From positions 1 to 64,000 of the forward strand of contig CAISTS010000011.1 in NCBI GenBank assembly GCA_903888485.1: a stretch of 64,000 bases of DNA. Direction: 5' to 3'. Shown one piece after another: positions 1 through 64,000 of the stretch. Position numbers and translations under genes: made by a program. The notes below the pieces were generated by a model that did no database searches, was not told where the DNA came from, and saw nothing but the letters and a program-made list of their open reading frames with translations. Within the stretch, counting starts at the first letter, position 1, and every line of letters starts with the position of its first letter. Source of the stretch: an uncultured bacterium (GTDB taxonomy: Bacteria; Pseudomonadota; Alphaproteobacteria; Rhodospirillales; Rhodospirillaceae).

Positions 1-55
1 CGAAGGCGATGACCACGTATCCTTCGGTCTCGATCTGGTCCTGGGGACCGTCCAA
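1..55 (-). CDS. Partial unknown gene, 5' end only (candidate)
   Basis: On the minus strand a TTG codon at 55 is preceded by AGGAG (64-68) with 8-base spacing, and the following codons read MDGPQDQIETEGYVVIAF to the window edge. Only 18 residues are visible, so no family can be named. It would be divergent from the flagellin array. The good ribosome binding site is the main support. An alternative is the tail of a plus-strand frame ending at TAA 75-77. Low confidence. Confidence 0.3.
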   Translation of the reverse strand, partial: MDGPQDQIETEGYVVIAF

Positions 56-145
56 GAACGGTACTCCTCGCGCCTAATGGTTGTTTTTGCCGGCCGTAGG
101 ACCCGGGGCGGTCCGGGCCCAAAATCCTACGTTAAGTCATTTGAT

Positions 146-161
146 TTAAATAATTATTAAC
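146..161 (+). promoter_or_regulatory. CtrA-type box upstream of first flagellin
   Basis: The sequence is TTAA (146-149), seven bases, then TTAAC (157-161), a perfect match to the TTAA-N7-TTAA(C) consensus of the cell-cycle regulator CtrA. It lies about 150 bases before the first flagellin start. The rest of 56-313 holds no gene that I can support. Confidence 0.55.
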
Positions 162-290
162 AGAGCGTTGACGGCGTTTGACAGCCCGCCATGAACGATT
201 TACACCTGATGCGCTCAGCATAACCCTTCAGAAGGAGGGATCTGCAGCGAGCAGATGAGTGCTGAGTCGACAGAAATGTCGCAACGTGTG

Positions 291-304
291 TCCTAGAAAA
301 GGAG
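291..304 (+). promoter_or_regulatory. Flagellin leader: small hairpin over the ribosome binding site
   Basis: TCCT (291-294) can pair with AGGA (300-303) around loop AGAAA, hiding part of the AAAGGAG ribosome binding site of flagellin 1. The same 9-mer TCCTAGAAA occurs at 2542-2550 before flagellin 3, at nearly the same distance from the start. In Caulobacter FlbT acts on the flagellin mRNA leader, so this is a candidate target; the structure is inferred by eye. Confidence 0.35.
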
Positions 305-313
305 CCTACAAAG

Positions 314-1204
314 ATGAGCGATGTTACCCTCTCCAGTGCAACGCGAGCCAACCTGCTCTCGCTGCAAAGCACGACCAATCTCATTGGTCGTACGCAAGAA
401 CGTCTTGCCACCGGCCTGAAGGTCAACAGCGCAATCGACGACGCGCTCGCCTTCTTCAAAGCCCGTAACCTCAACAGCCGCGCTTCCGACTTGGCCTCCA
501 TTAAGGACGTCATCAACGGCGGCATCAGCGTGCTGAAGGCTGCGGTGCAAGGTCTCGAGTCGATCGAGTCAGTCCTCAAGCAGATGAAGGCGCTTGCTCA
601 GTCCGCCATCTCGGCTCCGGAAAGCTCGACCCGCGCGAAGCTGGCCAGCCAGTTCAACGAACTGCGCAGCCAGGTCGACAACCTCGCGGAAGACTCGAGC
701 TTCAACGGCGTCAACCTGCTCAAGAACACCACTTCGGCGTTCTCGGCGGGTGCTGACCAGCTGACCGTGAAGTTCAACGAACGCACCGAAACATCAGCGG
801 TCAACCAGCTCGTCATCAGCGGCCTGAAAGCCGCCGACTTCTCGACCATCGTTGCCACCTCTGCGGTTGCCACCGGCACCGCCGGCAGCGCGGGTCTGTG
901 GGGCCAGACGGGCGCCGCCGGCGTTACGGCGATCAACTCCGCCATCCGCGCAATCGACTCCGCGCTGGTGACGGTGCGCCAGTCTGCCCAAGCCTTCGGT
1001 ACCAATTCGGCCTTGCTCTCGATCCGAGCCGATTTCACCACCAACCTGATCAACACCCTCAAAGCGGGTGCGTCGGACCTGGTGAACGCGGACTTGAACG
1101 AAGAGTCGGCCAACCTGCTGTCGCTGCAAACGCGCCAGCAGTTGGGTACCATCTCGCTCTCGATCGCGCAGCGGTCTGAGCAGTCGATCCTGCGACTGTT
1201 CTAA
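314..1204 (+). CDS. Flagellin 1
   Basis: Structural subunit of the flagellar filament, exported by the flagellar type III apparatus and polymerised at the tip. At 296 residues it is a short flagellin: N-terminal D0/D1 helices (about 1-140), a short central part (140-220) and C-terminal D1/D0 helices ending QSILRLF. No signal peptide is present, as expected for this route. It is the first of four similar tandem genes, each with its own leader. The start is supported by AAAGGAG at 298-304. Central residues are rich in Ser/Thr, compatible with O-glycosylation by the GT41 enzymes downstream (inference). Confidence 0.93.
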   Translation: MSDVTLSSATRANLLSLQSTTNLIGRTQERLATGLKVNSAIDDALAFFKARNLNSRASDLASIKDVINGGISVLKAAVQGLESIESVLKQMKALAQSAISAPESSTRAKLASQFNELRSQVDNLAEDSSFNGVNLLKNTTSAFSAGADQLTVKFNERTETSAVNQLVISGLKAADFSTIVATSAVATGTAGSAGLWGQTGAAGVTAINSAIRAIDSALVTVRQSAQAFGTNSALLSIRADFTTNLINTLKAGASDLVNADLNEESANLLSLQTRQQLGTISLSIAQRSEQSILRLF

Positions 1205-1240
1205 TCCGCGCGTAGCTCCTGAACGGACCACGTTGAGACG

Positions 1241-1264
1241 GCGACGGGCCTTTCGGCCCGTCGC
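1241..1264 (+). terminator. Terminator hairpin after flagellin 1
   Basis: Perfect 10-bp stem GCGACGGGCC / GGCCCGTCGC with loop TTTC. The T-tract is weak (TACTCTCGCT), so termination may be partial. Confidence 0.6.
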
Positions 1265-1386
1265 TACTCTCGCTAAAATCCGTTATAGGGCACGTGACTG
1301 GGACGTAAGTTCTTCCCGCAAACGCGGGCGGTCTTCTGTAGTTCGATTCCGCCACGCAAGTTGAGGAAGACACCGTCCAATCGGGA

Positions 1387-1398
1387 TGGAGACTTCCA
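1387..1398 (+). promoter_or_regulatory. Flagellin 2 leader hairpin at start codon
   Basis: TGGA (1387-1390) and TCCA (1395-1398) can pair around GACT and would sequester the GGAG ribosome binding site directly before the ATG at 1399. Short (4 bp) and inferred by eye. Confidence 0.22.
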
Positions 1399-2301
1399 AT
1401 GTCTGAGCCACCTGGTGGCATCACCCTGTCGTCGTCCACACGGCAGAATCTGCTGTCGCTGCAAAACACCTTCCAGCTCATCGGGCGCACGCAAGAGCGC
1501 CTGGCGACGGGGCTGAAGGTCAACAGCGCCATCGACGATGCTTTGGCTTTTTTCAAGGCGCGCAACCTCAACAGCCGCGCCTCCGACCTTTCGACGATCA
1601 AGGATTCGATCGCCAACGGCATCAGCACGATCAAGGCCGCTGTGCTGGGCCTCGAGACCATTGAGGACATCCTCAAGCAGATGAAGGCGCTGACGCAATC
1701 GGCGATCGCTTCGCCCGAGAGCTCGACTCGCGCCAAGCTCGCCAGCCAGTTCAACGAACTGCGCAGTCAGGTCGACAACATCGCGGAAGATGCGCATTTC
1801 AACGGCTATAACCTGCTCAAGAACACGTCCGATCCGTTCGTGGCCGGCGCCGACTCGCTGACCGTCAAGTTCAACGAGCGCGTCGATAACTCCACGGTCA
1901 ATCAACTGGTCGTCAGTGGACTCAATGCAGCCGATTTCAAATCCATCCTGGCGACCTCGGCGATTGCCACGGGCAGCGCCGGTACGGCGGGCCTGTGGGG
2001 CCAGACCGGCGCGGGCGCCATTGTCGCCATTACCGCAGCGGTGCGCGCGATCGATTCGGCGCTGGTGACGGTGCGTCAGGCGTCGCAGAACTTCGGCACC
2101 AATTCGGCGCAGCTGCAGATCCGCATCGATTTCACCACCAACCTCATCAACACACTGCGCGGCGGCGCGGCGGAACTGGTGAACGCCGACCTCAATGAGG
2201 AATCGGCCAATCTGCTCTCGCTGCAAACGCGCCAGGAACTCGGCACGGTATCGCTCTCGATCGCTCAGTCGTCAGAGCAGTCGATCCTGCGGCTCTTCTA
2301 G
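1399..2301 (+). CDS. Flagellin 2 (most divergent copy)
   Basis: Second flagellin, 300 residues, with the same D0/D1 ends as its neighbours (shared stretches such as LIGRTQERLATGLKVNSAID and ESANLLSLQTRQ). The N-terminus differs: MSEPPGGITLSSSTRQNL against the MAQEITLSTATRTNL of copies 3 and 4. The central region around 130-220 also diverges. It may fill a distinct position in the filament, as multiple flagellins do in other alphaproteobacteria (inference). It has its own leader and follows a hairpin at 1241-1264. Confidence 0.92.
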   Translation: MSEPPGGITLSSSTRQNLLSLQNTFQLIGRTQERLATGLKVNSAIDDALAFFKARNLNSRASDLSTIKDSIANGISTIKAAVLGLETIEDILKQMKALTQSAIASPESSTRAKLASQFNELRSQVDNIAEDAHFNGYNLLKNTSDPFVAGADSLTVKFNERVDNSTVNQLVVSGLNAADFKSILATSAIATGSAGTAGLWGQTGAGAIVAITAAVRAIDSALVTVRQASQNFGTNSAQLQIRIDFTTNLINTLRGGAAELVNADLNEESANLLSLQTRQELGTVSLSIAQSSEQSILRLF

Positions 2302-2331
2302 GCTTACCTCTTAGTACGGCTCTTTCCGGCA

Positions 2332-2367
2332 GCGCCGGGCCCCGCAAAGGCCCGGCGCTTTGCTTTT
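2332..2367 (+). terminator. Terminator after flagellin 2
   Basis: Stem GCGCCGGGCC (2332-2341) / GGCCCGGCGC (2349-2358), loop CCGCAAA, followed by TTTGCTTTT. Confidence 0.75.
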
Positions 2368-2540
2368 GGGGCCTCGACGGGCCTCCCTTGGGGCGGGTTA
2401 ATTCCGCCATTAACCATTTATTTGCCTTTGGTCCTTAGAAGGGGATGTGGTGAACGCCGCTGTTCACACGCATTTCGCGTTTCTTAGGCGTCGTGGCGAC
2501 AAGAATTTTAGTTCGGCGGACCGTTCGTTTTGTGTAGCTG

Positions 2541-2554
2541 CTCCTAGAAAGGGG
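2541..2554 (+). promoter_or_regulatory. Flagellin 3 leader: conserved TCCTAGAAA and RBS hairpin
   Basis: CTCC (2541-2544) can pair with GGGG (2551-2554), which is part of the ribosome binding site of flagellin 3. TCCTAGAAA is identical to bases 291-299 in the leader of flagellin 1. The repeat between two otherwise different leaders suggests a shared post-transcriptional control site. Confidence 0.35.
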
Positions 2555-2562
2555 TTTGGAAA

Positions 2563-3459
2563 ATGGCTCAAGAAATCACGCTATCTACAGCGACCCGTAC
2601 GAATCTGTTGTCGCTTCAGAACACCACCGGGCTGATCGGTAAGACGCAGGAGCGCCTTGCCACCGGCCTTAAGGTGAACAACGCCATCGATGACGCTCTC
2701 GCGTTCTTCCGTGCGCGTAACCTCAATAGCCGCGCCTCCGACTTGCAGGCGGTCAAAGATCAGATCTCCGGCGGTATCAGCATCATCCGCGCTGCAACCC
2801 AGGGCCTCGAGTCGATCGAGTCGGTCCTAAAGCAGATGAAGGCGCTTGCCCAGTCCGCCGTGTCCGCTCCGGAAAGTTCGACGCGCGCCAAGCTCGCCAG
2901 TCAGTTCAACGAGCTGCGCAGTCAGGTCGATAACCTCGCCGAAGACTCGAGCTTCAACGGCGTGAACCTCCTGAAGACCGGCATCGGTGCCTTCCAGGCC
3001 GGCGCCGACTCGCTCACCGTCAAGTTCAACGAGCGCACGGAACAAGCCGCGATCAACCAGCTCGTGGTGAGCGGCCTCAAGGTCGCCGACTTCACGACGA
3101 TCATGGCACGTTCCGCTGTCGCCACCGGTGCTGCGGGTTCCAGCTCGGCGCTGTGGGGCCAGACGGGTGCTCAAGGCGTCAAAGCGATCACCAGTTCGAT
3201 CCGCGCCATCGACTCGGCGCTGGTCACTGTGCGCCAGACTTCCCAGGAATTCGGCAGCAACGCGTCGATGCTCTCGATCCGCGCCGAGTTCACCACCAAC
3301 ATCATCAACACGCTCAAGGCCGGCGCTGCCGATCTGGTCAACGCCGACATGAACGAAGAGTCAGCGAATCTACTCTCGCTGCAGACTCGCCAGCAGCTCG
3401 GTACGATCTCGCTCTCGATCGCGCAGCGTTCGGAGCAGTCGATCCTGCGTCTGTTCTAG
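2563..3459 (+). CDS. Flagellin 3
   Basis: Third filament subunit gene, 298 residues, starting MAQEITLSTATRTNL and ending QSILRLF. Closest to copies 1 and 4. The D0/D1 ends are almost unchanged, while residues around 135-225 vary. AAAGGGG at 2548-2554 precedes the ATG by eight bases. A preceding terminator (2332-2367), a following terminator (3485-3513) and its own leader suggest it is transcribed alone. Confidence 0.93.
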   Translation: MAQEITLSTATRTNLLSLQNTTGLIGKTQERLATGLKVNNAIDDALAFFRARNLNSRASDLQAVKDQISGGISIIRAATQGLESIESVLKQMKALAQSAVSAPESSTRAKLASQFNELRSQVDNLAEDSSFNGVNLLKTGIGAFQAGADSLTVKFNERTEQAAINQLVVSGLKVADFTTIMARSAVATGAAGSSSALWGQTGAQGVKAITSSIRAIDSALVTVRQTSQEFGSNASMLSIRAEFTTNIINTLKAGAADLVNADMNEESANLLSLQTRQQLGTISLSIAQRSEQSILRLF

Positions 3460-3484
3460 TTTCCTAAGATCTAGGCTCGATACT

Positions 3485-3513
3485 GGGGCGGCCATTGGCC
3501 GCCCCTTTTTTTT
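3485..3513 (+). terminator. Terminator after flagellin 3
   Basis: GGGGCGGCC / GGCCGCCCC stem with a 3-base loop followed by eight Ts; a textbook intrinsic terminator. Confidence 0.88.
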
Positions 3514-3663
3514 GCGCGCATTGGTTTCCCAAGCCGCTCTCGCGTTCGCGCGTTAACCTTTTCTTTTGGTTTCCCATCTATTCCTGATCCTGGATGCGTA
3601 GAAGAACGTGTCAGTGCGCGTGCATGTTTTTGACCGCGCGGATGAAATAAATCGAGGTCTGAA

Positions 3664-4557
3664 ATGGCTCAGGAAATCACACTCTCGACGGCGACGCGGA
3701 CGAATCTGCTTTCGCTGCAGAACACGACCAGCCTGATCGGGCGCACGCAAGAGCGCTTGGCGACGGGCCTCAAGGTCAACAGCGCCATCGACGATGCGCT
3801 TGCCTTCTTCAAGGCTCGCAACCTCAACAGCCGCGCCAGCGACTTGCAGAGCATCAAGGACGAAATCACCGGCGGCATCAACATCATCAAAGCTGCGGTG
3901 CAGGGCCTCGAGTCGATCGAGAACCTGCTCAAGCAGATGAAGGCGCTCGCGCAGTCCGCGGTCTCCGCGCCGGAAAGCATCACGCGCGCCAAGCTCGCCA
4001 GCCAGTTCAACGAACTGCGCAGCCAGGTCGACAACCTCGCTGAAGACTCAAGCTTCAACGGCGTCAACCTGCTCAAGAACAATACCTCGGCGTTCCTGCC
4101 GGGCGCCGATTCGCTCACCGTCAAGTTCAACGAGCGCACCGAGAACTCGGCCATCAACCAGCTCGTTATCAGCGGCCTGAAAGCCGGCGATTTCACGACC
4201 ATGATGGGCCGCTCGGCCGTCGCCACCGGCACGCCGGGCACGGCTGGCCTCTGGGGCCAGACGGGCGCGCAAGGCATCAAGGCGATCAACTCGGCTCTCC
4301 GCGCGATTGACTCGGCGCTCTCGACCGTGCGCCAAGCCGCGCAGAGCTTCGGCACCAATTCCTCGCTTCTGCAAATTCGCGCCGACTTCACCACACGCAT
4401 CATCAACACCCTGAAGGGTGGCGCGGCGGATCTGGTGAACGCCGACATGAACGAAGAATCGGCCAACCTGCTGTCGCTGCAGACGCGCCAGCAGCTGGGA
4501 ACGATTTCGCTGTCCATCGCCCAGAAGTCGGAAGAAGCGATCCTCAGGCTCTTCTAG
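3664..4557 (+). CDS. Flagellin 4
   Basis: Fourth filament subunit gene, 297 residues, starting like flagellin 3 and ending EEAILRLF, so the last helix differs slightly from the QSILRLF of the others. GAGG at 3652-3655 is the likely ribosome binding site. The following 241 bases (4558-4798) show no clear terminator and no gene I can support; they probably hold the flbT promoter. Confidence 0.93.
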   Translation: MAQEITLSTATRTNLLSLQNTTSLIGRTQERLATGLKVNSAIDDALAFFKARNLNSRASDLQSIKDEITGGINIIKAAVQGLESIENLLKQMKALAQSAVSAPESITRAKLASQFNELRSQVDNLAEDSSFNGVNLLKNNTSAFLPGADSLTVKFNERTENSAINQLVISGLKAGDFTTMMGRSAVATGTPGTAGLWGQTGAQGIKAINSALRAIDSALSTVRQAAQSFGTNSSLLQIRADFTTRIINTLKGGAADLVNADMNEESANLLSLQTRQQLGTISLSIAQKSEEAILRLF

Positions 4558-4798
4558 TCGCTCTTTTCGTCCTGGGCGAACACGGGTGGGTTCGAACGAT
4601 GGTCACGCAGACCTCACGCTTGCACTATTTTCGCCGCCGCGCGCCTGTTCGTGGGCATGGCGGCAAGACTCTTTGCGCGCCGCGTAATTCGATTCATACT
4701 GCGCGTGCGTCGCGGCTCACCCGCCTTGCCCCGTCGCTGATTTACGTCGATATCTTCCTGGTACCGAAGGCGCTTTCCCGCGCGACGCTGAGGCCGCA

Positions 4799-5197
4799 AT
4801 GCCGCTTAAATTAACCCTAAAGCCCAACGAGAAGGTTCTGATCGGCACTTCGGTCATTGCCAATGGGCCGGCCAAGACCGAATTCGTGGTGCTGAACCGG
4901 GTTCCCGTGGTGCGGGAAAAGGACATCATCACCGAAGAGAAGGCCGACACGATCGCCAAAAAGCTCTACGTGACGATCCTTAACATGTATATCAACCCTG
5001 CGCGGGAAAAGGATTATCACGGGATTTACTTCGTTTTAATGAGACAGATGATCTTAGTACCTATGGACGCCCGCGCCGTTGACCTAATGGTCGAGATGTC
5101 CCAGCATATTCTGGGGGCCGACCACTACCGGGCGCTCAAGCTGTGTCGTCAATTGATTAAGTACGAGGCGGAGGCCTTGGCGAATGTCAAAAGATAA
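4799..5197 (+). CDS. flbT: FlbT, flagellin translational regulator
   Basis: Small cytoplasmic regulator of 132 residues, typical for FlbT. In Caulobacter it represses flagellin synthesis by acting on the flagellin mRNA leader until hook assembly is complete; in some other alphaproteobacteria it acts positively. The N-terminal motif MPLKLTLKPNEKVLIG and the central block around KDIITEE fit the family. The last 14 bases overlap flaF, so the two are translationally coupled. Location after the flagellin array supports the role. Confidence 0.93.
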   Translation: MPLKLTLKPNEKVLIGTSVIANGPAKTEFVVLNRVPVVREKDIITEEKADTIAKKLYVTILNMYINPAREKDYHGIYFVLMRQMILVPMDARAVDLMVEMSQHILGADHYRALKLCRQLIKYEAEALANVKR

Positions 5198-5603
5198 AGT
5201 TGCTGCTTACGCGCAACAGCAAAAGCGCAACCTTTCGCCGCGCGAGGTCGAAGCCATGGCCTTCACGAAGGCCGCCGTGCTGCTTGAAGAAGCCAAGGGC
5301 AAGACCAACAGCATCGAGGAATATGCCAAGGCGCTGCGCTTCAACCATCTGCTCTGGACCATCATCCAAGCCGATCTGACCGAGCCTGAGAACCAGTTGC
5401 CGAACGAGATCAAGGCCAACATCATGTCCTTGAGCATCTTCGTCGACAAGCAGACCACCAAGGCGATGCGCACCAGCAACGCCGCCGATCTCGACGTGCT
5501 CATCAACATCAACCGCAACCTCGCTGCCGGCTTGCGCACCACGCCGCAAACGGCGGGCGCCGAGGCTCCGCGTCCGCAGCAGGCCGGCACGCAGTCCGCC
5601 TGA
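5184..5603 (+). CDS. flaF: FlaF, flagellin synthesis/secretion activator
   Basis: Partner of FlbT needed for flagellin production; in Caulobacter FlaF acts as a flagellin chaperone and activator. The 139-residue protein has the family core: AxxQQKRNLSPREVEAMAF at the N-terminus, then a helix with FNHLLWTIIQADL and the block PENQLPNEIKANIMSLSIFV. A Pro/Ala/Gln-rich tail (about 118-139) follows. A second FlaF-like gene lies at 20439-20792. Overlap with flbT indicates one operon. Confidence 0.92.
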   Translation: MSKDKVAAYAQQQKRNLSPREVEAMAFTKAAVLLEEAKGKTNSIEEYAKALRFNHLLWTIIQADLTEPENQLPNEIKANIMSLSIFVDKQTTKAMRTSNAADLDVLININRNLAAGLRTTPQTAGAEAPRPQQAGTQSA

Positions 5604-5615
5604 CATTGATGGTGT

Positions 5616-8459
5616 ATGATGGCGCCGCCGCCGTCCGGTGATGCGCCCATGCAAACCCAAAATTCCTCGGGCGACACCCGCGATCAGAACCGTCCGCTCT
5701 CGCCGCTCTTGCAGCAGGGCCTGAAGTTCCTCGAAGCCGGCGATGCCGCCGGCGCCGACCTCCTCCTCGATACTTATCTCGCGCGTAACGCTGGCGACGC
5801 CGACGGCCATAACCTGGCCGGGCTCACCAAGCGCCGTTTGGGCGCCCATGACGCGGCGCTGGACCACCTGCGCCGCGCCGTCGCGCTTAACGGCCGCGAG
5901 GCCCTCTACGCGATCAATCTGGCCCTGCTGCTCGATGAAATGGGCCGTGGCGACGAAGCCCTCGCGGCGCTCGATGCATTGCTGGTGGTGGTTCCCGGCC
6001 AGGCTGATGCTTTGATTCAGCGTGCGGCCCTCTTGCGCCGCATGGGCCGCTTCGACGAAGCGGTCGCCATTGCGCGCATGGCCGTGGCTTTCCATCGCGG
6101 TCTTGCCGCCGCCCACCATGCCCTCGGCACAGCGCTGATGAAGACCGGCGCGACCGCCGATGCCGTCGCGGCTTTCCGCGAGGCCAGCACGCGTGACCCG
6201 GCCGCCATCGAGACGTGGATCAACCTCGGCGTTGCGCTCAAGGAAGTGAATGACTTCACGGGCGCCGAGGACGCCTATACCCGCGCGCTCGCTCTCGCGC
6301 CGGACGATCCGGTGATCCACAACAACCTCGCCAATACCCTCGCGGCCGCCGGGCGCGGCGGCCACGCGCTTCTGCACTATCGGCGCGCGGTCGAGCTGGA
6401 TTCGGCATATGCCGACGCCAAGGCCAACCTGGGCCTTGCCTTGCGTGACAGCGGCGACATCCCCGGCGCGCTCGATTTCCTGGCGAAGGCTGTGACCGAT
6501 CACCCCGGCCATGGGGTTCTGCTCAATGCTTACGGCAATACCCTGCGCCAGGCCGAGCGCTACGATGATGCTATCGTTGCTCTGCAGCAGGCCATCGCGG
6601 CGTCGCCCACCTACGCTGAGGCGCACAACAACCTCGGTCTTGCCTACGCTATCCGCAATCAGCTTGAGCCTGCCGCGGCGCATCTCAAGCGCGCCGCCGA
6701 GCTGCGGCCCGATATGGCGGTGATCAGCAACAACTACGGCGCGCTGCTGGTGCGCATGTTCCGTTTCGACGAAGCGGCCGTTGCGCTCGCCAACGCCGTT
6801 GCGCGCCAGCCCGACTACGACGAGGCGCTGGTCAACCTCGGCGTTGCGCAGTACATGCTCGGCAATCCCAAGGAGGCCATCGCCGCCTACGAAGAGGTGC
6901 TGAAGCGCTCGCCAAACAACGGCTTTGCGCACTACAGCCTCGGGGTGACGTATCTCGAGGAGCAGCGGCTCGCCGAAGCCGAGATCGAAATCCGCCGCGC
7001 GCTCGAACTCGATCCCGGCAATCCCATGGCGCTCAACACCTTGGGCGTACTTCTGCTCGACCAGCATCATGTGACGGAAGCGCGCGAGAACATGCGCGTC
7101 GCGGCGGCGGCCAACACGCTGTCGGCTCCGGTGTTCTACAGCAACTATGCCTTTGCCTCCCTCTACGAACCGGGCATTTCCAATGCCGAGATTCTCGAAA
7201 TCCATAAGGGGTACGGGCGGCGCTTCGCGAGCGAAAAGCCCGACCGCAGCAAACCGCACCGCAACGCGCGCGATCTCGAGCGCAGATTGCGCCTCGGATA
7301 TATGTCACCCGATTTCCGCGCCCATTCGGTGGCCTATTTCTTCGAAGCGCTGCTCGAAAAGCACGACCGCAAGCGGTTCGAGGTGATCCTCTACTCCGAT
7401 ACCACGCGCGAGGATGTGGTCACCAAGGCCATGCGCGCGGCCGCCGACCTGTGGGTCGACACCGCCGGGCTGACGACAGACGGTTTCGCGCGGCGCATCG
7501 CCGCGGACGGCGTCGATATCCTGGTTAATCTGGGCGGTCACACCTCGGGCAATCGCCTGCCGGTATGCGCCCTCAAGCCCGCCCCGGTGCAGATCGAATA
7601 CTTGGGCTACCCCGATACCAGCGGGGTACCGGCCATGGATTGGCGCATCACCGACAACCATGCCGATCCCGCGCCGGAGGCCGACCGCTGGTGCACCGAG
7701 AAGCTGATCCGTCTGCCCCATGTTTTTCACTGCTATCGGCCTGCCGGCAGGCCACCCACGCCGGCGCCCGCGCCGCATCCGGCGAAGGGTTTTGTGACCT
7801 TCGCATCGTTCAACGTGCTGCCGAAGGTCACGCACGAGGCGATTTCCGCTTGGGCCAAGATCCTAAATGCCGTGCCGGGCTCGCGCTTTTTCATCAAGTG
7901 CAAACAGCTGCGCGACGAGCGCGTGCAGGAGCGCATCCGCGCCGAGTTCGCCGCCGCCGGCGTCGATCCCGCGCGTGTCGATATGGCGGCTTTCGTGCCT
8001 TCGATCCGCGAGCACCTGGAGCGCTATGGCGAGGTCGACCTGGCGCTCGACACTTTCCCCTATAACGGCACGACGACGACCTGCGAGTCCATATATATGG
8101 GTGTGCCGGTACTGAGCCTGCGCGGGAACAATCACCGCGGCCGTGTCGGCCTTAGCCTCTTGTCCGCCATGGGGCTGGACAAGGAATTCATCGCCGAGAG
8201 CGTCGATGACTATATTGCCCGCGCGATTGCATTCGGCCGTAACCCGGAACGCCTGGCCGAGATCAGGTCGGAGCTGCGCCCCCGTATGGAGCGCTCGGCT
8301 CTCCGTGACGAAGTGGGCTTCACGCGCGACCTTGAAGCGGCCTACCGTAGCGCCTGGTGCAGCTGGTGCGCCGGCCCCGAGACCACCATGTTCAAGCCGC
8401 CGCCCGAGCTCCGGCCCGAGGACTCCATCCAAGGCGTGCTCGTGAAGGCGCTCTCGTGA
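5616..8459 (+). CDS. TPR + GT41 glycosyltransferase, candidate flagellin O-glycosyltransferase
   Basis: Large cytoplasmic enzyme (947 residues). About 15-530 is an array of TPR repeats (many AxxNLGxAL-type helices); about 555-930 is a SPINDLY/OGT-type GT41 domain. Visible landmarks are SPDFRAHSVAYFF with the His used by OGT-type enzymes, NLGGHTSGNRLPV, and DTFPYNGTTTTCES, which contributes to nucleotide-sugar binding. It starts 12 bases after flaF and overlaps the next glycosyltransferase, so it is probably in the flbT-flaF unit. The natural inference is Ser/Thr modification of the flagellins, with TPRs reading the substrate, as for TPR-bearing FlmG of Caulobacter. Donor sugar unknown. Possible starts are 5616, 5619 and 5649. 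Confidence 0.85.
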   Translation: MMAPPPSGDAPMQTQNSSGDTRDQNRPLSPLLQQGLKFLEAGDAAGADLLLDTYLARNAGDADGHNLAGLTKRRLGAHDAALDHLRRAVALNGREALYAINLALLLDEMGRGDEALAALDALLVVVPGQADALIQRAALLRRMGRFDEAVAIARMAVAFHRGLAAAHHALGTALMKTGATADAVAAFREASTRDPAAIETWINLGVALKEVNDFTGAEDAYTRALALAPDDPVIHNNLANTLAAAGRGGHALLHYRRAVELDSAYADAKANLGLALRDSGDIPGALDFLAKAVTDHPGHGVLLNAYGNTLRQAERYDDAIVALQQAIAASPTYAEAHNNLGLAYAIRNQLEPAAAHLKRAAELRPDMAVISNNYGALLVRMFRFDEAAVALANAVARQPDYDEALVNLGVAQYMLGNPKEAIAAYEEVLKRSPNNGFAHYSLGVTYLEEQRLAEAEIEIRRALELDPGNPMALNTLGVLLLDQHHVTEARENMRVAAAANTLSAPVFYSNYAFASLYEPGISNAEILEIHKGYGRRFASEKPDRSKPHRNARDLERRLRLGYMSPDFRAHSVAYFFEALLEKHDRKRFEVILYSDTTREDVVTKAMRAAADLWVDTAGLTTDGFARRIAADGVDILVNLGGHTSGNRLPVCALKPAPVQIEYLGYPDTSGVPAMDWRITDNHADPAPEADRWCTEKLIRLPHVFHCYRPAGRPPTPAPAPHPAKGFVTFASFNVLPKVTHEAISAWAKILNAVPGSRFFIKCKQLRDERVQERIRAEFAAAGVDPARVDMAAFVPSIREHLERYGEVDLALDTFPYNGTTTTCESIYMGVPVLSLRGNNHRGRVGLSLLSAMGLDKEFIAESVDDYIARAIAFGRNPERLAEIRSELRPRMERSALRDEVGFTRDLEAAYRSAWCSWCAGPETTMFKPPPELRPEDSIQGVLVKALS

Positions 8460-10300
8460 CGGACAGTCGTTTCACACTCGCGCTCAAGTACTATGAATCC
8501 GGGCTTCCCAAGGAAGCCTGGGAAGCGGTGCGCGAGATCATCACCCAGCCCGACCCGCCGCTCGAGGCTTTGCGCCTGGCCGCCGCGTTGCGGCTCGAGG
8601 AGCAGGTCTATATTGATGCGGTCGCCTTCTCCAATCAGACCCTCGCGCGCGATCCCGAGAACGTTCCGGCATTGCTGACTAAGGCGCAGGCGCTGTTCCA
8701 AGTAGGTGTGCCGAGCGACGGCGAAACAGTGATGAATGCGGCGCTCGCGCTGCCCGGACAGCATCCGGCGGGGTGGAACAACCTCGGCAATGTCCTCGAT
8801 GCCCTCGGTAAGCCGGAACATGCGCGCCAGGCCTTTGCGCGAGCGCTCGAAGAAGCGCCGGGCTTCAGCATCGCGCACAATAATCTCGGCGCAACGCTCG
8901 CGGCGCAGGGCCACTACGCCGCGGCGGCGGAGTCCTATAACAAGGCTCTTACCGCCGAGTCGGGCAACCTCGCGGCTATGAACAATCTCGGCGTCGCACT
9001 GCTGGAGCAGGGGCTGACGCAAGAGGCCGGCGCTGTCTTTGACAAGTTGCTGGCGGCCGATCCCGGTAACTCCGACGCGGCCAGTAACGGCCTGTACGCG
9101 CGCCTTTATGCCGACGACGATCCGGCCGGCGCGCGTGCGGCCCATAGCGCGTGGGGCAAGCGGCAACCCGCGCCGCCCGTTCAGCAGGAGGCGCGCAGGC
9201 CCGGACCCCTGCGCGTCGGATACATTTCACCCGACTTCCGCCGCCATTCGGTCAGCTACTTCGCGGTACCGCTGCTCGAAGGGCACGACCCCAAGGCGGT
9301 GGAGATCTTCTGTTACTCCGATGCCGCCCGCACGGACGCGGTCACGGCGCGACTGCAGGCGGTTGTGCATCATTGGCGCGACATCTCGGGCCATAGCGAT
9401 AGCGAAATCTTTCAGCTCATCCGTGGGGATGGGCTCGACATTCTGGTCGATCTCGCCGGCCACACGACCGGCAATCGTCTGGGCGTGTTCGCGCGCCGCG
9501 CCGCGCCGGTGCAGGTGACGGCCATCGGCTATCCCGCCACGACCGGCTTGCCCGCCATGGACTTCCGTTTGTGCGACGCCATCACCGATCCGGCCCCCAC
9601 GGCCGATGCCTGGGCCAGCGAAACCCTGGTGCGCCTGCCGCACTTGCATTGTTACGACCCGCTCATCGAGATGCCGCTGCCCGGGCCACTACCTGCGCTG
9701 ACGGCGGGGCACATCACCTTTGGCTCCTTCAACAAGCTCGCGAAGCTCTCCCCGGCGACGGTGGCGTTGTGGGCCGGAGTGCTAAAAGCCGTGCCGGGCG
9801 CGCGCCTGATTGTCAAAGCCAAGGCGCTGGCCGACCTCGACACGCGGGTGCGCCTGGCTAAGGCGTTCGGCAGCCATGGTGTCGCGCCCGAACGCTTCGA
9901 CCTGCGCGGCTGGATGCCTGGCAACAAGGGACACCTCGACCTCTACAACCGCATCGACATCGCGCTCGATACGTTTCCCTACAACGGCACGACCACCACC
10001 TGCGAAGCTCTGTGGATGGGCGTGCCGGTGCTCAGCCTGTGCGGGCGCGGCCATGCGGCGCGCGTGGGAGCGAGCTTGCTGGGGCAGGCGGGACTTGCGG
10101 ATTGGATCGTGCGGCAGCCGGACCAATTTGTACCGCGTGCCGTGCGGTTTGCCGGTGACCTGCCAGCCCTCGCAGCGCTGCGCCAGGAACTGCGGGTGCA
10201 GGTGCAGACCTCCTCGCTCTGCGACAAGCAGGGCTATGCGCGCGCGGTGGAAGCCGCGTACCGCGTCATGACTCAGCGCGCCGACTCCGCTCAGCAATAG
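8456..10300 (+). CDS. Second TPR + GT41 glycosyltransferase
   Basis: Paralogue of the preceding enzyme with a shorter TPR region. From the GTG at 8456 it has 614 residues: TPRs to about 240, then the GT41 domain with SPDFRRHSVSYF, DLAGHTTGNRLGV and DTFPYNGTTTTCEALW (about residue 504). I choose the GTG because it overlaps the upstream stop as GTGA; the longer frame from 8357 lies inside the previous gene. Two linked GT41 enzymes suggest either two flagellin sites or two substrates. It converges with flgL, with 3 bases between stop codons. Confidence 0.85.
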   Translation: MTDSRFTLALKYYESGLPKEAWEAVREIITQPDPPLEALRLAAALRLEEQVYIDAVAFSNQTLARDPENVPALLTKAQALFQVGVPSDGETVMNAALALPGQHPAGWNNLGNVLDALGKPEHARQAFARALEEAPGFSIAHNNLGATLAAQGHYAAAAESYNKALTAESGNLAAMNNLGVALLEQGLTQEAGAVFDKLLAADPGNSDAASNGLYARLYADDDPAGARAAHSAWGKRQPAPPVQQEARRPGPLRVGYISPDFRRHSVSYFAVPLLEGHDPKAVEIFCYSDAARTDAVTARLQAVVHHWRDISGHSDSEIFQLIRGDGLDILVDLAGHTTGNRLGVFARRAAPVQVTAIGYPATTGLPAMDFRLCDAITDPAPTADAWASETLVRLPHLHCYDPLIEMPLPGPLPALTAGHITFGSFNKLAKLSPATVALWAGVLKAVPGARLIVKAKALADLDTRVRLAKAFGSHGVAPERFDLRGWMPGNKGHLDLYNRIDIALDTFPYNGTTTTCEALWMGVPVLSLCGRGHAARVGASLLGQAGLADWIVRQPDQFVPRAVRFAGDLPALAALRQELRVQVQTSSLCDKQGYARAVEAAYRVMTQRADSAQQ

Positions 10301-10303
10301 AGC

Positions 10304-11872
10304 TTAAAGATAGTTCAGCAGGCTAAGCTGCGTGATCTTCGACAGCGACGCGTAGGAGATCTGCAGCGTCTGTGAGTCGACCTGCAGGCGCACGGCCGCT
10401 TCGGTGGTATCGACCTTCTCGATGTCGTTCTGGCGGCCTTCCAGAAAGGCCATGAACTGCGTCTGCACGTCCTTCGCGCTGACCAGCGCGTTGACGTTGT
10501 TGGCGATGCGGTCCTGCACACTCTGCAAGTCGCTGGGTGCCTCGGTCGGCTGCAGCGACGAGTGCTCGATGGCGTCATTGAGGCACGCCAGCGCCTGCGT
10601 CACGCGGTCCGGATTGTTGATCAGGTCGCCCTGGGCAAGGATGCCGAAGGCGCGCACCACCTTCTCGAAGGCGGGATCGAGGCCGGTAACGTCCATATTG
10701 ATGGACTGGGTGTCGCTGACGCGCACCGACGTGCCGAGGTTGGTGCCGGTCAGGAAGGCCTTGGATTCAAGCGTGATGGTTTCGGGCGCGCCGGTGACCG
10801 GGATCTGGTTCTTGGTGAAGAGCACGTCGCCGGTGACGATCTGGCCGGCGTTGGGATCGAGGCCCGCGGACACCAGTTCGGCGTTGGTCGGCCAGTGCAC
10901 GGTATAGGCGCCGTTGTTGCCGGCCGCCGAGCCGGAAAGGGCAAGCGTCGTGCCTTCGGGCACGGCGAGCTTGATTTCAACGCCGGTGCCGGCCACTTCG
11001 ACCGCGGCGTTGACCGACTGATCGAGGGTGATGCTGTTGCCGTCCGGAGAGACCGCCGTGATGGTGTAGACGCCGTTGTTGGCGGCGGAGGTGCCGTTGA
11101 TCAGGATGGTCTGGCCGATCTGCAGGCTCTTGAACGCCGCAGGCGTCGCGGCGGTGACTTTGCCGTTGGAGCCTACGTTGCTGAAGATCAAGTTGTCGGT
11201 GGCGGTCTGATCGATGACCTGGGTCACGAAGTCATCGGGATTGGTCGCCGTGACCTGGGTCGTCGTGTCGAGCGGGGCGGCCGGCGTCTGGTAGGTCACG
11301 TCGATATTGTCGAACGAGAGGTCGACCAGGTTGGCGACGCGGCTCGACGGGAACACCGCGGTGATACCGTCGTAGAAATTCTGGAAGTCGGTCAGGCTGT
11401 TGTAGGGCAGGGCGAAGGGCGGCTTGTCGCTCATGGCGCCGCCGAAGATGTATTTGCCGTCGACCTTCTGGCTGAGGAAGTACTGCACCTGGCTGAAGGC
11501 GTTGAACACCTTGCCCTGCAGGTCGTTGACCGCGGAGATGTTCTCCGGATTCTGCGAGGTGAGGTCGCGGCCCTGGAACTCAAGCAGCGCGCTGCGGATC
11601 ATGCGCGCTGTTTCGTCGATGCCCATGACCGAGGTCTGCTGGGCCTTCAGCGTGGTGGTGGTGAGCTGGTTGTTGGAGATATAGCGCTGCAGGCGGGCGC
11701 GCTCGTTCTCGACGTTGAGAAGCTGGAACGTATCGCCCGCGATGCCCAGATAGGTCTGCGACTTGAACTGTGTCGACAGCTGTTCTTGGCTGTTGTTGAC
11801 GTTCTGCTGCAGCTGCAACATGCGCTGCACCAGGCCGTTGTTGGTGGCGCTCGTAGAGATGCGGGTTACCAT
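10304..11872 (-). CDS. flgL: FlgL, hook-filament junction protein (enlarged)
   Basis: Joins FlgK to the filament. The N-terminal flagellin-like region begins MVTRISTSATNNGLVQRM and the C-terminus ends KITQLSLLNYL, both typical of FlgL. At 522 residues it is longer than the usual 300-400. The extra sequence sits at about 200-380 and includes two similar blocks, INGTSAANNGVYTI and LSGSAAGNNGAYTV, so a surface domain has grown, possibly by duplication. Last gene of the flgI-flgJ-flgN-flgK-flgL operon; 23 bases separate it from flgK. Confidence 0.9.
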   Translation of the reverse strand: MVTRISTSATNNGLVQRMLQLQQNVNNSQEQLSTQFKSQTYLGIAGDTFQLLNVENERARLQRYISNNQLTTTTLKAQQTSVMGIDETARMIRSALLEFQGRDLTSQNPENISAVNDLQGKVFNAFSQVQYFLSQKVDGKYIFGGAMSDKPPFALPYNSLTDFQNFYDGITAVFPSSRVANLVDLSFDNIDVTYQTPAAPLDTTTQVTATNPDDFVTQVIDQTATDNLIFSNVGSNGKVTAATPAAFKSLQIGQTILINGTSAANNGVYTITAVSPDGNSITLDQSVNAAVEVAGTGVEIKLAVPEGTTLALSGSAAGNNGAYTVHWPTNAELVSAGLDPNAGQIVTGDVLFTKNQIPVTGAPETITLESKAFLTGTNLGTSVRVSDTQSINMDVTGLDPAFEKVVRAFGILAQGDLINNPDRVTQALACLNDAIEHSSLQPTEAPSDLQSVQDRIANNVNALVSAKDVQTQFMAFLEGRQNDIEKVDTTEAAVRLQVDSQTLQISYASLSKITQLSLLNYL

Positions 11873-11895
11873 CGTACGCTCCTCACCGATCCTCG

Positions 11896-14082
11896 TTAAC
11901 GGATCAGATCATTCAAGATGTCGAACAACTGCGAGGTTGTCGAAATCACTTTTGCCGACGCGGCATAGGATTGCTGGAAAATCATGAGCTGCGACATTTC
12001 TTCGTCCAGGTTGACCCCGGCGCTCTGGCTCTGCTTGAGCTCGAGCGATTCCTTGAGGTCGGACTGAAGTTTGAGATTGGTCTCGGCCGCCGCCGCCGCG
12101 GTCGAGCTGCGCGAGATGATCGATGCGCCGTAATCCTGGAACGTCACGTTTGTGCCCGAAAGCGAGCCCGCCGCGAGGAAGCTAGCCGGGCCCGAAAGCA
12201 GCGCGGCCATCTGCGAGGCGATCGAGTTCTCGCCGGGCGCCAGCAGGTAATTGCCGGTCAGCGGGTTGAGCTTGAGCTCGCCGCGGCTGATCTTCGACGA
12301 ATCGTCCACCAAGGTCTGGTTGACGGCAAGAGTCTGCGACGTGCCGGTCATCGAGAAGTCGAGGCCGAGCGTATCGAGGGCGTTGGTGCCGCCCTGTTGC
12401 GTGATCAACAGCTTTTCGCCGAGATTGTGCTGGATGCGCAGGCGCTGGCCGCTGCCTTCAGGGATGACGTCGGCGGTGATGCGGCCCTGCAGCAGCGAAT
12501 CGGCGTTGATCTTGTCGCGGATCTCTTCCAGCGTATCGCCCGGATCGATGGTGATGCTGGTAATCGTATTCACGCCGCTGCCGAGGCTGGTGTCGTCGGT
12601 GAAATTGATGGTCGCCGACGAGACGATGCCCGTGGTGTAGCCGACCGGTTTGAATGCCGAATCCCACTGCGACAGATTAGCCGGCGTCGTGAAGTAGTCG
12701 TTGAGGCCGAAGAAATTCGAGAAACCCGAATAGGTCTTGTCGGCCTGCAAGTCAGCGTCGAAGTCGATGGCGATCTGCACATCCTTCTGACCGCTGCCCT
12801 TGATCGCCGACTCTTCGTCGCGGAACGCAATGCCAACCGTATCCGTGCCGAGGTTGATGGCCAGCTTGCCGTCGGAATTGATCGCCACCGTGGCATTGGC
12901 GAGCTGCGTATCCTGGGCTTGCACCCAGGTCTGGATGTTAGCGGCCAGGTTGTCGACCGTATCGCCGTTGGTGAAGTTGATGCCGAGCGTGTCGAGCAGC
13001 CGGCTCGAGGCGATTTCCTTGCCGTCGGCGCCGTAGAGCACGATCGAAGGCTCCGCGCCCGAGAAGGTCAGCGTCTGCTGGGCCGAGTCCGCGAAGATGC
13101 GCGAGCCGGTGACGTTGTTGATCATGGTCGGGAACGACGAGCCGCGGTTGTGAACCTGGTTGGTCTGCTCCTTCAGGCTCTTGGCGAGCTGATCGAGCTG
13201 GGCCTGCATGTCGGGCAGGGTGTTGTCGCGCATATCGACTAGGGCCTTGATGCGGCCCGAGCGGATGGAGGTCGTGATGTCGCGCACCCCGGCGAAAACG
13301 CCGTTGAAGTCGCCGCCGGCATAGGAACTGGTGGGCGAAACCAGTGTCAGAGCGACGTGGCTCATCTTCACCGGCTGGCTGTCGCACAGAGTGGTGCCGT
13401 CGCTGGTGAAGACGGTGACCGAGCCGTTGGAGTTCTGGAAATAGCGGATGTCGAGAAGGTCCGAGATCTTGTTGAGGGCGACGTCGCGCTTGTCTTCAAG
13501 GTCTTCGGTCTGGCGGCCGGTCGAATAGCCGAAGGCGATCTGATCGTTGAGCGCCGAGATATTGCCGAGATAGCTGTTGATCTCGCCGATGGCGGCTTCG
13601 ATCTCGCGGTCGGCATTGAGGCGCAGGGTCTGCACCGTCTTGCTCATGTTCGCCAGGCCGCTGGCCGCGGCAACGCCGGCCTGGACGGCGGCAAGCTGCT
13701 GCGAGACCGTTTCCGGCGAGGTGGTCAGCGTCGAGAACTCCTGCTGCAGCCGGTTGAGCTGGTTGGAGATCGAGCTGTTGGACTGGGGCGTACCGAAGGT
13801 GTCCTGGACGCGCCGGTAATAACTGTTGGTCGAAGCGAGCAGGCCGACTTCGCTGCGGGCGTTGCGCGTGTCCTTCAGCAGGTTCTGGTCGACGTTGCGG
13901 ATGATGTCGGCGAGTTGCACGCCGGCGCCGTTGCCCGCGAGCACGACGGACTCCGGCACGAACAGCTTGCGGGTATAGCCTTCGGTATTGACATTGGCGA
14001 TGTTGCTCGAGATGACGTCGAGGCCGGCTTGCGCCGTCGACAGTCCCGAGATCGCCGATGTGAGTGCGAGATTGAGTGACAT
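11896..14082 (-). CDS. flgK: FlgK, hook-associated protein 1
   Basis: First hook-filament junction protein, exported through the flagellar channel. The 728-residue protein starts with the rod/hook-family motif (SGLSTAQAGLDVISSNIANV, then NTEGYTRK) and ends with the D0 helix SQLFDILNDLIR; both ends are expected to form the coiled-coil core. The middle (about 250-640) is a variable outer domain. Lies between the FlgN-like chaperone gene and flgL in one operon. Confidence 0.94.
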   Translation of the reverse strand: MSLNLALTSAISGLSTAQAGLDVISSNIANVNTEGYTRKLFVPESVVLAGNGAGVQLADIIRNVDQNLLKDTRNARSEVGLLASTNSYYRRVQDTFGTPQSNSSISNQLNRLQQEFSTLTTSPETVSQQLAAVQAGVAAASGLANMSKTVQTLRLNADREIEAAIGEINSYLGNISALNDQIAFGYSTGRQTEDLEDKRDVALNKISDLLDIRYFQNSNGSVTVFTSDGTTLCDSQPVKMSHVALTLVSPTSSYAGGDFNGVFAGVRDITTSIRSGRIKALVDMRDNTLPDMQAQLDQLAKSLKEQTNQVHNRGSSFPTMINNVTGSRIFADSAQQTLTFSGAEPSIVLYGADGKEIASSRLLDTLGINFTNGDTVDNLAANIQTWVQAQDTQLANATVAINSDGKLAINLGTDTVGIAFRDEESAIKGSGQKDVQIAIDFDADLQADKTYSGFSNFFGLNDYFTTPANLSQWDSAFKPVGYTTGIVSSATINFTDDTSLGSGVNTITSITIDPGDTLEEIRDKINADSLLQGRITADVIPEGSGQRLRIQHNLGEKLLITQQGGTNALDTLGLDFSMTGTSQTLAVNQTLVDDSSKISRGELKLNPLTGNYLLAPGENSIASQMAALLSGPASFLAAGSLSGTNVTFQDYGASIISRSSTAAAAAETNLKLQSDLKESLELKQSQSAGVNLDEEMSQLMIFQQSYAASAKVISTTSQLFDILNDLIR

Positions 14083-14102
14083 AACTTAAGTTCCCTACGC
14101 CT

Positions 14103-14789
14103 TCACATCGTCTCGTTGAAGCTGACGGCGAGATTGCGCCGCGGCACGGCATAGCCGCCCATGGCCCCGCTGCGCGAGTAGGCGGCGGACTTTTCTTCGT
14201 GGCGGGTCTTCACGGCGTCGGTGACGGCCTTGAAGAACATATTGATCGACTGAATGTTGGCCTTCAGCAGGCTGGCGTTCTCCTGCATCAAGTCTCCAAG
14301 GCGCATCGCGGCGTGGGCCATCATGTCGCGCTTGCCCTGCTCCAGCGACTTGAGCAGGCTGGGATCGCGGTGCACTGCGTTCATGTGGCTCTGATAGAGG
14401 CGCGCAAGTTGCTCTTTCTTTTCGGTCAGCGCCTTCACTTCGTCGGTGCGGTGCTTCTTCAGCGCGGTGTTTTCCTTCACCAGCAAGTCGGTGAGTTGGC
14501 GGATGACCTGGAACAGGTCGTCGGCTTTGGCGGCCGGGCGCACGCCGGAAACCCCGGGCATGGGCCGCGCGGGCTGGGCCATGGCCGGATTGGGCGCGGG
14601 ACGGGCGCCATTGATGGTGGGGCGCGTCGGCGCCGGCGTGGTTGCGGCAGCAACAGCGGCCGCCGCGGCGTTGGTGACAGGGCGTCCGTCGGCGAGGACC
14701 GCAGGGGTGCGGGCGGTTCCACCGGGCGAAGGACGCGCGGGAGCGGCAACAAATTGGCCCTTGGGCAGATCGCGACGCATCATGTTCAT
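14103..14789 (-). CDS. FlgN-like export chaperone
   Basis: 228 residues. The first 90 are low-complexity Ala/Pro/Arg; about 100-200 form a helical region (FQVIRQLTDLLVKENTALKK, then ALTEKKEQLARLYQSH) as in FlgN, the chaperone for FlgK and FlgL. Its position immediately before flgK, with 20 bases between, supports that job. The long disordered N-terminus is unusual. The identification rests on context and helical pattern rather than a diagnostic motif. Confidence 0.65.
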   Translation of the reverse strand: MNMMRRDLPKGQFVAAPARPSPGGTARTPAVLADGRPVTNAAAAAVAAATTPAPTRPTINGARPAPNPAMAQPARPMPGVSGVRPAAKADDLFQVIRQLTDLLVKENTALKKHRTDEVKALTEKKEQLARLYQSHMNAVHRDPSLLKSLEQGKRDMMAHAAMRLGDLMQENASLLKANIQSINMFFKAVTDAVKTRHEEKSAAYSRSGAMGGYAVPRRNLAVSFNETM

Positions 14790-14804
14790 GGCGCGGGTTC
14801 CTTC

Positions 14805-15254
14805 TTAACGCCGGGGCAGGCGCGCGGCGGCGACCAAAGCGATGGCCGCATCGTTCTGCGCTTGCTCGGGGGAAACTTCAGCAGCGGCTTCGGGCGCGGG
14901 CGCGACTTGCGCCGTACCGTTGCGCTCTTCTTGCATCTTCAGCATGCCCTTCATGACCTGGTCGGCGATCCCGAGGCGCCCGGATTTGGCGATCTCCTTG
15001 CCGTATTCCTGGTTGAGCATCGACTTCCACATCTCTTCGGCGGAACCGCCGCCGAACAGAGGGTCGGCCTCGATGCCGGCCTGCATGTGCTCCATCATCT
15101 GACCGATGAAGAAGGCTTCGAACTTCTCGGCGGCTTCGCGGACTTTCTTTTGGTCGCCCGACTTCGATCCCTGCAAGGCAGACGCCTGCATCGCGGACTG
15201 CTGCTGCAGACCGGTGATGGTGGAGTCTTGGCCGATGAGGGAAGAGGCTTCCAT
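14805..15254 (-). CDS. flgJ: FlgJ N-terminal-type rod-binding protein (CheL-like)
   Basis: Caps the growing rod. At 149 residues it contains only the rod-binding part: EKFEAFFIGQMMEHMQAG, then GGSAEEMWKSMLNQEYGK and a closing helix. The muramidase domain found in gammaproteobacterial FlgJ is absent, as is normal in alphaproteobacteria, where the protein is often called CheL. Peptidoglycan opening must be done by another enzyme not seen here. Sits between flgI and the flgN-like gene. Confidence 0.85.
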   Translation of the reverse strand: MEASSLIGQDSTITGLQQQSAMQASALQGSKSGDQKKVREAAEKFEAFFIGQMMEHMQAGIEADPLFGGGSAEEMWKSMLNQEYGKEIAKSGRLGIADQVMKGMLKMQEERNGTAQVAPAPEAAAEVSPEQAQNDAAIALVAAARLPRR

Positions 15255-15279
15255 GGTCTGTGGTCCGGATCGCTTTCGG

Positions 15280-16452
15280 TTACATCACTTGAATTTCGGC
15301 TTGCAGCGCGCCCGCGGCCTTGATGGCCTGCAGGATCGAGATCATGTCGCGCGGGCCGATGCCAAGGGCGTTCAAGCCGTTGACGAGTTCCTGCAGGCTG
15401 ACGCCGGCGTTGACGATGCCCAGGCGCCGGTCGCTGTCGTCGTCCACTTGGATATCGGTGCGTGGCACGACCTCAGTGGTGCCGCCTTCGGAGAAGGGCG
15501 AGGGCTGCGAGACCTGCGGCGTCTCCGTGACGCGGATGGTCAAGTTCCCTTGGGCGATGGCGACCGTTGAGATGCGAACGTCGTCGCCGATGACGATGAC
15601 GCCGGTGTTCTCGTCGATGATCACGCGCGCCGGCTGGTCCGGCTCCACCTGAAGCTGCTCGACGCTGGTCATCAGATCGACGACGGTGCCGCGGTAACTT
15701 TCGGGCATGGTCACAAGCACGGTGCCGGGGTCGGTGGCGACGGCCGACAGCGTGCCGAGGTAAGCATTGACCGCATCCGAGATGCGGCGCGCGGTGGTGA
15801 AGTCCGGGTTGTGCAGCGAAAGATTCACAGCTTTCATCCGGCTCATGTCGAAATCGATCTCGCGCTCGACGATGGCGCCGTTGGGGATGCGGCCCGACGT
15901 CGGCACACCGCGCGTGACGGTCGCGGCCGCGCCCTGGGCGGTGAAGCCGCCGACCTGCACGACGCCTTGCGCCACGGCATAAACTTCGCCGTCGGCGCCG
16001 ATCAGGGGAGTCACCGCAAGGCTGCCGCCCTGGAGGCTCTCGGCGTTGCCGAGCGAAGAGACGGTGAGGTCGATGCGTCCGCCCTTGCGGGCAAAGCCCG
16101 GCAGGGTGGCGGTAACGATGACGGCGGCGACGTTGTCGGTTTCGAGACGGTCGTCGCGGGTGTTGATGCCGAGGCGCTCGAACATGCCGAGCAGCGATTG
16201 TTTGGTGGCGCCGATCTTCTTGAGGTCGTCGCCCGTGCCATTCAAACCGACGACGAGGCCGTAACCAACCAGCACGTTGTCGCGCACGCCTTCGAAGCCG
16301 GCGACGTCCTTGATGCGCGAGCTGGCGTGAGCGGTGCCGGCGGTGAACAACACGGCGGCCATCACCAAGTGGATGGCGACGAACCAGAAGCGGTCCACCA
16401 TCGAATTGAAGCGCGGCATATACGGCTCTCGCGAAAAAGTCTGGGCGGCCAT
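15280..16452 (-). CDS. flgI: FlgI, flagellar P-ring protein
   Basis: Forms the P ring around the rod in the peptidoglycan layer. From ATG 16452 it has 390 residues: a signal peptide (hydrophobic run FWFVAIHLVMAAVLF then HASS), the typical start RIKDVAGFEGVRDNVLVGYG, GLVVGLNGTGDDL, and the C-terminal ISILQAIKAAGALQAEIQVM. I prefer 16452 because GAGGG lies four bases before it; the longer frame from 16539 lacks a ribosome binding site. First gene of the operon running to flgL. Confidence 0.93.
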   Translation of the reverse strand: MAAQTFSREPYMPRFNSMVDRFWFVAIHLVMAAVLFTAGTAHASSRIKDVAGFEGVRDNVLVGYGLVVGLNGTGDDLKKIGATKQSLLGMFERLGINTRDDRLETDNVAAVIVTATLPGFARKGGRIDLTVSSLGNAESLQGGSLAVTPLIGADGEVYAVAQGVVQVGGFTAQGAAATVTRGVPTSGRIPNGAIVEREIDFDMSRMKAVNLSLHNPDFTTARRISDAVNAYLGTLSAVATDPGTVLVTMPESYRGTVVDLMTSVEQLQVEPDQPARVIIDENTGVIVIGDDVRISTVAIAQGNLTIRVTETPQVSQPSPFSEGGTTEVVPRTDIQVDDDSDRRLGIVNAGVSLQELVNGLNALGIGPRDMISILQAIKAAGALQAEIQVM

Positions 16453-16633
16453 TTTTCCCTCTTTATTCAAAGGCGCACCGGCGACCTGTCCGGCGCGCGC
16501 ATAGTCTTCCGCCACCTCTAGATGCGAATTCCGTGCCACCCGGAGGCGTCACGTAAACCATTGATAATTATTACATTTACCCCTGATTCAGGTGGGCCCC
16601 ACCGGGTTTGCGGCAGAACCCGCCGGGGTGTGC

Positions 16634-16646
16634 GGCAATTCTTGCC
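16634..16646. promoter_or_regulatory. Dyad GGCAA-TTC-TTGCC between flgI and fliX
   Basis: A 13-base sequence with perfect 5-bp arms, identical to 25153-25165 between flgF and fliL. Both lie in divergent flagellar promoter regions. It could be the site of a flagellar regulator (for example an FlbD-type ftr element) and contains a TTGC like the -12 half of a sigma-54 promoter, but here the -24 GG is out of register. The remainder of 16453-16748 holds no gene. Confidence 0.4.
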
Positions 16647-16709
16647 CGGTTGCATCGGCGGGGGGTGTGGGGGAGGATGTTTTTAACACTCCTGGCGTAG
16701 ACAGGAGGC

Positions 16710-16728
16710 TGCCGGCACACCGCCGGCA
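16710..16728 (+). promoter_or_regulatory. Inverted repeat in the fliX leader
   Basis: TGCCGGC (16710-16716) and GCCGGCA (16722-16728) form a 7-bp stem with loop ACACC, 20 bases before the TTG start of fliX. It could modulate fliX translation. Confidence 0.35.
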
Positions 16729-16748
16729 CCAGTTGAAGGCGTCATGGT

Positions 16749-17207
16749 TTGAAAGTCGAAGGCCCCAAATCCTCCTCCTCGGTGCAGAGCGCCGGACGCG
16801 CCCGCAAGGCCGGTCCTGCGGGCAAGGCCGGGGATTTCGCCGCCGAGCTCGACCGCGTTGCCGGCGCCGATGAGGCTGGCCCCGCTGAAGGCGTCGATCA
16901 GGCCGGCGCCGTGCTCGGCATCGGCGGCCTCCTCGCGGCGCAGAGCGTCGATCCCGAGGGAGCCCCGGACCATAAGGAACGCCAACGCCGCGCCCAGCGC
17001 GGCAACGAGCTGCTCGACCGGCTGGAAGAGATCCGCGAGGGCCTGCTGCTCGGCGCGGTTCCCAAGTCGCGCCTGCAGGAGCTGGCCCAGCTGGTGCGTG
17101 AAAAACGCGAACGCGGGGCCGATCCGGTCATCAGCCGCCTGCTTGACGAGATCGAGCTGCGCGCCGAAGTCGAGCTCGCCAAGCTGAGCCGGCGTATCGG
17201 CGCCTAA
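16749..17207 (+). CDS. fliX: FliX, flagellar assembly checkpoint regulator
   Basis: In Caulobacter FliX is a trans-acting partner of the sigma-54 activator FlbD that links early basal-body assembly to later gene expression. The 152-residue protein fits the family: start MKVEGPKSSSSV, an Ala/Gly-rich linker, then helices NELLDRLEEIREGLLLGAVP and RLLDEIELRAEVELAKLSRR. The start is TTG 16749 with GAAGG at 16735-16739; a nearby ATG at 16744 opens only the two-codon frame ATG-GTT-TGA, overlapping the TTG. Its 3' end is duplicated at 19672-19742. Confidence 0.87.
   Translation: MKVEGPKSSSSVQSAGRARKAGPAGKAGDFAAELDRVAGADEAGPAEGVDQAGAVLGIGGLLAAQSVDPEGAPDHKERQRRAQRGNELLDRLEEIREGLLLGAVPKSRLQELAQLVREKRERGADPVISRLLDEIELRAEVELAKLSRRIGA
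17127..17198 (+). repeat. fliX 3'-end repeat, copy 1 (intact, inside fliX)
   Basis: 72 bases of fliX that recur, at roughly 80% identity by eye, as the degraded copy at 19672-19742. A shorter fragment is at 18805-18823. Together they delimit the accessory cassette. Confidence 0.8.
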
Positions 17208-17321
17208 TTCCGCGCGCTTCCGACTCCGGCACCAGTCCCATTATTCCACGTAGTCAGCGACGCTACCCTGCGCACGCGCTGCTTTGTTTTGCCGGTGACT
17301 AGCACGGTTCACCGGGATCAA

Positions 17322-18413
17322 ATGCCAATCCCCGGTGCACTGACGCTTGAAGAAGGCGTCGCCCGTCACATGGCGTTCCTTGAGAAGGCCAAGCGCCGCA
17401 TTATCCGGGAACGCGAGGCTAAAGCCGCCGCGAAGGTACGCGCGACCAAGACGCGCATGGCCGAGAACCTCGCGGCCGAAGGCCGCGGCAGCGACACCGA
17501 AGTAGCGCACGTCACACCGGGTGAGATGGTGATCCCGCGTGTATTTCAGACACCGGAAGTGATGGCGGCAATCGCCAAGGTGGCGGCGGCCCACGGCGTG
17601 CCGTTGGACCGCTTCCGCGTCGGCGATGTCCATAACAGCGTCAACCGGAAGACGGGGGCACCGGAGTTTATCTTTGACGACACCTGGCAGGGCACCTCGC
17701 CGTTGCTCAGCATCGTCAACGCCGAGACGATCGCACGCAGCCCCATGTTGTCAGGAAATCCCTTGTCGAGCGTGACATCGGGCTTCGATCGATGGGCGTC
17801 GACGCCCATCAACATCGACTACACCGATGCCGGACTATTTGGCGTAGGAGCGAACGCACCCTACCGCTACAACGGACCGCAAATTGAAGAAATCACAGTC
17901 ACCGCGCCGCGCGCCACAAATCCTCCCTATTCGGGTGGTCCTATGGTTCAGGTTGGCGGCAACATCCCATACAACGGCGACTTGGCTCTTCCGGGCGGAG
18001 ATACAGTAAGCGGCAACGTCGCGCGCACCCAAGAGGAGCGCAACCGTTTGATGCTCGGCGGCGCTTTGCGCAATATCCCGGCGGGCCCTATTGGGATGGC
18101 TGGCGGCGCAGCAGGAGGATATCTGGACGCCCTCAAGAATTGGACGGATCGCGTATGGAAACATCATGAATGGGATTATAAAGACAAGCCGCCATACGAA
18201 GATTTCGGTGGCAACTACAATTGCGGCGCCACAGGCGCTCAGCTGTTGCCCGAGTGGGCTCTCCAACGTGGGGCGGGCGTAGCTCAAATGCTCTTCGGTC
18301 CGCGCGATCCGAGCAATGGCACGCCGTTCGGGGGCAGACCTTACGGCAACCAAGTCGAAGATGTAGACGCCATTGCGAAGGGGTTTGACTATGGGCAGTC
18401 TCGAAGGTGGTAA
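17322..18413 (+). CDS. Candidate polymorphic toxin (phage-like N-module, type-44-like C-terminus)
   Basis: 363 residues from ATG 17322 (a TTG at 17289 is an alternative). N-terminus: helical, charged 1-45. About 46-110: a module seen in phage and effector proteins (DTEVAHVTPGEMVIPR, then VGDVHNSVNRKTGAPEF). About 185-200: the linker QIEEITVTAPRA, common before toxin domains. C-terminus from about 265: WTDRVWKHHEWDY, FGGNYNCGATGAQLL, GAGVAQMLFG and IAKGFDYG, which resembles bacterial toxin type 44, a predicted nuclease domain (my recognition, unverified). No signal peptide. Followed by an overlapping lipoprotein gene. An orphan copy of the NSxNxKTGAP linker occurs downstream. Delivery route unknown. 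Confidence 0.55.
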   Translation: MPIPGALTLEEGVARHMAFLEKAKRRIIREREAKAAAKVRATKTRMAENLAAEGRGSDTEVAHVTPGEMVIPRVFQTPEVMAAIAKVAAAHGVPLDRFRVGDVHNSVNRKTGAPEFIFDDTWQGTSPLLSIVNAETIARSPMLSGNPLSSVTSGFDRWASTPINIDYTDAGLFGVGANAPYRYNGPQIEEITVTAPRATNPPYSGGPMVQVGGNIPYNGDLALPGGDTVSGNVARTQEERNRLMLGGALRNIPAGPIGMAGGAAGGYLDALKNWTDRVWKHHEWDYKDKPPYEDFGGNYNCGATGAQLLPEWALQRGAGVAQMLFGPRDPSNGTPFGGRPYGNQVEDVDAIAKGFDYGQSRRW

Positions 18414-18801
18414 GATTTATAGTCGCTGCCTCTTAGCCCTCGCGGCCCTTGGAGCGCTAACGGCCTGCGACCCCGACATTCGACGCATGGAAATTGCTTC
18501 GGAGGTCTCACCCGACGGGCGGATGCGCGCCGTCCTCTATCGGGAGCTAGGTGGTCCGGCAGTAGTTGGCGTTTATTACGCGCTTTATCTTACTGAGCAT
18601 AATGAAGCGGAAGACTTCTCAAGGCGCCAGTTTTTGGCGCGTTACGTGGAAGGCGTATCATTGAGCTGGAACGAAAGAGTGCTCACCGTCTCCTACACGA
18701 AGGGCAGAATAAGCGACTTCGATAGCAATTGGAGGTCTCTGAAGGATGACTATTACGTGGAAGTGCGGCTTGATCCAAAATGCACTGAGATGTGCTTCTA
18801 G
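18391..18801 (+). CDS. Lipoprotein, candidate immunity protein
   Basis: 136 residues from ATG 18391, preceded by GAAGGGG. It overlaps the end of the candidate toxin by 23 bases, so the two are coupled. Lipobox LGALTAC with Cys26 predicts a lipid-anchored periplasmic protein. The remainder has alternating strands and ends RLDPKCTEMCF with two Cys. I recognise no family. Coupling to the toxin-like gene suggests immunity, but a periplasmic immunity protein for a presumed nuclease would be unexpected, so that pairing is uncertain. GC is lower than in the flanking flagellar genes. Confidence 0.6.
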   Translation: MGSLEGGKIYSRCLLALAALGALTACDPDIRRMEIASEVSPDGRMRAVLYRELGGPAVVGVYYALYLTEHNEAEDFSRRQFLARYVEGVSLSWNERVLTVSYTKGRISDFDSNWRSLKDDYYVEVRLDPKCTEMCF

Positions 18802-19098
18802 CTTGAAGTCGAGCTCCGCGCCGCGCAACAGCATCAATCCCAAGACCGGCGCTCCGGGGTTCGACTACGACCGGGATCTGAAAACCGTCGAGAGCGCGAC
18901 GGCCATTGCCAGCAGCTCGTTTTTGACAAGCGATCCCTGGTCAAGTGCGTCTTCGCCCTATCGCCGCAGGGCAATGCGTTTGGGCTTGATCCTCAGGTTC
19001 ATTTTGAAGTGAGGGGCGGAAGTGGACTGCCGCACCGCAACGGCGGTACAATCTACAATCCCTATGACTACTTACCGCCGCTGAATCCTCACGATTAG
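18802..19098 (+). pseudogene. Orphan toxin C-terminal module, frameshifted, M23-peptidase-like end
   Basis: Two frames carry recognisable pieces. One reads RNSINPKTGAPGFDYDRDLK (about 18824-18890), matching the linker NSVNRKTGAPEF of the toxin-like protein upstream. The other, in the frame of the preceding lipoprotein, reads QGNAFGLDPQVHFEVRGG and IYNPYDYLPPLNPHD to TAG 19098, resembling the C-terminus of M23 peptidoglycan endopeptidases (GxHxHFEVR...NPxxYLPP) but with Gln in place of the first His of HxH. A frameshift joins them and there is no full N-terminus. It looks like an orphan cassette of the kind found behind polymorphic toxin genes. Confidence 0.5.
18805..18823 (+). repeat. fliX 3'-end fragment, internal copy
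   Basis: 19 bases matching fliX 17148-17166 at 16 of 19 positions, immediately after the lipoprotein stop and before the orphan module. Short, so chance similarity cannot be excluded. Confidence 0.4.
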
Positions 19099-19102
19099 CC
19101 AA

Positions 19103-19111
19103 GGGGGGGGG
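19103..19111 (+). repeat. G9 homopolymer as ribosome binding region
   Basis: Nine consecutive Gs end six bases before the ATG at 19118 and serve as its only purine-rich ribosome binding site. Slippage would change the spacing and could vary expression. Confidence 0.5.
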
Positions 19112-19117
19112 CGAACT

Positions 19118-19675
19118 ATGTCGGTAAAATTTGTTCTATCGACGCTTTGCGTGGCGTCTTTATGCAGCGCATCTGCTCTGGGCGCCTGTAAACCTCAGCT
19201 CAGCGATTTGGACGAGTCTTTCGGTGTAGGGCAGTTAGGTCGACCCTACACTGAGCTGCTTCCGGCGATTAAACCGCTCGAGTTCTCACAACGAGGAGAT
19301 CCGCGGTGTGTTGGAGTGAACAGGACGCGGTTTGACTGCCAATTTGTCGATGCCAGCGGCATCTTTTACGAGGACGACGGCGAAGGGCTCATTCTCAAAT
19401 CAATTGACGTAACAGAAGTGCGTGACGCCTTCTTGCCTTTTGGCATTACGTCGTATGACAGGCTTGACGACGTCATCAAGAAAACCAAGCCCTTTCGTAA
19501 GCGCGATTTCAAGGTAGAGAAGGAGGGCTTGTATACTTACTACCTCTCCGACGATTGCTATGTAAATGGTCGGGGCGAGGTGTTTTCTGTAAATATCTGG
19601 TTCGATCACGAGGGTTACTTTTGGGCGATGAACGTAACGGCAAAGAAAGCCAAGCTTGGTGACCCCTACCAGTGA
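19118..19675 (+). CDS. Secreted protein, candidate second immunity protein
   Basis: 185 residues with a signal peptide (MSVKFVLSTLCVASLCSASA, cleavage probably before CKP or near ALGA). The mature part has Cys in RCVGV, FDCQF and DDCYV, suggesting disulphides in the periplasm. I recognise no family. It directly follows the orphan M23-like module, and a periplasmic protein would be the right place to neutralise a peptidoglycan hydrolase; this is inference from position. Lower GC than the flagellar genes. It ends two bases before the fliX-tail copy begins to be readable. Confidence 0.6.
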   Translation: MSVKFVLSTLCVASLCSASALGACKPQLSDLDESFGVGQLGRPYTELLPAIKPLEFSQRGDPRCVGVNRTRFDCQFVDASGIFYEDDGEGLILKSIDVTEVRDAFLPFGITSYDRLDDVIKKTKPFRKRDFKVEKEGLYTYYLSDDCYVNGRGEVFSVNIWFDHEGYFWAMNVTAKKAKLGDPYQ

Positions 19676-19742
19676 TCAGCCGTCTGCTCAACGAGACCTG
19701 GCTCCGCGCCGAAGCCCGCTCGCCAAGCTCAACCGGCGTATC
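19672..19742 (+). repeat. fliX 3'-end repeat, copy 2 (degraded)
   Basis: 71 bases aligned with fliX 17127-17198 with one deletion and about a dozen mismatches. In one frame it reads PVISRLLNETWLRAEARS against PVISRLLDEIELRAEVEL in FliX. It marks the distal edge of the accessory cassette. Confidence 0.8.
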
Positions 19743-19930
19743 TAAACCTTATCAATAACACGGGTTAAATAGGTCCGCCGCGCTGCCCGGACCTGCCTCT
19801 TGTTGCGCTGCACGCGCAGACTAAAAGTCACAAAAATTAAATGAATCATATAGATAGACGGCCTTGCGGAGCGCACCCCCGGGCCCATATAGTCCCGCGC
19901 CATTATTAGTGGGGACGTGAGTTGACGCAC

Positions 19931-20347
19931 ATGACCGTTACGCTGTCGCCGGACTATCGGCCAAGCGAGAAAGAACAGTTCATGAGTGCTAAGCAGCTGG
20001 AGTACTTCCGGCGCAAGCTGCTCAACTGGCGCGGTGAGTTGCTCAAGGAGTCGGAAGAGACTCTCGAGAGCCTTCAAGAAGGCGGATTGCAGGAACCGGA
20101 CCTCGCCGACCGTGCGTCGGCGGAGATGGAACGCGCGCTCGAGCTGCGCACCCGCGACCGTGCCCGCAAGCTGATCGCCAAGATCGACGCCGCACTCCAG
20201 CGCATCGAAGATGGTTCCTACGGTTATTGCGAAGAGACCGGCGAGCCCATTAGTCTGAAGCGTCTCGAAGCGCGCCCGATCGCGACGCTGTCGGTGGAAG
20301 CGCAAGAGCGCCACGAGCGCATGGAACGCACGCACCGTTCCGACTAA
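19931..20347 (+). CDS. dksA: DksA-family RNA polymerase-binding factor
   Basis: Binds the RNA polymerase secondary channel and works with ppGpp. 138 residues from ATG 19931 (TTG 19922 is an alternative). The N-terminal YRPSEKEQFM, the coiled coil with the tip DLADRASAE (Asp-x-x-Asp region), and the C-terminal zinc-finger-like fold are present. Only one of four zinc cysteines remains: Cys100, with Thr103, Ser121 and Ala124 replacing the others, as in other alphaproteobacterial DksA proteins. Linkage to fliX and flgH is common in this class. A terminator follows at 20378. Confidence 0.92.
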   Translation: MTVTLSPDYRPSEKEQFMSAKQLEYFRRKLLNWRGELLKESEETLESLQEGGLQEPDLADRASAEMERALELRTRDRARKLIAKIDAALQRIEDGSYGYCEETGEPISLKRLEARPIATLSVEAQERHERMERTHRSD

Positions 20348-20377
20348 GAATTTTCGGGATTACCCGGGACAAACAAA

Positions 20378-20405
20378 AAAGCGCCCTCCGTGAGGAGGGC
20401 GCTTT
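20378..20405. terminator. Bidirectional terminator between dksA and FlaF-like gene
   Basis: AAAGCGCCCTCC / GGAGGGCGCTTT with loop GTGA; A-rich on one side and T-rich on the other, serving both convergent genes. Confidence 0.85.
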
Positions 20406-20438
20406 CGTGCGTTCGGTATGACGCGAGGGAGAAGCCTG

Positions 20439-20792
20439 TTAGCGGCTGGTGCGCTTGTCGAGCAGGCCTTCGGAGATCTGCAGGTTGGTGTTGGTCAACG
20501 CTTCGATCGTCTTGGCGTTGGCGCCGTTCTGCATTTCGAAGGTCTTCTGCGCGACGAAGCTCGACAGGCGGATCAAGTTATCCTTGATCACCAGCGGCAA
20601 CGGGTTTTCCGGAGCGGAGACCAGGGTGCGGATACCGACCCACAGTCTCAAATTCCGATCCAAGGCAGCGGCGAGCCGCTTTTCGTCCTTGGATTCAAAC
20701 GCGCGGCTGATTTCCAGGGCGGCCTGGGTCAGCGCGAGGGCGTCTTCCTCAAATACTGTCAGCGTTGAGGGCGCTGTGCTCATCATGTTCAT
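20439..20792 (-). CDS. FlaF-like paralogue
   Basis: 117 residues from ATG 20792, with GAGGGG nine bases upstream. It shares the FlaF core: NLRLWVGIRTLVSAPENPLP, IKDNLIRLSSFVAQKT and a helix with TIEALTNTNLQISEGL, closely parallel to FLAF at 5184 (PENQLP, IKANIMSLSIFVDKQT, INRNLAAGL). Probably a second flagellin chaperone or activator, or specific for one flagellin or another exported protein. It stands alone, convergent with dksA, downstream of the flgH terminator. Confidence 0.75.
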   Translation of the reverse strand: MNMMSTAPSTLTVFEEDALALTQAALEISRAFESKDEKRLAAALDRNLRLWVGIRTLVSAPENPLPLVIKDNLIRLSSFVAQKTFEMQNGANAKTIEALTNTNLQISEGLLDKRTSR

Positions 20793-20816
20793 CCGTATAT
20801 TCCCCTCTGTTGTCAT

Positions 20817-21130
20817 ACCGGGGCCCGAAGGCCCAAGAAGCGCACGTCCATAAACACGTCCAACACTTCTATGGCTGCCATCTATGCTCGGTAATGGTTA
20901 ACAAACGGTTTTAACTTTTGAGGCTTTTGCCCGTAAAACGGACCTAAGCCCTTCTATCTGCGGTTCAAAAGACCCTGCGCGAGCTGGGGTCGTACAGCGC
21001 GGATTCTTCCGGGAAATCAAGGATGTGAATCCCGGTGCGAGGTGAATGCAATGGTTGAAGAGGGGGGATGGCGGCCGCCAGGTGCCCGCCTGGTCAGCCG
21101 GGGTGGCGTGAAGAAAATCGAAAAATTTTC
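20817..21130. other. Intergenic region between FlaF-like gene and flgH terminator
   Basis: About 310 bases with no supported gene. It presumably carries the promoter of the FlaF-like gene; TTAAC motifs near 20899-20915 are spaced by nine bases and so do not make a standard CtrA box. Confidence 0.4.
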
Positions 21131-21163
21131 AAAAAAAAGGCCGGTGGGATCATCCCACCGGCC
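21131..21163 (-). terminator. Terminator of flgFGAH operon
   Basis: On the minus strand a 12-bp stem GGCCGGTGGGAT / ATCCCACCGGCC followed by eight Ts; 100 bases after the flgH stop. Confidence 0.88.
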
Positions 21164-21263
21164 GAGTTTACTTCTGCGCTGCGTAAAGGCCATGGAGTGC
21201 AGAAAACAGAAGGTGCTGCCGGGACCCGTGAAGGGCCTCCTTCAGCGAAAGCGAAAGGCGCCT

Positions 21264-21998
21264 TTAGAACGGGAAGATCACGTCGAAGATCTGCTGGCCG
21301 TAGCGCGGCTGCTGGACGTCGGTGATGGTGCCGCGCCCGCCGTACGAGATGCGGGCCTCGGCGATCTTGTCCCAAGAGATGGTGTTGTCGGAGCGGATGT
21401 CCTCGGGGCGGATGACGCCCGCGACCTGAAGTTCGCGCAAATCGCCGTTGACGCGCACTTCCTGGCGGCCAGCGACGGCGAGGTTGCCGTTGGGCAGGAC
21501 CTGGAGCACGACCGCGGCGAGGCGGATGCTGATGTTCTCCGAACGGTCGACGCTGCCGGTGCCCGAGAAGGTGCTGTCGGCTTCGGCGCCGACGTGCGGC
21601 TCGGCGTTCTGGATGGGGCTGACGTTGAAGAAGTTCGTGACCGAGGCGTTCTCGCCGCTTTCGCGGCTACGCTGCGTGGTCTGGGCCAGCTGGGCGCGTT
21701 CGTTCTGGATGTTGACGACGACGGTCATCACATCGCCTACCTGCTTCGCGCGCTGGTCCTTGAAGAAGGCGCGCGCACCGGGACGCCACAGCGAGTTGGC
21801 GGCGGGCTCGAGCACCAGCGGCGTGGGCATCGGCATGGTGACCGGGCGGTAGTCCTTGCGCTGGGTCGGGCTGGTGACGGGGCTCAGCGACGGCGGCTCG
21901 CCGATGCGCGACAGGCGCTCGACGCCGCCGCAGCCGGCCAGGGTCGTGCCGGCGAGTACAAGCGCGGTGACTTTGGCGAAGATGGAATGCTTTTTCAT
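21264..21998 (-). CDS. flgH: FlgH, flagellar L-ring lipoprotein
   Basis: Forms the outer-membrane L ring. 244 residues with signal peptide and lipobox LAGC (Cys near 23). Family landmarks include WRPGARAFFKDQRAKQVGDV, the NxR-rich middle, NLAVAGRQEVRVNGDLRELQ and IRPEDIRSDNTI, and the terminal RYGQQIFDVIFPF. Last gene of the flgF-flgG-flgA-flgH operon. Confidence 0.95.
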   Translation of the reverse strand: MKKHSIFAKVTALVLAGTTLAGCGGVERLSRIGEPPSLSPVTSPTQRKDYRPVTMPMPTPLVLEPAANSLWRPGARAFFKDQRAKQVGDVMTVVVNIQNERAQLAQTTQRSRESGENASVTNFFNVSPIQNAEPHVGAEADSTFSGTGSVDRSENISIRLAAVVLQVLPNGNLAVAGRQEVRVNGDLRELQVAGVIRPEDIRSDNTISWDKIAEARISYGGRGTITDVQQPRYGQQIFDVIFPF

Positions 21999-22028
21999 GG
22001 CCGTTGTCCTTTGACGTAACTATTTCTT

Positions 22029-23387
22029 TTATTGAGCCGTGATGCGAACGGTGGTGGCGTCGATGACTTCCGCCATGACCGTCGTCTTCGATTTGGTGTT
22101 GGCGACCTTGATGATCTCGCCGACGCCGCCGGCCTCGAGAGCCTGGCCCTGCACGGTCAGATTCATGGCCCGCGCCGACCAGAGAATGGTGACGAGCTTG
22201 CCGCGCGGCACGGCGATCGGACGCTTCACGTCGAATTTCCGCAAGGTCTGGCCGGCGCGGATGTTGTGCTTGGCCTGCAGGCCGACGAGGGCGTCTTCTT
22301 CAGAGACGGCATTGGAGGCCACGTCGCCCTGGCTCATGCTGACCCAGGAGATGTCTTCGTCGCCGAGCGTTTCGCCGCGATCGAGGTCGCGCGCGGCCAC
22401 GGGCACTTGCACCTGGCGCACGAGCTCGACATCGCCGCGGCGCACCGGAGCGCCCGCCACAAGCATGCGGCGTGAAGTGCGGCCTTGCAGCAGGCTTGCG
22501 TCGGTGATGACGTCCGCGGGCAAGTCGGCGGTATTGAAGGAGACCAAGGCGACGAGGTTCTTGGCAATGGCGCCGCCGCGGGCGACATCGGCCGACAACA
22601 CCGGGATCTCAAGGAGATTCATCCGTTCGACGTCCGTCTCACGCACGGGCAGGCCGGCGCGCAGGAACATCTTCGGCGATTTGCCGACGAGCGCGCGGGC
22701 GTCCGTAATCGTGTCGGGGCGCATCTGATCTTCGGCCACATCGAGCGTGGTCAGCATGTCTTCGGTGATCAGCGTGTTCTTGGCGGCGCCGTCCTTGAGC
22801 GTCGGCACGGTGACGACCGGGAATGACTTGCCGCGCAGGCTGATGAACTGGGCGTCGGGCTGGCCTTGCGGCACTTCCACGACAGCAGTGAATGTCTTGG
22901 CGGCCGCATCGAAATAAGCTTCGCGCACGCCGATGGTGGTGTCGGTGCCAACCGAGACGGTAATCGTCGGCACATTGGTGGCCGGGGCGAGGGAGAAGTT
23001 GGCTGGCATGCCCTTGGCGAGCAGTTCGGCTTTGACTGCCGCGATGATTTCCTGCGGCGCGATCGCCTGGCCGGGCTGGAAGACCACGGCGCGGTCGTAG
23101 GCGTTGGCCGGAGCCCAGTTGAGGCCATAGGTGTTGGCCAGCTTCGACAACCAGTCGCTGGTGAGCACCATGCGCTGACCCGGGCGCGGGGCCTTGGCCA
23201 CAACTTTCTCCGGACGGCTGAGATAGCCGGTGAAGACATCGCCCAGCGTCACGTCGCCACCGGTGACGGTGATCGACGTGTTGAGCTGGAGCGATTCATC
23301 GAGCGTGCTCGCCAGAGTCGGCGCCGCCCAGAGGGCGAACGCAAACGGCAGCGCAGCGAAGAGTCGTGATGCGGAACCGTGGGTCAT
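22029..23387 (-). CDS. flgA: FlgA, P-ring assembly chaperone with three SAF-like repeats
   Basis: Periplasmic chaperone for FlgI. At 452 residues it is longer than typical FlgA. After a signal peptide (ALPFAFALWAAPTLAS) and an N-terminal region, three similar blocks are visible: about 188-253 (ITDARALVGKSPKMFLRAGL), 258-323 (ITDASLLQGRTSRRMLVAGA) and 326-388 (VSEEDALVGLQAKHNIRAGQ). The usual FlgA C-terminal domain follows (VTILWSARAMNLTVQGQALE). The triplication is unusual. Between flgG and flgH. Confidence 0.88.
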   Translation of the reverse strand: MTHGSASRLFAALPFAFALWAAPTLASTLDESLQLNTSITVTGGDVTLGDVFTGYLSRPEKVVAKAPRPGQRMVLTSDWLSKLANTYGLNWAPANAYDRAVVFQPGQAIAPQEIIAAVKAELLAKGMPANFSLAPATNVPTITVSVGTDTTIGVREAYFDAAAKTFTAVVEVPQGQPDAQFISLRGKSFPVVTVPTLKDGAAKNTLITEDMLTTLDVAEDQMRPDTITDARALVGKSPKMFLRAGLPVRETDVERMNLLEIPVLSADVARGGAIAKNLVALVSFNTADLPADVITDASLLQGRTSRRMLVAGAPVRRGDVELVRQVQVPVAARDLDRGETLGDEDISWVSMSQGDVASNAVSEEDALVGLQAKHNIRAGQTLRKFDVKRPIAVPRGKLVTILWSARAMNLTVQGQALEAGGVGEIIKVANTKSKTTVMAEVIDATTVRITAQ

Positions 23388-23412
23388 GGCAACGTACCTG
23401 TTGTTTTAGGCG

Positions 23413-24204
23413 TTACGAGATCTGGTTGAGGGTCGAGGCCATTTCATCGGCCGTCTTGATGACCTTCGAGTTCATTTCGTAAGCGCGCTGGGCGCTGATC
23501 AGGTCGGTGATTTCGGAGACCACGTTGACGTTCGAGGTTTCCAAGAAGCCCTGCAGGATCGTGCCGAAGCCGGGCGCGCCTGGAACACCCAAGGTTTCCT
23601 GACCGGAAGCCGGCGTGACGAGGTACAGGTTGTCACCGGCGGCTTCGAGGCCCGCTTCGTTGGCGAAGGTGGCGATGGCGAACTGGCCGGCCTGGGCGGG
23701 ATCAACCACGCCGTCCTGCTTGTAGAACACCTGGCCTTGGGGGTTGATCGAGATGCTGGTGGCGTCCACCGGGATGGCGCCGACGCCAATGACGGGGAAA
23801 CCGTTGTGGTTGACGATTTCGCCGTTGGGCGAGAGCTGGAACGAACCGTCGCGGGTGTATGAGATTTCGCCGCTCGGTAGTTGGACCTGGAAATAACCTT
23901 TGCCCTGGATGGCGACATCGAGGCTGTTATCGGTCGAGAGCAAGCTGCCCTGCTCGGAGATGCGGTAGACCGCGGCGGTCTTCACACCGAGGCCGAGCTG
24001 CACGCCGGCGGGAACGATCGTACCAGCATCGGACGACGTCGAACCGACGCGACGCAGATCCTGGTACAGGAGGTCGTTGAACTCGGTACGGCGGCGCGAA
24101 TACGCCGTCGTGTTCATGTTGGCGATGTTGTTCGAGATCACTTCGACGTTGGTCTGCATTGCGAGCATACCGGTCGCTGCGATGCTAAGAGCTCGGATAG
24201 CCAT
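23413..24204 (-). CDS. flgG: FlgG, distal rod protein
   Basis: Distal rod subunit, 263 residues, near the standard 262. Starts MAIRALSIAATGMLAMQTNV, has the rod motif EVISNNIANMNTTAYSRRR, and ends AYEMNSKVIKTADEM, then ASTLNQIS. Exported without a signal peptide. Preceded by flgF with 42 bases between. Confidence 0.95.
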   Translation of the reverse strand: MAIRALSIAATGMLAMQTNVEVISNNIANMNTTAYSRRRTEFNDLLYQDLRRVGSTSSDAGTIVPAGVQLGLGVKTAAVYRISEQGSLLSTDNSLDVAIQGKGYFQVQLPSGEISYTRDGSFQLSPNGEIVNHNGFPVIGVGAIPVDATSISINPQGQVFYKQDGVVDPAQAGQFAIATFANEAGLEAAGDNLYLVTPASGQETLGVPGAPGFGTILQGFLETSNVNVVSEITDLISAQRAYEMNSKVIKTADEMASTLNQIS

Positions 24205-24246
24205 GGCTTGTTTCCTTTTCTCTACCCTTGTTCTCTATGCTGGCCG

Positions 24247-25005
24247 CTAAGCACTCATTTGGCGTGTGAAGATATCGGCGGCTTTACGTTTGCGTTCGTT
24301 TTCGGCTTCGACCATCCGCGAGACATCCTGATAGGTGCGGTTGAGCGCGATCAGGCGCGTCATCTCGGTGACGCCGTTGACGTTGGAATCTTCGAGCACG
24401 CCCTGGGCGACGTGCGGATTGGCGACGTTGATAGGCTGGGTGCCGGCGTCGGCGACGAAGGACGTGCCGTCGAGCTGCTTCAACTTACGCTCATCGTCGA
24501 AGCGCACGATGCGGATGCGGTCGATTTGCTCGCCCCTTTGGTCCACGACGGTGCCGTCGCCCTGGACGGTGATTGCGCCGGCTTCCGGCGTAATGATGAT
24601 CGGCGTGTTATTCACCGACATCACCGGGCGGCCGTCTTGCGTGACCAATTGGCCCTGCGCATCAGCCGTAAAGTTGCCGGCGCGGGTGTAGCGGTCGGGC
24701 TGGCCTGGCGCGGCGCCTTGCGTAACGAAGTAGCCTTCGCCCTGAATGGCGAAGTCGTAGGTATTGCTGGTGTAGTTGAACGCGCCCTGGGCGAGGTTGC
24801 GCACCAGGCCGAAGTCGTGGGTGAACGAGACGCTGTCCTTAAAGGTGCGGTCGTTCTGCGGCACCTTGAAGACATACTGCGCGAACAGCGTGTCGGTGCC
24901 TTTGAAGCCGGTCGTGTTCACGTTGGCGAGGTTGTTGGCGACAACCTCGAGCTGGTTCCAAAGCGAACGCTGACGCGACAGCGCGATGTAAGTCGTATTA
25001 TCCAT
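24247..25005 (-). CDS. flgF: FlgF, proximal rod protein
   Basis: Proximal rod subunit, 252 residues from ATG 25005, chosen because GGAGAAGG lies just upstream and the family start MDNTTYIALSRQRSLWNQLE matches; the longer frame from 25203 runs through the promoter region. Contains VVANNLANVNTTGFKGTDTL and the FlgF/FlgG middle QGEGYFVTQ. First gene of the flgFGAH operon, divergent from fliL. Confidence 0.94.
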   Translation of the reverse strand: MDNTTYIALSRQRSLWNQLEVVANNLANVNTTGFKGTDTLFAQYVFKVPQNDRTFKDSVSFTHDFGLVRNLAQGAFNYTSNTYDFAIQGEGYFVTQGAAPGQPDRYTRAGNFTADAQGQLVTQDGRPVMSVNNTPIIITPEAGAITVQGDGTVVDQRGEQIDRIRIVRFDDERKLKQLDGTSFVADAGTQPINVANPHVAQGVLEDSNVNGVTEMTRLIALNRTYQDVSRMVEAENERKRKAADIFTRQMSA

Positions 25006-25149
25006 GGCCTTCTCCGCACGTTTTGTGCGATTTGTTTGGCCATACCTATGCAGGGTCCGTGCCAGAGATATTATTCTATTAATTTCAATGGCTTGGTGGT
25101 GGAAGGTGCGGGCGCTGCGACGGCCCGCCGGCGCAAATTGACCGGTCTT

Positions 25150-25165
25150 TGGGGCAATTCTTGCC
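25150..25165 (+). promoter_or_regulatory. Candidate sigma-54-like promoter and shared dyad before fliL
   Basis: TGGGGC, five bases, TTGCC gives the -24/-12 spacing of sigma-54 promoters (TGGCAC-N5-TTGCW) reading towards fliL. Nested in it is GGCAA-TTC-TTGCC (25153-25165), identical to 16634-16646. The 312 bases between flgF and fliL hold no gene; a TTAACC half-site lies at 25223-25228. Confidence 0.4.
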
Positions 25166-25317
25166 GCCCCGACCGGCCAGGCGCCGCGGCGCCCACGACT
25201 CAATGGGCCGACTCAATATATTGTTAACCCCGGGCGGGTAACTTCAAGCAGACTCAAGACGTGTCGGCGTGGGCCCGCTTTCCGCGGAATCTCGCGCCTT
25301 GGCGAAGGACGCATCCG

Positions 25318-25926
25318 ATGGCGGAAGAAGATTTCGAAGGCGAAGAGCCTGAATTCGAAGGCGGTGGAGGCGGCGGCGGCAAGAAGAAGCTGCTGCTGAT
25401 CATCATCCCGATCGTCCTCGTGCTGGGCGGTGCGGCTGCGGCTTATTTCACCGGCCTTGCCGATCCCTTGGTGGCGATGATCACTGGGGAAGGCGCAGCG
25501 CCCGCCGAAGAAGAACATGCTGCGGCCGAAGAACATGCACCGGCCGCAGGCGCCAAGCCTGCTGAACATGGCGCGGCCCCCGCCGCTGGCGGCGCGCCGA
25601 CCGAAGGCGCCGCTGCCGGCGCCGCTGTATTCTACGACCTTCCGGAAATGCTGGTGAACATCAACACCGCCGGTCGCACGCGCAACTTCCTCAAGATGCG
25701 CGTCAGCTTGGAACTCGCCAACGAACTCGACATCAACCGCGTCGAAAACGTGCTGCCGCGCATCGTCGACAACTTCCAGGTCTATCTGCGCGAGCTGCGC
25801 CTTGAGGATCTCCAGGGCGCGGCCGGCATGTACCGTCTGCGTGAAGAGTTGCTCAACCGCGTCAACGCCGCGGTGCGGCCGGCCCAGGTTAAGGACGTGC
25901 TCTTCAAGGAAATGATCGTTCAGTAA
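25318..25926 (+). CDS. fliL: FliL, stator-associated basal-body membrane protein
   Basis: Inner-membrane protein that surrounds or stabilises the stator. From ATG 25318 it has 202 residues: acidic and Gly-rich cytoplasmic start, one membrane helix (about 23-45, KKKLLLIIIPIVLVLGGAAA), an Ala/Glu/His/Pro linker, then the periplasmic domain with YDLPEMLVNINTAG and FLKMRVSLELAN. First gene of the fliL-fliM unit; GAAGGA precedes the start. Confidence 0.9.
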   Translation: MAEEDFEGEEPEFEGGGGGGGKKKLLLIIIPIVLVLGGAAAAYFTGLADPLVAMITGEGAAPAEEEHAAAEEHAPAAGAKPAEHGAAPAAGGAPTEGAAAGAAVFYDLPEMLVNINTAGRTRNFLKMRVSLELANELDINRVENVLPRIVDNFQVYLRELRLEDLQGAAGMYRLREELLNRVNAAVRPAQVKDVLFKEMIVQ

Positions 25927-25959
25927 GAAACGTTTTATTTTTCAACGAGTTATATACAA

Positions 25960-27108
25960 ATGACCCCTCCTCCCGGCGAAACAGACGAGCTAGCGGCAGC
26001 CTTGGCGGAAGCCAGCACGCCGGCGCCTGCCGCGGGCGGCGCGGCCGAAGCCGACGCCATGGCGGCCGAGTGGGAAGCCATGCTGGGCGGGGCCGACGAG
26101 GGTTTTGAAGATCCGCTCGGCGGCGGCGGCGGCGGCGGACGCGAGTCCACGCGCGTTCTGAACCAGGACGAAATTGACAGCCTGCTCGGCTTCGACGAAG
26201 CCGGCGACGAAGGTTCGGACCGCGCCGGTATCCAGGCCATCCTGAACTCGGCGCTGGTGTCCTACGAACGTCTGCCGATGCTCGAAGTCGTCTTCGACCG
26301 TCTCGTTCGTATGATGACGACCAGCTTGCGTAATTTCACGTCGGACAACGTCGAAGTCTCGCTCGACGACATTCTCTCGCAGCGTTTCGGCGACTACCTC
26401 AATTCGATCCCGCTGCCGGCCATGCTCACGGTCTTCAAGGCCGAGGAGTGGGACAACTTCGGCCTGATGACCGTCGACTCATCGATGATCTATTCGATCG
26501 TCGACGTGCTGTTGGGCGGGCGTCGCGGCACAGCGGCCATGCGCGTCGAAGGCCGGCCTTACACCACCATCGAGCGCACGCTGGTCGAGCGCATGATCCA
26601 CGTCGTGCTGGCCGACCTGTCGGCGGCCTTCGATCCCTTGTCGCCGGTGACGTTCCGTTTCGACCGCCTCGAGACCAACCCGCGTTTTGCCACCATCTCG
26701 CAGCCTTCCAACGCCGCCATCGTCGCGCGCCTGCGCATCGACATGGAAGACCGCGGTGGGCGCCTTGAGATTCTGATCCCCTTCGCCACCCTCGAACCGG
26801 TCCGCGAGCTTCTGCTCCAGATGTTCATGGGCGAAAAGTTCGGCCGTGACTCGATCTGGGAAACCCACTTGGCCGAGGAAATGTGGTTCACCGAAGTGCC
26901 GCTCGAAGCGGTGCTCGATACCCAGGTGCTGCCCCTCAGCCGGGTACTGGAGCTGAAAGTCGGCTCGAAGATGCTGCTGAACGCAACGCCTGAGTCGCCG
27001 GTAGTCTTGCGCTGCGGCGACCAGCCGATGTTCGTCGGCAAGATGGGCAAGCGCGGCAGCAATATCGCCATCCGCGTCGACCACCGTCGCCGGCAGGAAG
27101 TGAAGTAA
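25960..27108 (+). CDS. fliM: FliM, flagellar C-ring switch protein
   Basis: Switch protein that binds CheY-P and FliG. 382 residues. A Gly/Ala-rich N-terminus carries LNQDEIDSLLGF near residue 67 (the CheY-binding-type motif), displaced by an extension of about 60 residues relative to usual FliM. The middle domain has IPLPAMLTVFKAEEWDNFGL, GGRRGTAAMRVEGRPYT; the C-terminal SpoA domain ends with GSNIAIRV. 33 bases after fliL, same operon. Confidence 0.95.
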   Translation: MTPPPGETDELAAALAEASTPAPAAGGAAEADAMAAEWEAMLGGADEGFEDPLGGGGGGGRESTRVLNQDEIDSLLGFDEAGDEGSDRAGIQAILNSALVSYERLPMLEVVFDRLVRMMTTSLRNFTSDNVEVSLDDILSQRFGDYLNSIPLPAMLTVFKAEEWDNFGLMTVDSSMIYSIVDVLLGGRRGTAAMRVEGRPYTTIERTLVERMIHVVLADLSAAFDPLSPVTFRFDRLETNPRFATISQPSNAAIVARLRIDMEDRGGRLEILIPFATLEPVRELLLQMFMGEKFGRDSIWETHLAEEMWFTEVPLEAVLDTQVLPLSRVLELKVGSKMLLNATPESPVVLRCGDQPMFVGKMGKRGSNIAIRVDHRRRQEVK

Positions 27109-27271
27109 GGCTTTGATTTAGAAGGCGAGGGAAGTTGACGCCGGTTAACGGAATTTTATGACCGAACTGGCACTTTCCCCGCAGAACGCCACAATTTGGC
27201 TCCGCATCGCGTAATTGAATGCGGCTCATGACACCAGACGTTCCGGCGTCGCCGGCAGGAGATAACCAGTT

Positions 27272-28015
27272 ATGACGACAGGGATGATCCTCGACATCGT
27301 CGTTATCCTGCTGCTCGTGCCGACGATCGTTTATGCGGTGATCCTCAATCGCCGTCTGACGGCGTTGCGCCGTAGCCGCGAAGAACTCTCGAAGGTCGTC
27401 AATAGCTTCAACGAAGCGACCATGCGCGCCGAGGCGGGCATTCCGAAGCTGAAGAAGGCGACCACCGAAGCCAATCACACCCTGAAGGACCGCGTCGAGA
27501 AGGCTCAGACCTTGCGCGACGACCTCGCGTTCATGATCGAACGCGCCGAGGAACTAGCCAACCGACTTGAAGGCGCGGTGCGCGCCGCGCGCAACGAAGG
27601 CTTGATGACCCAAGGGCCCGCCGCCCAGCCGCCATCTACCGCGCCCTCCGCCCGTCCGTTGACCGAAGCGCCGCCCGCGGCGCGCGGCTACAGCGTCGGC
27701 AATCCCAATATCTCGGCCGTGCCGCCGGGCACGCTGACGGCCGCCACCTTGGCGCAGACCGCTGCCGGCTTTGAAGAGACCGCCGCCGAACTCCGCAACG
27801 CGCTGGGTGCCGCCCGCGCCGAAGCGCGCGCCACGGAAGCGCGTGCGCCGTCCGGCGTGCTCAGCAATCTCGGCCTCTCGGGCGCCATGCCGCCGCGCCC
27901 GAAACGGGCGGGTGGCGGCTCGCTCGCCGAACGCGCGCAAGCACCTGATAGCGTTGAAGAAGAGCGTTCGGAAGCCGAACGCGAACTTCTTAAAGCTTTG
28001 CAGTCCGCTCGCTAA
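27272..28015 (+). CDS. DUF6468-type membrane protein, PflI-like
   Basis: 247 residues: one N-terminal membrane helix (about 6-26, ILDIVVILLLVPTIVYAVIL), a helical coiled-coil-rich cytoplasmic part (LRRSREELSKVVNSFNEATM to about 110) and a Pro/Ala-rich C-terminus. Genes of this kind follow fliM in many alphaproteobacteria; in Caulobacter, PflI, a bitopic protein with a proline-rich part, is involved in flagellum positioning. Assignment is from position and layout. Between fliM and the MotE-like gene. Confidence 0.65.
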   Translation: MTTGMILDIVVILLLVPTIVYAVILNRRLTALRRSREELSKVVNSFNEATMRAEAGIPKLKKATTEANHTLKDRVEKAQTLRDDLAFMIERAEELANRLEGAVRAARNEGLMTQGPAAQPPSTAPSARPLTEAPPAARGYSVGNPNISAVPPGTLTAATLAQTAAGFEETAAELRNALGAARAEARATEARAPSGVLSNLGLSGAMPPRPKRAGGGSLAERAQAPDSVEEERSEAERELLKALQSAR

Positions 28016-28040
28016 GTCTTACGTTTAGGTATTCTTGAGT

Positions 28041-28907
28041 ATGGCCACACCTGGGATGTCACCTCGAATGCCGCGTCCGCGTTTCATGCGTGCCCAGACC
28101 GACAACAGCAGCCTGAAGCCTGGCCCGGCCATGCGTCTGCTGCCCGTTGTGATCGTCGCCGCGGTGTTCATGCTCGGCTTCCGCATCCAAGTAGTGGTGC
28201 GTGACCTCACCAACTTCGATCTTTCCACCTTCACGACCGCAACCCTGCAGATGGGCCAGACCGCTTCGGCCGCCGCGCCTGCTGGCGGCGGCGCTGCGCC
28301 GGCCACGCCTCCTGCTCCGGCTGCGGCCCCTGCCGCAGCCCCGGCTGCTGGTGCGCCTGCTGCCGCGCCCGCTGCTGCCGCGCCCGCTGCTGGTGCACCC
28401 GCCGAAACACCCGTCGCCGGCGCCGAGGCGCCTGCTGCGGCCGATCCCAATGCGCCGCCGATGCCGATCAACTTCGATCCCTCGACGCTGACCCGCTCGG
28501 AGATCGACACCTTGCAGCGCCTGGCCGAACGGCGCGACCTGATCACCGCGCGCGAGCGCGAGATCCAGAATAAAGAAGGGCTGCTGAAGGCCGCTGAATC
28601 TCGCATCGACGGCAAGATCGCCCAGCTCCAGGATCTCGAGAAGAATATCCAGGGCCTGCTCAAGCAATACGACGCCCAGAAGCAGCAAGAGATTGAGCAG
28701 CTGGTGAAGATCTACACCGCTATGAAGCCCAAGGAAGCGGCGCGCATTTTCGATACCCTCGAAATGCCCATCCTGGTGCGGGTGATTCAGACCATGAAGG
28801 AAGCCAAAGTGGCCCCCATCATGGCCTCCATGGCCCCCGAAAAGGCCACGGCGCTCACGGAAGAGCTGACTTTGCGCAAGCAGCTCCCGACCGCCAGCGC
28901 GCAGTAG
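28041..28907 (+). CDS. MotE / MgtE-N-like motility protein
   Basis: 288 residues from ATG 28041 (TTG 28035 possible). One membrane helix (about 32-52, AMRLLPVVIVAAVFMLGF), a long Ala/Pro/Gly-rich spacer (about 80-140), a coiled coil (LITAREREIQNKEGLLKAAE to about 225) and a C-terminal MgtE-N/FliG-like helical repeat (YTAMKPKEAARIFDTLEMPI, VAPIMASMAPEKATAL). The family includes MotE proteins proposed as motor chaperones. Lies in the fliL-fliM operon, upstream of two MotB-like genes. Confidence 0.75.
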   Translation: MATPGMSPRMPRPRFMRAQTDNSSLKPGPAMRLLPVVIVAAVFMLGFRIQVVVRDLTNFDLSTFTTATLQMGQTASAAAPAGGGAAPATPPAPAAAPAAAPAAGAPAAAPAAAAPAAGAPAETPVAGAEAPAAADPNAPPMPINFDPSTLTRSEIDTLQRLAERRDLITAREREIQNKEGLLKAAESRIDGKIAQLQDLEKNIQGLLKQYDAQKQQEIEQLVKIYTAMKPKEAARIFDTLEMPILVRVIQTMKEAKVAPIMASMAPEKATALTEELTLRKQLPTASAQ

Positions 28908-29027
28908 AACCTGCCGCTTAAATCCCCGGACATCTTTGAGATTCCAGGCTTTTAACGCCTCGTTCACGCTTTGCCCGTAGGCTTCGGAAAACGGGTGTCG
29001 GCACTTTTTCGCGCCGCGGGTAACGAC

Positions 29028-29753
29028 GTGAGCAAACCAACCTTCAAGGCCAACGACTTCATGCCGCGGATTGCAGCGACGCTGCCGTCCGCGTCGTCAC
29101 AGGGTGAGTCCGCGGGCGATCGCGTGCTGCTCACGCTGCTGGCACTCGGTCTCATGCTGCTCGCGTTCTTCGTTGTGCTCACGTCATTTGGCAGCTTTGA
29201 TGCGCGCCGTATGCGCGGCGTCGCCGAAAGCATGCAATCGACCTTCGATCATGCCGCGGCCAGCGACGTTGTTGATGTGCGCCTGTCAACTGAAACCGAC
29301 CGCGCCGCCGTCAATGCGCTGCGCGCTTCTGTTGCCGACATCTTCGCCAATGTCGTCGCCGGTGATGCCGCGGCGCTGACGTCTGCCGACGCCACGCAGA
29401 CCCGCGTCGATATCGACGTGCCGCTGGCGCTGTTTTTCCCGGGCGAGGGCGCGGAACTGTCGTCGCTGCCGCTGCTCGACAAAATCATCGCCGTGATCAG
29501 CGCGCCGCCGGCCGGCTATCGCATGGAACTTGCTGCGCGCGCCCGCGTCGCCCAGGCCGACATGCCACTGGCGCAAACGCGCGTTGCCGCATTTGCCAAT
29601 ACGCTGGTCGCGCGCGGCACCGCGCCGACGGCGCTTGCGGTGGGCACGTTGCGCGACACCTCCGCCGCGCCCACACCGACACTGCGCTTTTCGTTCCTGC
29701 TCCTCGGCAGCGATGACGACATTGCCGCGACGCGCCTGGTGGCCGCACCATGA
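29028..29753 (+). CDS. MotB-like membrane protein lacking the channel Asp
   Basis: About 241 residues. Start uncertain: GTG 29028 chosen, with ATG 29061 possible. One membrane helix (DRVLLTLLALGLMLLAFFVV) aligns with the MotB plug helix and with the next gene, but the proton-binding Asp of MotB corresponds to Ala here. The periplasmic part resembles a reduced OmpA-like domain (RVDIDVPLALFFPGEGAE, then MELAARARVAQADMPLAQ). Probably a non-conducting partner or scaffold for the downstream protein. Overlaps the next gene by 4 bases. Confidence 0.6.
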   Translation: MSKPTFKANDFMPRIAATLPSASSQGESAGDRVLLTLLALGLMLLAFFVVLTSFGSFDARRMRGVAESMQSTFDHAAASDVVDVRLSTETDRAAVNALRASVADIFANVVAGDAAALTSADATQTRVDIDVPLALFFPGEGAELSSLPLLDKIIAVISAPPAGYRMELAARARVAQADMPLAQTRVAAFANTLVARGTAPTALAVGTLRDTSAAPTPTLRFSFLLLGSDDDIAATRLVAAP

Positions 29754-30460
29754 TGCCGCGCATGCCCCAGTTCATGAACGGGACAGTATCTGCCTCCGGC
29801 GTGCCCTCGTACCGTCTGACCGCGCCGGCGTCCGCGCCGCGCACGCTATGGCTGATCACTCTCGTCGATCTGGTAACGCTGCTGCTCGCATTTTTCGTAC
29901 TGATGTTCTCGATGAGCCATATCGAGGCTAAACGATATGGTGCGCTGGTCAAATCCTATGGCGATGCCTTTGGCGCCGAGGCTGACGCGCCGCCGTCGCT
30001 CGCCCGGCTCCCCAAGATCCCGGCTGTTACAGGCGAGGACCTCGGCTACCTTGAGGCGGTGTTGAAGCGTGCTTTCGCGGGTACCGCGACATTAAAGGAT
30101 GTGCAGTTCCGCCGGACCGGCCAATACCTTATTCTATCGCTGCCGGTGGAGGGCGTGTTCGCGCCTGGGTCGGGCGCTTTTACAGACACGGCCGCCACGC
30201 CGGTTTTTGATTTGGGCGGCGTCTTGAGCAATTTGAAGAACCGCATCGCTATCGTTGGCAGCGCGGTCATGACTCCTGCGGAGGGCGCGGAAGCATGGGC
30301 GCTGGCCATGCAGCGTGCCGAAACGCTGGCTGACGCACTCGCGCGCGCTGGATTCCAGCAGCCGATCACCGTGCTCGGCCGCGGCGGTGCGCCCGCCGAT
30401 GTCGCCGCTGCTCTGGGACGTATCGACATCATGATCATGCCGGAGCAACCCGCGTCATGA
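29750..30460 (+). CDS. MotB-like stator protein with OmpA-type domain
   Basis: 236 residues. N-terminal membrane helix WLITLVDLVTLLLAFFVLMF keeps the Asp expected of MotB-type stator subunits. The periplasmic region ends in an OmpA-like fold (PVFDLGGVLSNLKNRIAIVG, AMQRAETLADALARAGFQ, GRIDIMIMP) that could bind peptidoglycan, though canonical residues such as the xTDxxG stretch are not clear. No motA is in the window. Overlaps its upstream paralogue and the downstream TPR gene by 4 bases each. Confidence 0.68.
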   Translation: MMPRMPQFMNGTVSASGVPSYRLTAPASAPRTLWLITLVDLVTLLLAFFVLMFSMSHIEAKRYGALVKSYGDAFGAEADAPPSLARLPKIPAVTGEDLGYLEAVLKRAFAGTATLKDVQFRRTGQYLILSLPVEGVFAPGSGAFTDTAATPVFDLGGVLSNLKNRIAIVGSAVMTPAEGAEAWALAMQRAETLADALARAGFQQPITVLGRGGAPADVAAALGRIDIMIMPEQPAS

Positions 30461-33400
30461 TGAAGAAATTTGTTGTTGCGGCTGCGCTCCTGCTGAGCCC
30501 GCTTCTCGCCGGCGCCGCCGAGGCCGCCGACGGCATGCGTTCGGCGCAGCGTGAAGGCTACGGCCGCCTGGTGTTCGATTGGGACGCACCGGTGCGTTAC
30601 GCCGCCGAAGTCGTCAACGGCGCGCTGGTGGTGCAGTTCGAGCGCCCGATCGCGGGCGACCTCGCGCCGGTTGCCAAGACTCTCAATCCCTATGCCGCCG
30701 CCGGCCGCTTCAGCCCGGACCGCCGTTCGCTGATCTTGAATTTGCGCGCCAACATCACCATGCGCACGTTCACCGTCGGCAGCGCTGTGGTGGTCGATCT
30801 CTTGACGCCGCAAGCCGTGCAAGCGCAGAACGCAACCGCCAGAGCGCTGACGCCCGTCGTGCAGACGCCGCAGACCAACACGCCCGCCGTGGCGGCCCAG
30901 GCGCGCAATGTCATCGTGCGCACCGGCGCGCATCCCGATTACTTCCGCGTGGCCTTCGATTGGCCGCAGCGGACGACATATAAGGTCGAACGCCGCGGTG
31001 ACCGCGTCGCGCTTGTATTCGGCGTGCCCGCGAACATCGATATCGCCGCGCTCAACCTGCGCCTGCCGGCGGCCAACCGGCCGGCCGTGCTGCTGCAGGA
31101 GAACGGCAATACCACCGTGACCTTCCCGCTCGCGCCGCAGTTCCTCGCGCGCGACCTCGCCACCGCCAACACCATCGCTCTCGACTTGACGACGGCTCCG
31201 AGCGGCGCAGCCGGCGCGCCGGCTGCTGCGAAGCCCGCCGAACAGGCCGCCAAGCCCCCCGCGCCGCAAGCCGCCGCGCCTGCCGCGAAGCCCGCCGCCG
31301 CCAAGCCGCCGGCGCAGCTGTCGGCCGCCGCCGCCGCGTTGACCGGACGCCTCACAGAAACCACGCAGGTCGATGCTTCGGGCCGGCGCGTGACCACCGC
31401 CGCCGGCAACAACCGCGTCGATCCGTTGACGACGCGCCCTGCCGAAGTGAGCCTGACCATCCCTTGGGATGAACCGTCCGCCGCCGCGGTCTTCCGCCGC
31501 GCCGAATATCTGTGGGTCGTCTTCGACCGCTACAAGCAAGTGGACGTAGCCGCGCTCGCCAAGAACGGCGCGCCCTACATCACCTTCGTCGAGCAGTTGC
31601 CTTACCGTAACAATACCATCCTGCGCATGGTCACGCGCCCGGACATCAATCCGAGTACGCGCCGCGACGGCCTCAACTGGGTGCTCGACTTCCGGGCCCT
31701 GCCGCTGCGCCCGACCCGCGCCATCGAGATCAATGCCCAACTCGACCGTCCGTCGCCCAATCTGTTCCTGCCCGTGGCCGAAGCCGGGCGTACTGTCGCT
31801 GTGGAAGATCCGGAAGTCGGCGACTACCTCTTGATCGTGCCGGTCATCCCCATCAGTTACGGCGTCTACCCCGAACGCGCGTTCGCCGACCTCGAAATGC
31901 CCATCACCGCTCAGGGCGTGGTGATCGTGCCCAAGAGCGACGGCGTGCGCGCCCAGGCCTCGCGCACCGGCATCGACATCGACGTCGACGGCGGTATGGC
32001 ACTGTCACGCGCGCTTGCTTCTGCGGGCGGCGCTCTCGGCGGCGATGAGCAGATGGAACGCACGCTCAACATCGCCGACTGGCAGATCGGCAAGGCCGAA
32101 GACTACATCCGCAACAAACAGGCGCTGCAGACCGCGCTCGGTGATGAACGCCCCGACACGCGCCAGGAAGCACGCTTCCGTTTGGCGCGCTTCGAATTCG
32201 TCAATATGTTCTACCCCGAGGTGCTGGGCATCCTGCGCGTGATGCAGACCGCGGACCCCGAGATCGAGAACACCGCGCCTTATCGCGCGCTGCGCGGCGC
32301 CGCCAACATGATGATGCGCCGCTACGCCGAAGCCGCCGATGACTTCAACCACTTCTCGCTGGGCAACGACGAGGATGCCCGCTTCTGGCTGGCCGCCGCG
32401 CGCTCGAAGATCAGCGATCCGGCCGCCCAGGCGCAACCCATGATCCAGACCGGCGCCTTGGTGCGCAACTACCCGCGCCAGGTGAAGATCCCGCTCGCCC
32501 TGATGGGCGTTGAAGCCACCATTGCTGCCGGCGACGACTTCGGCGCGCAGGGCTTCATCGACATGATCCGCCGCGAAGTGCCGACACCCAACGAACTCGC
32601 GGCCATCGAATACATGGACGGCAAGCTCAACGAGAAAATCGGCGAGCTGCAGGTTGCCTTGCAACAGTTCAGGAAGGCCGAGGCCAGCTCGAGCCTGATG
32701 TACAGCGTGCTCTCCACGCGCGACCGCCTCGAGCTCGAGCACAAGCTGGGCACGGTTACGACCACACAACTGATCGAGGGCCTCGAGAAGCTGCGCTACC
32801 GCTGGCGCGGCGACAACATCGAGCTCAATATGCTGCTGCGTCTGGCCGACCTCTATGTCGGCGAGAAGGACTACGGAACGGCGCTCCGTACCCTCAAGAT
32901 CACCACGTCCTACTTCGTCAACGATCCGCGTGTCGATGAAGCCGCCGGCAAGATGGCCGGCGTGTTCGAACAGCTTTACCTGAACGGCGACGCCGACAAG
33001 TTGTCACCTGTTACGGCCATCGCGCTGTTCGACGAATTCCGTTCGCTCGTCCCGCCCGGCGAGAAGGGCGACGAGATGATCCGCAAGTTCGCCGACCGCT
33101 TGGTGGCCGTCGATATGCTCGATGCCGCCGCCGTGCTGCTCGAGCGTCAGATCCAATTCCGCGTCACGGGCGTCGACCGCGCCCGCATCGGCGCACGCCT
33201 TGCGCTCGTGTATCTGCTCAACAAGCAGCCCGACCAAGCTATTGCCACGCTCAACGACACCGACACGCCTGAAGCCGGCCGCGAGCTCAACTCCCAGCGC
33301 CGCCGCCTCGAGGCGCGCGCGCTGACGGACTTGGGCAAGGTCGACGAAGCCGTGCTGCTGCTGGGCACCGACACCACGCCCGAGACGCGCCAACTGCGCG

Positions 33401-33762
33401 CCGAGATCTACTGGCGCGCCCAGGACTGGGCCAATGCCGCCAGCGCCTTGTCGGAAATGGTGCCCGATGCCGAAGCCGGCTCGCTCAGCGACGCCAACGC
33501 CCGCCTGGTCCTCGATTGGGCCACGGCGTTGACCCTTGCCGGCGACGAACGCACGCTGGTGCGTGTGCGCCAGCGCTACACCGTGCCCATGGGCTCGACG
33601 CCGTATAAGGATGCCTTTGTGCTCATCACCACGCCGCGCGAGCGCGGTGTTATGGATGTCGCGGCCGTGCGCCAGCAGATTCAGCAGGCCGAGCAGTTCA
33701 AGTCGTTCATGATCGAGTACACCGACATGATCGACCAGAAGCCACTCTCCGCCATCAATTGA
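30457..33762 (+). CDS. Giant periplasmic AMIN-like/TPR protein, flagellar operon
   Basis: 1101 residues. Signal peptide (MMKKFVVAAALLLSPLLAGA). Residues 25-260 hold two beta-rich blocks with the same layout, GYGRLVFDWDAPVRY and DYFRVAFDWPQRTTY, like AMIN domains that bind peptidoglycan or envelope parts. An Ala/Pro/Lys linker follows (about 250-290), a third beta-rich block with EVSLTIPWDE, and from about 500 to the end a long TPR-like helical array. It overlaps the MotB-like gene, so a motor or ring scaffold role in the periplasm is likely. No named family recognised. Confidence 0.75.
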   Translation: MMKKFVVAAALLLSPLLAGAAEAADGMRSAQREGYGRLVFDWDAPVRYAAEVVNGALVVQFERPIAGDLAPVAKTLNPYAAAGRFSPDRRSLILNLRANITMRTFTVGSAVVVDLLTPQAVQAQNATARALTPVVQTPQTNTPAVAAQARNVIVRTGAHPDYFRVAFDWPQRTTYKVERRGDRVALVFGVPANIDIAALNLRLPAANRPAVLLQENGNTTVTFPLAPQFLARDLATANTIALDLTTAPSGAAGAPAAAKPAEQAAKPPAPQAAAPAAKPAAAKPPAQLSAAAAALTGRLTETTQVDASGRRVTTAAGNNRVDPLTTRPAEVSLTIPWDEPSAAAVFRRAEYLWVVFDRYKQVDVAALAKNGAPYITFVEQLPYRNNTILRMVTRPDINPSTRRDGLNWVLDFRALPLRPTRAIEINAQLDRPSPNLFLPVAEAGRTVAVEDPEVGDYLLIVPVIPISYGVYPERAFADLEMPITAQGVVIVPKSDGVRAQASRTGIDIDVDGGMALSRALASAGGALGGDEQMERTLNIADWQIGKAEDYIRNKQALQTALGDERPDTRQEARFRLARFEFVNMFYPEVLGILRVMQTADPEIENTAPYRALRGAANMMMRRYAEAADDFNHFSLGNDEDARFWLAAARSKISDPAAQAQPMIQTGALVRNYPRQVKIPLALMGVEATIAAGDDFGAQGFIDMIRREVPTPNELAAIEYMDGKLNEKIGELQVALQQFRKAEASSSLMYSVLSTRDRLELEHKLGTVTTTQLIEGLEKLRYRWRGDNIELNMLLRLADLYVGEKDYGTALRTLKITTSYFVNDPRVDEAAGKMAGVFEQLYLNGDADKLSPVTAIALFDEFRSLVPPGEKGDEMIRKFADRLVAVDMLDAAAVLLERQIQFRVTGVDRARIGARLALVYLLNKQPDQAIATLNDTDTPEAGRELNSQRRRLEARALTDLGKVDEAVLLLGTDTTPETRQLRAEIYWRAQDWANAASALSEMVPDAEAGSLSDANARLVLDWATALTLAGDERTLVRVRQRYTVPMGSTPYKDAFVLITTPRERGVMDVAAVRQQIQQAEQFKSFMIEYTDMIDQKPLSAIN

Positions 33763-33769
33763 TCCCCTC

Positions 33770-34864
33770 ATGTCTCGGCTAAGGGCGCGCACACGGCAGA
33801 TTGGATCGTGGTTCGCGCGCCACAGGCGCGAATTGCGCCTGACGGTGCGCGTCACCGTCGGCGCCATGCTCGGCTTCGTTGCCGCCCAGGCCCTCCATCT
33901 GCCGCAGCCCTATTGGGCGGTCTTCGCCGCCGTGATTGTCACCGAGACCAGCGTCGGCGGCTCGGTCGCGGCCGCCGTCAACTGGATGTTGGGCACCGTC
34001 GGCGGCGCGGTCTACGGCGCGGCCGTGGCGGCCTATCTGCCCATGGACAGCCAAGCCACTGCCATGATCGAGCTTGCGGTCAGCCTCGCGCCCTTGGTGC
34101 TGCTGGCTGCGCTTTATCCGCGCTTCCGGGTCGCGCCGGTCACCGCCATCATCGTGCTCGCCACCATCAACAGCGCCGTCATGAGCCCCTTGCAGTCGGC
34201 CGTCGACCGCGTGGTCGAGATCGGTCTGGGCAGCGCCATCGGCCTTGCGGTCTCGCTTCTGGTGCTGCCGTCACGCGCGAGCACGCTGGTCGGCGAAACG
34301 GCCGGCCGCGCGCTCGATCAGATGGCGCGGCTGCTGGCCACCCTCACGGAAGCATTCGGAAAACCTATCAATCTCGATAGCACGCAGCCGATCCATCTCG
34401 AGATCCTTTCGGCGCTCGGCGATCTCGAAGTCGTGGTCGACGAGGCCGAACGCGAGCGCGCGACGCGTCTCGCCAGCGCGCCCGATCCCGCGCCGCTGCC
34501 GCGTACGCTGCACCGCGTGCGCAACGACTTGGTGATGATCGGCCGCGCCGTGCCCGAGCCGCTGCCCGATCCTTTGGGCGCGCGTCTGCAAGCGGTGTTC
34601 GCCGAAGCCTCGGCGGAACTGATTAAGTTTTTCCAGAACGGCGCCGTGGCGCTGCGCAAACGGCGGCCCGCCCCGCCGCGTGACGCGCTTGAAGCCGCCT
34701 TCGATCACTTCAATATTGCGCTTCTGGAACTGCGCGAGGAGCAGCTCATCCGCACCCAGTCTAGTGAGATGGCGGGGCGCGTCTTTGCGCTCAGCTTCGC
34801 GTTTCAGCAGCTGCGCGCCAATGTGAAGGATCTGGCGGGGCGCATTTCCGAGCGTGCGATTTAG
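33770..34864 (+). CDS. FUSC-family membrane transporter
   Basis: 364 residues. About 20-170 has six hydrophobic segments (for example VTVGAMLGFVAAQALHL, PYWAVFAAVIVTETSVGGS and VEIGLGSAIGLAVSLLVLPS), then a soluble helical C-terminus. This matches the FUSC / aromatic-acid exporter fold. Substrate unknown. Only seven bases separate it from the TPR gene, so it may be read through from the flagellar operon although the function looks unrelated. Confidence 0.78.
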   Translation: MSRLRARTRQIGSWFARHRRELRLTVRVTVGAMLGFVAAQALHLPQPYWAVFAAVIVTETSVGGSVAAAVNWMLGTVGGAVYGAAVAAYLPMDSQATAMIELAVSLAPLVLLAALYPRFRVAPVTAIIVLATINSAVMSPLQSAVDRVVEIGLGSAIGLAVSLLVLPSRASTLVGETAGRALDQMARLLATLTEAFGKPINLDSTQPIHLEILSALGDLEVVVDEAERERATRLASAPDPAPLPRTLHRVRNDLVMIGRAVPEPLPDPLGARLQAVFAEASAELIKFFQNGAVALRKRRPAPPRDALEAAFDHFNIALLELREEQLIRTQSSEMAGRVFALSFAFQQLRANVKDLAGRISERAI

Positions 34865-35659
34865 CTAGTCGTCGGCGCGATCGTGATGGTCGCGACCACC
34901 GCCGCGCCGCCCGCCAAATCCACCTGGTCCACGCAGTGAGAACTTCACCGGCAGGACCATATCAATTTTGTCGCCCGCGAGTTCCGGCGGCGGAGGCGGG
35001 AAGGGCTGGGCGCGCAGGAGCACGGCGACGGCTTCGTCGTTGAGCAGCGGGAATTCCGAGCTTTTCTCGACGGCGACATTACTGACGTTGCCCTTGCGAT
35101 CCATGGTGAAGCGCACCAGGACGACACCTTCCTCAAGATTGACACGCGAGGACTGCGGATAGCGCAGGTTACGATTCACCTTGCGCAGCATATCCATCTG
35201 GAATGCGACAATCGCGGGATTGGGGTCGATGCGCACGGTGGGTGCGACGGACTGCGACGTGATCGGCGAAGGCGGCGCGTTCACCTGCACGATCGGCGGC
35301 GGCGTGTAGATCTGCACTGGCGGCGGCAGGTTCATGACGACCTGGGGCTGCTGCAGCAGGGGCTTCGGCGGCGGCGGCGGAGGCTCGAATTCCTTTTCCT
35401 CCTCCGGGAAGATGGCCACGGCCATGGGCGGGGCGATCTGGGTGGTCGCTTCGTGGGCGAGGCCGAGCGCAAGGCCGATCACGAAGATCGCCTGCACGGC
35501 AATGGTCGCGGCGCTGACCAGCGCGCGCTGCCTGCCGGAAGCCCCCAAAGCGGCGGTCGAGGGAGCGAAAGGCGCAAGCATGGGCCGGCGCGTCTCGGAC
35601 ACGCGCTCCTGTGACATCTCGCTGCCCGCGAGCGGAACCTGGAAATTCAACGAATTCAT
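34865..35659 (-). CDS. TonB energy transducer
   Basis: 264 residues from ATG 35659 (GTG 35668 possible). One membrane helix near 48-70 (ALVSAATIAVQAIFVIGLAL), a Pro-rich periplasmic spacer (EFEPPPPPPKPLLQ, PPPVQIYTPPPIV), and the TonB C-terminal domain with YPQSSRVNLEEGVVLVRFTM and GNVSNVAVEKSSE. Couples proton motive force to outer-membrane receptors. Divergent from a siderophore receptor gene, which it probably energises. Confidence 0.88.
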   Translation of the reverse strand: MNSLNFQVPLAGSEMSQERVSETRRPMLAPFAPSTAALGASGRQRALVSAATIAVQAIFVIGLALGLAHEATTQIAPPMAVAIFPEEEKEFEPPPPPPKPLLQQPQVVMNLPPPVQIYTPPPIVQVNAPPSPITSQSVAPTVRIDPNPAIVAFQMDMLRKVNRNLRYPQSSRVNLEEGVVLVRFTMDRKGNVSNVAVEKSSEFPLLNDEAVAVLLRAQPFPPPPPELAGDKIDMVLPVKFSLRGPGGFGGRRGGGRDHHDRADD

Positions 35660-35852
35660 CGACGTCACGGGCCTCTAAGCCCTATACAACTGCAACTCAT
35701 GATTAGTTTCAATGCTAATGAATGTCACTATCAATCTTATTGGCGGAGGATCTCGGACCGCTGTCCATAATTTATGTATTGTTATCATATGATTAACTCT
35801 GGTCTCCCGCACGGTACCGTGAAAAATGCTCTTGCATCCTCTCAAATTCGCA

Positions 35853-35880
35853 ATTAAGAGTCACTCGCATTCTCAATGAT
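35853..35880. promoter_or_regulatory. Candidate Fur-type operator before siderophore receptor
   Basis: Reading the minus strand, TGAGAATGCGAGTGACTC resembles Fur-type boxes in an AT-rich stretch about 50 bases before the receptor start. The 268-base divergent region 35660-35927 has no gene and is much more AT-rich than its neighbours. Match is partial. Confidence 0.35.
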
Positions 35881-35927
35881 GCCTTGAAATTCGCGATATC
35901 AGTTCGTTTCCGCCAGGGGACTTTTCG

Positions 35928-38285
35928 ATGTTTCTAGACATGACTTCTTGCGCCGCAGCCAATAGCGGTCTCGCGCGCCTCTCTTTCCGCAGCCTGCGTA
36001 CCCAGACCGCCATGGGCCTGGTGCTGCTCTGCACCGGGGCGGCTATGCCCGCCGTGGCCGCGCAGCAAGGTCCGCTTCAGCTTCCCGAAGCCTCGGTCGA
36101 AGACGACGCGCAGCAGCCCTACAAGCCCGAAGCGGTCGAATCACCGAAGTACACGGCGCCGCTGCTCGACACGCCGCAGACCGTGACGGTCATTCCTGAA
36201 TCGGTCATCAAAGACCAGAACCTGATGAGCCTGCGCGATGTGTTGTCCACTGTTCCAGGCATTACATTTGGTGCGGGCGAAGGCGGCGGCGGTTATGGCG
36301 ATTCCGTCAACCTGCGGGGCTTCACCGCAAACAGCGATATCACTGTCGACGGCGTGCGCGACAGCGCCCAGTACACCCGCTCGGACCCGTTCAACCTCGA
36401 GCAGATCGAAGTCGTCAACGGCGCCAACTCGGTCTACGGCGGTTCGGGCTCGGTCGGCGGCACCATCAACATCGTCTCAAAGACGGCCAAGGACACGGCC
36501 TTCACAACTCTTTCGGGCGGTGTCGGCACCGACAGCTATTTCCGCGGCACCATCGACACCAATCAGGTGATCAATGAGTCCACCGCCGTGCGCCTCAACG
36601 TCATGGGCCACATGCAGGACATGCCGGGCCGCAAGGTTGAAGAAGCCAAGCGCTGGGGCATCGCGCCTTCGGTTGCCTTCGGCCTCGGCTCGCCGACGCG
36701 CTTCACCTTCAACTTCGTGCACCAGCACGACAACAACACGCCGCAGTACGGCGTCGGTTACTTCAAGAATGCCTATAACAACGGCCCGGTGCCGGGTGCT
36801 GATGCCGGCAATTACTATGGCTACGCCAACATGGACCAGCAGCGCATCAATCTCGATGCCGGCACGGCCATCGTCACCCACGATTTCGACGCGAACTTCT
36901 CGCTGCGCAACCTCACGCGCTATCAGCAGGTGACGCAGTTCTCGCTGGTCAATCCGCCGCAAGGCACCTGGTGCGTCGCCAACGGCACCGCGACCGGAAT
37001 GAACATCGCAACGGGCGCCGCCTGCGCCGCGCCGCTTCTGCCGAACACGTTACTGCCGAGCGGTCCGCGCGGCACGACGCGCGCCACCAAGAACACCAAA
37101 CTCTATAACCAGACCGACTTGATGATGCGCTTCGCTGCGGGTGCGATTCAGCACAGCACAGTGTTCGGCGTCAGCGTCTCAAGCGAATCGTTCCGCCTCG
37201 ACAACGGTAATAGTCAGCGTACCGCCGCTGGCGCGACGCCGACGTACCCCTTGATGAACATCACAACACCGGACACCACATACACGGGCCCGATGTCGTA
37301 CATCCAGGCGGGCGCTCAGGACGGTACGCTGCGCAACCAGGCGGTGTACCTGTTCGAAACGGCCGAGATCACGCCTCAGATCGAACTCAACGGCGGCATG
37401 CGCTATGAGCACAACGAGGGCACGCACACGACCGCGACCTACTCTGCGACCGGTGTGTTTGCCTCGCAGGGCCCGATGTTCCAGAACGAGGACTATCTCT
37501 TCTCGTACCGCTTTGGTCTCGTCTACAAACCGATCCCCGATGCAAGCATTTACGCGGCATACGGCAACTCGAAAGCGCCGTCGAAGACGTCGGTCAATGG
37601 CGCATGCACAGCGGCGACCTGCAGCGTCGCGCCTGAGACCGCTGAGAACTACGAGTTTGGCGCCAAGTGGAACCTGCTCGACAATCGGCTGTCGCTGACC
37701 GGGTCGGTATTCCGCAATGCGCGTACCAACTTCCGCGTCGACTCCGGAGATCCTATCGTCTCCGAGCAGCAACTGGATGGCAGTGCGCGGGTTGACGGTC
37801 TGGCGCTGGGTGCCGCCGGCACGATCACGCCCGAATGGATGGTCTTTACCAACTACACGTACTTAAGGAGCAAATACCTGCGCAGTGTGTCGGCATTTTG
37901 TCTCGCCAACCCCGGCGTGGGCACGTGCACGAACACGCCAGGACAGCCCGACCCATTGGCGGGCCGGCCGCTCAGCGACGTGCCAAGCCATGCGTTCAGT
38001 CTTTGGACCACTTACGCGCTGCCGTTCAACATCACGGCGGGTTACGGCGCGACGTACCAGAGCAGTTTCACGCTGCGCAGGGGCAACGAAACGGCGTTCC
38101 AGCTGTCCAAGGCCTATTGGATTCACCGCGCTATGGTGAGCTACGCGATCAACCAAAACCTCGATCTGCAGCTGAACGCCAACAACATCTTCGACAAGAA
38201 ATACTACAGCCGCATCCGCAACAACGGATGGGCGACGCCGGGCGACGCCCGCCAGGTGACGCTGACGGTGAACTACAGCTTCTAA
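35928..38285 (+). CDS. TonB-dependent siderophore receptor
   Basis: Outer-membrane receptor for ferric siderophores, 785 residues. Signal peptide near 27-45 (TAMGLVLLCTGAAMPAVAAQ), plug domain with LLDTPQTVTVIPESVIKDQN, LRDVLSTVPGITFGAGEGG, LRGFTANSDITVDGVRD and VNGANSVYGGSGSVGGTIN, then a 22-strand barrel ending LTVNYSF with terminal Phe. Plug motifs resemble catecholate (Fiu-type) receptors, but specificity is not certain. Divergent from tonB; followed by a terminator and a PepSY protein. Confidence 0.92.
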   Translation: MFLDMTSCAAANSGLARLSFRSLRTQTAMGLVLLCTGAAMPAVAAQQGPLQLPEASVEDDAQQPYKPEAVESPKYTAPLLDTPQTVTVIPESVIKDQNLMSLRDVLSTVPGITFGAGEGGGGYGDSVNLRGFTANSDITVDGVRDSAQYTRSDPFNLEQIEVVNGANSVYGGSGSVGGTINIVSKTAKDTAFTTLSGGVGTDSYFRGTIDTNQVINESTAVRLNVMGHMQDMPGRKVEEAKRWGIAPSVAFGLGSPTRFTFNFVHQHDNNTPQYGVGYFKNAYNNGPVPGADAGNYYGYANMDQQRINLDAGTAIVTHDFDANFSLRNLTRYQQVTQFSLVNPPQGTWCVANGTATGMNIATGAACAAPLLPNTLLPSGPRGTTRATKNTKLYNQTDLMMRFAAGAIQHSTVFGVSVSSESFRLDNGNSQRTAAGATPTYPLMNITTPDTTYTGPMSYIQAGAQDGTLRNQAVYLFETAEITPQIELNGGMRYEHNEGTHTTATYSATGVFASQGPMFQNEDYLFSYRFGLVYKPIPDASIYAAYGNSKAPSKTSVNGACTAATCSVAPETAENYEFGAKWNLLDNRLSLTGSVFRNARTNFRVDSGDPIVSEQQLDGSARVDGLALGAAGTITPEWMVFTNYTYLRSKYLRSVSAFCLANPGVGTCTNTPGQPDPLAGRPLSDVPSHAFSLWTTYALPFNITAGYGATYQSSFTLRRGNETAFQLSKAYWIHRAMVSYAINQNLDLQLNANNIFDKKYYSRIRNNGWATPGDARQVTLTVNYSF

Positions 38286-38339
38286 CGAAGAAGGAGATGC
38301 CTTCATCCGCGCCCTGCCCAGACGCGCGGAGTTGAAGAG

Positions 38340-38402
38340 GGGACGACGGTTGGGCCTGCCTTTGCCCTCCCTTAGTCGGTTTTCAACCGTCGTCCCATTT
38401 TT
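38340..38402 (+). terminator. Terminator after siderophore receptor
   Basis: 13-bp arms GGGACGACGGTTG (38340-38352) and CAACCGTCGTCCC (38384-38396) with a 31-base loop, followed by ATTTTT. PepSY gene expression would need a promoter after this or read-through. Confidence 0.7.
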
Positions 38403-38500
38403 GAGTGCGTGATTTTAGCGCCGCAGATTCCGCAGGTCTCGATGCCTGCGTGCGTCTGCGGCCAAGCGATTTTGTGACAGGACCAATTCGGAGACGTGAC

Positions 38501-39739
38501 ATGACGGACATTCCCGCGCCGACCGACACCACAGCCAAGCCCGCGACCGCCGGCTTCTCGATCAAGCGGTTTCTCGGCTTCCTGCACCTGTGGGTGGGGA
38601 TCATCTTTTGCATCCCCTTCGTGATCCTGGGCATCAGCGGCTCGTGGTTGATGATCGATCACCTGCCGGAGCAATTCGCCGAAGATCCGCGCGCGGCCGC
38701 GTTCAGGCCGGTTTCCGAAATCATCACCGCCGCTCAGGCGCTCGCGCCCGAGGGCCGCGTGCCGGTCGCCTACGACATTCCCAATGCAGCCGGCGAGCCC
38801 GCCAGCGTGCGCTTCGCCGCGCCGCCGCGCCAAGGCGAGGGCGCGCAGCAAGGCGGCCCCGGTGGCTTCCGCGGCCAGACCCGCGTGACGGTCGATCCGG
38901 TCAGCCTTAAAGCGCAGGTCGCGCAGGGTGGTCCCGGCGGCGGCGGTCCGCCGACCATCATCCGTGAGGACGGCAGCATCAACTGGGGACGCCTGATGCA
39001 CGATCTGCACGGACGCATGCTGATCCCCGGTCCCGAAGGCCGCCAGTTCGTCGGCTGGCTCGGCGTGCTCATGACGGGCCTCTGCCTCACGGGCATCGTG
39101 ATGTGGTGGCCGAAACCGCGCCAATGGGCGCAAGCCTTCAAAGTGCGCTTCGGCCAGAGCGCGGTGCGCGTCAACCGTGAAGCCCACGGCGCGGCCGGCA
39201 TCTGGTTCTGGCTCGTGTTCTTCGTCGTCTGCTTCAGCGGCACGTACATCGTCTTCCCGCAGACCTTCAACGCCATGCTGGGGGCTAGCCCCGCAGTGCG
39301 CGATGCACGCAACCAGCAGCCCTTCAACGTCACACCCGTTGCCGATGCCACGCCCATCAACGCCGACGCGGCGGTCGCCCTGGCCAAGGATGCAGTGCCG
39401 GGCGGCATCGTGCGCGGCATCACCCTGCCGGCCAACGAAACCCAGCCTTACCGCGTCACCTTGTCGCGCGTCGGCGATTTCAACGGCAAGCCGCGCTCGC
39501 AGGTGATTATCGATCCCTGGCAGAACAAGGTTATGGAAACGCGCGACATCGATGTCTACGGCACGGTCGACAAGTTCCTCGCCTTCCAGCGCCAGCTCCA
39601 CGCCGGCAACGGCGTCGGCTGGTGGTGGTTCATCCTGGTGTTCATCTCGGGGGCCTTGCCGCCGCTGTTCGTCGGCACGGGCATCACCATGTGGTGGCTC
39701 AAACGCCGCAACAAGAAGCGCGTCATGGCGCAGGGCTAG
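38501..39739 (+). CDS. PepSY-domain membrane protein, iron-uptake associated
   Basis: 412 residues from ATG 38501 (GGAGA seven bases upstream). Four membrane helices: FLGFLHLWVGIIFCIPFVIL, GWLGVLMTGLCLTGIVMWWP, GIWFWLVFFVVCFSGTYIVF and GWWWFILVFISGALPPLFV. Two periplasmic PepSY-like parts lie between. A Gly/Pro/Gln-rich stretch is near 110-160. This family often accompanies siderophore receptors and may reduce ferric siderophore; that role is inference. His in HLWVG and LHGRML are potential haem ligands. Confidence 0.85.
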   Translation: MTDIPAPTDTTAKPATAGFSIKRFLGFLHLWVGIIFCIPFVILGISGSWLMIDHLPEQFAEDPRAAAFRPVSEIITAAQALAPEGRVPVAYDIPNAAGEPASVRFAAPPRQGEGAQQGGPGGFRGQTRVTVDPVSLKAQVAQGGPGGGGPPTIIREDGSINWGRLMHDLHGRMLIPGPEGRQFVGWLGVLMTGLCLTGIVMWWPKPRQWAQAFKVRFGQSAVRVNREAHGAAGIWFWLVFFVVCFSGTYIVFPQTFNAMLGASPAVRDARNQQPFNVTPVADATPINADAAVALAKDAVPGGIVRGITLPANETQPYRVTLSRVGDFNGKPRSQVIIDPWQNKVMETRDIDVYGTVDKFLAFQRQLHAGNGVGWWWFILVFISGALPPLFVGTGITMWWLKRRNKKRVMAQG

Positions 39740-39760
39740 CGCTTTCCCTTAGCGACCACG

Positions 39761-39789
39761 AAAGGCCGGGTCCAGCACCCGGCCTTTTT
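39761..39789 (+). terminator. Terminator after PepSY gene
   Basis: GGCCGGGT / ACCCGGCC stem, loop CCAGC, followed by TTTTTA. Confidence 0.85.
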
Positions 39790-39894
39790 ACTTCGCGCCG
39801 TCCGCAGGACGGGCGCCCGCCGGTCAAAGCCGGGCAAATAAAAGAGTCCCGCCGCCCAACTCCGGCGGCTGCTTCCCGTTAATCCTCATCAGGC

Positions 39895-39934
39895 AAAAAA
39901 AGCCCCGCGGCCTGGGGGGACGGGCGGCGGGGCT
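39895..39934 (-). terminator. Candidate terminator of fliOP operon
   Basis: On the minus strand AAGCCCCGC and GCGGGGCT form a stem followed by seven Ts, about 180 bases after the fliP stop. The rest of 39790-40114 shows no gene. Confidence 0.6.
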
Positions 39935-40114
39935 TGTGGGGTCGTCAAAACCGGCGATCGTTGGGGGACGGTGGGCGCCGGTTCATAAGGAAAACGGCGG
40001 TCCCGAGAAAAAGTTCAGTGGCAGCATAGATTTTTGCGAGAATTCTGTGGATAAGTCCGGATGTGACAATAACCCATTGATTTGGAATAATATTAATTCC
40101 GAGGGGGCCGGCCG

Positions 40115-40885
40115 TTACTGGAAACTCTGCACCAAGCTGCCCACCAGCAGATACCAGCCGTCCACCAGGACGAAGAAAATCAGCTTAAACGGCAGGGATA
40201 ACATCATAGGTGGCAGCATCATCATGCCCATCGACATGAGGACCGAGGCGATGACCATGTCGATGATGATGAAGGGCACGTAGATCAGAAAGCCGATCTC
40301 GAAGGACCGCCTGAGTTCGGAAATCATGAAGGCCGGGATCAGGGCTTTCAGCGGCGTGTCGGCGGGCGTCGCCACGGACTCGACCCGCGCCATGCTCATG
40401 AACAGCTGCAAATCCTTCTCGCGCACGTGCTCCATCATGAAGGCATGGAAGGGCACCGTGGAACGGTCGAAGGCTTCCTGCTCGGTGATCTGGCCGTTGA
40501 TCAGCGGCTGCACGCCGGTATCCCAGGCGGCTTGGAACGTCGGCTGCATGATGAAGATGGTGATGAAGATCGCCAGCGACATCACCACGACGTTGGGCGG
40601 GCTGGTGTTGGTGCCGAGCGCGCGGCGCAGGATCGACAGCACGATGACGACGCGCGTGAAGGACGTGACCATCATCAGGATCGCGGGCGCGACGCTGAGC
40701 ACGGTCATCAACAGGAGAAGCTGAATGACGCGGCTGGTGGTCGAGCCGGGGCCTTGCGCGCCGGTCGGGCCGAGGTCCAGCGTGAAGCTCTGCGCCGCCG
40801 CGGGATGCGCGAAGGCGATCAACAGAAGGATTGCGCCAAGCACCGCAAGAACGCGCGCAGGTCTACGGAGGAGGGCCGAGATCAT
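40115..40885 (-). CDS. fliP: FliP, flagellar export gate protein
   Basis: Integral membrane component of the type III export gate with FliQ and FliR. 256 residues with a signal-like N-terminus (VLAVLGAILLLIAFAHPAAA) and the FliP blocks PAILMMVTSFTRVVIVLSIL, ALGTNTSPPNVVVMSLAIF and FIMQPTFQAAW, ending with SVLMSMGMMMLPPMMLSLPF and LLVGSLVQSF. Overlaps fliO by 4 bases. fliQ and fliR lie in the opposite operon. Confidence 0.96.
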   Translation of the reverse strand: MISALLRRPARVLAVLGAILLLIAFAHPAAAQSFTLDLGPTGAQGPGSTTSRVIQLLLLMTVLSVAPAILMMVTSFTRVVIVLSILRRALGTNTSPPNVVVMSLAIFITIFIMQPTFQAAWDTGVQPLINGQITEQEAFDRSTVPFHAFMMEHVREKDLQLFMSMARVESVATPADTPLKALIPAFMISELRRSFEIGFLIYVPFIIIDMVIASVLMSMGMMMLPPMMLSLPFKLIFFVLVDGWYLLVGSLVQSFQ

Positions 40886-41226
40886 GGCTCTTTGTCCTGG
40901 GGCAGGAATTGGCTGAAGACGGCAAGGCCCTGCGGCTGTTCGCCGGAAGGCGCGCCGGCCGGCGGCGTGATGTCGGTTTCAATGACTTGGCTGGTGTTGG
41001 GCCCGACCAGCAGCAGATGTTCGACATCGTCGCGGCGGACGAGCACGACGCGGTGGCGCGCATCCAGCGACGCGGCTTCAACAATTCCGAGGCGTCGCTT
41101 GCGGCCCATGGGGCTGTGCATGCCGCCCATCAGTCCAAAGCGCTTCAGCAGCCAGGCAAGGCCGAGGATGAGGCCGATGACAAGAACAAGCACCAGGACA
41201 AAGCGCAGGTACGTCGTGAATTCCAT
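40882..41226 (-). CDS. fliO: FliO-like export apparatus protein
   Basis: 114 residues: one N-terminal membrane helix (LRFVLVLVLVIGLILGLAWL) then a small domain with RLGIVEAASLDARHRVVLVR and EHLLLVGPNTSQVIET, typical of FliO, which helps assemble FliP. Overlaps fliP by 4 bases, the usual gene order. Confidence 0.88.
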   Translation of the reverse strand: MEFTTYLRFVLVLVLVIGLILGLAWLLKRFGLMGGMHSPMGRKRRLGIVEAASLDARHRVVLVRRDDVEHLLLVGPNTSQVIETDITPPAGAPSGEQPQGLAVFSQFLPQDKEP

Positions 41227-41250
41227 GCTTCGTCCCCCAGGCCCCAGCGC

Positions 41251-41616
41251 TTACGGATAATGCTTGAGCGTCTGGCCGTAGGCCGACGTGGCGGTATCGG
41301 CGCCCACAAGGTTCGCAAGGCTCGGCATATCGCCGAAGCGGCGGCTGAGATTGGCGGTCAGCGCATCGAGCGCGCTAAGCAGCGCTTCCATCGCCGGAAT
41401 CAGCGGGCGGCTGCCGTCGCGTGGCAAAGCGAGCGCCGCATCACACACGCGCTTCGTGCGTTCCTGCAACGCGGAGAGCTCGACGACGCGGCCCTCGTCG
41501 AGCAGGCGCACGGCGGTGGCGATGAGGGACTCGATTTTCACGAGCTCGGCTTCGATGGTTTCGATGCTGCCAGCGGGTGTTTGCGGTTCCGGAGGTTGCG
41601 GGCTGTGATGGTTCAT
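41251..41616 (-). CDS. Unknown helical protein in fliOP operon
   Basis: 121 residues, almost entirely helical: ETIEAELVKIESLIATAVRL, ELSALQERTKRVCDAALAL, PAMEALLSALDALTANLSRR. No signal or membrane segment. The size and pattern are those of a flagellar export chaperone (FliT/FlgN type), but I see no diagnostic motif. Its ATG overlaps the stop of the upstream FlhB-like gene and fliO follows 24 bases later, which ties it to export apparatus assembly. Confidence 0.6.
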   Translation of the reverse strand: MNHHSPQPPEPQTPAGSIETIEAELVKIESLIATAVRLLDEGRVVELSALQERTKRVCDAALALPRDGSRPLIPAMEALLSALDALTANLSRRFGDMPSLANLVGADTATSAYGQTLKHYP

Positions 41617-41918
41617 GACGGGCTCCGGGTAAAATTGAAATCGGGCGGTGTCTGGCCGTTGGCGCGGTAAACGTAGGTCAGGATCTCCGACACCGCCGCG
41701 AAGGCTTCGGTTGGAATATCGCTGTCGACATCGACGGCGGACAGGATCTGCACGAGGTCGGCGTCCTCGCGCACCTTCACGCCGTTGGCGAAGGCGATCG
41801 ACAGGATCTGCTCGGCGACGAACCCGCGGCCGCTGGCGGTCACTGTCGGGGCGGCCTGGCCGGGCTGCTCCTCAAGGGCGACGGCGATGGTCTTGGGGGG
41901 CTCTCGGTCTTGGGTCAT
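41613..41918 (-). CDS. FlhB C-terminal-domain homologue (FlhX-type)
   Basis: 101 residues from ATG 41918. Corresponds only to the cytoplasmic switch domain of FlhB: KTIAVALEEQ, GRGFVAEQILSIAFANGVKV, REDADLVQILSAVDVDSDIP, VSEILTYVYRANG. It lacks the NPTH self-cleavage site, matching FlhX-type proteins that can replace the FlhB fragment in export gating in some bacteria. First gene of the fliOP operon. Full flhB is at 44470. Confidence 0.82.
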   Translation of the reverse strand: MTQDREPPKTIAVALEEQPGQAAPTVTASGRGFVAEQILSIAFANGVKVREDADLVQILSAVDVDSDIPTEAFAAVSEILTYVYRANGQTPPDFNFTRSPS

Positions 41919-41994
41919 TAACGGGTCGATTCCGGGGGCGTGGCGGTCCTGCAACAGGACGCCTCCGCACCGGGAAAAAATTGCCGGAAAGCGT

Positions 41995-42009
41995 TTAAGA
42001 AACACTTAA
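41995..42009. promoter_or_regulatory. CtrA-type box between fliOP and flgBC operons
   Basis: TTAA-GAAACAC-TTAA, a perfect N7 spacing, in the 237-base region between the divergent FlhX-type gene and flgB. It could serve either or both operons. Export gate genes are CtrA targets in Caulobacter. Confidence 0.55.
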
Positions 42010-42155
42010 GTGACTGGGGCCTAAAACCGCCCGCAAACCCGCGGAAAACTGCCAAATTTCGTTGGTTAACGAAGATTCATCGATTGTTAAGGTTCCTAGG
42101 TCAATTTTGCCTACCGCCGCCGGTATTCCATCCGGGGCGTATCCGGGGACCGGCC

Positions 42156-42569
42156 ATGGACCTGAACGACCTAAAACTCTTCAAGCTCGCGACGACCCGC
42201 ATGGACTGGGCGGCGCAGCGCCAAAAGGTTTTGTCGCAGAACATCGCCAACGCCGACACGCCGAACTACCGGCCGAAGGACCTCAAGCCCGTCAATTTCA
42301 AGGACGAACTGCACGGCAGCATGGTGGCGGCGGTGCCGGTGGCGCGCACCAATCCCAATCACCTGAAGGGCACGATCCCCGAGCAAGAGCGCTTCCGCGC
42401 GCCGGGGCAGCCGAAAACCTTTGAAGAAGCGCCCGATGGCAACCAGGTGGTGGTCGAAGAACAGATGCAAAAAGTCGGCGACACCCGCAGCGAATACAAC
42501 ACCGCGGTCACGCTGATGCAGGCGCAGATGAAGATGCTCAGGATCGCACTCAAAGGCAGCGCCGGCTAA
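42156..42569 (+). CDS. flgB: FlgB, proximal rod protein
   Basis: 137 residues from ATG 42156, preceded by GGGGAC. Contains the rod motif KVLSQNIANADTPNYRPKDL and the C-terminal NTAVTLMQAQMKMLRIALKG. Exported without a signal peptide. First gene of the flgB-flgC-fliE-fliQ-fliR-flhB-cckA unit; the longer frame from 41940 covers the promoter. Confidence 0.95.
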   Translation: MDLNDLKLFKLATTRMDWAAQRQKVLSQNIANADTPNYRPKDLKPVNFKDELHGSMVAAVPVARTNPNHLKGTIPEQERFRAPGQPKTFEEAPDGNQVVVEEQMQKVGDTRSEYNTAVTLMQAQMKMLRIALKGSAG

Positions 42570-42597
42570 TCAGCCGTAGGGGACAAGGACCAGGACC

Positions 42598-43008
42598 ATG
42601 GATGATCTCAGCTCGAGTTCCAAAATCGCCGCCAACGGCATGAAGGCCCAGGCCACGCGCCTGCGCGTGATCTCGGAGAACTTGGCCAACGCCGATTCCA
42701 CCGCTGAAGTCCCGGGCGGCGAGCCGTATCGCCGCAAGCTCGTGACCTTCCGCAACCAACTCGACCGCGAGCTCGAAGCCGATACCGTGAAAGTCAAACG
42801 CATCTACAACGACAAGAGCAAACTGCCGTCGAAGTACGATCCGACGCATCCCGGCGCCAATGCGCAAGGCTACGTGCTGACGCCGAACGTCAATCCGCTC
42901 ATCGAAATGATGGACATGCGCGAAGCGCAGCGCTCGTACGAAGCCAACATGAACGTGATCTCCACCTCGCGTCAGATGGTGGCCAAGACGCTTGAACTCC
43001 TGAAGTAG
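42598..43008 (+). CDS. flgC: FlgC, proximal rod protein
   Basis: 136 residues. Rod motif LRVISENLANADSTAEVPGG, then GYVLTPNVNPLIEMMDMREA and the closing QRSYEANMNVISTSRQMV. Standard length for FlgC. 28 bases after flgB, 14 before fliE. Confidence 0.96.
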   Translation: MDDLSSSSKIAANGMKAQATRLRVISENLANADSTAEVPGGEPYRRKLVTFRNQLDRELEADTVKVKRIYNDKSKLPSKYDPTHPGANAQGYVLTPNVNPLIEMMDMREAQRSYEANMNVISTSRQMVAKTLELLK

Positions 43009-43022
43009 GATAGGGGAAGACC

Positions 43023-43343
43023 ATGGCGATCGATTTCAGCAGCGCCGTCAATGCCTACCGCATGGCGGCCAAGAGCGTCGAAGGCACGACGCAACCCAAG
43101 ATGGCGCCCATCGCGCCGGAAAGCGGGGAGTCGTTCGTCGGCATGGTCACGGACTCGCTCAAGGGCGCCGCGCACATCGGCCGTGAGGCCGAAGAGCTCA
43201 GCCTCAAGCAGATCACCGGCGAAGCCGACCTCAAGGATGTGGTTACGGCCGTCGCCAACGCCGAACACACGCTCGAGACGGTGGTCGCCGTGCGCGACAA
43301 GGTGCTGAGCGCCTATCAAGAAATCTTGAAAATGCCCATTTAG
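43023..43343 (+). CDS. fliE: FliE, MS ring-rod junction protein
   Basis: 106 residues, near the family average. C-terminal signature LKDVVTAVANAEHTLETVVA then VRDKVLSAYQEILKMPI. Links the MS ring to the rod and is among the first exported subunits. Confidence 0.95.
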   Translation: MAIDFSSAVNAYRMAAKSVEGTTQPKMAPIAPESGESFVGMVTDSLKGAAHIGREAEELSLKQITGEADLKDVVTAVANAEHTLETVVAVRDKVLSAYQEILKMPI

Positions 43344-43386
43344 TCGGCATTTCTCGCGTTTTTCTCTTTCGAAAGCCTGGCCGCCC

Positions 43387-43653
43387 GTGAACGAAGTTGA
43401 AGTCCTCGATATCGCCCGCGACGGCATGATGGTGATGCTGCTGGTGGCGGGCCCCATGCTGCTAACGGGCCTCGTCGTCGGCCTCGGCATCTCGATCTTC
43501 CAGACGCTAACTCACATCCAGGAAATGACGCTCACGTTCATTCCGAAGATTCTTGCGGTGTTCGCCGCGCTCATCATCTTTCTGCCCTGGATGCTGCGCG
43601 AACTGACAGAATTCATGCAACGCATCATGGACAAGATCGTCGCACTCGGATGA
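43387..43653 (+). CDS. fliQ: FliQ, flagellar export gate protein
   Basis: 88 residues starting at GTG 43387. Two membrane hairpin helices (MMVMLLVAGPMLLTGLVVGL and FIPKILAVFAALIIFLPWML) with ISIFQTLTHIQEMTLTFIPK between. Component of the FliPQR gate. Confidence 0.95.
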   Translation: MNEVEVLDIARDGMMVMLLVAGPMLLTGLVVGLGISIFQTLTHIQEMTLTFIPKILAVFAALIIFLPWMLRELTEFMQRIMDKIVALG

Positions 43654-43683
43654 CGAGTCCGAAGGGGTAGGGGCCCCTCGCAG

Positions 43684-44460
43684 ATGCTGCAAGAATACCT
43701 CGCGGTCAACGTCTTCAACTTCCTCCTGGTCTTTGCCCGGCTGTCGGTGGTGTTCCTGCTGCTGCCCGGCATATCGGCTGCCTACGTGCCGGTGCGCTTG
43801 CGCCTTCTGTTCGCCGTCATGGTGACGATGCTGGTGCTCCCGCTGGTGCATAGCACGCTCCCGCCGCAGCCCGCCAACGCCGCGGGGCTGGTGGGACTGG
43901 TTGCGACCGAAGCCATCATCGGCGGTTTTCTCGGCGCCGTGGTGCAGACCATCATGGCCGCGCTGGAACTCGCCGGGCAGATGATCTCGACCGCCACCGG
44001 CATGGCCAACGCGATGGTGGACGATCCGGTCACCGAGGAGCAGAGTTCCATCATCATCGGTTTGTTGAACCTCACCGCGGTCGCCATCATCTTCATCAGC
44101 GGCGTGCACCATTTCATGCTGATGGCCATGGTCGACAGCTACAATCTGTTTGCCCCGGGCGCGCCGCTGTTCGCGCTGGACATGCTCAACATGGTCGCGC
44201 GCCTGCTCGACGACGCCTTCTACATGGGCATCCGATTGGCCGCGCCGTTCCTGGTGTTCGAGATGGTCTTCCAGATCGCTTCGGGCATCCTCGCGCGCCT
44301 CTCGCCGCAGCTGAACGTGTTCTTCGTGGTTCTGCCGCTGCAGATCATCCTCGGCCTGTCGATTCTTATGGTCGCGCTGCCGACCCTGATCCTGATCTTC
44401 ATGGGCTTCTTCGACACCAACTTGCGGACCCTCATCAACCCGACCGGAATTGTGCGCTAG
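43684..44460 (+). CDS. fliR: FliR, flagellar export gate protein
   Basis: 258 residues with six hydrophobic segments; family features VFNFLLVFARLSVVFLLLPG, RLLFAVMVTMLVLPLV and GFLGAVVQTIMAALELAGQM, and a closing ILIFMGFFDTNLRTLI. Third member of the FliPQR gate. Ten bases before flhB. Confidence 0.96.
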   Translation: MLQEYLAVNVFNFLLVFARLSVVFLLLPGISAAYVPVRLRLLFAVMVTMLVLPLVHSTLPPQPANAAGLVGLVATEAIIGGFLGAVVQTIMAALELAGQMISTATGMANAMVDDPVTEEQSSIIIGLLNLTAVAIIFISGVHHFMLMAMVDSYNLFAPGAPLFALDMLNMVARLLDDAFYMGIRLAAPFLVFEMVFQIASGILARLSPQLNVFFVVLPLQIILGLSILMVALPTLILIFMGFFDTNLRTLINPTGIVR

Positions 44461-44469
44461 GAGAGCGGG

Positions 44470-45543
44470 ATGGCTGAGGATAAAGACGCAAAAACAGAAG
44501 AGCCAACAGGCAAACGGCTCGGCAAAGCCAAAAGCGAAGGCAATATTCCGATCTCGCAGGAGGTCAGGAGCGTCGCCATCCTCATGGGCGCGTTGATCGT
44601 CGTCGGCATACTGGCCCCAGGTTTTGCGCGCGATCTTTCAAGCTTCCTGCGCACGTTCCTCGAGCGGCCCGAGACCATGCACCTCGGCGACGTCGAGAGC
44701 TTCCGCACCTGGTTCCTCGGCGTCATCCTCAGGCTCGCGATGCTGTTGGCCTTCCCGATGTTCGTGCTGATCGTCGCGGCTTTCCTCGGCACGACGAGCC
44801 AGATCGGCCTCGTCTATACGCCCAAGCGCATCGGCTTCAACCTCAGCAACATCAGCCCGCTCGCGGGCATCAAGCGCATGTTTTCGCTGACCTCGCTGGT
44901 CGAAGCCGGCAAGGGTATCCTCAAGATGATCATTGTCGGCGGGCTCATCGGTTTGCTCGTTGTGCCGATGATGAGCCACCCCGACAAGCTCATCGGCCAG
45001 GACTTGCAGACGACGCTGGCCGAGCTCCACAAACTGATCGTGATGATCCTGTTCCTGGTGGTGATGACCATGGTGGCGCTGGCCGCCGCCGACTTCGTCT
45101 ATCAGAAGTGGTCGCACAAAGAGAAACTCAAGATGACCAAGCAAGAGGTCAAGGACGAGCACAAGGAGCAGGAAGGCGATCCCAAGGTCAAGAACCGCAT
45201 CCGGGCGCTGCGTTTCGAGCGTCATCGCCAGCGCATGATGGCCGCCGTGCCCAAGGCCAGCGTGATCATCACCAACCCGACCCACTACGCCGTCGCCCTG
45301 CAATACGATATGGACAACATGGCCGCGCCGAAAGTGGTCGCCAAGGGCGTCGACTACCTGGCCAAGCGCATCCGCCAGATCGCCGAGGCCCACGATGTGC
45401 CGATCCTGGAGAACCCGCCGCTGGCCCGCGCGCTCTATGCCGCCGTCGAGGTTGATCACGAGATTCCGCAGGAGCACTATAAGGCCGTGGCCGAAGTCAT
45501 CGGTTACGTCATGCGCCTCAAGGGCAAGCGCATCGCCAGCTGA
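44470..45543 (+). CDS. flhB: FlhB, export substrate-specificity switch
   Basis: 357 residues. N-terminal EDKDAKTEEPTGKRLGKAKS, four membrane helices, then the cytoplasmic domain with the self-cleavage site NPTH (Asn269-Pro270) in SVIITNPTHYAVALQYD. Switches export from rod/hook to filament substrates after cleavage. C-terminus has VDHEIPQEHYKAVAEVIGYV. Upstream of cckA by 36 bases. Confidence 0.97.
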   Translation: MAEDKDAKTEEPTGKRLGKAKSEGNIPISQEVRSVAILMGALIVVGILAPGFARDLSSFLRTFLERPETMHLGDVESFRTWFLGVILRLAMLLAFPMFVLIVAAFLGTTSQIGLVYTPKRIGFNLSNISPLAGIKRMFSLTSLVEAGKGILKMIIVGGLIGLLVVPMMSHPDKLIGQDLQTTLAELHKLIVMILFLVVMTMVALAAADFVYQKWSHKEKLKMTKQEVKDEHKEQEGDPKVKNRIRALRFERHRQRMMAAVPKASVIITNPTHYAVALQYDMDNMAAPKVVAKGVDYLAKRIRQIAEAHDVPILENPPLARALYAAVEVDHEIPQEHYKAVAEVIGYVMRLKGKRIAS

Positions 45544-45579
45544 CCCTTGCCCCCTGCTTTTCGCCCATAAGGGCCTTTG

Positions 45580-48054
45580 ATGCCGCCGTCCTCCAAGAAT
45601 TCGCTCGCGATCGCGCTGTGGCTGGCGGCCGTGTCCGCCGCTGCCGCCATCGCCGGGCTCGTGCTGCCGCTGGACGCCGGCATGATCCGCGGCGCTCTTG
45701 GCGCCCTCGCGGCGCTCGGCGCGGTCGGCGCGGTCGCCGCCATCTTGCAGGCGCGTAAAGCGCCCGAACGCGGCGTTGATCCGGCGGCCCTTGCCGCCCT
45801 GGCCAACGGTGGCGAAGGTGCGCGCCTGGTGACCGATCCCGGCGGGGTCGTGCTCGCGCGCAACACCGAAGCGCGCGATCTGCTGGGCGAAGGCAACCTC
45901 ATCGACCATGTCAGCGCGCATCTCTCAGACGACATGGGCCACGATCTGACCCATGCCGAGGCGGTGCAACGCCTGCGCCAGACCGCCGGTCATGGATTGG
46001 CCGCCACGGCCGACCTGCCGCTGGCCCCCCGCGCGGGCGGCGCCGAGCCCGAGTGGTTCACGGTTTCGGTGCGGCCGACAGGTTTGGGTGAGGGCCTGAT
46101 GCTGTGGAGCGCGATCGACGTCACCGCGCGGCGCACCATCACCGAAGTCCTCAGCCAGGAGCGCCAGGAACTCGCCGACTTCCTCGATTTCCTGCCCACG
46201 GGCGTCTACTCGGTCGATGTCGACGGCAAGTTCCGCTACGTCAACCAGCGCTTCGCAGCCTGGCTGGGTTACAGCGTCGAGGACCTGATCGGCGTCTCGC
46301 TCGACAAGGTGCTCGCGGGCCAGAACAGGCCCCAGGCCGACGGCGAATGGCACGGCGAAGTGCAATTCAAGCCGCGCGGCGGCGAGAGTTTCTCGGGCCT
46401 GGTGCTGCAGTCCACCTACGACGACGCCGGCGATACCTGCACGCGCACGCTAGTGATCCGCGACGGCATGCGCCGCGAAACCACGCCGCCCGGCGCTATC
46501 GCCTTTGAACGCTACCGCGCGCTGTTCGCCACCGCGCCTGTCGCCATCGCCATCGCCGACACCGAAGGCGTCATCGTCGACTGCAACCGGGCCTTCGAGA
46601 AACTTACCGGCCAAAACCGCGCCGCGCTCATGGGCGGCAGTCTTGCCGAGCGCCTGACCCCGGACGACCGGCGCACCTTCACGACCGAACTCGACGGCGT
46701 GCTGGCGGGCGCCAGCGACGGCGTGCATCTCGATTTGGGCCTTTCCGGGACGGGCGATGCGGTCTCACAGACCTCGGTGTTCCTCGGCCCCGTGAAGGGT
46801 AACGGCGAGATCGAAGGCGCGGTCGCGCACTTCATCGACGTCACCGAGCAGAAGAACCTCGAAGTGCAATTCGCCCAGGCCCAGAAGATGCAGGCCATGG
46901 GCCAGCTCGCCGGCGGCGTCGCCCACGACTTCAACAACCTGCTCACCGCCATGATCGGCTTCTGCGATTTGCTGCTGCAGCGTCACAGCGCCGGCGATCC
47001 GTCCTTCGCCGACATCATGCAGATCAAGCAGAACTCCAACCGCGCCGCCAACCTCGTACGCCAGCTGCTGGCCTTCTCGCGCAAGCAGCCTTTGCAGCCC
47101 AAGGATCTCAACGTCACCGACGCGCTGATGGAGATGTCGCACCTCCTGACGCGCCTCATCGGCGAGTCCATCGAATTCAAGCTGATCCACGGCCGCGACC
47201 TCGGCGTGGTGCGCGTCGACCCTGGTCAGTTTGACCAGATGATCATCAACCTCGCCGTCAACGCGCGCGACGCCATGCCCGGCGGCGGTACGCTGACCAT
47301 CACCACCGGCACCGAGACCCTCGATGCGCCGACCCAGGTAGGCGCCGAGCAGGTGCCGGCCGGGCGCTACGTACGTGTTTCGGTGTCGGACACCGGCAAG
47401 GGCATTCCGGTCGAGAATTTGGGGCGCATCTTCGAGCCCTTCTTCTCGACCAAGAAAGAAATTCCCGGCGCAGGGACAGGCCTCGGCCTTGCCACGGTCT
47501 ATGGTATCGTGCGCCAGACCGGCGGCTTCATCCGGGTGGAATCATCCATCGGCAAGGGTGCCAACTTCACCCTTTATCTGCCGCGCGCGGCCGATAGCGA
47601 CACCTCGGCCCAGGCCAAAGCGCCGACGGCAGCTAAAGCCGACACCGCGCCGCCGGCGGATGCCGACCTCGCCGGCCACGGCAACATCCTGCTGGTCGAG
47701 GACGAGGACGCCGTGCGCGTGTTCGCCGCGCGGGCGCTCAAGAACAAAGGCTACAAGGTCACCGAAGCGCGCACCGGCGAGCAGGCGCTCGACATCCTGC
47801 GCGACACGCCCGCCATCGATCTCATGATCACCGACATGATGATGCCCGGCATGGACGGCGGCACGCTCGCCCGCCTGATCCGCGTCGAGCGCCCGGAGAT
47901 CAAGATCATCGTGATTTCGGGCTACTCGGAAGAAGTCGCGCGCGGCGACATCGTCGATACCGCCGATTTCCACTTCCTGCCCAAGCCCTTCAGCTTGAGC
48001 CAACTCGCGAGCAAAGTGAAGGACGTGCTGACGGAAGCGAAGTCTGAGGCGTAA
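45580..48054 (+). CDS. cckA: CckA, hybrid histidine kinase of the CtrA pathway
   Basis: 824 residues from ATG 45580. Two N-terminal membrane helices (about 5-25, 30-55), PAS-type regions (about 75-175, 190-290 and 305-420), the phosphoacceptor region GGVAHDFNNLLTAMIGFCDL with His449, the ATPase domain with NLAVNARDAMPGGG and GTGLGLATVYGIVRQTGG, and a C-terminal receiver with Asp752 in ITDMMMPGMDGG. CckA feeds ChpT and then CtrA and CpdR; the location after flhB is usual in several alphaproteobacteria. Links the CtrA boxes in this window to their kinase. Confidence 0.9.
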   Translation: MPPSSKNSLAIALWLAAVSAAAAIAGLVLPLDAGMIRGALGALAALGAVGAVAAILQARKAPERGVDPAALAALANGGEGARLVTDPGGVVLARNTEARDLLGEGNLIDHVSAHLSDDMGHDLTHAEAVQRLRQTAGHGLAATADLPLAPRAGGAEPEWFTVSVRPTGLGEGLMLWSAIDVTARRTITEVLSQERQELADFLDFLPTGVYSVDVDGKFRYVNQRFAAWLGYSVEDLIGVSLDKVLAGQNRPQADGEWHGEVQFKPRGGESFSGLVLQSTYDDAGDTCTRTLVIRDGMRRETTPPGAIAFERYRALFATAPVAIAIADTEGVIVDCNRAFEKLTGQNRAALMGGSLAERLTPDDRRTFTTELDGVLAGASDGVHLDLGLSGTGDAVSQTSVFLGPVKGNGEIEGAVAHFIDVTEQKNLEVQFAQAQKMQAMGQLAGGVAHDFNNLLTAMIGFCDLLLQRHSAGDPSFADIMQIKQNSNRAANLVRQLLAFSRKQPLQPKDLNVTDALMEMSHLLTRLIGESIEFKLIHGRDLGVVRVDPGQFDQMIINLAVNARDAMPGGGTLTITTGTETLDAPTQVGAEQVPAGRYVRVSVSDTGKGIPVENLGRIFEPFFSTKKEIPGAGTGLGLATVYGIVRQTGGFIRVESSIGKGANFTLYLPRAADSDTSAQAKAPTAAKADTAPPADADLAGHGNILLVEDEDAVRVFAARALKNKGYKVTEARTGEQALDILRDTPAIDLMITDMMMPGMDGGTLARLIRVERPEIKIIVISGYSEEVARGDIVDTADFHFLPKPFSLSQLASKVKDVLTEAKSEA

Positions 48055-48059
48055 AAGAA

Positions 48060-48090
48060 AACGCCCCCACCATCTCTGGCGGGGGCGTTC
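48060..48090. terminator. Terminator between cckA and the convergent periplasmic gene
   Basis: AACGCCCCC / GGGGGCGTT arms with a 12-base loop, A-rich upstream, usable in both directions. Confidence 0.7.
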
Positions 48091-48108
48091 GACGTTACGC
48101 GTGGCTCG

Positions 48109-48576
48109 TTATTTCGCGGCGGGCTTGGCGCGCTCGCCTGGCTTGAACATGAAGTTGGCTTCGGGGCGCATGGCGGCAGGAAACAGCGCGTCCAGTGCGG
48201 CGATCTTCTTCGCCAGCTCACCGTGAGAGGTGCGCAGCACGGCGTCATCCTTGGTGGAGGCCTTTGCCGCTGTGGCATCGCCCGCGGCGACGACGTCCTT
48301 CAGAGCGACGGAGACCTGCTGCTTCAGCGTCGGCGCCTCGTTCGCCACGGCCTTTTCAAGCGCTTCGGTCGCTTCGTGCAGTTCCTCGTTCTCGTGCCCG
48401 ATGCGGTCGTAGGTCTTGCGCTCGACCTGGCGCAGGAAGTCGTTGCTGACATGGGTGATCAGCTTCAGCGTATAGCCGATCTGGTCGGCGTTCTTCAGCT
48501 CTTGCGCCTGGACGAAAGGCGCGGTCAAAACGAGCGCGGCGCCGGCCAGCATGGCGAAAAGATATTTTCTCAACAT
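48109..48576 (-). CDS. Periplasmic helical protein of unknown function
   Basis: 155 residues from ATG 48576 (GGGAGAT upstream). Signal peptide MLRKYLFAMLAGAALVLTAP with FVQAQ. The mature part is helical (KNADQIGYTLKLITHVSNDF, EELHEATEALEKAVANEAP) and has three His but no CxxCH motif, so it is not a c-type cytochrome. It overlaps no gene; the cupredoxin gene lies 15 bases upstream, suggesting a two-gene unit handling copper or electrons. Function unknown. Confidence 0.65.
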   Translation of the reverse strand: MLRKYLFAMLAGAALVLTAPFVQAQELKNADQIGYTLKLITHVSNDFLRQVERKTYDRIGHENEELHEATEALEKAVANEAPTLKQQVSVALKDVVAAGDATAAKASTKDDAVLRTSHGELAKKIAALDALFPAAMRPEANFMFKPGERAKPAAK

Positions 48577-48590
48577 TTCGATCTCCCTGT

Positions 48591-49070
48591 TTAGTTGGGT
48601 GTGACGTGAAGGATGCCGTGCATGTCCTCGCCATGGCCGGGTGTCGTGCACAGAAACGGATAGTCGCCCGGCGCGGGCGCGGTGAATTCAAAGGTCACGT
48701 GCTTGCCTTTGCCGATGAGGGGCGTGGCGGCGAGCACGTTCGGGTCGTTCTTCTGCAGCCAGTTGTTCTCCTCGCCGGCGGCGATGCCGGCCTTCTCCAC
48801 CGCTTCCATCGTGCCGGGTTTGACCAGCACCCAGTTGTGGCTTTGCGTGAGAATCTCGCCCGCGTGATGGAAGGTGAGCGAGACGCGCGCACCGGTGGGC
48901 ACCGTCAGCTCGTCCGGAACGAAATACGGAAAGTCGCCGTCGCTCGCGATCATCAGCATGACCTCCTTGCCTGAGTCCGCCGCTTGGGCGCCCCTGGCGG
49001 CGAGTACGGGCAAGCTGCACAAGGAGAAGACGATCGCGCGCCGTGTTGGAAGAAGTGAGGTCGACATCAT
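48591..49070 (-). CDS. Azurin/plastocyanin-like cupredoxin
   Basis: 159 residues from ATG 49070 (GGGA upstream). Tat-like or Sec signal (TRRAIVFSLCSLPVLAARGA). Copper site residues are visible: His in SHNWVLV, then Cys in FLCTTPGHGEDMHG with the following His and Met, the type-1 pattern of azurin. Likely a periplasmic electron carrier. Twin-arginine is present as RR, but the motif is not complete. Followed by the helical periplasmic gene. Confidence 0.83.
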   Translation of the reverse strand: MMSTSLLPTRRAIVFSLCSLPVLAARGAQAADSGKEVMLMIASDGDFPYFVPDELTVPTGARVSLTFHHAGEILTQSHNWVLVKPGTMEAVEKAGIAAGEENNWLQKNDPNVLAATPLIGKGKHVTFEFTAPAPGDYPFLCTTPGHGEDMHGILHVTPN

Positions 49071-49285
49071 TGAATCCCGTGGTGAACAGATATGAGTCGT
49101 AGCGCGAACCAGAAGAGGCGCACACTTACCGTTACATGAACGTCGATTATCGTTACACGAACATCGTGGCGTTATCTTGGGGCCGGCGATCACCGATGCG
49201 AGTACGTTCTAGTGCGAACGTTCTTGGCATAGGCGGAACGCCTGCGATATGGCATAAGCCACTGAAATTGCGCCTGAAATAAGTA

Positions 49286-49300
49286 GTTCCGTGTTTGTTC
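49286..49300 (+). promoter_or_regulatory. LexA (SOS) box of recA
   Basis: GTTC-CGTGTTT-GTTC, an exact match to the alphaproteobacterial GTTC-N7-GTTC LexA site, 120 bases before the recA start. A weaker GAAC-N7-GTAC site is at 49321-49335. Confidence 0.75.
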
Positions 49301-49310
49301 CATATTTTGC

Positions 49311-49338
49311 TTGCAGCCAAGAACAAACAGTGTACATT
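49311..49338 (+). promoter_or_regulatory. Candidate recA promoter
   Basis: TTGCAG (49311-49316), 16 bases, TACATT (49333-49338), just downstream of the LexA box. The 350-base region before recA shows no gene. Confidence 0.5.
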
Positions 49339-49420
49339 TCTCCCCACGACATACACACGAACCGGCCAGATGCGGATTGAACACCTGGTCTTTTGTGAAT
49401 AGACAACAGGGGAGCTACCC

Positions 49421-50494
49421 ATGCCGTCCGAGTCCGCCCTTCGCCTCGTCGAAAGAGATTCCATGGATAAAAACAAGGCCCTAGAGGCTGCGGTCACGCA
49501 GATTGAGCGCTCCTTTGGCAAGGGCTCGATCATGCGGCTCGGCGCCAATGAGAGCGTCGTCCAGATCGCTGCGATCTCGACCGGCTCCCTCGGTCTCGAT
49601 CTTGCCCTTGGCATCGGCGGCCTGCCGCGTGGGCGCATCGTCGAGATTTATGGTCCCGAAAGCTCGGGCAAGACCACGCTTGCGCTGCACGTGATTGCCG
49701 AAGCCCAAAAGTCGGGCGGCACCTGTGCCTTCGTCGATGCCGAACACGCGCTCGACTCCGGTTACGCCCGCAAGCTCGGCGTCGATCTCGAAAACCTTCT
49801 GATCTCCCAGCCCGATGCCGGTGAACAGGCGCTCGAAATCGCTGATACCTTGGTCCGCTCCGGCGCCATCGACGTACTGGTCGTGGACTCGGTCGCAGCG
49901 CTGACGCCGCGCGCCGAACTCGAAGGCGAGATGGGCGACTCTCACATGGGTCTGCATGCCCGCCTGATGAGCCAGGCGCTGCGCAAACTCACGGCTTCTG
50001 TTGCGCGCTCCAACACGCTCATCATCTTCATCAATCAAATCCGCATGAAAATCGGTGTGATGTTCGGCAACCCCGAAACCACCACCGGCGGCAATGCGCT
50101 CAAGTTCTATGCCTCGGTGCGTCTCGACATCCGCCGCATCGGCCAAATCAAGGACAAGGAAGAAGTCGTCGGCAACCAGACCCGCGTCAAAGTGGTCAAG
50201 AACAAGGTTGCGCCGCCGTTCAAGGTGATCGAATTCGACATCATGTACGGCGAGGGCGTCTCCAAGACGGGCGAACTTTTGGACCTCGGCGTCAAAGCCG
50301 GCATTGTCGAGAAGTCGGGCTCCTGGTTCTCCTTCAACTCTGAGCGTATCGGCCAAGGCCGCGAGAACGCCAAGACCTTCCTCAAAGAGAACCCGCAGAT
50401 CGCGCGCGACATCGAGAACCAGATCCGCGTCAACGCCGGCCTGCTCGCCAACGCCATGGCGTCCACACCGGAAGAGGGCGAAGACGCCGAGTAA
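49421..50494 (+). CDS. recA: RecA recombinase
   Basis: DNA strand exchange and LexA co-protease, 357 residues. Walker [14 protein letters not shown], then [26 protein letters not shown]-type L1 region, [20 protein letters not shown] in loop L2. ATG 49421 has GGGGAG six bases upstream; ATG 49463 ([15 protein letters not shown]) is an internal alternative with the more usual N-terminus. SOS-regulated, see the LexA box. Confidence 0.97.
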
Positions 50495-50555
50495 CCGGCT
50501 CCCTCCATTATCCAGTTTAGATAAGCCGTTTCCCCTGTTCACCGCGACGGCTATC

Positions 50556-50599
50556 GGGCGAGGTTGTGTGTAGAGAACCTCGCCCCATTCTTTTGGGGC
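50556..50599 (+). terminator. Terminator after recA
   Basis: GGGCGAGGTT (50556-50565) pairs with AACCTCGCCC (50576-50585), followed by CATTCTTTT; an overlapping GCCCC/GGGGC hairpin follows at 50582-50599. Confidence 0.65.
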
Positions 50600-50772
50600 C
50601 TATTCTTGGTGGGTACCTCCATTGCGGCCCGGCGCATTTGCCCCGATATCCAAGGGGATGGCGGTTTGGCCCCCCTTTCTGGACTCTTCCGGGCCGGGCA
50701 GGGTACAAAACCGCCAGAACAGGACGGGCATCTCCAGCCCGTCGGAAATCCAATCTTTCGAAGTGGGTAGCA

Positions 50773-53445
<2,673 letters not shown>

Positions 53446-53511
53446 ATAATCAATTCTTTATAAAGACTTGGACCGGTCACAAATAATTGTTGTGCACCGC
53501 ACCATTTCTTC

Positions 53512-53553
53512 TTGACGCGAACCCAACCCGAGATTATTTTGTGTGCAATGCAG
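53512..53553 (+). promoter_or_regulatory. Phasin promoter and candidate PhaR site
   Basis: TTGACG (53512-53517), 17 bases, TATTTT (53535-53540). Just after, GTGCAATGCAG (53543-53553) matches the CTGC-N3-GCAG site of the polyhydroxybutyrate regulator PhaR except at the first base. Confidence 0.5.
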
Positions 53554-53667
53554 CATGATCAAAAAGCTGCAGTGAAGAGCACCAAGACTATCGGCCGCTG
53601 GGGTTGTTTTACGGCCGCGTTGCACGAGCGAGAACCCGTAATTCAACACGCATCAAGGATTAAAAAT

Positions 53668-54030
53668 ATGACCGCCACTTACACCGATTTCGCCGCCTTC
53701 AATCAGGAAGCCCTCGACACCATCGTGAAGACCAACACCGCCGCGGTGAAGGGTTACGAGGCGATGTCGAAGTACTTCGTCGATCTGGCTGGCAAGTCTT
53801 TCGAAGACGCCGTCGCCGCTGGCAAGAAGCTCGCCGCCGCCAAGACCGTCGTCGAGTTCGTCCAGATCCAGACCAAGCTCGCCCAAGAGTCCATGGAAGT
53901 CGCCATGGAAGAAGGCAAGAAGGTCTCCGAACTGACGACCGCCATCGCGAAGGATGTGACCGCCCCGTTCACCGAGCGTTTCAAGAACGGCGTCGCCGTT
54001 GCCACGAAGGCCGCAAAAAAGGCTGCCTAA
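53668..54030 (+). CDS. Phasin-family protein
   Basis: 120 residues from ATG 53668, AAGGA nine bases upstream. Amphipathic helical protein with FNQEALDTIVKTNTAAVKGY, FEDAVAAGKKLAAAKTVVEF and VAVATKAAKKAA, matching the phasin fold that coats polyhydroxyalkanoate granules. Its upstream region has a likely PhaR site. Monocistronic, with two terminators downstream. Confidence 0.87.
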   Translation: MTATYTDFAAFNQEALDTIVKTNTAAVKGYEAMSKYFVDLAGKSFEDAVAAGKKLAAAKTVVEFVQIQTKLAQESMEVAMEEGKKVSELTTAIAKDVTAPFTERFKNGVAVATKAAKKAA

Positions 54031-54067
54031 TATCCCTCCCCCTTCTAGATTTTAGGCAGACTCTAGA

Positions 54068-54101
54068 ACAGCCCGGCTGGTCCTCCCCCAACCGGGCTGT
54101 T
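54068..54101 (+). terminator. Terminator after phasin
   Basis: AACAGCCCGG / CCGGGCTGTT, inner TGG/CCA also pairs. T-tract weak. Confidence 0.7.
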
Positions 54102-54150
54102 CGCCGAGCCTGCCCCAGAGCTCTACTACGGTAGTCGTGCTACTGTATTT

Positions 54151-54191
54151 GCCGGCCCCATCCTTCTAGGATTGGGGCCGGTTTCTTTTTT
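54151..54191 (+). terminator. Second hairpin terminator, directly before moxR-like gene
   Basis: CCGGCCCCA / TGGGGCCGG with inner TCCT/AGGA, followed by TTTCTTTTTT. It ends 12 bases before the MoxR ATG, so it may act as an attenuator for that gene rather than only a phasin terminator. Confidence 0.7.
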
Positions 54192-54203
54192 GCCGAGGTT
54201 TCG

Positions 54204-55049
54204 ATGCGATTCTCCAGCACGGCCACCTACATCGCCACTGAAGACCTGAAGGTTGCGGTGAACGCATCGGTCACCTTGGAACGCCCGCTGCTGGTCAAGG
54301 GCGAGCCCGGCACCGGCAAGACCGTGCTGGCCCATGAGATCGCCGGCGCACTCGGCATGCCGCTGCTCACCTGGCACATCAAGTCCACCACCAAGGCCCA
54401 GCACGGACTTTACGAGTACGACGCCGTTTCGCGCCTGCGCGACTCACAGCTGGGCGACGCACGCGTCAAGGACATCGCCAACTACATCAAGCCGGGCCGG
54501 CTGTGGCAGGCGTTCGATGCCGATAAGCGCCATGTTCTTTTGATCGACGAGATCGACAAGGCCGACATCGAGTTCCCCAACGACCTGCTGCTCGAACTCG
54601 ACCGCATGGAGTTCCTGGTCTACGAGACCGGCCAGCTGATCAAGGCCAAGCAGCGCCCGGTGGTGATCATCACCTCCAACAACGAGAAGGAACTGCCGGA
54701 CGCGTTCCTGCGCCGCTGCTTCTTCCACTACATCCGCTTCCCCGACCGCGAGACCATGCAGCGCATCATCGATGTGCACTTCCCCGCGGTGAAAAAGAAC
54801 CTGGTGTCGGAAGCGCTGAACGTCTTCTTCGACATGCGTGAAGTGCCGGGCCTCAAGAAGCGCCCATCGACGTCGGAGCTGCTCGATTGGATCAAGCTGC
54901 TGATGGCCGACGACATCCCGCCCGAAGCCCTGCGCGCCAAGGACGTCAAAACCGTGCTGCCGCCGCTGCATGGTGCGCTGCTCAAGAACGAGCAGGACGT
55001 GCACATGCTCGAACGCATCGCCTTCCTCGCCAAGCGCGAGGGACGCTAG
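54204..55049 (+). CDS. MoxR-type AAA+ ATPase
   Basis: 281 residues. Walker A KGEPGTGKTVLAHEI, Walker B HVLLIDEIDKADIEFPNDLL, sensor ITSNNEKELPDAFLRRCFFH. MoxR ATPases work with VWA-domain partners to assemble or activate enzymes or complexes. The partner is the next gene, 16 bases away. Closest to the group beside CoxE-like VWA proteins. Preceded by an intrinsic hairpin (54151-54191). Confidence 0.88.
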   Translation: MRFSSTATYIATEDLKVAVNASVTLERPLLVKGEPGTGKTVLAHEIAGALGMPLLTWHIKSTTKAQHGLYEYDAVSRLRDSQLGDARVKDIANYIKPGRLWQAFDADKRHVLLIDEIDKADIEFPNDLLLELDRMEFLVYETGQLIKAKQRPVVIITSNNEKELPDAFLRRCFFHYIRFPDRETMQRIIDVHFPAVKKNLVSEALNVFFDMREVPGLKKRPSTSELLDWIKLLMADDIPPEALRAKDVKTVLPPLHGALLKNEQDVHMLERIAFLAKREGR

Positions 55050-55065
55050 CAGGGCGAGGGAACGC

Positions 55066-56250
55066 ATGTTCCTCAATCTCCTCGAAGGCCTAAAGAAGGC
55101 CGGCCTGCCGGTCTCGGTCACCGAATACCTCGCGCTCGTCGAGGCGGTGGAGGCAGGCGTCGCCGGCTGGAACGTCGAGGACTTCTACTACCTCTCGCGC
55201 GCCGCGCTGGTGAAGGACGAGCGCAACCTCGACCGCTTCGACCGCGTCTTTTCCAAAGTGTTCGAAGGCCTGGAAGGTCCGGAAGCTGTCGAAGGCCTCA
55301 CCGTTGAAGTGCCCGAGATGTGGCTGAAGGCCTTGAGCGAGCTTGCGCTGACCGAAGAGGACAAGAAGCGCATCGAATCTCTCGGCGGCTGGGACAAGCT
55401 GATGGAGACCCTGCGCCAGCGCTTGGCCGAACAGAAGGGCCGCCACGAAGGCGGCTCCAAGTGGATCGGCACGGGCGGCACGTCTCCTTTTGGCGCTTAC
55501 GGCTTCAACCCGGAAGGCGTGCGCATCGGCCAGCATGAAAGCCGTCACCGGCGCGCGGTGAAGGTCTGGGACCGGCGCGAGTTCGCCAACCTCGACGACA
55601 GCATCGAACTCGGAACGCGCAACATCAAGCTCGCCCTGCGCCGCCTGCGCCGCTTCGCGCGCGAAGGCGCGGAGACCGAACTCGATATGGACAGCACCAT
55701 CCGCGCCACCGCTCATCATGGTGGCCTCTTGGACCTCAAGATGCGCCCCGAGCGTCACAACGCCGTCAAGGTGTTGCTGCTGCTCGACGCCGGCGGGTCC
55801 ATGGACGATCACGTCCAGCTGTGCTCGGAACTGTTCTCGGCGGCGCGCGCCGAGTTCAAACATATCGAGAGCTACTACTTCCACAACTGCGTCTACGACT
55901 TCCTGTGGAAGGACAATCGCCGTCGCCACACCGAGCGCATTCCCTCCTGGCAAATCCTTCACAAATACACCGCCGACTACAAACTCATCTTCGTCGGCGA
56001 TGCGTCCATGAGCCCTTTCGAAGTGATCTATCCGGGCGGCGCCGCCGAGCACTGGAACGAAGAGGCCGGCGAAGTCTGGCTGAAACGCTTCCTTGCGACG
56101 TGGCATCACGCGGTCTGGCTGAACCCTGTGCCGCAGCGCCAATGGGCCTACACCGAGTCTGTCGGCATCGTCCGGAAGATCATGGAGGGGCGCATGTACC
56201 CCCTAACGCTGGCCGGCCTCGACGCTGCGATCGGCGAGTTAACGCATTGA
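55066..56250 (+). CDS. VWA (CoxE-like) partner of MoxR ATPase
   Basis: 394 residues from ATG 55066 (GAGGG five bases upstream). N-terminal helical domain (LLEGLKKAGLPVSVTEYLAL), a conserved TRNIKLALRRLRRFAREGAE block, and a C-terminal VWA domain with LLLLDAGGSMDDHVQL; the metal site reads DAGGS rather than DxSxS. IFVGDASMSPFEVIYPGG and NPVPQRQWAYTESVGIVRKI follow. Cytoplasmic partner of the preceding ATPase; target unknown. Confidence 0.85.
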   Translation: MFLNLLEGLKKAGLPVSVTEYLALVEAVEAGVAGWNVEDFYYLSRAALVKDERNLDRFDRVFSKVFEGLEGPEAVEGLTVEVPEMWLKALSELALTEEDKKRIESLGGWDKLMETLRQRLAEQKGRHEGGSKWIGTGGTSPFGAYGFNPEGVRIGQHESRHRRAVKVWDRREFANLDDSIELGTRNIKLALRRLRRFAREGAETELDMDSTIRATAHHGGLLDLKMRPERHNAVKVLLLLDAGGSMDDHVQLCSELFSAARAEFKHIESYYFHNCVYDFLWKDNRRRHTERIPSWQILHKYTADYKLIFVGDASMSPFEVIYPGGAAEHWNEEAGEVWLKRFLATWHHAVWLNPVPQRQWAYTESVGIVRKIMEGRMYPLTLAGLDAAIGELTH

Positions 56251-56405
56251 AATTCCAAAAGTCCCCGCGCTTACAAACCGGCCCCTTTGCGGTTAGTTGT
56301 TTCGCAGATAGAATATTTCCCGTTGTGAAATAAAATCTTCACCGACAAGGGCGACGCCGGGTAGGGCGCGCCCTATATAATTAGAATTGGACGGACGGGG
56401 CGGTC

Positions 56406-57680
56406 ATGGACGACGGACGGCAGGGACAGACGGGCGCTGATGTCAGCGCGGTTCTCGGTCTCGGCGCATCTCATACTTTGAAGCGCATGAACCGCTGGTG
56501 GATAGCCGGCGGCGTTGTGGCGTTGTTGCTGATCGTCGTCGCTGTGCGCTTGCTAAGCGGACCGCCCGGCGTTGAATTTCGCTTCGGCGAAGTGAGCAAG
56601 GGCGGCATTGTGGCCACTGTCACCGCTACCGGTACGCTGCAGCCGGTCAACACCGTCGATATCGGCCCCGAGATCTCCGGCCAGATCGACATCGTCAACG
56701 TCGACTTCAACGACCGCGTCACCGCCGGCCAGGTGCTGGCGGTGATGGACACCGACGTGCTTAAGGCCAAGGTACTGCAGGGGCGCGCCTCGCTCACGGC
56801 CGCCCGCGCCCGCGTGGAAGACGCCCGCGCTACCGCCAACGAAGCCCGCTTGCGTCTGGGACGCATTCGCGAGCTCCAGAGCCGCGGCAACGCATCGAAG
56901 CAGGAACTCGACGCCCAGGAAGCCGCCGATGCGCGCGCCCGCGCCGCCGTCGGCAGCGCGGACGCGCAGGTCGCCGTCGCCGCCGCGACGCTCAGTTCGG
57001 ACGAAACCAATCTCGCCAAGGCCGAGATCAAATCGCCCATCAACGGCGTCGTGCTGTCGCGCGCCGTCGAGCCGGGGCAGGTGGTGGCCGCGACCTTCCA
57101 GACGCCGGTGCTGTTCAAGCTCGCCGAGGATTTGACCAAGATGCAGCTCGAGGTCGACGTCGATGAAGCGGACATCGGCCATGTTCAGGAGAAGCAGCGC
57201 GGCACCTTCACCGTCGATGCCTTCCAGGACCGCCAGTTTCCGGCGACGATTACCCAGGTCCGCTTCGCGCCCAAAACCAAGGACAACGTGGTGACCTATC
57301 AGGCGGTGCTGGAGGTCGATAACGCCGACCTGTTGCTGCGTCCGGGCATGACCGCCACCGCGACCATCACCACCGCGACGCGCGCCGATGCGACGCTGAT
57401 CCCAAACGCGGCGCTGCGTTTCACGCCGCCGGCAGCGGATGCGCCCAAACCACGGCGCACCTTCATCGGCGGGCCGCCGCCCGACTTCGGGAATGCGGCG
57501 GCATTGCCACCGCCGGCGCGCGCCGGCTCGACCCAGCGCATTTGGGTCTTGAAGGACCGCACACCGCAGCCCGTGGAGATCAAAATCGGCATCAGCAACG
57601 GCGTGCACACCGAAGTGCTCGGCGGCGAACTCAAGCCCGGCGACGCCGTCATCACCGGCATTGAAACGCCAAAGTCATGA
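56406..57680 (+). CDS. MacA-type periplasmic adaptor
   Basis: 424 residues from ATG 56406 (ATG 56487 would place the membrane helix at the start). One membrane helix (WWIAGGVVALLLIVVAVRLL), biotinyl-lipoyl halves (TVTATGTLQPVNTVDIGPEI and EIKSPINGVVLSRAVEPGQV), a helical hairpin with RLGRIRELQSRGNASKQELD, and beta-barrel domain. Links the inner-membrane ABC pump to an outer-membrane channel. Overlaps the ATPase gene by 4 bases. Confidence 0.87.
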   Translation: MDDGRQGQTGADVSAVLGLGASHTLKRMNRWWIAGGVVALLLIVVAVRLLSGPPGVEFRFGEVSKGGIVATVTATGTLQPVNTVDIGPEISGQIDIVNVDFNDRVTAGQVLAVMDTDVLKAKVLQGRASLTAARARVEDARATANEARLRLGRIRELQSRGNASKQELDAQEAADARARAAVGSADAQVAVAAATLSSDETNLAKAEIKSPINGVVLSRAVEPGQVVAATFQTPVLFKLAEDLTKMQLEVDVDEADIGHVQEKQRGTFTVDAFQDRQFPATITQVRFAPKTKDNVVTYQAVLEVDNADLLLRPGMTATATITTATRADATLIPNAALRFTPPAADAPKPRRTFIGGPPPDFGNAAALPPPARAGSTQRIWVLKDRTPQPVEIKIGISNGVHTEVLGGELKPGDAVITGIETPKS

Positions 57681-58432
57681 GCAAGCAGGGCTCCGCCAGC
57701 GCGCTTATGGCCGAGCAGTCGCCGGGTCCGCTGGTCGCCTTCGAAAACGTCTCCAAGATCTACGGCAAGGGCGACGCCGAGGTGCGCGCGCTCAACGGTG
57801 TCAACCTGCAGATCAACGCCGGCGAGTTTGTCGCCGTCATGGGTCCATCGGGCTCGGGCAAGTCGACCGCGATGAACATCCTGGGCTGCCTCGATAAGCC
57901 CACGTCCGGACGCTATCTGTTTAAGGGTGTCGATGTCGGCGGACTGGCCAGCGATCAACTCGCCATGCTGCGCCGCCATTTTCTCGGCTTCGTCTTTCAA
58001 GGCTTCAACCTGCTGGCGCGCACCACGGCGCTCGAGAACCTCGAACTGCCGCTGATCTATCAGCGCATCGAAAAGGCGCGTCGCCGCGCGATGGCGCTCG
58101 AAGCCTTGGAGACCGTGGGGCTCGCGGACCGCGCCGATCATACGCCGGCGGAACTCTCGGGTGGGCAACAGCAGCGTGTCGCAATCGCACGCGCCATCGT
58201 CACAAAGCCGAGCCTCTTGTTGGCCGACGAGCCCACGGGCAACCTCGATTCCGCCCGCAGCCACGAAATCATGCAGCTCCTGACCCGCCTCAATCGCGAA
58301 CGCGGCCTGACCGTTGTTCTGGTGACCCACGAAGACGACATCGCGGCCTATGCCGGGCGGCGTCTCGATTTCCGCGACGGGCGCATCGTGCGCGAGACGC
58401 GTAATACGGGGAAGCCAAGTCATGCTCAGTAA
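57677..58432 (+). CDS. MacB-type ABC transporter ATPase
   Basis: 251 residues. Walker A VMGPSGSGKSTAMNILG, Q-loop GFVFQGFNLL, signature ELSGGQQQRVAIARAI, Walker B LLLADEPTGNLDS, H-loop VLVTHEDD. Typical LolD/MacB group ATPase. Here ATPase and permease are separate proteins. Overlaps the permease gene by 11 bases. Confidence 0.92.
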   Translation: MSKQGSASALMAEQSPGPLVAFENVSKIYGKGDAEVRALNGVNLQINAGEFVAVMGPSGSGKSTAMNILGCLDKPTSGRYLFKGVDVGGLASDQLAMLRRHFLGFVFQGFNLLARTTALENLELPLIYQRIEKARRRAMALEALETVGLADRADHTPAELSGGQQQRVAIARAIVTKPSLLLADEPTGNLDSARSHEIMQLLTRLNRERGLTVVLVTHEDDIAAYAGRRLDFRDGRIVRETRNTGKPSHAQ

Positions 58433-59630
58433 CACGCTGCTCATGGCCTTGCGGGAAATCCAGCGCAACGTGCTGCGCTCGGGTCTGACCGTTCTCGGCA
58501 TCATCATCGGCGTCGCGGCGGTGATCGTCATCGTGACGCTGGGCGCGGGTACGACCCGGCAGGTCGGCAGCGAAATCTCGAAAATGGGCAGCAACATGAT
58601 CACCCTCGTTCCGGGTGGTGACATGCGCATGGGGGGCGCCTCGGGCGCCGCGCCGCCGTTCCTGGCGGCTGACGTCGAAGCCTTGCGCCGCGAACTCGTC
58701 GGCGTCAGCGCCATAGCGCCCTATGCGCAGCGTATGGATCAGGTGATCGTCGGCAACGAGAACCGCCGTGTGAACATCGTCGGCACGGTGGCGGAGATCA
58801 GCGTCGTACGGAACTGGAAGGTCACTGACGGGCGGTTGTTCACGCTCTCGGAAGAACGCTCCGGCAAGGCCGTGTGCATCATCGGCGCGACGATTCGCAA
58901 GGAAATGATGGCCGGCATGGAGCCGCTGGGCGCGACGGTGCGCGTGGGCAAACTCTCCTGTGAAGTGATCGGCGTGCTCGAGCCCAAGGGCCAGGCCATG
59001 TTCGGCGGCGACCAGGACGCGACCGTGGTGCTGCCGATCCGCACCTATCAACGCCGCATCGTAGGCAACGACCGCATCGCCCAAATCCTGATCTCGGGCG
59101 CTGACAGCGCTGATCTTTCCGACCTCAAACTGCAAATCACGCAGGTCATGCGCGAGCGGCGCAATATTGCCGCTGGCGAGCGCTCCAACTTCAGCGTCAT
59201 CGACATGACCGAAGTCGCGGGTGTCATGCAGACCACCATCGGCGTGATGACCACGTTCCTCTCGGCCATCGCCGGCGTCAGCCTGCTGGTCGGCGGCATC
59301 GGGATCATGAATATCATGCTGGTGTCGGTGACCGAGCGCACGCGTGAGATCGGCATTCGCCTGGCCATTGGCGCCACCGAGCGCGAAGTCATGCTTCAGT
59401 TTCTGGTGGAGGCCGCCATGCTCTCGGCGGGTGGCGGCCTGCTGGGGATCACCTTGGGCCTCATCGGCGCGGCCAGTATCGCGCCGGCGATCAACGTGCC
59501 CTTCGTGTTCCAGACGTCGACCGTGGTGCAGGCGTTCTTGTTCTCGGCGGCGGTCGGCGTGATCTTCGGCTTCATGCCGGCGCGGCGCGCGGCGCGCCTC
59601 AATCCGATCGAGGCGCTACGCCACGAGTAG
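58422..59630 (+). CDS. MacB-type ABC transporter permease
   Basis: 402 residues from ATG 58422. N-terminal helix (VLRSGLTVLGIIIGVAAVIV), a large periplasmic domain (about 50-275), then three helices with the FtsX motif GGIGIMNIMLVSVTERTREI, GIRLAIGATEREVMLQFLVE, and C-terminal FMPARRAARLNPIEALRHE. Pumps a periplasmic substrate through the adaptor; substrate unknown. Convergent with crcB. Confidence 0.92.
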   Translation: MLSNTLLMALREIQRNVLRSGLTVLGIIIGVAAVIVIVTLGAGTTRQVGSEISKMGSNMITLVPGGDMRMGGASGAAPPFLAADVEALRRELVGVSAIAPYAQRMDQVIVGNENRRVNIVGTVAEISVVRNWKVTDGRLFTLSEERSGKAVCIIGATIRKEMMAGMEPLGATVRVGKLSCEVIGVLEPKGQAMFGGDQDATVVLPIRTYQRRIVGNDRIAQILISGADSADLSDLKLQITQVMRERRNIAAGERSNFSVIDMTEVAGVMQTTIGVMTTFLSAIAGVSLLVGGIGIMNIMLVSVTERTREIGIRLAIGATEREVMLQFLVEAAMLSAGGGLLGITLGLIGAASIAPAINVPFVFQTSTVVQAFLFSAAVGVIFGFMPARRAARLNPIEALRHE

Positions 59631-60014
59631 CTAGCGCAGAGCCATCCCGGCGGCGTACCCCAGCCACACCGCAATGAGGCATAGCACCACCGACAGCGCG
59701 GCGTTGGCGCCGGCGGCGAGCCACTGGCCGCCTTGCACAAGGGCGAGGGTCTGCAGGCTAAAGGCCGAGAAGGTGGTAAAGCCGCCGCATACGCCCACCA
59801 TCAGGAACTGCTGCGCCGTAACGCTGCTGGGGAAGCGCCCATCCGCGCCCATGGTGGCGGCGGCAAAGCCGATCACCAGGGAGCCCAGCACGTTGATCGC
59901 CAGTGTACCCCAAGGGAAGCCCACGCCCGCCATCGTCGAGACCGCGCCGTTGCTCCAATGGCGCGCCATGCTGCCAAGCGCGCCGCCAAGACCGATCCAG
60001 AGGTAAGCCTGCAT
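59631..60014 (-). CDS. crcB: CrcB/Fluc fluoride channel
   Basis: 127 residues, four membrane helices. Family motifs GGALGSMARHW, PWGTLAINVLGSLVIGF and GVCGGFTTFSAFSLQT with the conserved Asn, Phe and Thr of the dual-topology fluoride channel. No fluoride riboswitch seen upstream. Its stop abuts the permease stop. Confidence 0.93.
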   Translation of the reverse strand: MQAYLWIGLGGALGSMARHWSNGAVSTMAGVGFPWGTLAINVLGSLVIGFAAATMGADGRFPSSVTAQQFLMVGVCGGFTTFSAFSLQTLALVQGGQWLAAGANAALSVVLCLIAVWLGYAAGMALR

Positions 60015-60161
60015 GAGTTGACCCTACACGCCGCACATGTGGGAGAAATGTGACACGCCCGATGCAACCTTGCATGCAATTTCCAGTTTGCGCCCTTAAG
60101 GGCTTTGCAAGCCGCGGGGCCCCAAGCTATACCCACGCTCCTTTATTTTTCGAGCATTGTT

Positions 60162-60839
60162 ATGGCGCCGACGCCCAAGCATTACGCGCAGATTTACGAC
60201 CGTCTCCAGGCGCCTATCTCCAAGGTCTACGACTGCGGCAAGAAGTGCGCGCCGTTCAACAACGGCGAGCCCGTGTGCTGCACGACCGGCCACGCCATTC
60301 CCATCGTCGAGCACAGCGAATACAAACTGCTGCAAAGCCGCACCGACATGTGGAAGCCCTTCAAGCCTAAGGATAAGGCGGAGCGCGCCGAAGTCGCGGA
60401 CCTCAAGGGATCCGATTGCCGTGCCGTCGAATGCAACGGCGCGCGTCATTGTGAGCGCGACAACCGCTCCATGGCGTGCCGCACGTTCCCGTTCTTCCCG
60501 TATTTCACGCCCGACGGAACGCTCTTTGGCCTGGCCACCTACTGGACCTTCGAAGGCCAGTGCTGGGTGATCTCCAACATCACCATCGTCGAGAAACCCT
60601 TCATCGACGAGATGATGGAAGCCCACGAAATGCTGTTCGCCGCCGATAGCGATTGGCGGGGAACGTACAAGCGCCAGTCCGCGACCATGCGCAGCGTTTA
60701 CTCGAAAAAAGACACGCGCTTCCCGGTGATCGGCCGCGACGGCAAGTACTACTGGGTGCTGCCGCGTTCGGGCGGCACCATGATCCGGGCCAAGAAAGCC
60801 GAGCTGCTCCAGCTCCGCAAAGGCTTCCCAAATTTCTAA
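60162..60839 (+). CDS. Cys-rich YkgJ-like protein
   Basis: 225 residues from ATG 60162. Cysteines cluster in two groups, YDCGKKCAPFNNGEPVCC and SDCRAVECNGARHC, followed by MACRTFPFFPYFTPDG. The CR-x-FPF pattern after the second group resembles YkgJ-type zinc or iron-sulfur cluster proteins. No membrane or signal segment. Alone between crcB and a transporter; function unknown. Confidence 0.65.
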   Translation: MAPTPKHYAQIYDRLQAPISKVYDCGKKCAPFNNGEPVCCTTGHAIPIVEHSEYKLLQSRTDMWKPFKPKDKAERAEVADLKGSDCRAVECNGARHCERDNRSMACRTFPFFPYFTPDGTLFGLATYWTFEGQCWVISNITIVEKPFIDEMMEAHEMLFAADSDWRGTYKRQSATMRSVYSKKDTRFPVIGRDGKYYWVLPRSGGTMIRAKKAELLQLRKGFPNF

Positions 60840-60878
60840 GCTCCTGTAGAACTCGCCTTCCATACCGGAAGGGTGACC

Positions 60879-61778
60879 ATGGAGCCCTGGATCGGCCTGA
60901 CGCTGCTGGGTGTGCTCATCCAGAGCGGCCGCACCGCCTTGCAGAAGACCCTCGTCGGGCGACTGTCGGTGGGCGGGGCCACCTACGCCCGCTTCCTCTA
61001 CGGCGCGCCGCTGGCATGGCTGATGGTGGCCGGCGTGATCGCCGCGACGGATCTGGCGCTGCCGCGTCCGGGGCTCTTGTTCTTCGCCTATATCGTCGTC
61101 GGCGGCTTGGACCAGATCCTGGGCAATGCCACCTTCATTCACCTCATCCGCGCCAGCAACTTCACGGTCATCAGCACCTACGCCAAGACCGAGACGGTCC
61201 TTAGCGCGTTGCTGTCCTTCATTCTCCTGGGGGACGTCCTCAGCATCATCGGCTTTGTGGGCGTGGTGGTCACCTTTGCCGGCATGGTCGTGCTTGCCGC
61301 CGGCGGCAGCACCGCGCCGCGCGCGCTGCTCGGTTCATTTGCCTCAAAAGCCATGCTGTACGGCATGGGGGTCGGGGCCTTCTATGCCGTCGGGTCCACG
61401 GCCTACCGCGGCGCGATCCTGACGCTCGAAAGCGACGACCGCATGCTGGCCCCGATATTCACGCTGGCCTGCGTCAGCCTGATCCAGGCCATCAGCATGG
61501 GCGCTTGGCTGGGGCTCAACCAGCCGACGGTCTTACGCGAAACCTTACGCGGTTGGCGCGCGGCAATGTGGATCGGCGTCACCGGCGCCGGCGCTTCGGC
61601 GGCTTGGTACATGGCCTTCTCGCAGCAGGTCACGGCCTATGTGTTGGCGGTGGGGCAGGTGGAACTGGTGATCACGTTCCTGGTCTCGCACTACCTGTTC
61701 AAGGAACGCATCACGCGCGGCGAATTCGCCGGCATCGCCGTCACTCTCGCGGGGATTCTGTTGGTGGTTCTGGCCTAA
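60879..61778 (+). CDS. EamA/DMT-family transporter
   Basis: 299 residues from ATG 60879 (GGAAGGG upstream). Ten hydrophobic segments in two halves, each with EamA features (GRTALQKTLVGRLSVGGATY, TFIHLIRASNFTVISTYAKT; second half AYVLAVGQVELVITFLVSHY). Small-molecule exporter of unknown substrate. Overlaps the carbonic anhydrase stop on the other strand. Confidence 0.85.
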   Translation: MEPWIGLTLLGVLIQSGRTALQKTLVGRLSVGGATYARFLYGAPLAWLMVAGVIAATDLALPRPGLLFFAYIVVGGLDQILGNATFIHLIRASNFTVISTYAKTETVLSALLSFILLGDVLSIIGFVGVVVTFAGMVVLAAGGSTAPRALLGSFASKAMLYGMGVGAFYAVGSTAYRGAILTLESDDRMLAPIFTLACVSLIQAISMGAWLGLNQPTVLRETLRGWRAAMWIGVTGAGASAAWYMAFSQQVTAYVLAVGQVELVITFLVSHYLFKERITRGEFAGIAVTLAGILLVVLA

Positions 61779-62383
61779 ACGAGCTCGAACATGTCCGTCG
61801 TCTTATTGAGGATCGACAGACGACCGACCTCAAGGTCGAAGTACCAGCCGTGGGTCAGCAGGTTTCCTGCGTCCACGGCCTCTTTCACCCACGGGAAGGT
61901 GAGCAGGTTCCGTAGGGACAGGCGCACCGCCTCTTGCTCGCAGCAGCGCTGGCGGGCCACGGGTTCTTTCTCGGCCTTCATAGCCTTCTCGCGCGCCGGC
62001 GCGGCGATGGACATCCAGGCGGCGATAAAGTCGCCGGCCTGCGGCGCGTTCATCAAGGCGCCAATGCCGCCGCAGCGCGCGTGACCCATGACGATGACGT
62101 GCTCGATGGCCAGCGAGCGCACGGCGAACTCCAAAGCGGCGCTGGTGCCGTGGGCGTGGCCGTCGGGATCGAAGGGCGGCACGAGGTTGGCGACGTTGCG
62201 CACGATGAACATCTCGCCCGGCTCGACGCCGAACTTGAGCGAGGGATCGATGCGCGAGTCAGAGCAGGCGATCATCAGGACTTTGGGCTTTTGGCCCTTG
62301 TCCATCAGATCCTTGATGAAGCCCTGATTCTCACGGAAGTAGGTTTCACGGAATTGCCGGTAGCCGGCGAGGAGCTTGTCCAC
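61775..62383 (-). CDS. Beta-class carbonic anhydrase
   Basis: Interconverts CO2 and bicarbonate in the cytoplasm. 202 residues. Zinc ligands Cys40 (ACSDSRIDPS, with Asp42), His101 and Cys104 (MGHARCGGIGAL). Downstream of icd by 13 bases, possibly the same transcript. Confidence 0.93.
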   Translation of the reverse strand: MDKLLAGYRQFRETYFRENQGFIKDLMDKGQKPKVLMIACSDSRIDPSLKFGVEPGEMFIVRNVANLVPPFDPDGHAHGTSAALEFAVRSLAIEHVIVMGHARCGGIGALMNAPQAGDFIAAWMSIAAPAREKAMKAEKEPVARQRCCEQEAVRLSLRNLLTFPWVKEAVDAGNLLTHGWYFDLEVGRLSILNKTTDMFELV

Positions 62384-62396
62384 CGTTCCGTGCCGC

Positions 62397-63611
62397 TTAC
62401 TTCATTGCAGCTTGCAGCATCTCGTCGAGTTTGCCGAGGAAAGCGCCCGTGGTCATCCAGGGCTGCTCAGGACCAACGAGGATCGCGAGATCTTTGGTCA
62501 TGAAGCCCGCTTCCACGGCTTTCACGCACACCTTTTCCAAGGTTGCTGCGAAATGCACGACATCGGGGGTGTTGTCGAACTGGCCGCGGTACTTGAGCCC
62601 TTGCGTCCAGGCGAAGATCGAGGCGATCGGGTTCGACGAGGTTTCCTTGCCCTGCTGGTGCAGGCGGTAGTGGCGGGTGATCGTGCCGTGCGCGGCCTCG
62701 GCTTCGACCGTATTTCCATCAGCCGTGAGCAGCACCGAGGTCATCATGCCGAGCGAGCCGAAGCCCTGCGCGACGGTGTCGGACTGCACGTCGCCGTCGT
62801 AATTCTTACAGGCCCACATGAAGCCGCCCGACCACTTCAGCGCCGAGGCGACCATGTCGTCGATCAGGCGGTGTTCGTAGGTCAGGCGCTTGGCTTCATA
62901 GCGGCTCTTGAAGTCGCGCTCGTAGATTTCCTGGAAGATGTCTTTGAAGCGGCCGTCGTAGCCCTTGAGGATGGTGTTCTTGGTCGACAGGTACACCGGA
63001 TAGCCGCGCGCCAGGCCATAATTCAGGCAGGACATGGCGAAGTCGGCGATGGAGGCATCGAGGTTGTACATGCCCATGGCAACGCCCGGGCCCGGGAAGT
63101 CGTAGACTTCGTAGTTGGTGGGTTCGCCGCCGCCTTCGGGTGTGAAGGTCATGGTCAGCTTGCCCTTGCCGGGCACTTTGAAATCGGTCGCCTTGTACTG
63201 GTCGCCGAAGCCGTGACGGCCGATGACGATGGGCTGCGTCCAGCCGGGCACGAGGCGCGGCACGTTCTTGCAGATGATCGGCTCGCGGAAGATGGTGCCG
63301 CCCAGGATGTTGCGGATCGTGCCGTTGGGCGACTTCCACATCTTCTTGAGATTGAATTCCTTCACGCGCGCTTCATCGGGGGTGATGGTCGCGCACTTCA
63401 CGCCGACGCCGTACTGCTTGATGGCGTTGGCGGAATCGATGGTGACTTGGTCGTTGGTCTTGTCGCGGTATTCGACGCCGAGGTCGTAATACTTCAGCTC
63501 GACGTCGAGGTACGGCAGGATCAGCTTGTCCTTGATGAACTGCCAGATGATGCGCGTCATCTCGTCGCCGTCGAGATCAACGAGTGGGGTCTTCACCTTG
63601 ATTTTGGCCAT
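62397..63611 (-). CDS. icd: NADP-dependent isocitrate dehydrogenase
   Basis: Oxidatively decarboxylates isocitrate in the TCA cycle. 404 residues, of the eukaryote-like homodimeric type common in alphaproteobacteria: [80 protein letters not shown] and [29 protein letters not shown] precedes the ATG. Confidence 0.96.
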
Positions 63612-63788
63612 GAGCGTTCCCTTTTAAGGGGCTGCGATATCAGTCGCCGCCCCATCCAACTGGTCGTCCGGAGTGCTTGAGATTGCCTCGGATTGGGCCG
63701 GAAAGTAGTGCATAGGCCGCTGGGGACGCAAGCCGGATATGACCCCGCCCGCGTTCCAAATGGCGGCCTTTGGCGGTGCGGCGGGGCG

Positions 63789-64000
63789 CTAAACCTTGAA
63801 CAATACAGGTGGTTTTGGGGCGGCCAGCTCGGCTTCAGCGGCAGGCGCCACGTCCTTGGGATCGTTCACCACGGTGATCAAGGCCTCGTGGCCCTGATGC
63901 GCAAAACCGGCGCCAATCATGCGGTCGAACAGGGCGACCAGATCGTCCCAGTAGCCGGCGGTGTTGAGCACGATGATCGGCTTGTTGTGCAGATGGAGCT
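63789..64000 (-). CDS. LOG-family protein, partial (N-terminus outside window)
   Basis: The visible C-terminal 70 residues read LHLHNKPIIVLNTAGYWDDL, then LFDRMIGAGFAHQGHEALIT to the stop. NKPIIVLNTAGYWDDL fits the C-terminal half of LOG-family Rossmann proteins (cytokinin riboside monophosphate phosphoribohydrolase / TIGR00730 type). The gene continues past the window edge. Confidence 0.75.
   Translation of the reverse strand, partial: LHLHNKPIIVLNTAGYWDDLVALFDRMIGAGFAHQGHEALITVVNDPKDVAPAAEAELAAPKPPVLFKV

Follow-up and report, generated by a model that had tools for sequence, protein, structure and literature searches.

The window (the whole 64,000-nucleotide stretch of DNA that was analysed) carries, all on the plus strand, four flagellin genes, flbT, flaF and two genes for TPR-containing GT41 glycosyltransferases, here named GT1 and GT2. 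Flagellin 1 (314–1204; 296 amino acids), the presumed acceptor, is delimited by its ORF and the Pfam profiles Flagellin_N/C. Flagellin 3 (2563–3459; 298 amino acids) is an ORF that matches flagellin 1 as a phmmer query, and flagellin 2 (1399–2301; 300 amino acids) and flagellin 4 (3664–4557; 297 amino acids) are in turn phmmer matches to flagellin 3. The flagellin regulator flbT (4799–5197; Pfam FlbT, 1.4e-36) and the flagellin chaperone/regulator flaF (5184–5603; Pfam FlaF, 4.2e-32) come next. GT1 (5616–8459; 947 amino acids) starts after a gap of 12 bp, and its stop overlaps by 4 bp with the GTG start of GT2 (8456–10300; 614 amino acids). Both genes are intact and lie directly 3′ of flbT-flaF; ORFs and Pfam thus agree with the preliminary description of two GT41/TPR genes after flbT-flaF and four flagellins. 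The ORF list lets GT2 begin at 8357 (8357–10300), but this position falls within GT1, and the GTG at 8456 is therefore the probable start. Based on their spacing, flbT, flaF, GT1 and GT2 presumably form one transcription unit in this genome. The spacing carries this argument because promoter and terminator scans gave no support: no sigma-54- or sigma-28-like pattern matched within up to 200 bp upstream of eight genes, a sigma-70 scan found 0 promoter-like sites (mean of 1.2 in shuffles) and a terminator scan found four terminator-like sites, all on the minus strand (mean of 4.4 in shuffles).

Both proteins combine TPRs with a Glyco_transf_41 domain (PF13844) at 3.3e-52 (177.9 bits) for GT1 and 2.6e-47 (161.7 bits) for GT2, with a curated cut-off of 25 bits. 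The AlphaFold2 model of GT1 shows a superhelix of 30 helices across residues 30–537 (5703–7226), i.e., about 15 TPRs; at full length its mean pLDDT is 67.3, the TPR part being good and the catalytic part unusable. The catalytic domain of GT1 (residues 557–925; 7284–8390) was instead delimited by the HMM range and the alignment to Arabidopsis SPINDLY (AtSPY). It is followed by a conserved C-terminal tail, LRPEDSIQGVLVK (residues 932–944; 8409–8447), in which eight aligned orthologues show a single substitution, in one orthologue. In GT2, Pfam detects TPR stretches most strongly in residues 92–216 and more weakly from residue 3, for an estimated number of about six TPRs, so the different TPR lengths proposed earlier are borne out. 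The GT2 catalytic region (9101–10297) was modelled with a pLDDT of 92.1 and aligned to AtSPY by residue.

Among 19 genomes of the same genus, GT1 is present in nine. All nine belong to the 11 genomes with a main flaF, versus none of the eight without it; the corresponding Fisher value (0.0007) ignores relatedness and is descriptive only, as is the value of 0.003 for 5/9 versus 0/15. The two genomes with a main flaF and no full GT1 retain remnants beside flaF: residues 6–503 fused to a FliX-like end in G005, and residues 5–168 in G016, where flaF carries a stop. In a test of flaF against GT1, pairs that are independent on the gmd tree (four usable) point in the same direction 2.9 times on average and never in the opposite one, too few for significance. 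GT1 follows flaF in all eight same-genus relatives that have it, which argues against a chance arrangement, with a spacing of 1.3–1.5 kb in four of them (G002, G003, G007 and G013). GT2 does not follow GT1 in G012 and is split across frames in G017, and a GT2-like gene occurs without a main flaF in G006 (79% complete). Comparing flagellins of GT1-bearing and GT1-lacking genomes by eye gave no difference in acceptor sites, which is a weak comparison because the flaF locus is broken in both of the flagellin-bearing genomes that lack GT1. No acceptor site is recognizable in the flagellin sequences.

Maf proteins are flagellin glycosyltransferases. In seven loci of sister families, the slot of GT1 and GT2 is taken by a GT41-like protein plus a Maf, and the six GT41-like proteins that were checked have lost catalytic residues. 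Maf adjoins flaF in 7/8 Maf-bearing genomes of the same order, versus 0/19 in the window's genus, where a full-size Maf is lacking in all 19 genomes; GT1 and GT2 contain no Maf domain themselves (Pfam, E 0.001). Given the gene order, the joint loss of GT1 and flaF and the presence of Maf in the same slot, flagellin is probably the acceptor. These three observations speak for the flagellin-modifying GT41s of the preliminary description; its O-GlcNAc-like chemistry is not supported.

For both GT1 (3.5e-126) and GT2, Arabidopsis SPINDLY is the best sequence match in the PDB. Foldseek also ranked it first for the GT2 model among the matches listed (TM 0.89), and VIA-align gave a Z of 52.6 against SPY (rmsd 3.9, 391 aligned) versus 36.0 against human OGT (rmsd 3.0, 378 aligned). 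Ten AtSPY residues (H495, S496, V497, K665, K689, H728, Y744, T747, T748 and E752) are kept in both enzymes, including the guanine lysine, the fucose tyrosine, T747 and the ribose glutamate. The pocket reads H570, S571, V572, K737, K761, H800, R803, Y816, T819, T820 and E824 in GT1, and H264, S265, V266, K430, K454, H493, L496, Y509, T512, T513 and E517 in GT2. K689, Y744, T747, T748 and E752 are kept in 8/8 aligned GT1 rows. By comparison, K689, T747 and E752 occur in one, none and two of the 18 other GT41s of the same genome, none of which has the whole set. Y744 on its own is weakly telling, as it is also found in 14 of these 18, in TtOGT and, according to PMC9715652, in XcOGT.

A three-residue signature is described for the SPY-like clan, consisting of K689 (guanine), Y744 (fucose) and A731, where OGT has R904 (PMC10027727). 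The first position is K761 in GT1 and K454 in GT2, and the second Y816 and Y509, but the third is R803 in GT1, as R904 in human OGT, and L496 in GT2. Across the eight aligned GT1 rows it varies as R, Y, Y, H, R, Q, C and K. SPY N662 is V or K in the pair. Since the A731 position fails, we do not file the pair in the SPY-like clan; its signature, as read from the residues, is mixed and resembles the ‘intermediate’ group of PMC10027727. In the tree, the pair is separated from the OGT side (29 rows, 99), but the fork gathering it with SPY has a support of only 80; the two enzymes do not form a sister pair. Pocket residues, PDB match and fold match, and less firmly phylogeny, support a placement of both enzymes on the SPINDLY side of GT41.

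SPY is a protein O-fucosyltransferase with GDP-fucose as donor (PMC10027727). The genome has a gmd-fcl pair of its own. Note that gmd occurs in 19/19 genomes of the genus (one copy cut at a contig end), and as every sampled member has it, flagellated or not, it does not point to a flagellin pathway. SPY-type GT41s lie less than 8 kb from a GDP-L-fucose synthase gene (fcl) in 5/9 plasmid loci of Azospirillaceae; in a genome of the same order, the distance to fcl is about 1.7 kb. The five Azospirillum associations are not independent, as they sit on one replicon type (rep_cluster_1806). In one of the five (L252), non-SPY GT41s are near the same fcl as the SPY-type ones, and in G021 one of three stretches examined around GT41s contains fcl. 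We slightly favour cytoplasmic O-glycosylation of flagellin by a SPINDLY-type pair from a GDP-sugar, most likely GDP-fucose. A GDP-sugar as donor is likely, and for fucose specifically the chances seem evenly balanced. Another GDP-sugar (GDP-mannose, GDP-rhamnose or GDP-4-keto-6-deoxymannose) is an unlikely donor, though the best of the alternatives: the guanine lysine is retained while A731 and N662 differ from SPY, and G139 has SPY-type flaF-linked GT41s with a gmd match of only 299 bits (cut-off 415 bits), but the fucose-contacting S496, Y744 and T747 are retained and some close relatives adjoin fcl.

Transfer of O-GlcNAc from UDP-GlcNAc to flagellin is rather improbable. Both enzymes are GT41s and GT1 has an arginine at the OGT R904 position, yet SPY positions 689, 744, 747 and 752, occupied by K, Y, T and E in the pair, are L, C, H and D in human OGT. 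The OGT/SEC-like pattern L866, R904, C917 reads K, R or L, and Y, so that only R904 is shared, and by GT1 only. Tree (both enzymes) and fold (GT2 only) are nearer to SPY, and a tyrosine at 744 is argued to narrow the donor site (PMC9715652).

Equally improbable are FlmG-like transferases of nonulosonic (pseudaminic or legionaminic) acid with CMP-sugar donors. The same spot beside flbT-flaF, the TPR plus GT-B architecture, a nonulosonate cluster with two NeuB genes in the own genome and NeuB in 9/12 genomes checked from other families agree with such a role. However, FlmG of C. vibrioides (L227:5821-7611) has no PF13844 match at E 0.01, and the FlmG family reaches an hhalign probability of only 1.3 against the GT41 profile; our GT41 catalytic HMM matched 0/80 FlmG-like loci. 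Moreover, strong NeuB is found in only 5/9 GT1 genomes: G010 (99% complete) has a weak NeuB in a 626-aa frame, G012 a fragment, and G017 (76%) and G018 (89%) none, while G216 lacks NeuB yet has a flaF-linked SPY-type GT41. Finally, it is very improbable that the pair modifies other proteins or that GT1 is mainly a TPR scaffold, with an incidental flagellin linkage: sister-family relatives in the slot lack catalytic residues and may be scaffolds, but the window pair retains the tested ones and GT1 persists only where the main flaF is present.

In the favoured SPINDLY-type mechanism, GT1 and GT2 would be soluble cytoplasmic enzymes that O-glycosylate flagellins prior to export. In their TPR superhelices, an asparagine ladder would capture flagellin segments that are still unfolded, and the catalytic domains would move one sugar from a GDP-sugar to flagellin, most likely L-fucose, with GDP-L-fucose supplied by the own gmd-fcl pair. 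The pair may divide the flagellins, as suggested before, but may as well add sequential sugars or act as a GT1-GT2 heterodimer, since the flagellins gave no pattern and the tree does not place the two enzymes as sisters. More tentatively, it is possible rather than probable that in this lineage a bacterial SPINDLY-type O-fucosylation devoted to flagellin replaced Maf/nonulosonate glycosylation at flbT-flaF, the dead GT41-TPR being kept in sister families as a flagellin-presenting Maf adaptor. A single TPR-GT41 scaffold would then have come to serve in two roles, as an enzyme and as an adaptor.

SPY-like genes are known to occur in bacteria, and very few have been characterized (PMC10027727). 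Flagellin O-fucosylation by a SPY-type enzyme was not found in titles and abstract openings of the open-licence literature among the matches listed. A bacterial SPY-type pair with an obvious candidate acceptor makes it testable whether the donor sugar is fucose, GlcNAc or a nonulosonate. Judging from the sequences, the flbT-flaF neighbourhood appears to be a swap site of divergent flagellin glycosylation machineries, i.e., FlmG, Maf combined with a dead GT41, and SPY-type GT41s with catalytic residues, which bears on the evolution of flagellin glycosylation specificity.

Compared with known systems, the pair shares with SPINDLY the TPR plus GT41 architecture, ten residues and the best PDB match, but it is bacterial, lies beside flagellin genes and differs at A731 (R or L) and N662 (V or K). 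With human/animal OGT and XcOGT it shares the GT41 fold, the four pocket positions above setting it apart from human OGT. GT41s also occur in enterobacterial flagellin glycosylation islands, labelled COG3914 SPINDLY by the authors, who suggest the addition of GlcNAc derivatives; most carry methyltransferase domains (PMC4875605). These resemble the pair, by description only, as GT41s at a flagellin locus, and differ in these domains and in the sugar suggested. Maf holds the flaF locus in sister families as GT1 and GT2 do here, but its domains (Maf_flag10_N, MptE-like) are unrelated to GT41. Caulobacter FlmG is described as the flagellin TPR transferase for pseudaminic acid (PMC7591256). Like the pair, it adjoins flbT-flaF, has N-terminal TPRs and presumably serves the same task, with about 600 amino acids as in GT2; unlike the pair, it is transcribed divergently from flbT. 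The C. vibrioides control genome does contain a PF13844 match. Despite position and TPRs, we rejected an identity with FlmG, as its catalytic domain is not GT41. GT1 and GT2 would fill the role of Maf in the sister families and of the unrelated FlmG in Caulobacter.

On one strand of the window, flbT, flaF and the genes of two TPR-GT41 glycosyltransferases, GT1 (5616-8459, + strand; 947 aa) and GT2 (8456-10300, + strand; 614 aa), lie in this order downstream of four flagellin genes. FlbT, FlaF and flagellin were confirmed by Pfam, and GT1 and GT2 each comprise TPRs plus PF13844. The last 14 bases of flbT also belong to flaF, 12 bases separate flaF from GT1, and the GT1 stop overlaps the GT2 start by 4 bases. 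The latter start is likely the GTG at 8456; the start at 8357 listed in the ORF table lies inside GT1 and was discarded. As pattern, promoter and terminator scans found no promoter or terminator signals, a flbT-flaF-GT1-GT2 operon is inferred from gene spacing. The preliminary description proposed a TPR-GT41 pair coupled to the flagellin regulators. Gene order, Pfam and same-genus relatives bear this out: the pair is real, conserved and flagellin-linked, and both members are putative flagellin glycosyltransferases. The window also carries a second, diverged FlaF-like ORF (20439-20816, - strand; 60 bits), and several relatives have a second FlaF match too.

Conservation was followed in 18 same-genus genomes plus the own genome (n = 19). 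GT1 orthologues, defined by at least 70% identity across the catalytic region, occur in nine of them, own counted. In all eight relatives with GT1 it follows flaF, at 0-180 bp (G010, G012, G017, G018) or 1.3-1.5 kb (G002, G003, G007, G013). The G002 gap holds an opposite-strand ORF of 382 aa (L074:6711-7859) to which Pfam assigns no domain at E 0.01; similarly sized gaps are found at this place in three other relatives. GT2 lies downstream of GT1 in G002, G003, G010, G013 and G018, and also in G017, where it is split across frames. In G012 it is absent from the 1.9 kb searched 3' of GT1, and a GT2-like gene is found on a different contig; in G007 the contig ends after GT1. The GT1 C-terminal tail LRPEDSIQGVLVK (window 8409-8447) shows a single substitution across eight orthologues and is conserved even in genomes without the GT2 overlap there; as a guess, it may be a docking element.

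A main flaF (E below 1e-20) is present in 11 of the 19 genomes. GT1 occurs in nine of these 11 versus none of the eight without it, a contrast limited by four of the eight negative genomes being only 71-90% complete. G006 (79% complete) carries a GT2-like gene even though no main flaF was found in it. Both flaF-positive genomes without GT1 retain GT1 remnants adjoining flaF. In G005 (L075:7497-9128) only GT1 residues 6-503, the TPR region, are left, fused to a FliX-like end, so that the catalytic domain is lost; the fusion apparently arose by deletion. In G016 (L072:6399-6881) residues 5-168 remain and a TAG lies within flaF. Assembly error is a possible explanation for both remnants. In a gmd gene tree, of which only 4 of 18 branches are well supported, the GT1 label requires six changes within the genus, at least three of them forced by supported branches (version with two outgroups), so that GT1 presence and absence alternate repeatedly.

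The same slot is occupied differently in sister families. Among 12 same-order genomes outside the genus, eight have a full-size match to the flagellin glycosyltransferase Maf (PF01973, 86-119 bits), which sits no more than about 4 kb from a flaF in seven (G020, G022, G024, G025, G026, G027, G028) and about 15 kb away in G019. Maf_flag10_N confirms two of these proteins. In all seven fetched loci a TPR/GT41-like protein is situated between FlaF and Maf (L080:7485-9437, L081:7439-10048, L085:4257-6464, L279:6630-8672, L280:5539-7500, L281:7108-9045, L282:1425-3419). Six of six tested score above the PF13844 cut-off, and the equivalents of H495, K665 and Y744 of Arabidopsis SPINDLY (SPY) are gone in six of six checked (all but L281), with the caveat that proteins this diverged are aligned with less certainty. 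Possibly, they serve as flagellin adaptors for Maf. The remaining four same-order genomes have no Maf, and the flaF stretches of two of them (G021, G030) contain no GT41. No full-size Maf was found in the 19 genus genomes; five have a short PF01973 match only (288-358 aa frame, 46-58 bits), which in genomes with a detected flaF is on a different contig from it. By these slot counts, an intact GT41 pocket is associated with absence of Maf in the order sample, and a dead GT41 with Maf next to flaF. Of the indirect evidence for a role of the flaF slot in flagellin glycosylation, this pattern is the strongest.

In phmmer searches against the PDB, SPY is the top match for both GT1 (3.5e-126) and the GT2 catalytic region (6.8e-90), with TtOGT, animal OGT and XcOGT all behind. 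The donor of SPY is GDP-fucose (PMC9715652, PMC10027727); the latter paper gives K689, A731 and Y744 of SPY versus L866, R904 and C917 of OGT as separating residues, and T748 and E752 as ribose contacts. In our alignment, GT1 and GT2 keep H495, S496, V497, K665, K689, H728, Y744, T747, T748 and E752. They differ from SPY at A731 (R in GT1, L in GT2) and N662 (V and K, respectively), and GT1 also at I592 (L). The pair thus shows a mixed pattern, with two of the three separating residues, and is called SPY-type in its pocket rather than a member of a SPY-like clan. The 3.49-Mb own genome encodes 20 GT41 genes, mostly OGT-type, on contigs C10, C14, C19, C22, C26, C28, C32, C46, C48, C55, C66 (n = 4) and C80 (loci L054-L066). 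The 18 besides GT1 and GT2 mostly carry OGT-like residues: R at 731 in 15, H at 747 in 13 and D at 752 in 16. K689 is found in L065:1915 alone, which has A, Y, G and E at the other positions; E752 is found in that protein and in L066:13700 (N, Q, Y, G, E); and none of the 18 has T747. With 14 of the 18 carrying it, Y744 is weakly telling.

In a quick-method tree of 68 catalytic domains, with some rows left out, the OGT side (human OGT and 28 rows) separates with support 99. GT1, GT2 and SPY lie opposite, in a fork with support 80 that they share with TtOGT and mixed-pattern proteins but not with one of the SPY-type rows, L123. GT1 and GT2 do not pair as sisters, GT2 being closer to G139 and Azospirillaceae proteins. 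Foldseek with a model of the GT2 catalytic region (pLDDT 92.1, 42 sequences) ranks SPY first (E 6e-40, TM 0.89, rmsd 1.1), above TtOGT, XcOGT and human OGT. The best VIA-align Z is 52.6 for SPY (rmsd 3.9, 391 aligned), 48.4 for TtOGT (2.3, 378), 43.5 for XcOGT (3.4, 384) and 36.0 for human OGT (3.0, 378); the GDP-fucose-bound SPY entry scores lower than TtOGT (46.5; 2.3, 383). The common fold predicted by the model does not establish the donor.

As to the donor, gmd (613 bits; cut-off 415) and a putative fcl lie side by side in the own genome (L066:2113-4145), the latter named from its position and 447-454 bits to annotated GDP-L-fucose synthases. Because gmd occurs in all 19 genus genomes, with or without GT1 (one truncated by a contig end), its presence is necessary without being specific. 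Strong NeuB, for nonulosonic acid synthesis, is present in five of the nine GT1 genomes (own, G002, G003, G007, G013); G010 has a weak match, G012 a fragment, and G017 (76% complete) and G018 (89%) have none. The own genome has a nonulosonic acid-type cluster (L056, G000:C10:1-14000) that includes two NeuB genes plus a CBS-aminotransferase fusion; the product of this cluster may serve another surface structure. In 12 genomes of other families, gmd is above cut-off in four and NeuB is present in nine. Two of these 12 genomes have a SPY-type flaF-linked GT41: the gene set of G216 (gmd, no NeuB) fits a GDP-fucose donor, while that of G139 (NeuB, gmd-like match of only 299 bits) does not. Among nine distinct plasmid loci with SPY-type GT41 (Azospirillum, Niveispirillum), five have a GDP-L-fucose synthase within 8 kb (by sequence and annotation in L088, L089, L252 and L254, by annotation in L272), compared with none of 15 fetched loci that lack a SPY-type gene, a set in which some loci overlap or share a plasmid. 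As all five are rep_cluster_1806 plasmids and L252 also has non-SPY GT41s near fcl, the association may be one lineage's habit. G021, from the window's order, has a SPY-type-like GT41 (T748 = A) separated by about 1.7 kb from fcl, and gmd is in the same place; the fetched stretches of two more such GT41s of G021 contain no fcl.

SPY binds the peptide backbone via an asparagine ladder (PMC9715652), with which the Asn-rich TPR motifs of GT1 (e.g., NNLAN, NNLGL, NNYGA) and GT2 (NNLGN, NNLGA, NNLGV) are consistent. Unfolded cytoplasmic flagellin would be threaded along the TPR groove and glycosylated at Ser/Thr before or during FlaF-assisted export. The presence of two enzymes may reflect a division of flagellins or of sites between them, addition of a second sugar, or heterodimer formation.

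Class-wide, FlaF occurs in 69 of 192 genomes, own counted. One flaF stretch was taken from each of 60 of the 68 others; 12 contain a strong GT41 (over 400 bits to a catalytic HMM built in this analysis), two of which (L123, L127) are SPY-type by K689/Y744/T747/E752. Five loci from other alphaproteobacterial families (L094, L101, L103, L106, L107) form a separate flaF-linked GT41 group of 980-1071 aa (one 1358) in which positions 744, 747 and 748 are His, Gly and Val/Ala, respectively; this group perhaps uses a different donor. On Azospirillum thermophilum and A. oryzae plasmids (L258, L260), a GT41-like match occurs in a TPR protein encoded close to an annotated FlaF and a GT9 gene.

At least 13 of the 60 stretches contain the FlmG-like family, judged by C-terminal similarity (18 candidate proteins compared). 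An alignment scan for this family (best 80 loci) includes a Caulobacter vibrioides locus (L227) among the matches listed. Its ORF 5821-7611 (596 aa) is divergent to flbT-flaF-flagellins and is followed by a GNAT acetyltransferase, the class to which FlmH belongs. Its naming as FlmG is based on length, divergent position and GNAT neighbour: PMC7591256 gives 596 aa for FlmG and a flmGH operon, with which this arrangement agrees. In Pfam, C. vibrioides FlmG has TPR matches only; the GT41 catalytic HMM matched none of the best 80 FlmG-like loci, and comparing the profile of this family against that of the GT41 catalytic domain yielded a probability of 1.3. PF13844 does match somewhere in the C. 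vibrioides genome, which served as a control. By these comparisons GT1 and GT2 are not FlmG, even though they occupy its place by flbT-flaF. GT41s at Enterobacteriaceae flagellin loci were predicted earlier (PMC4875605) and, together with the FlmG TPR-transferase by flbT-flaF, make the kind of system already known. What is new relative to these, and makes the pair worth testing, is its SPY-type pocket, its occurrence without Maf, and the presence of a dead GT41 next to Maf in sister families.
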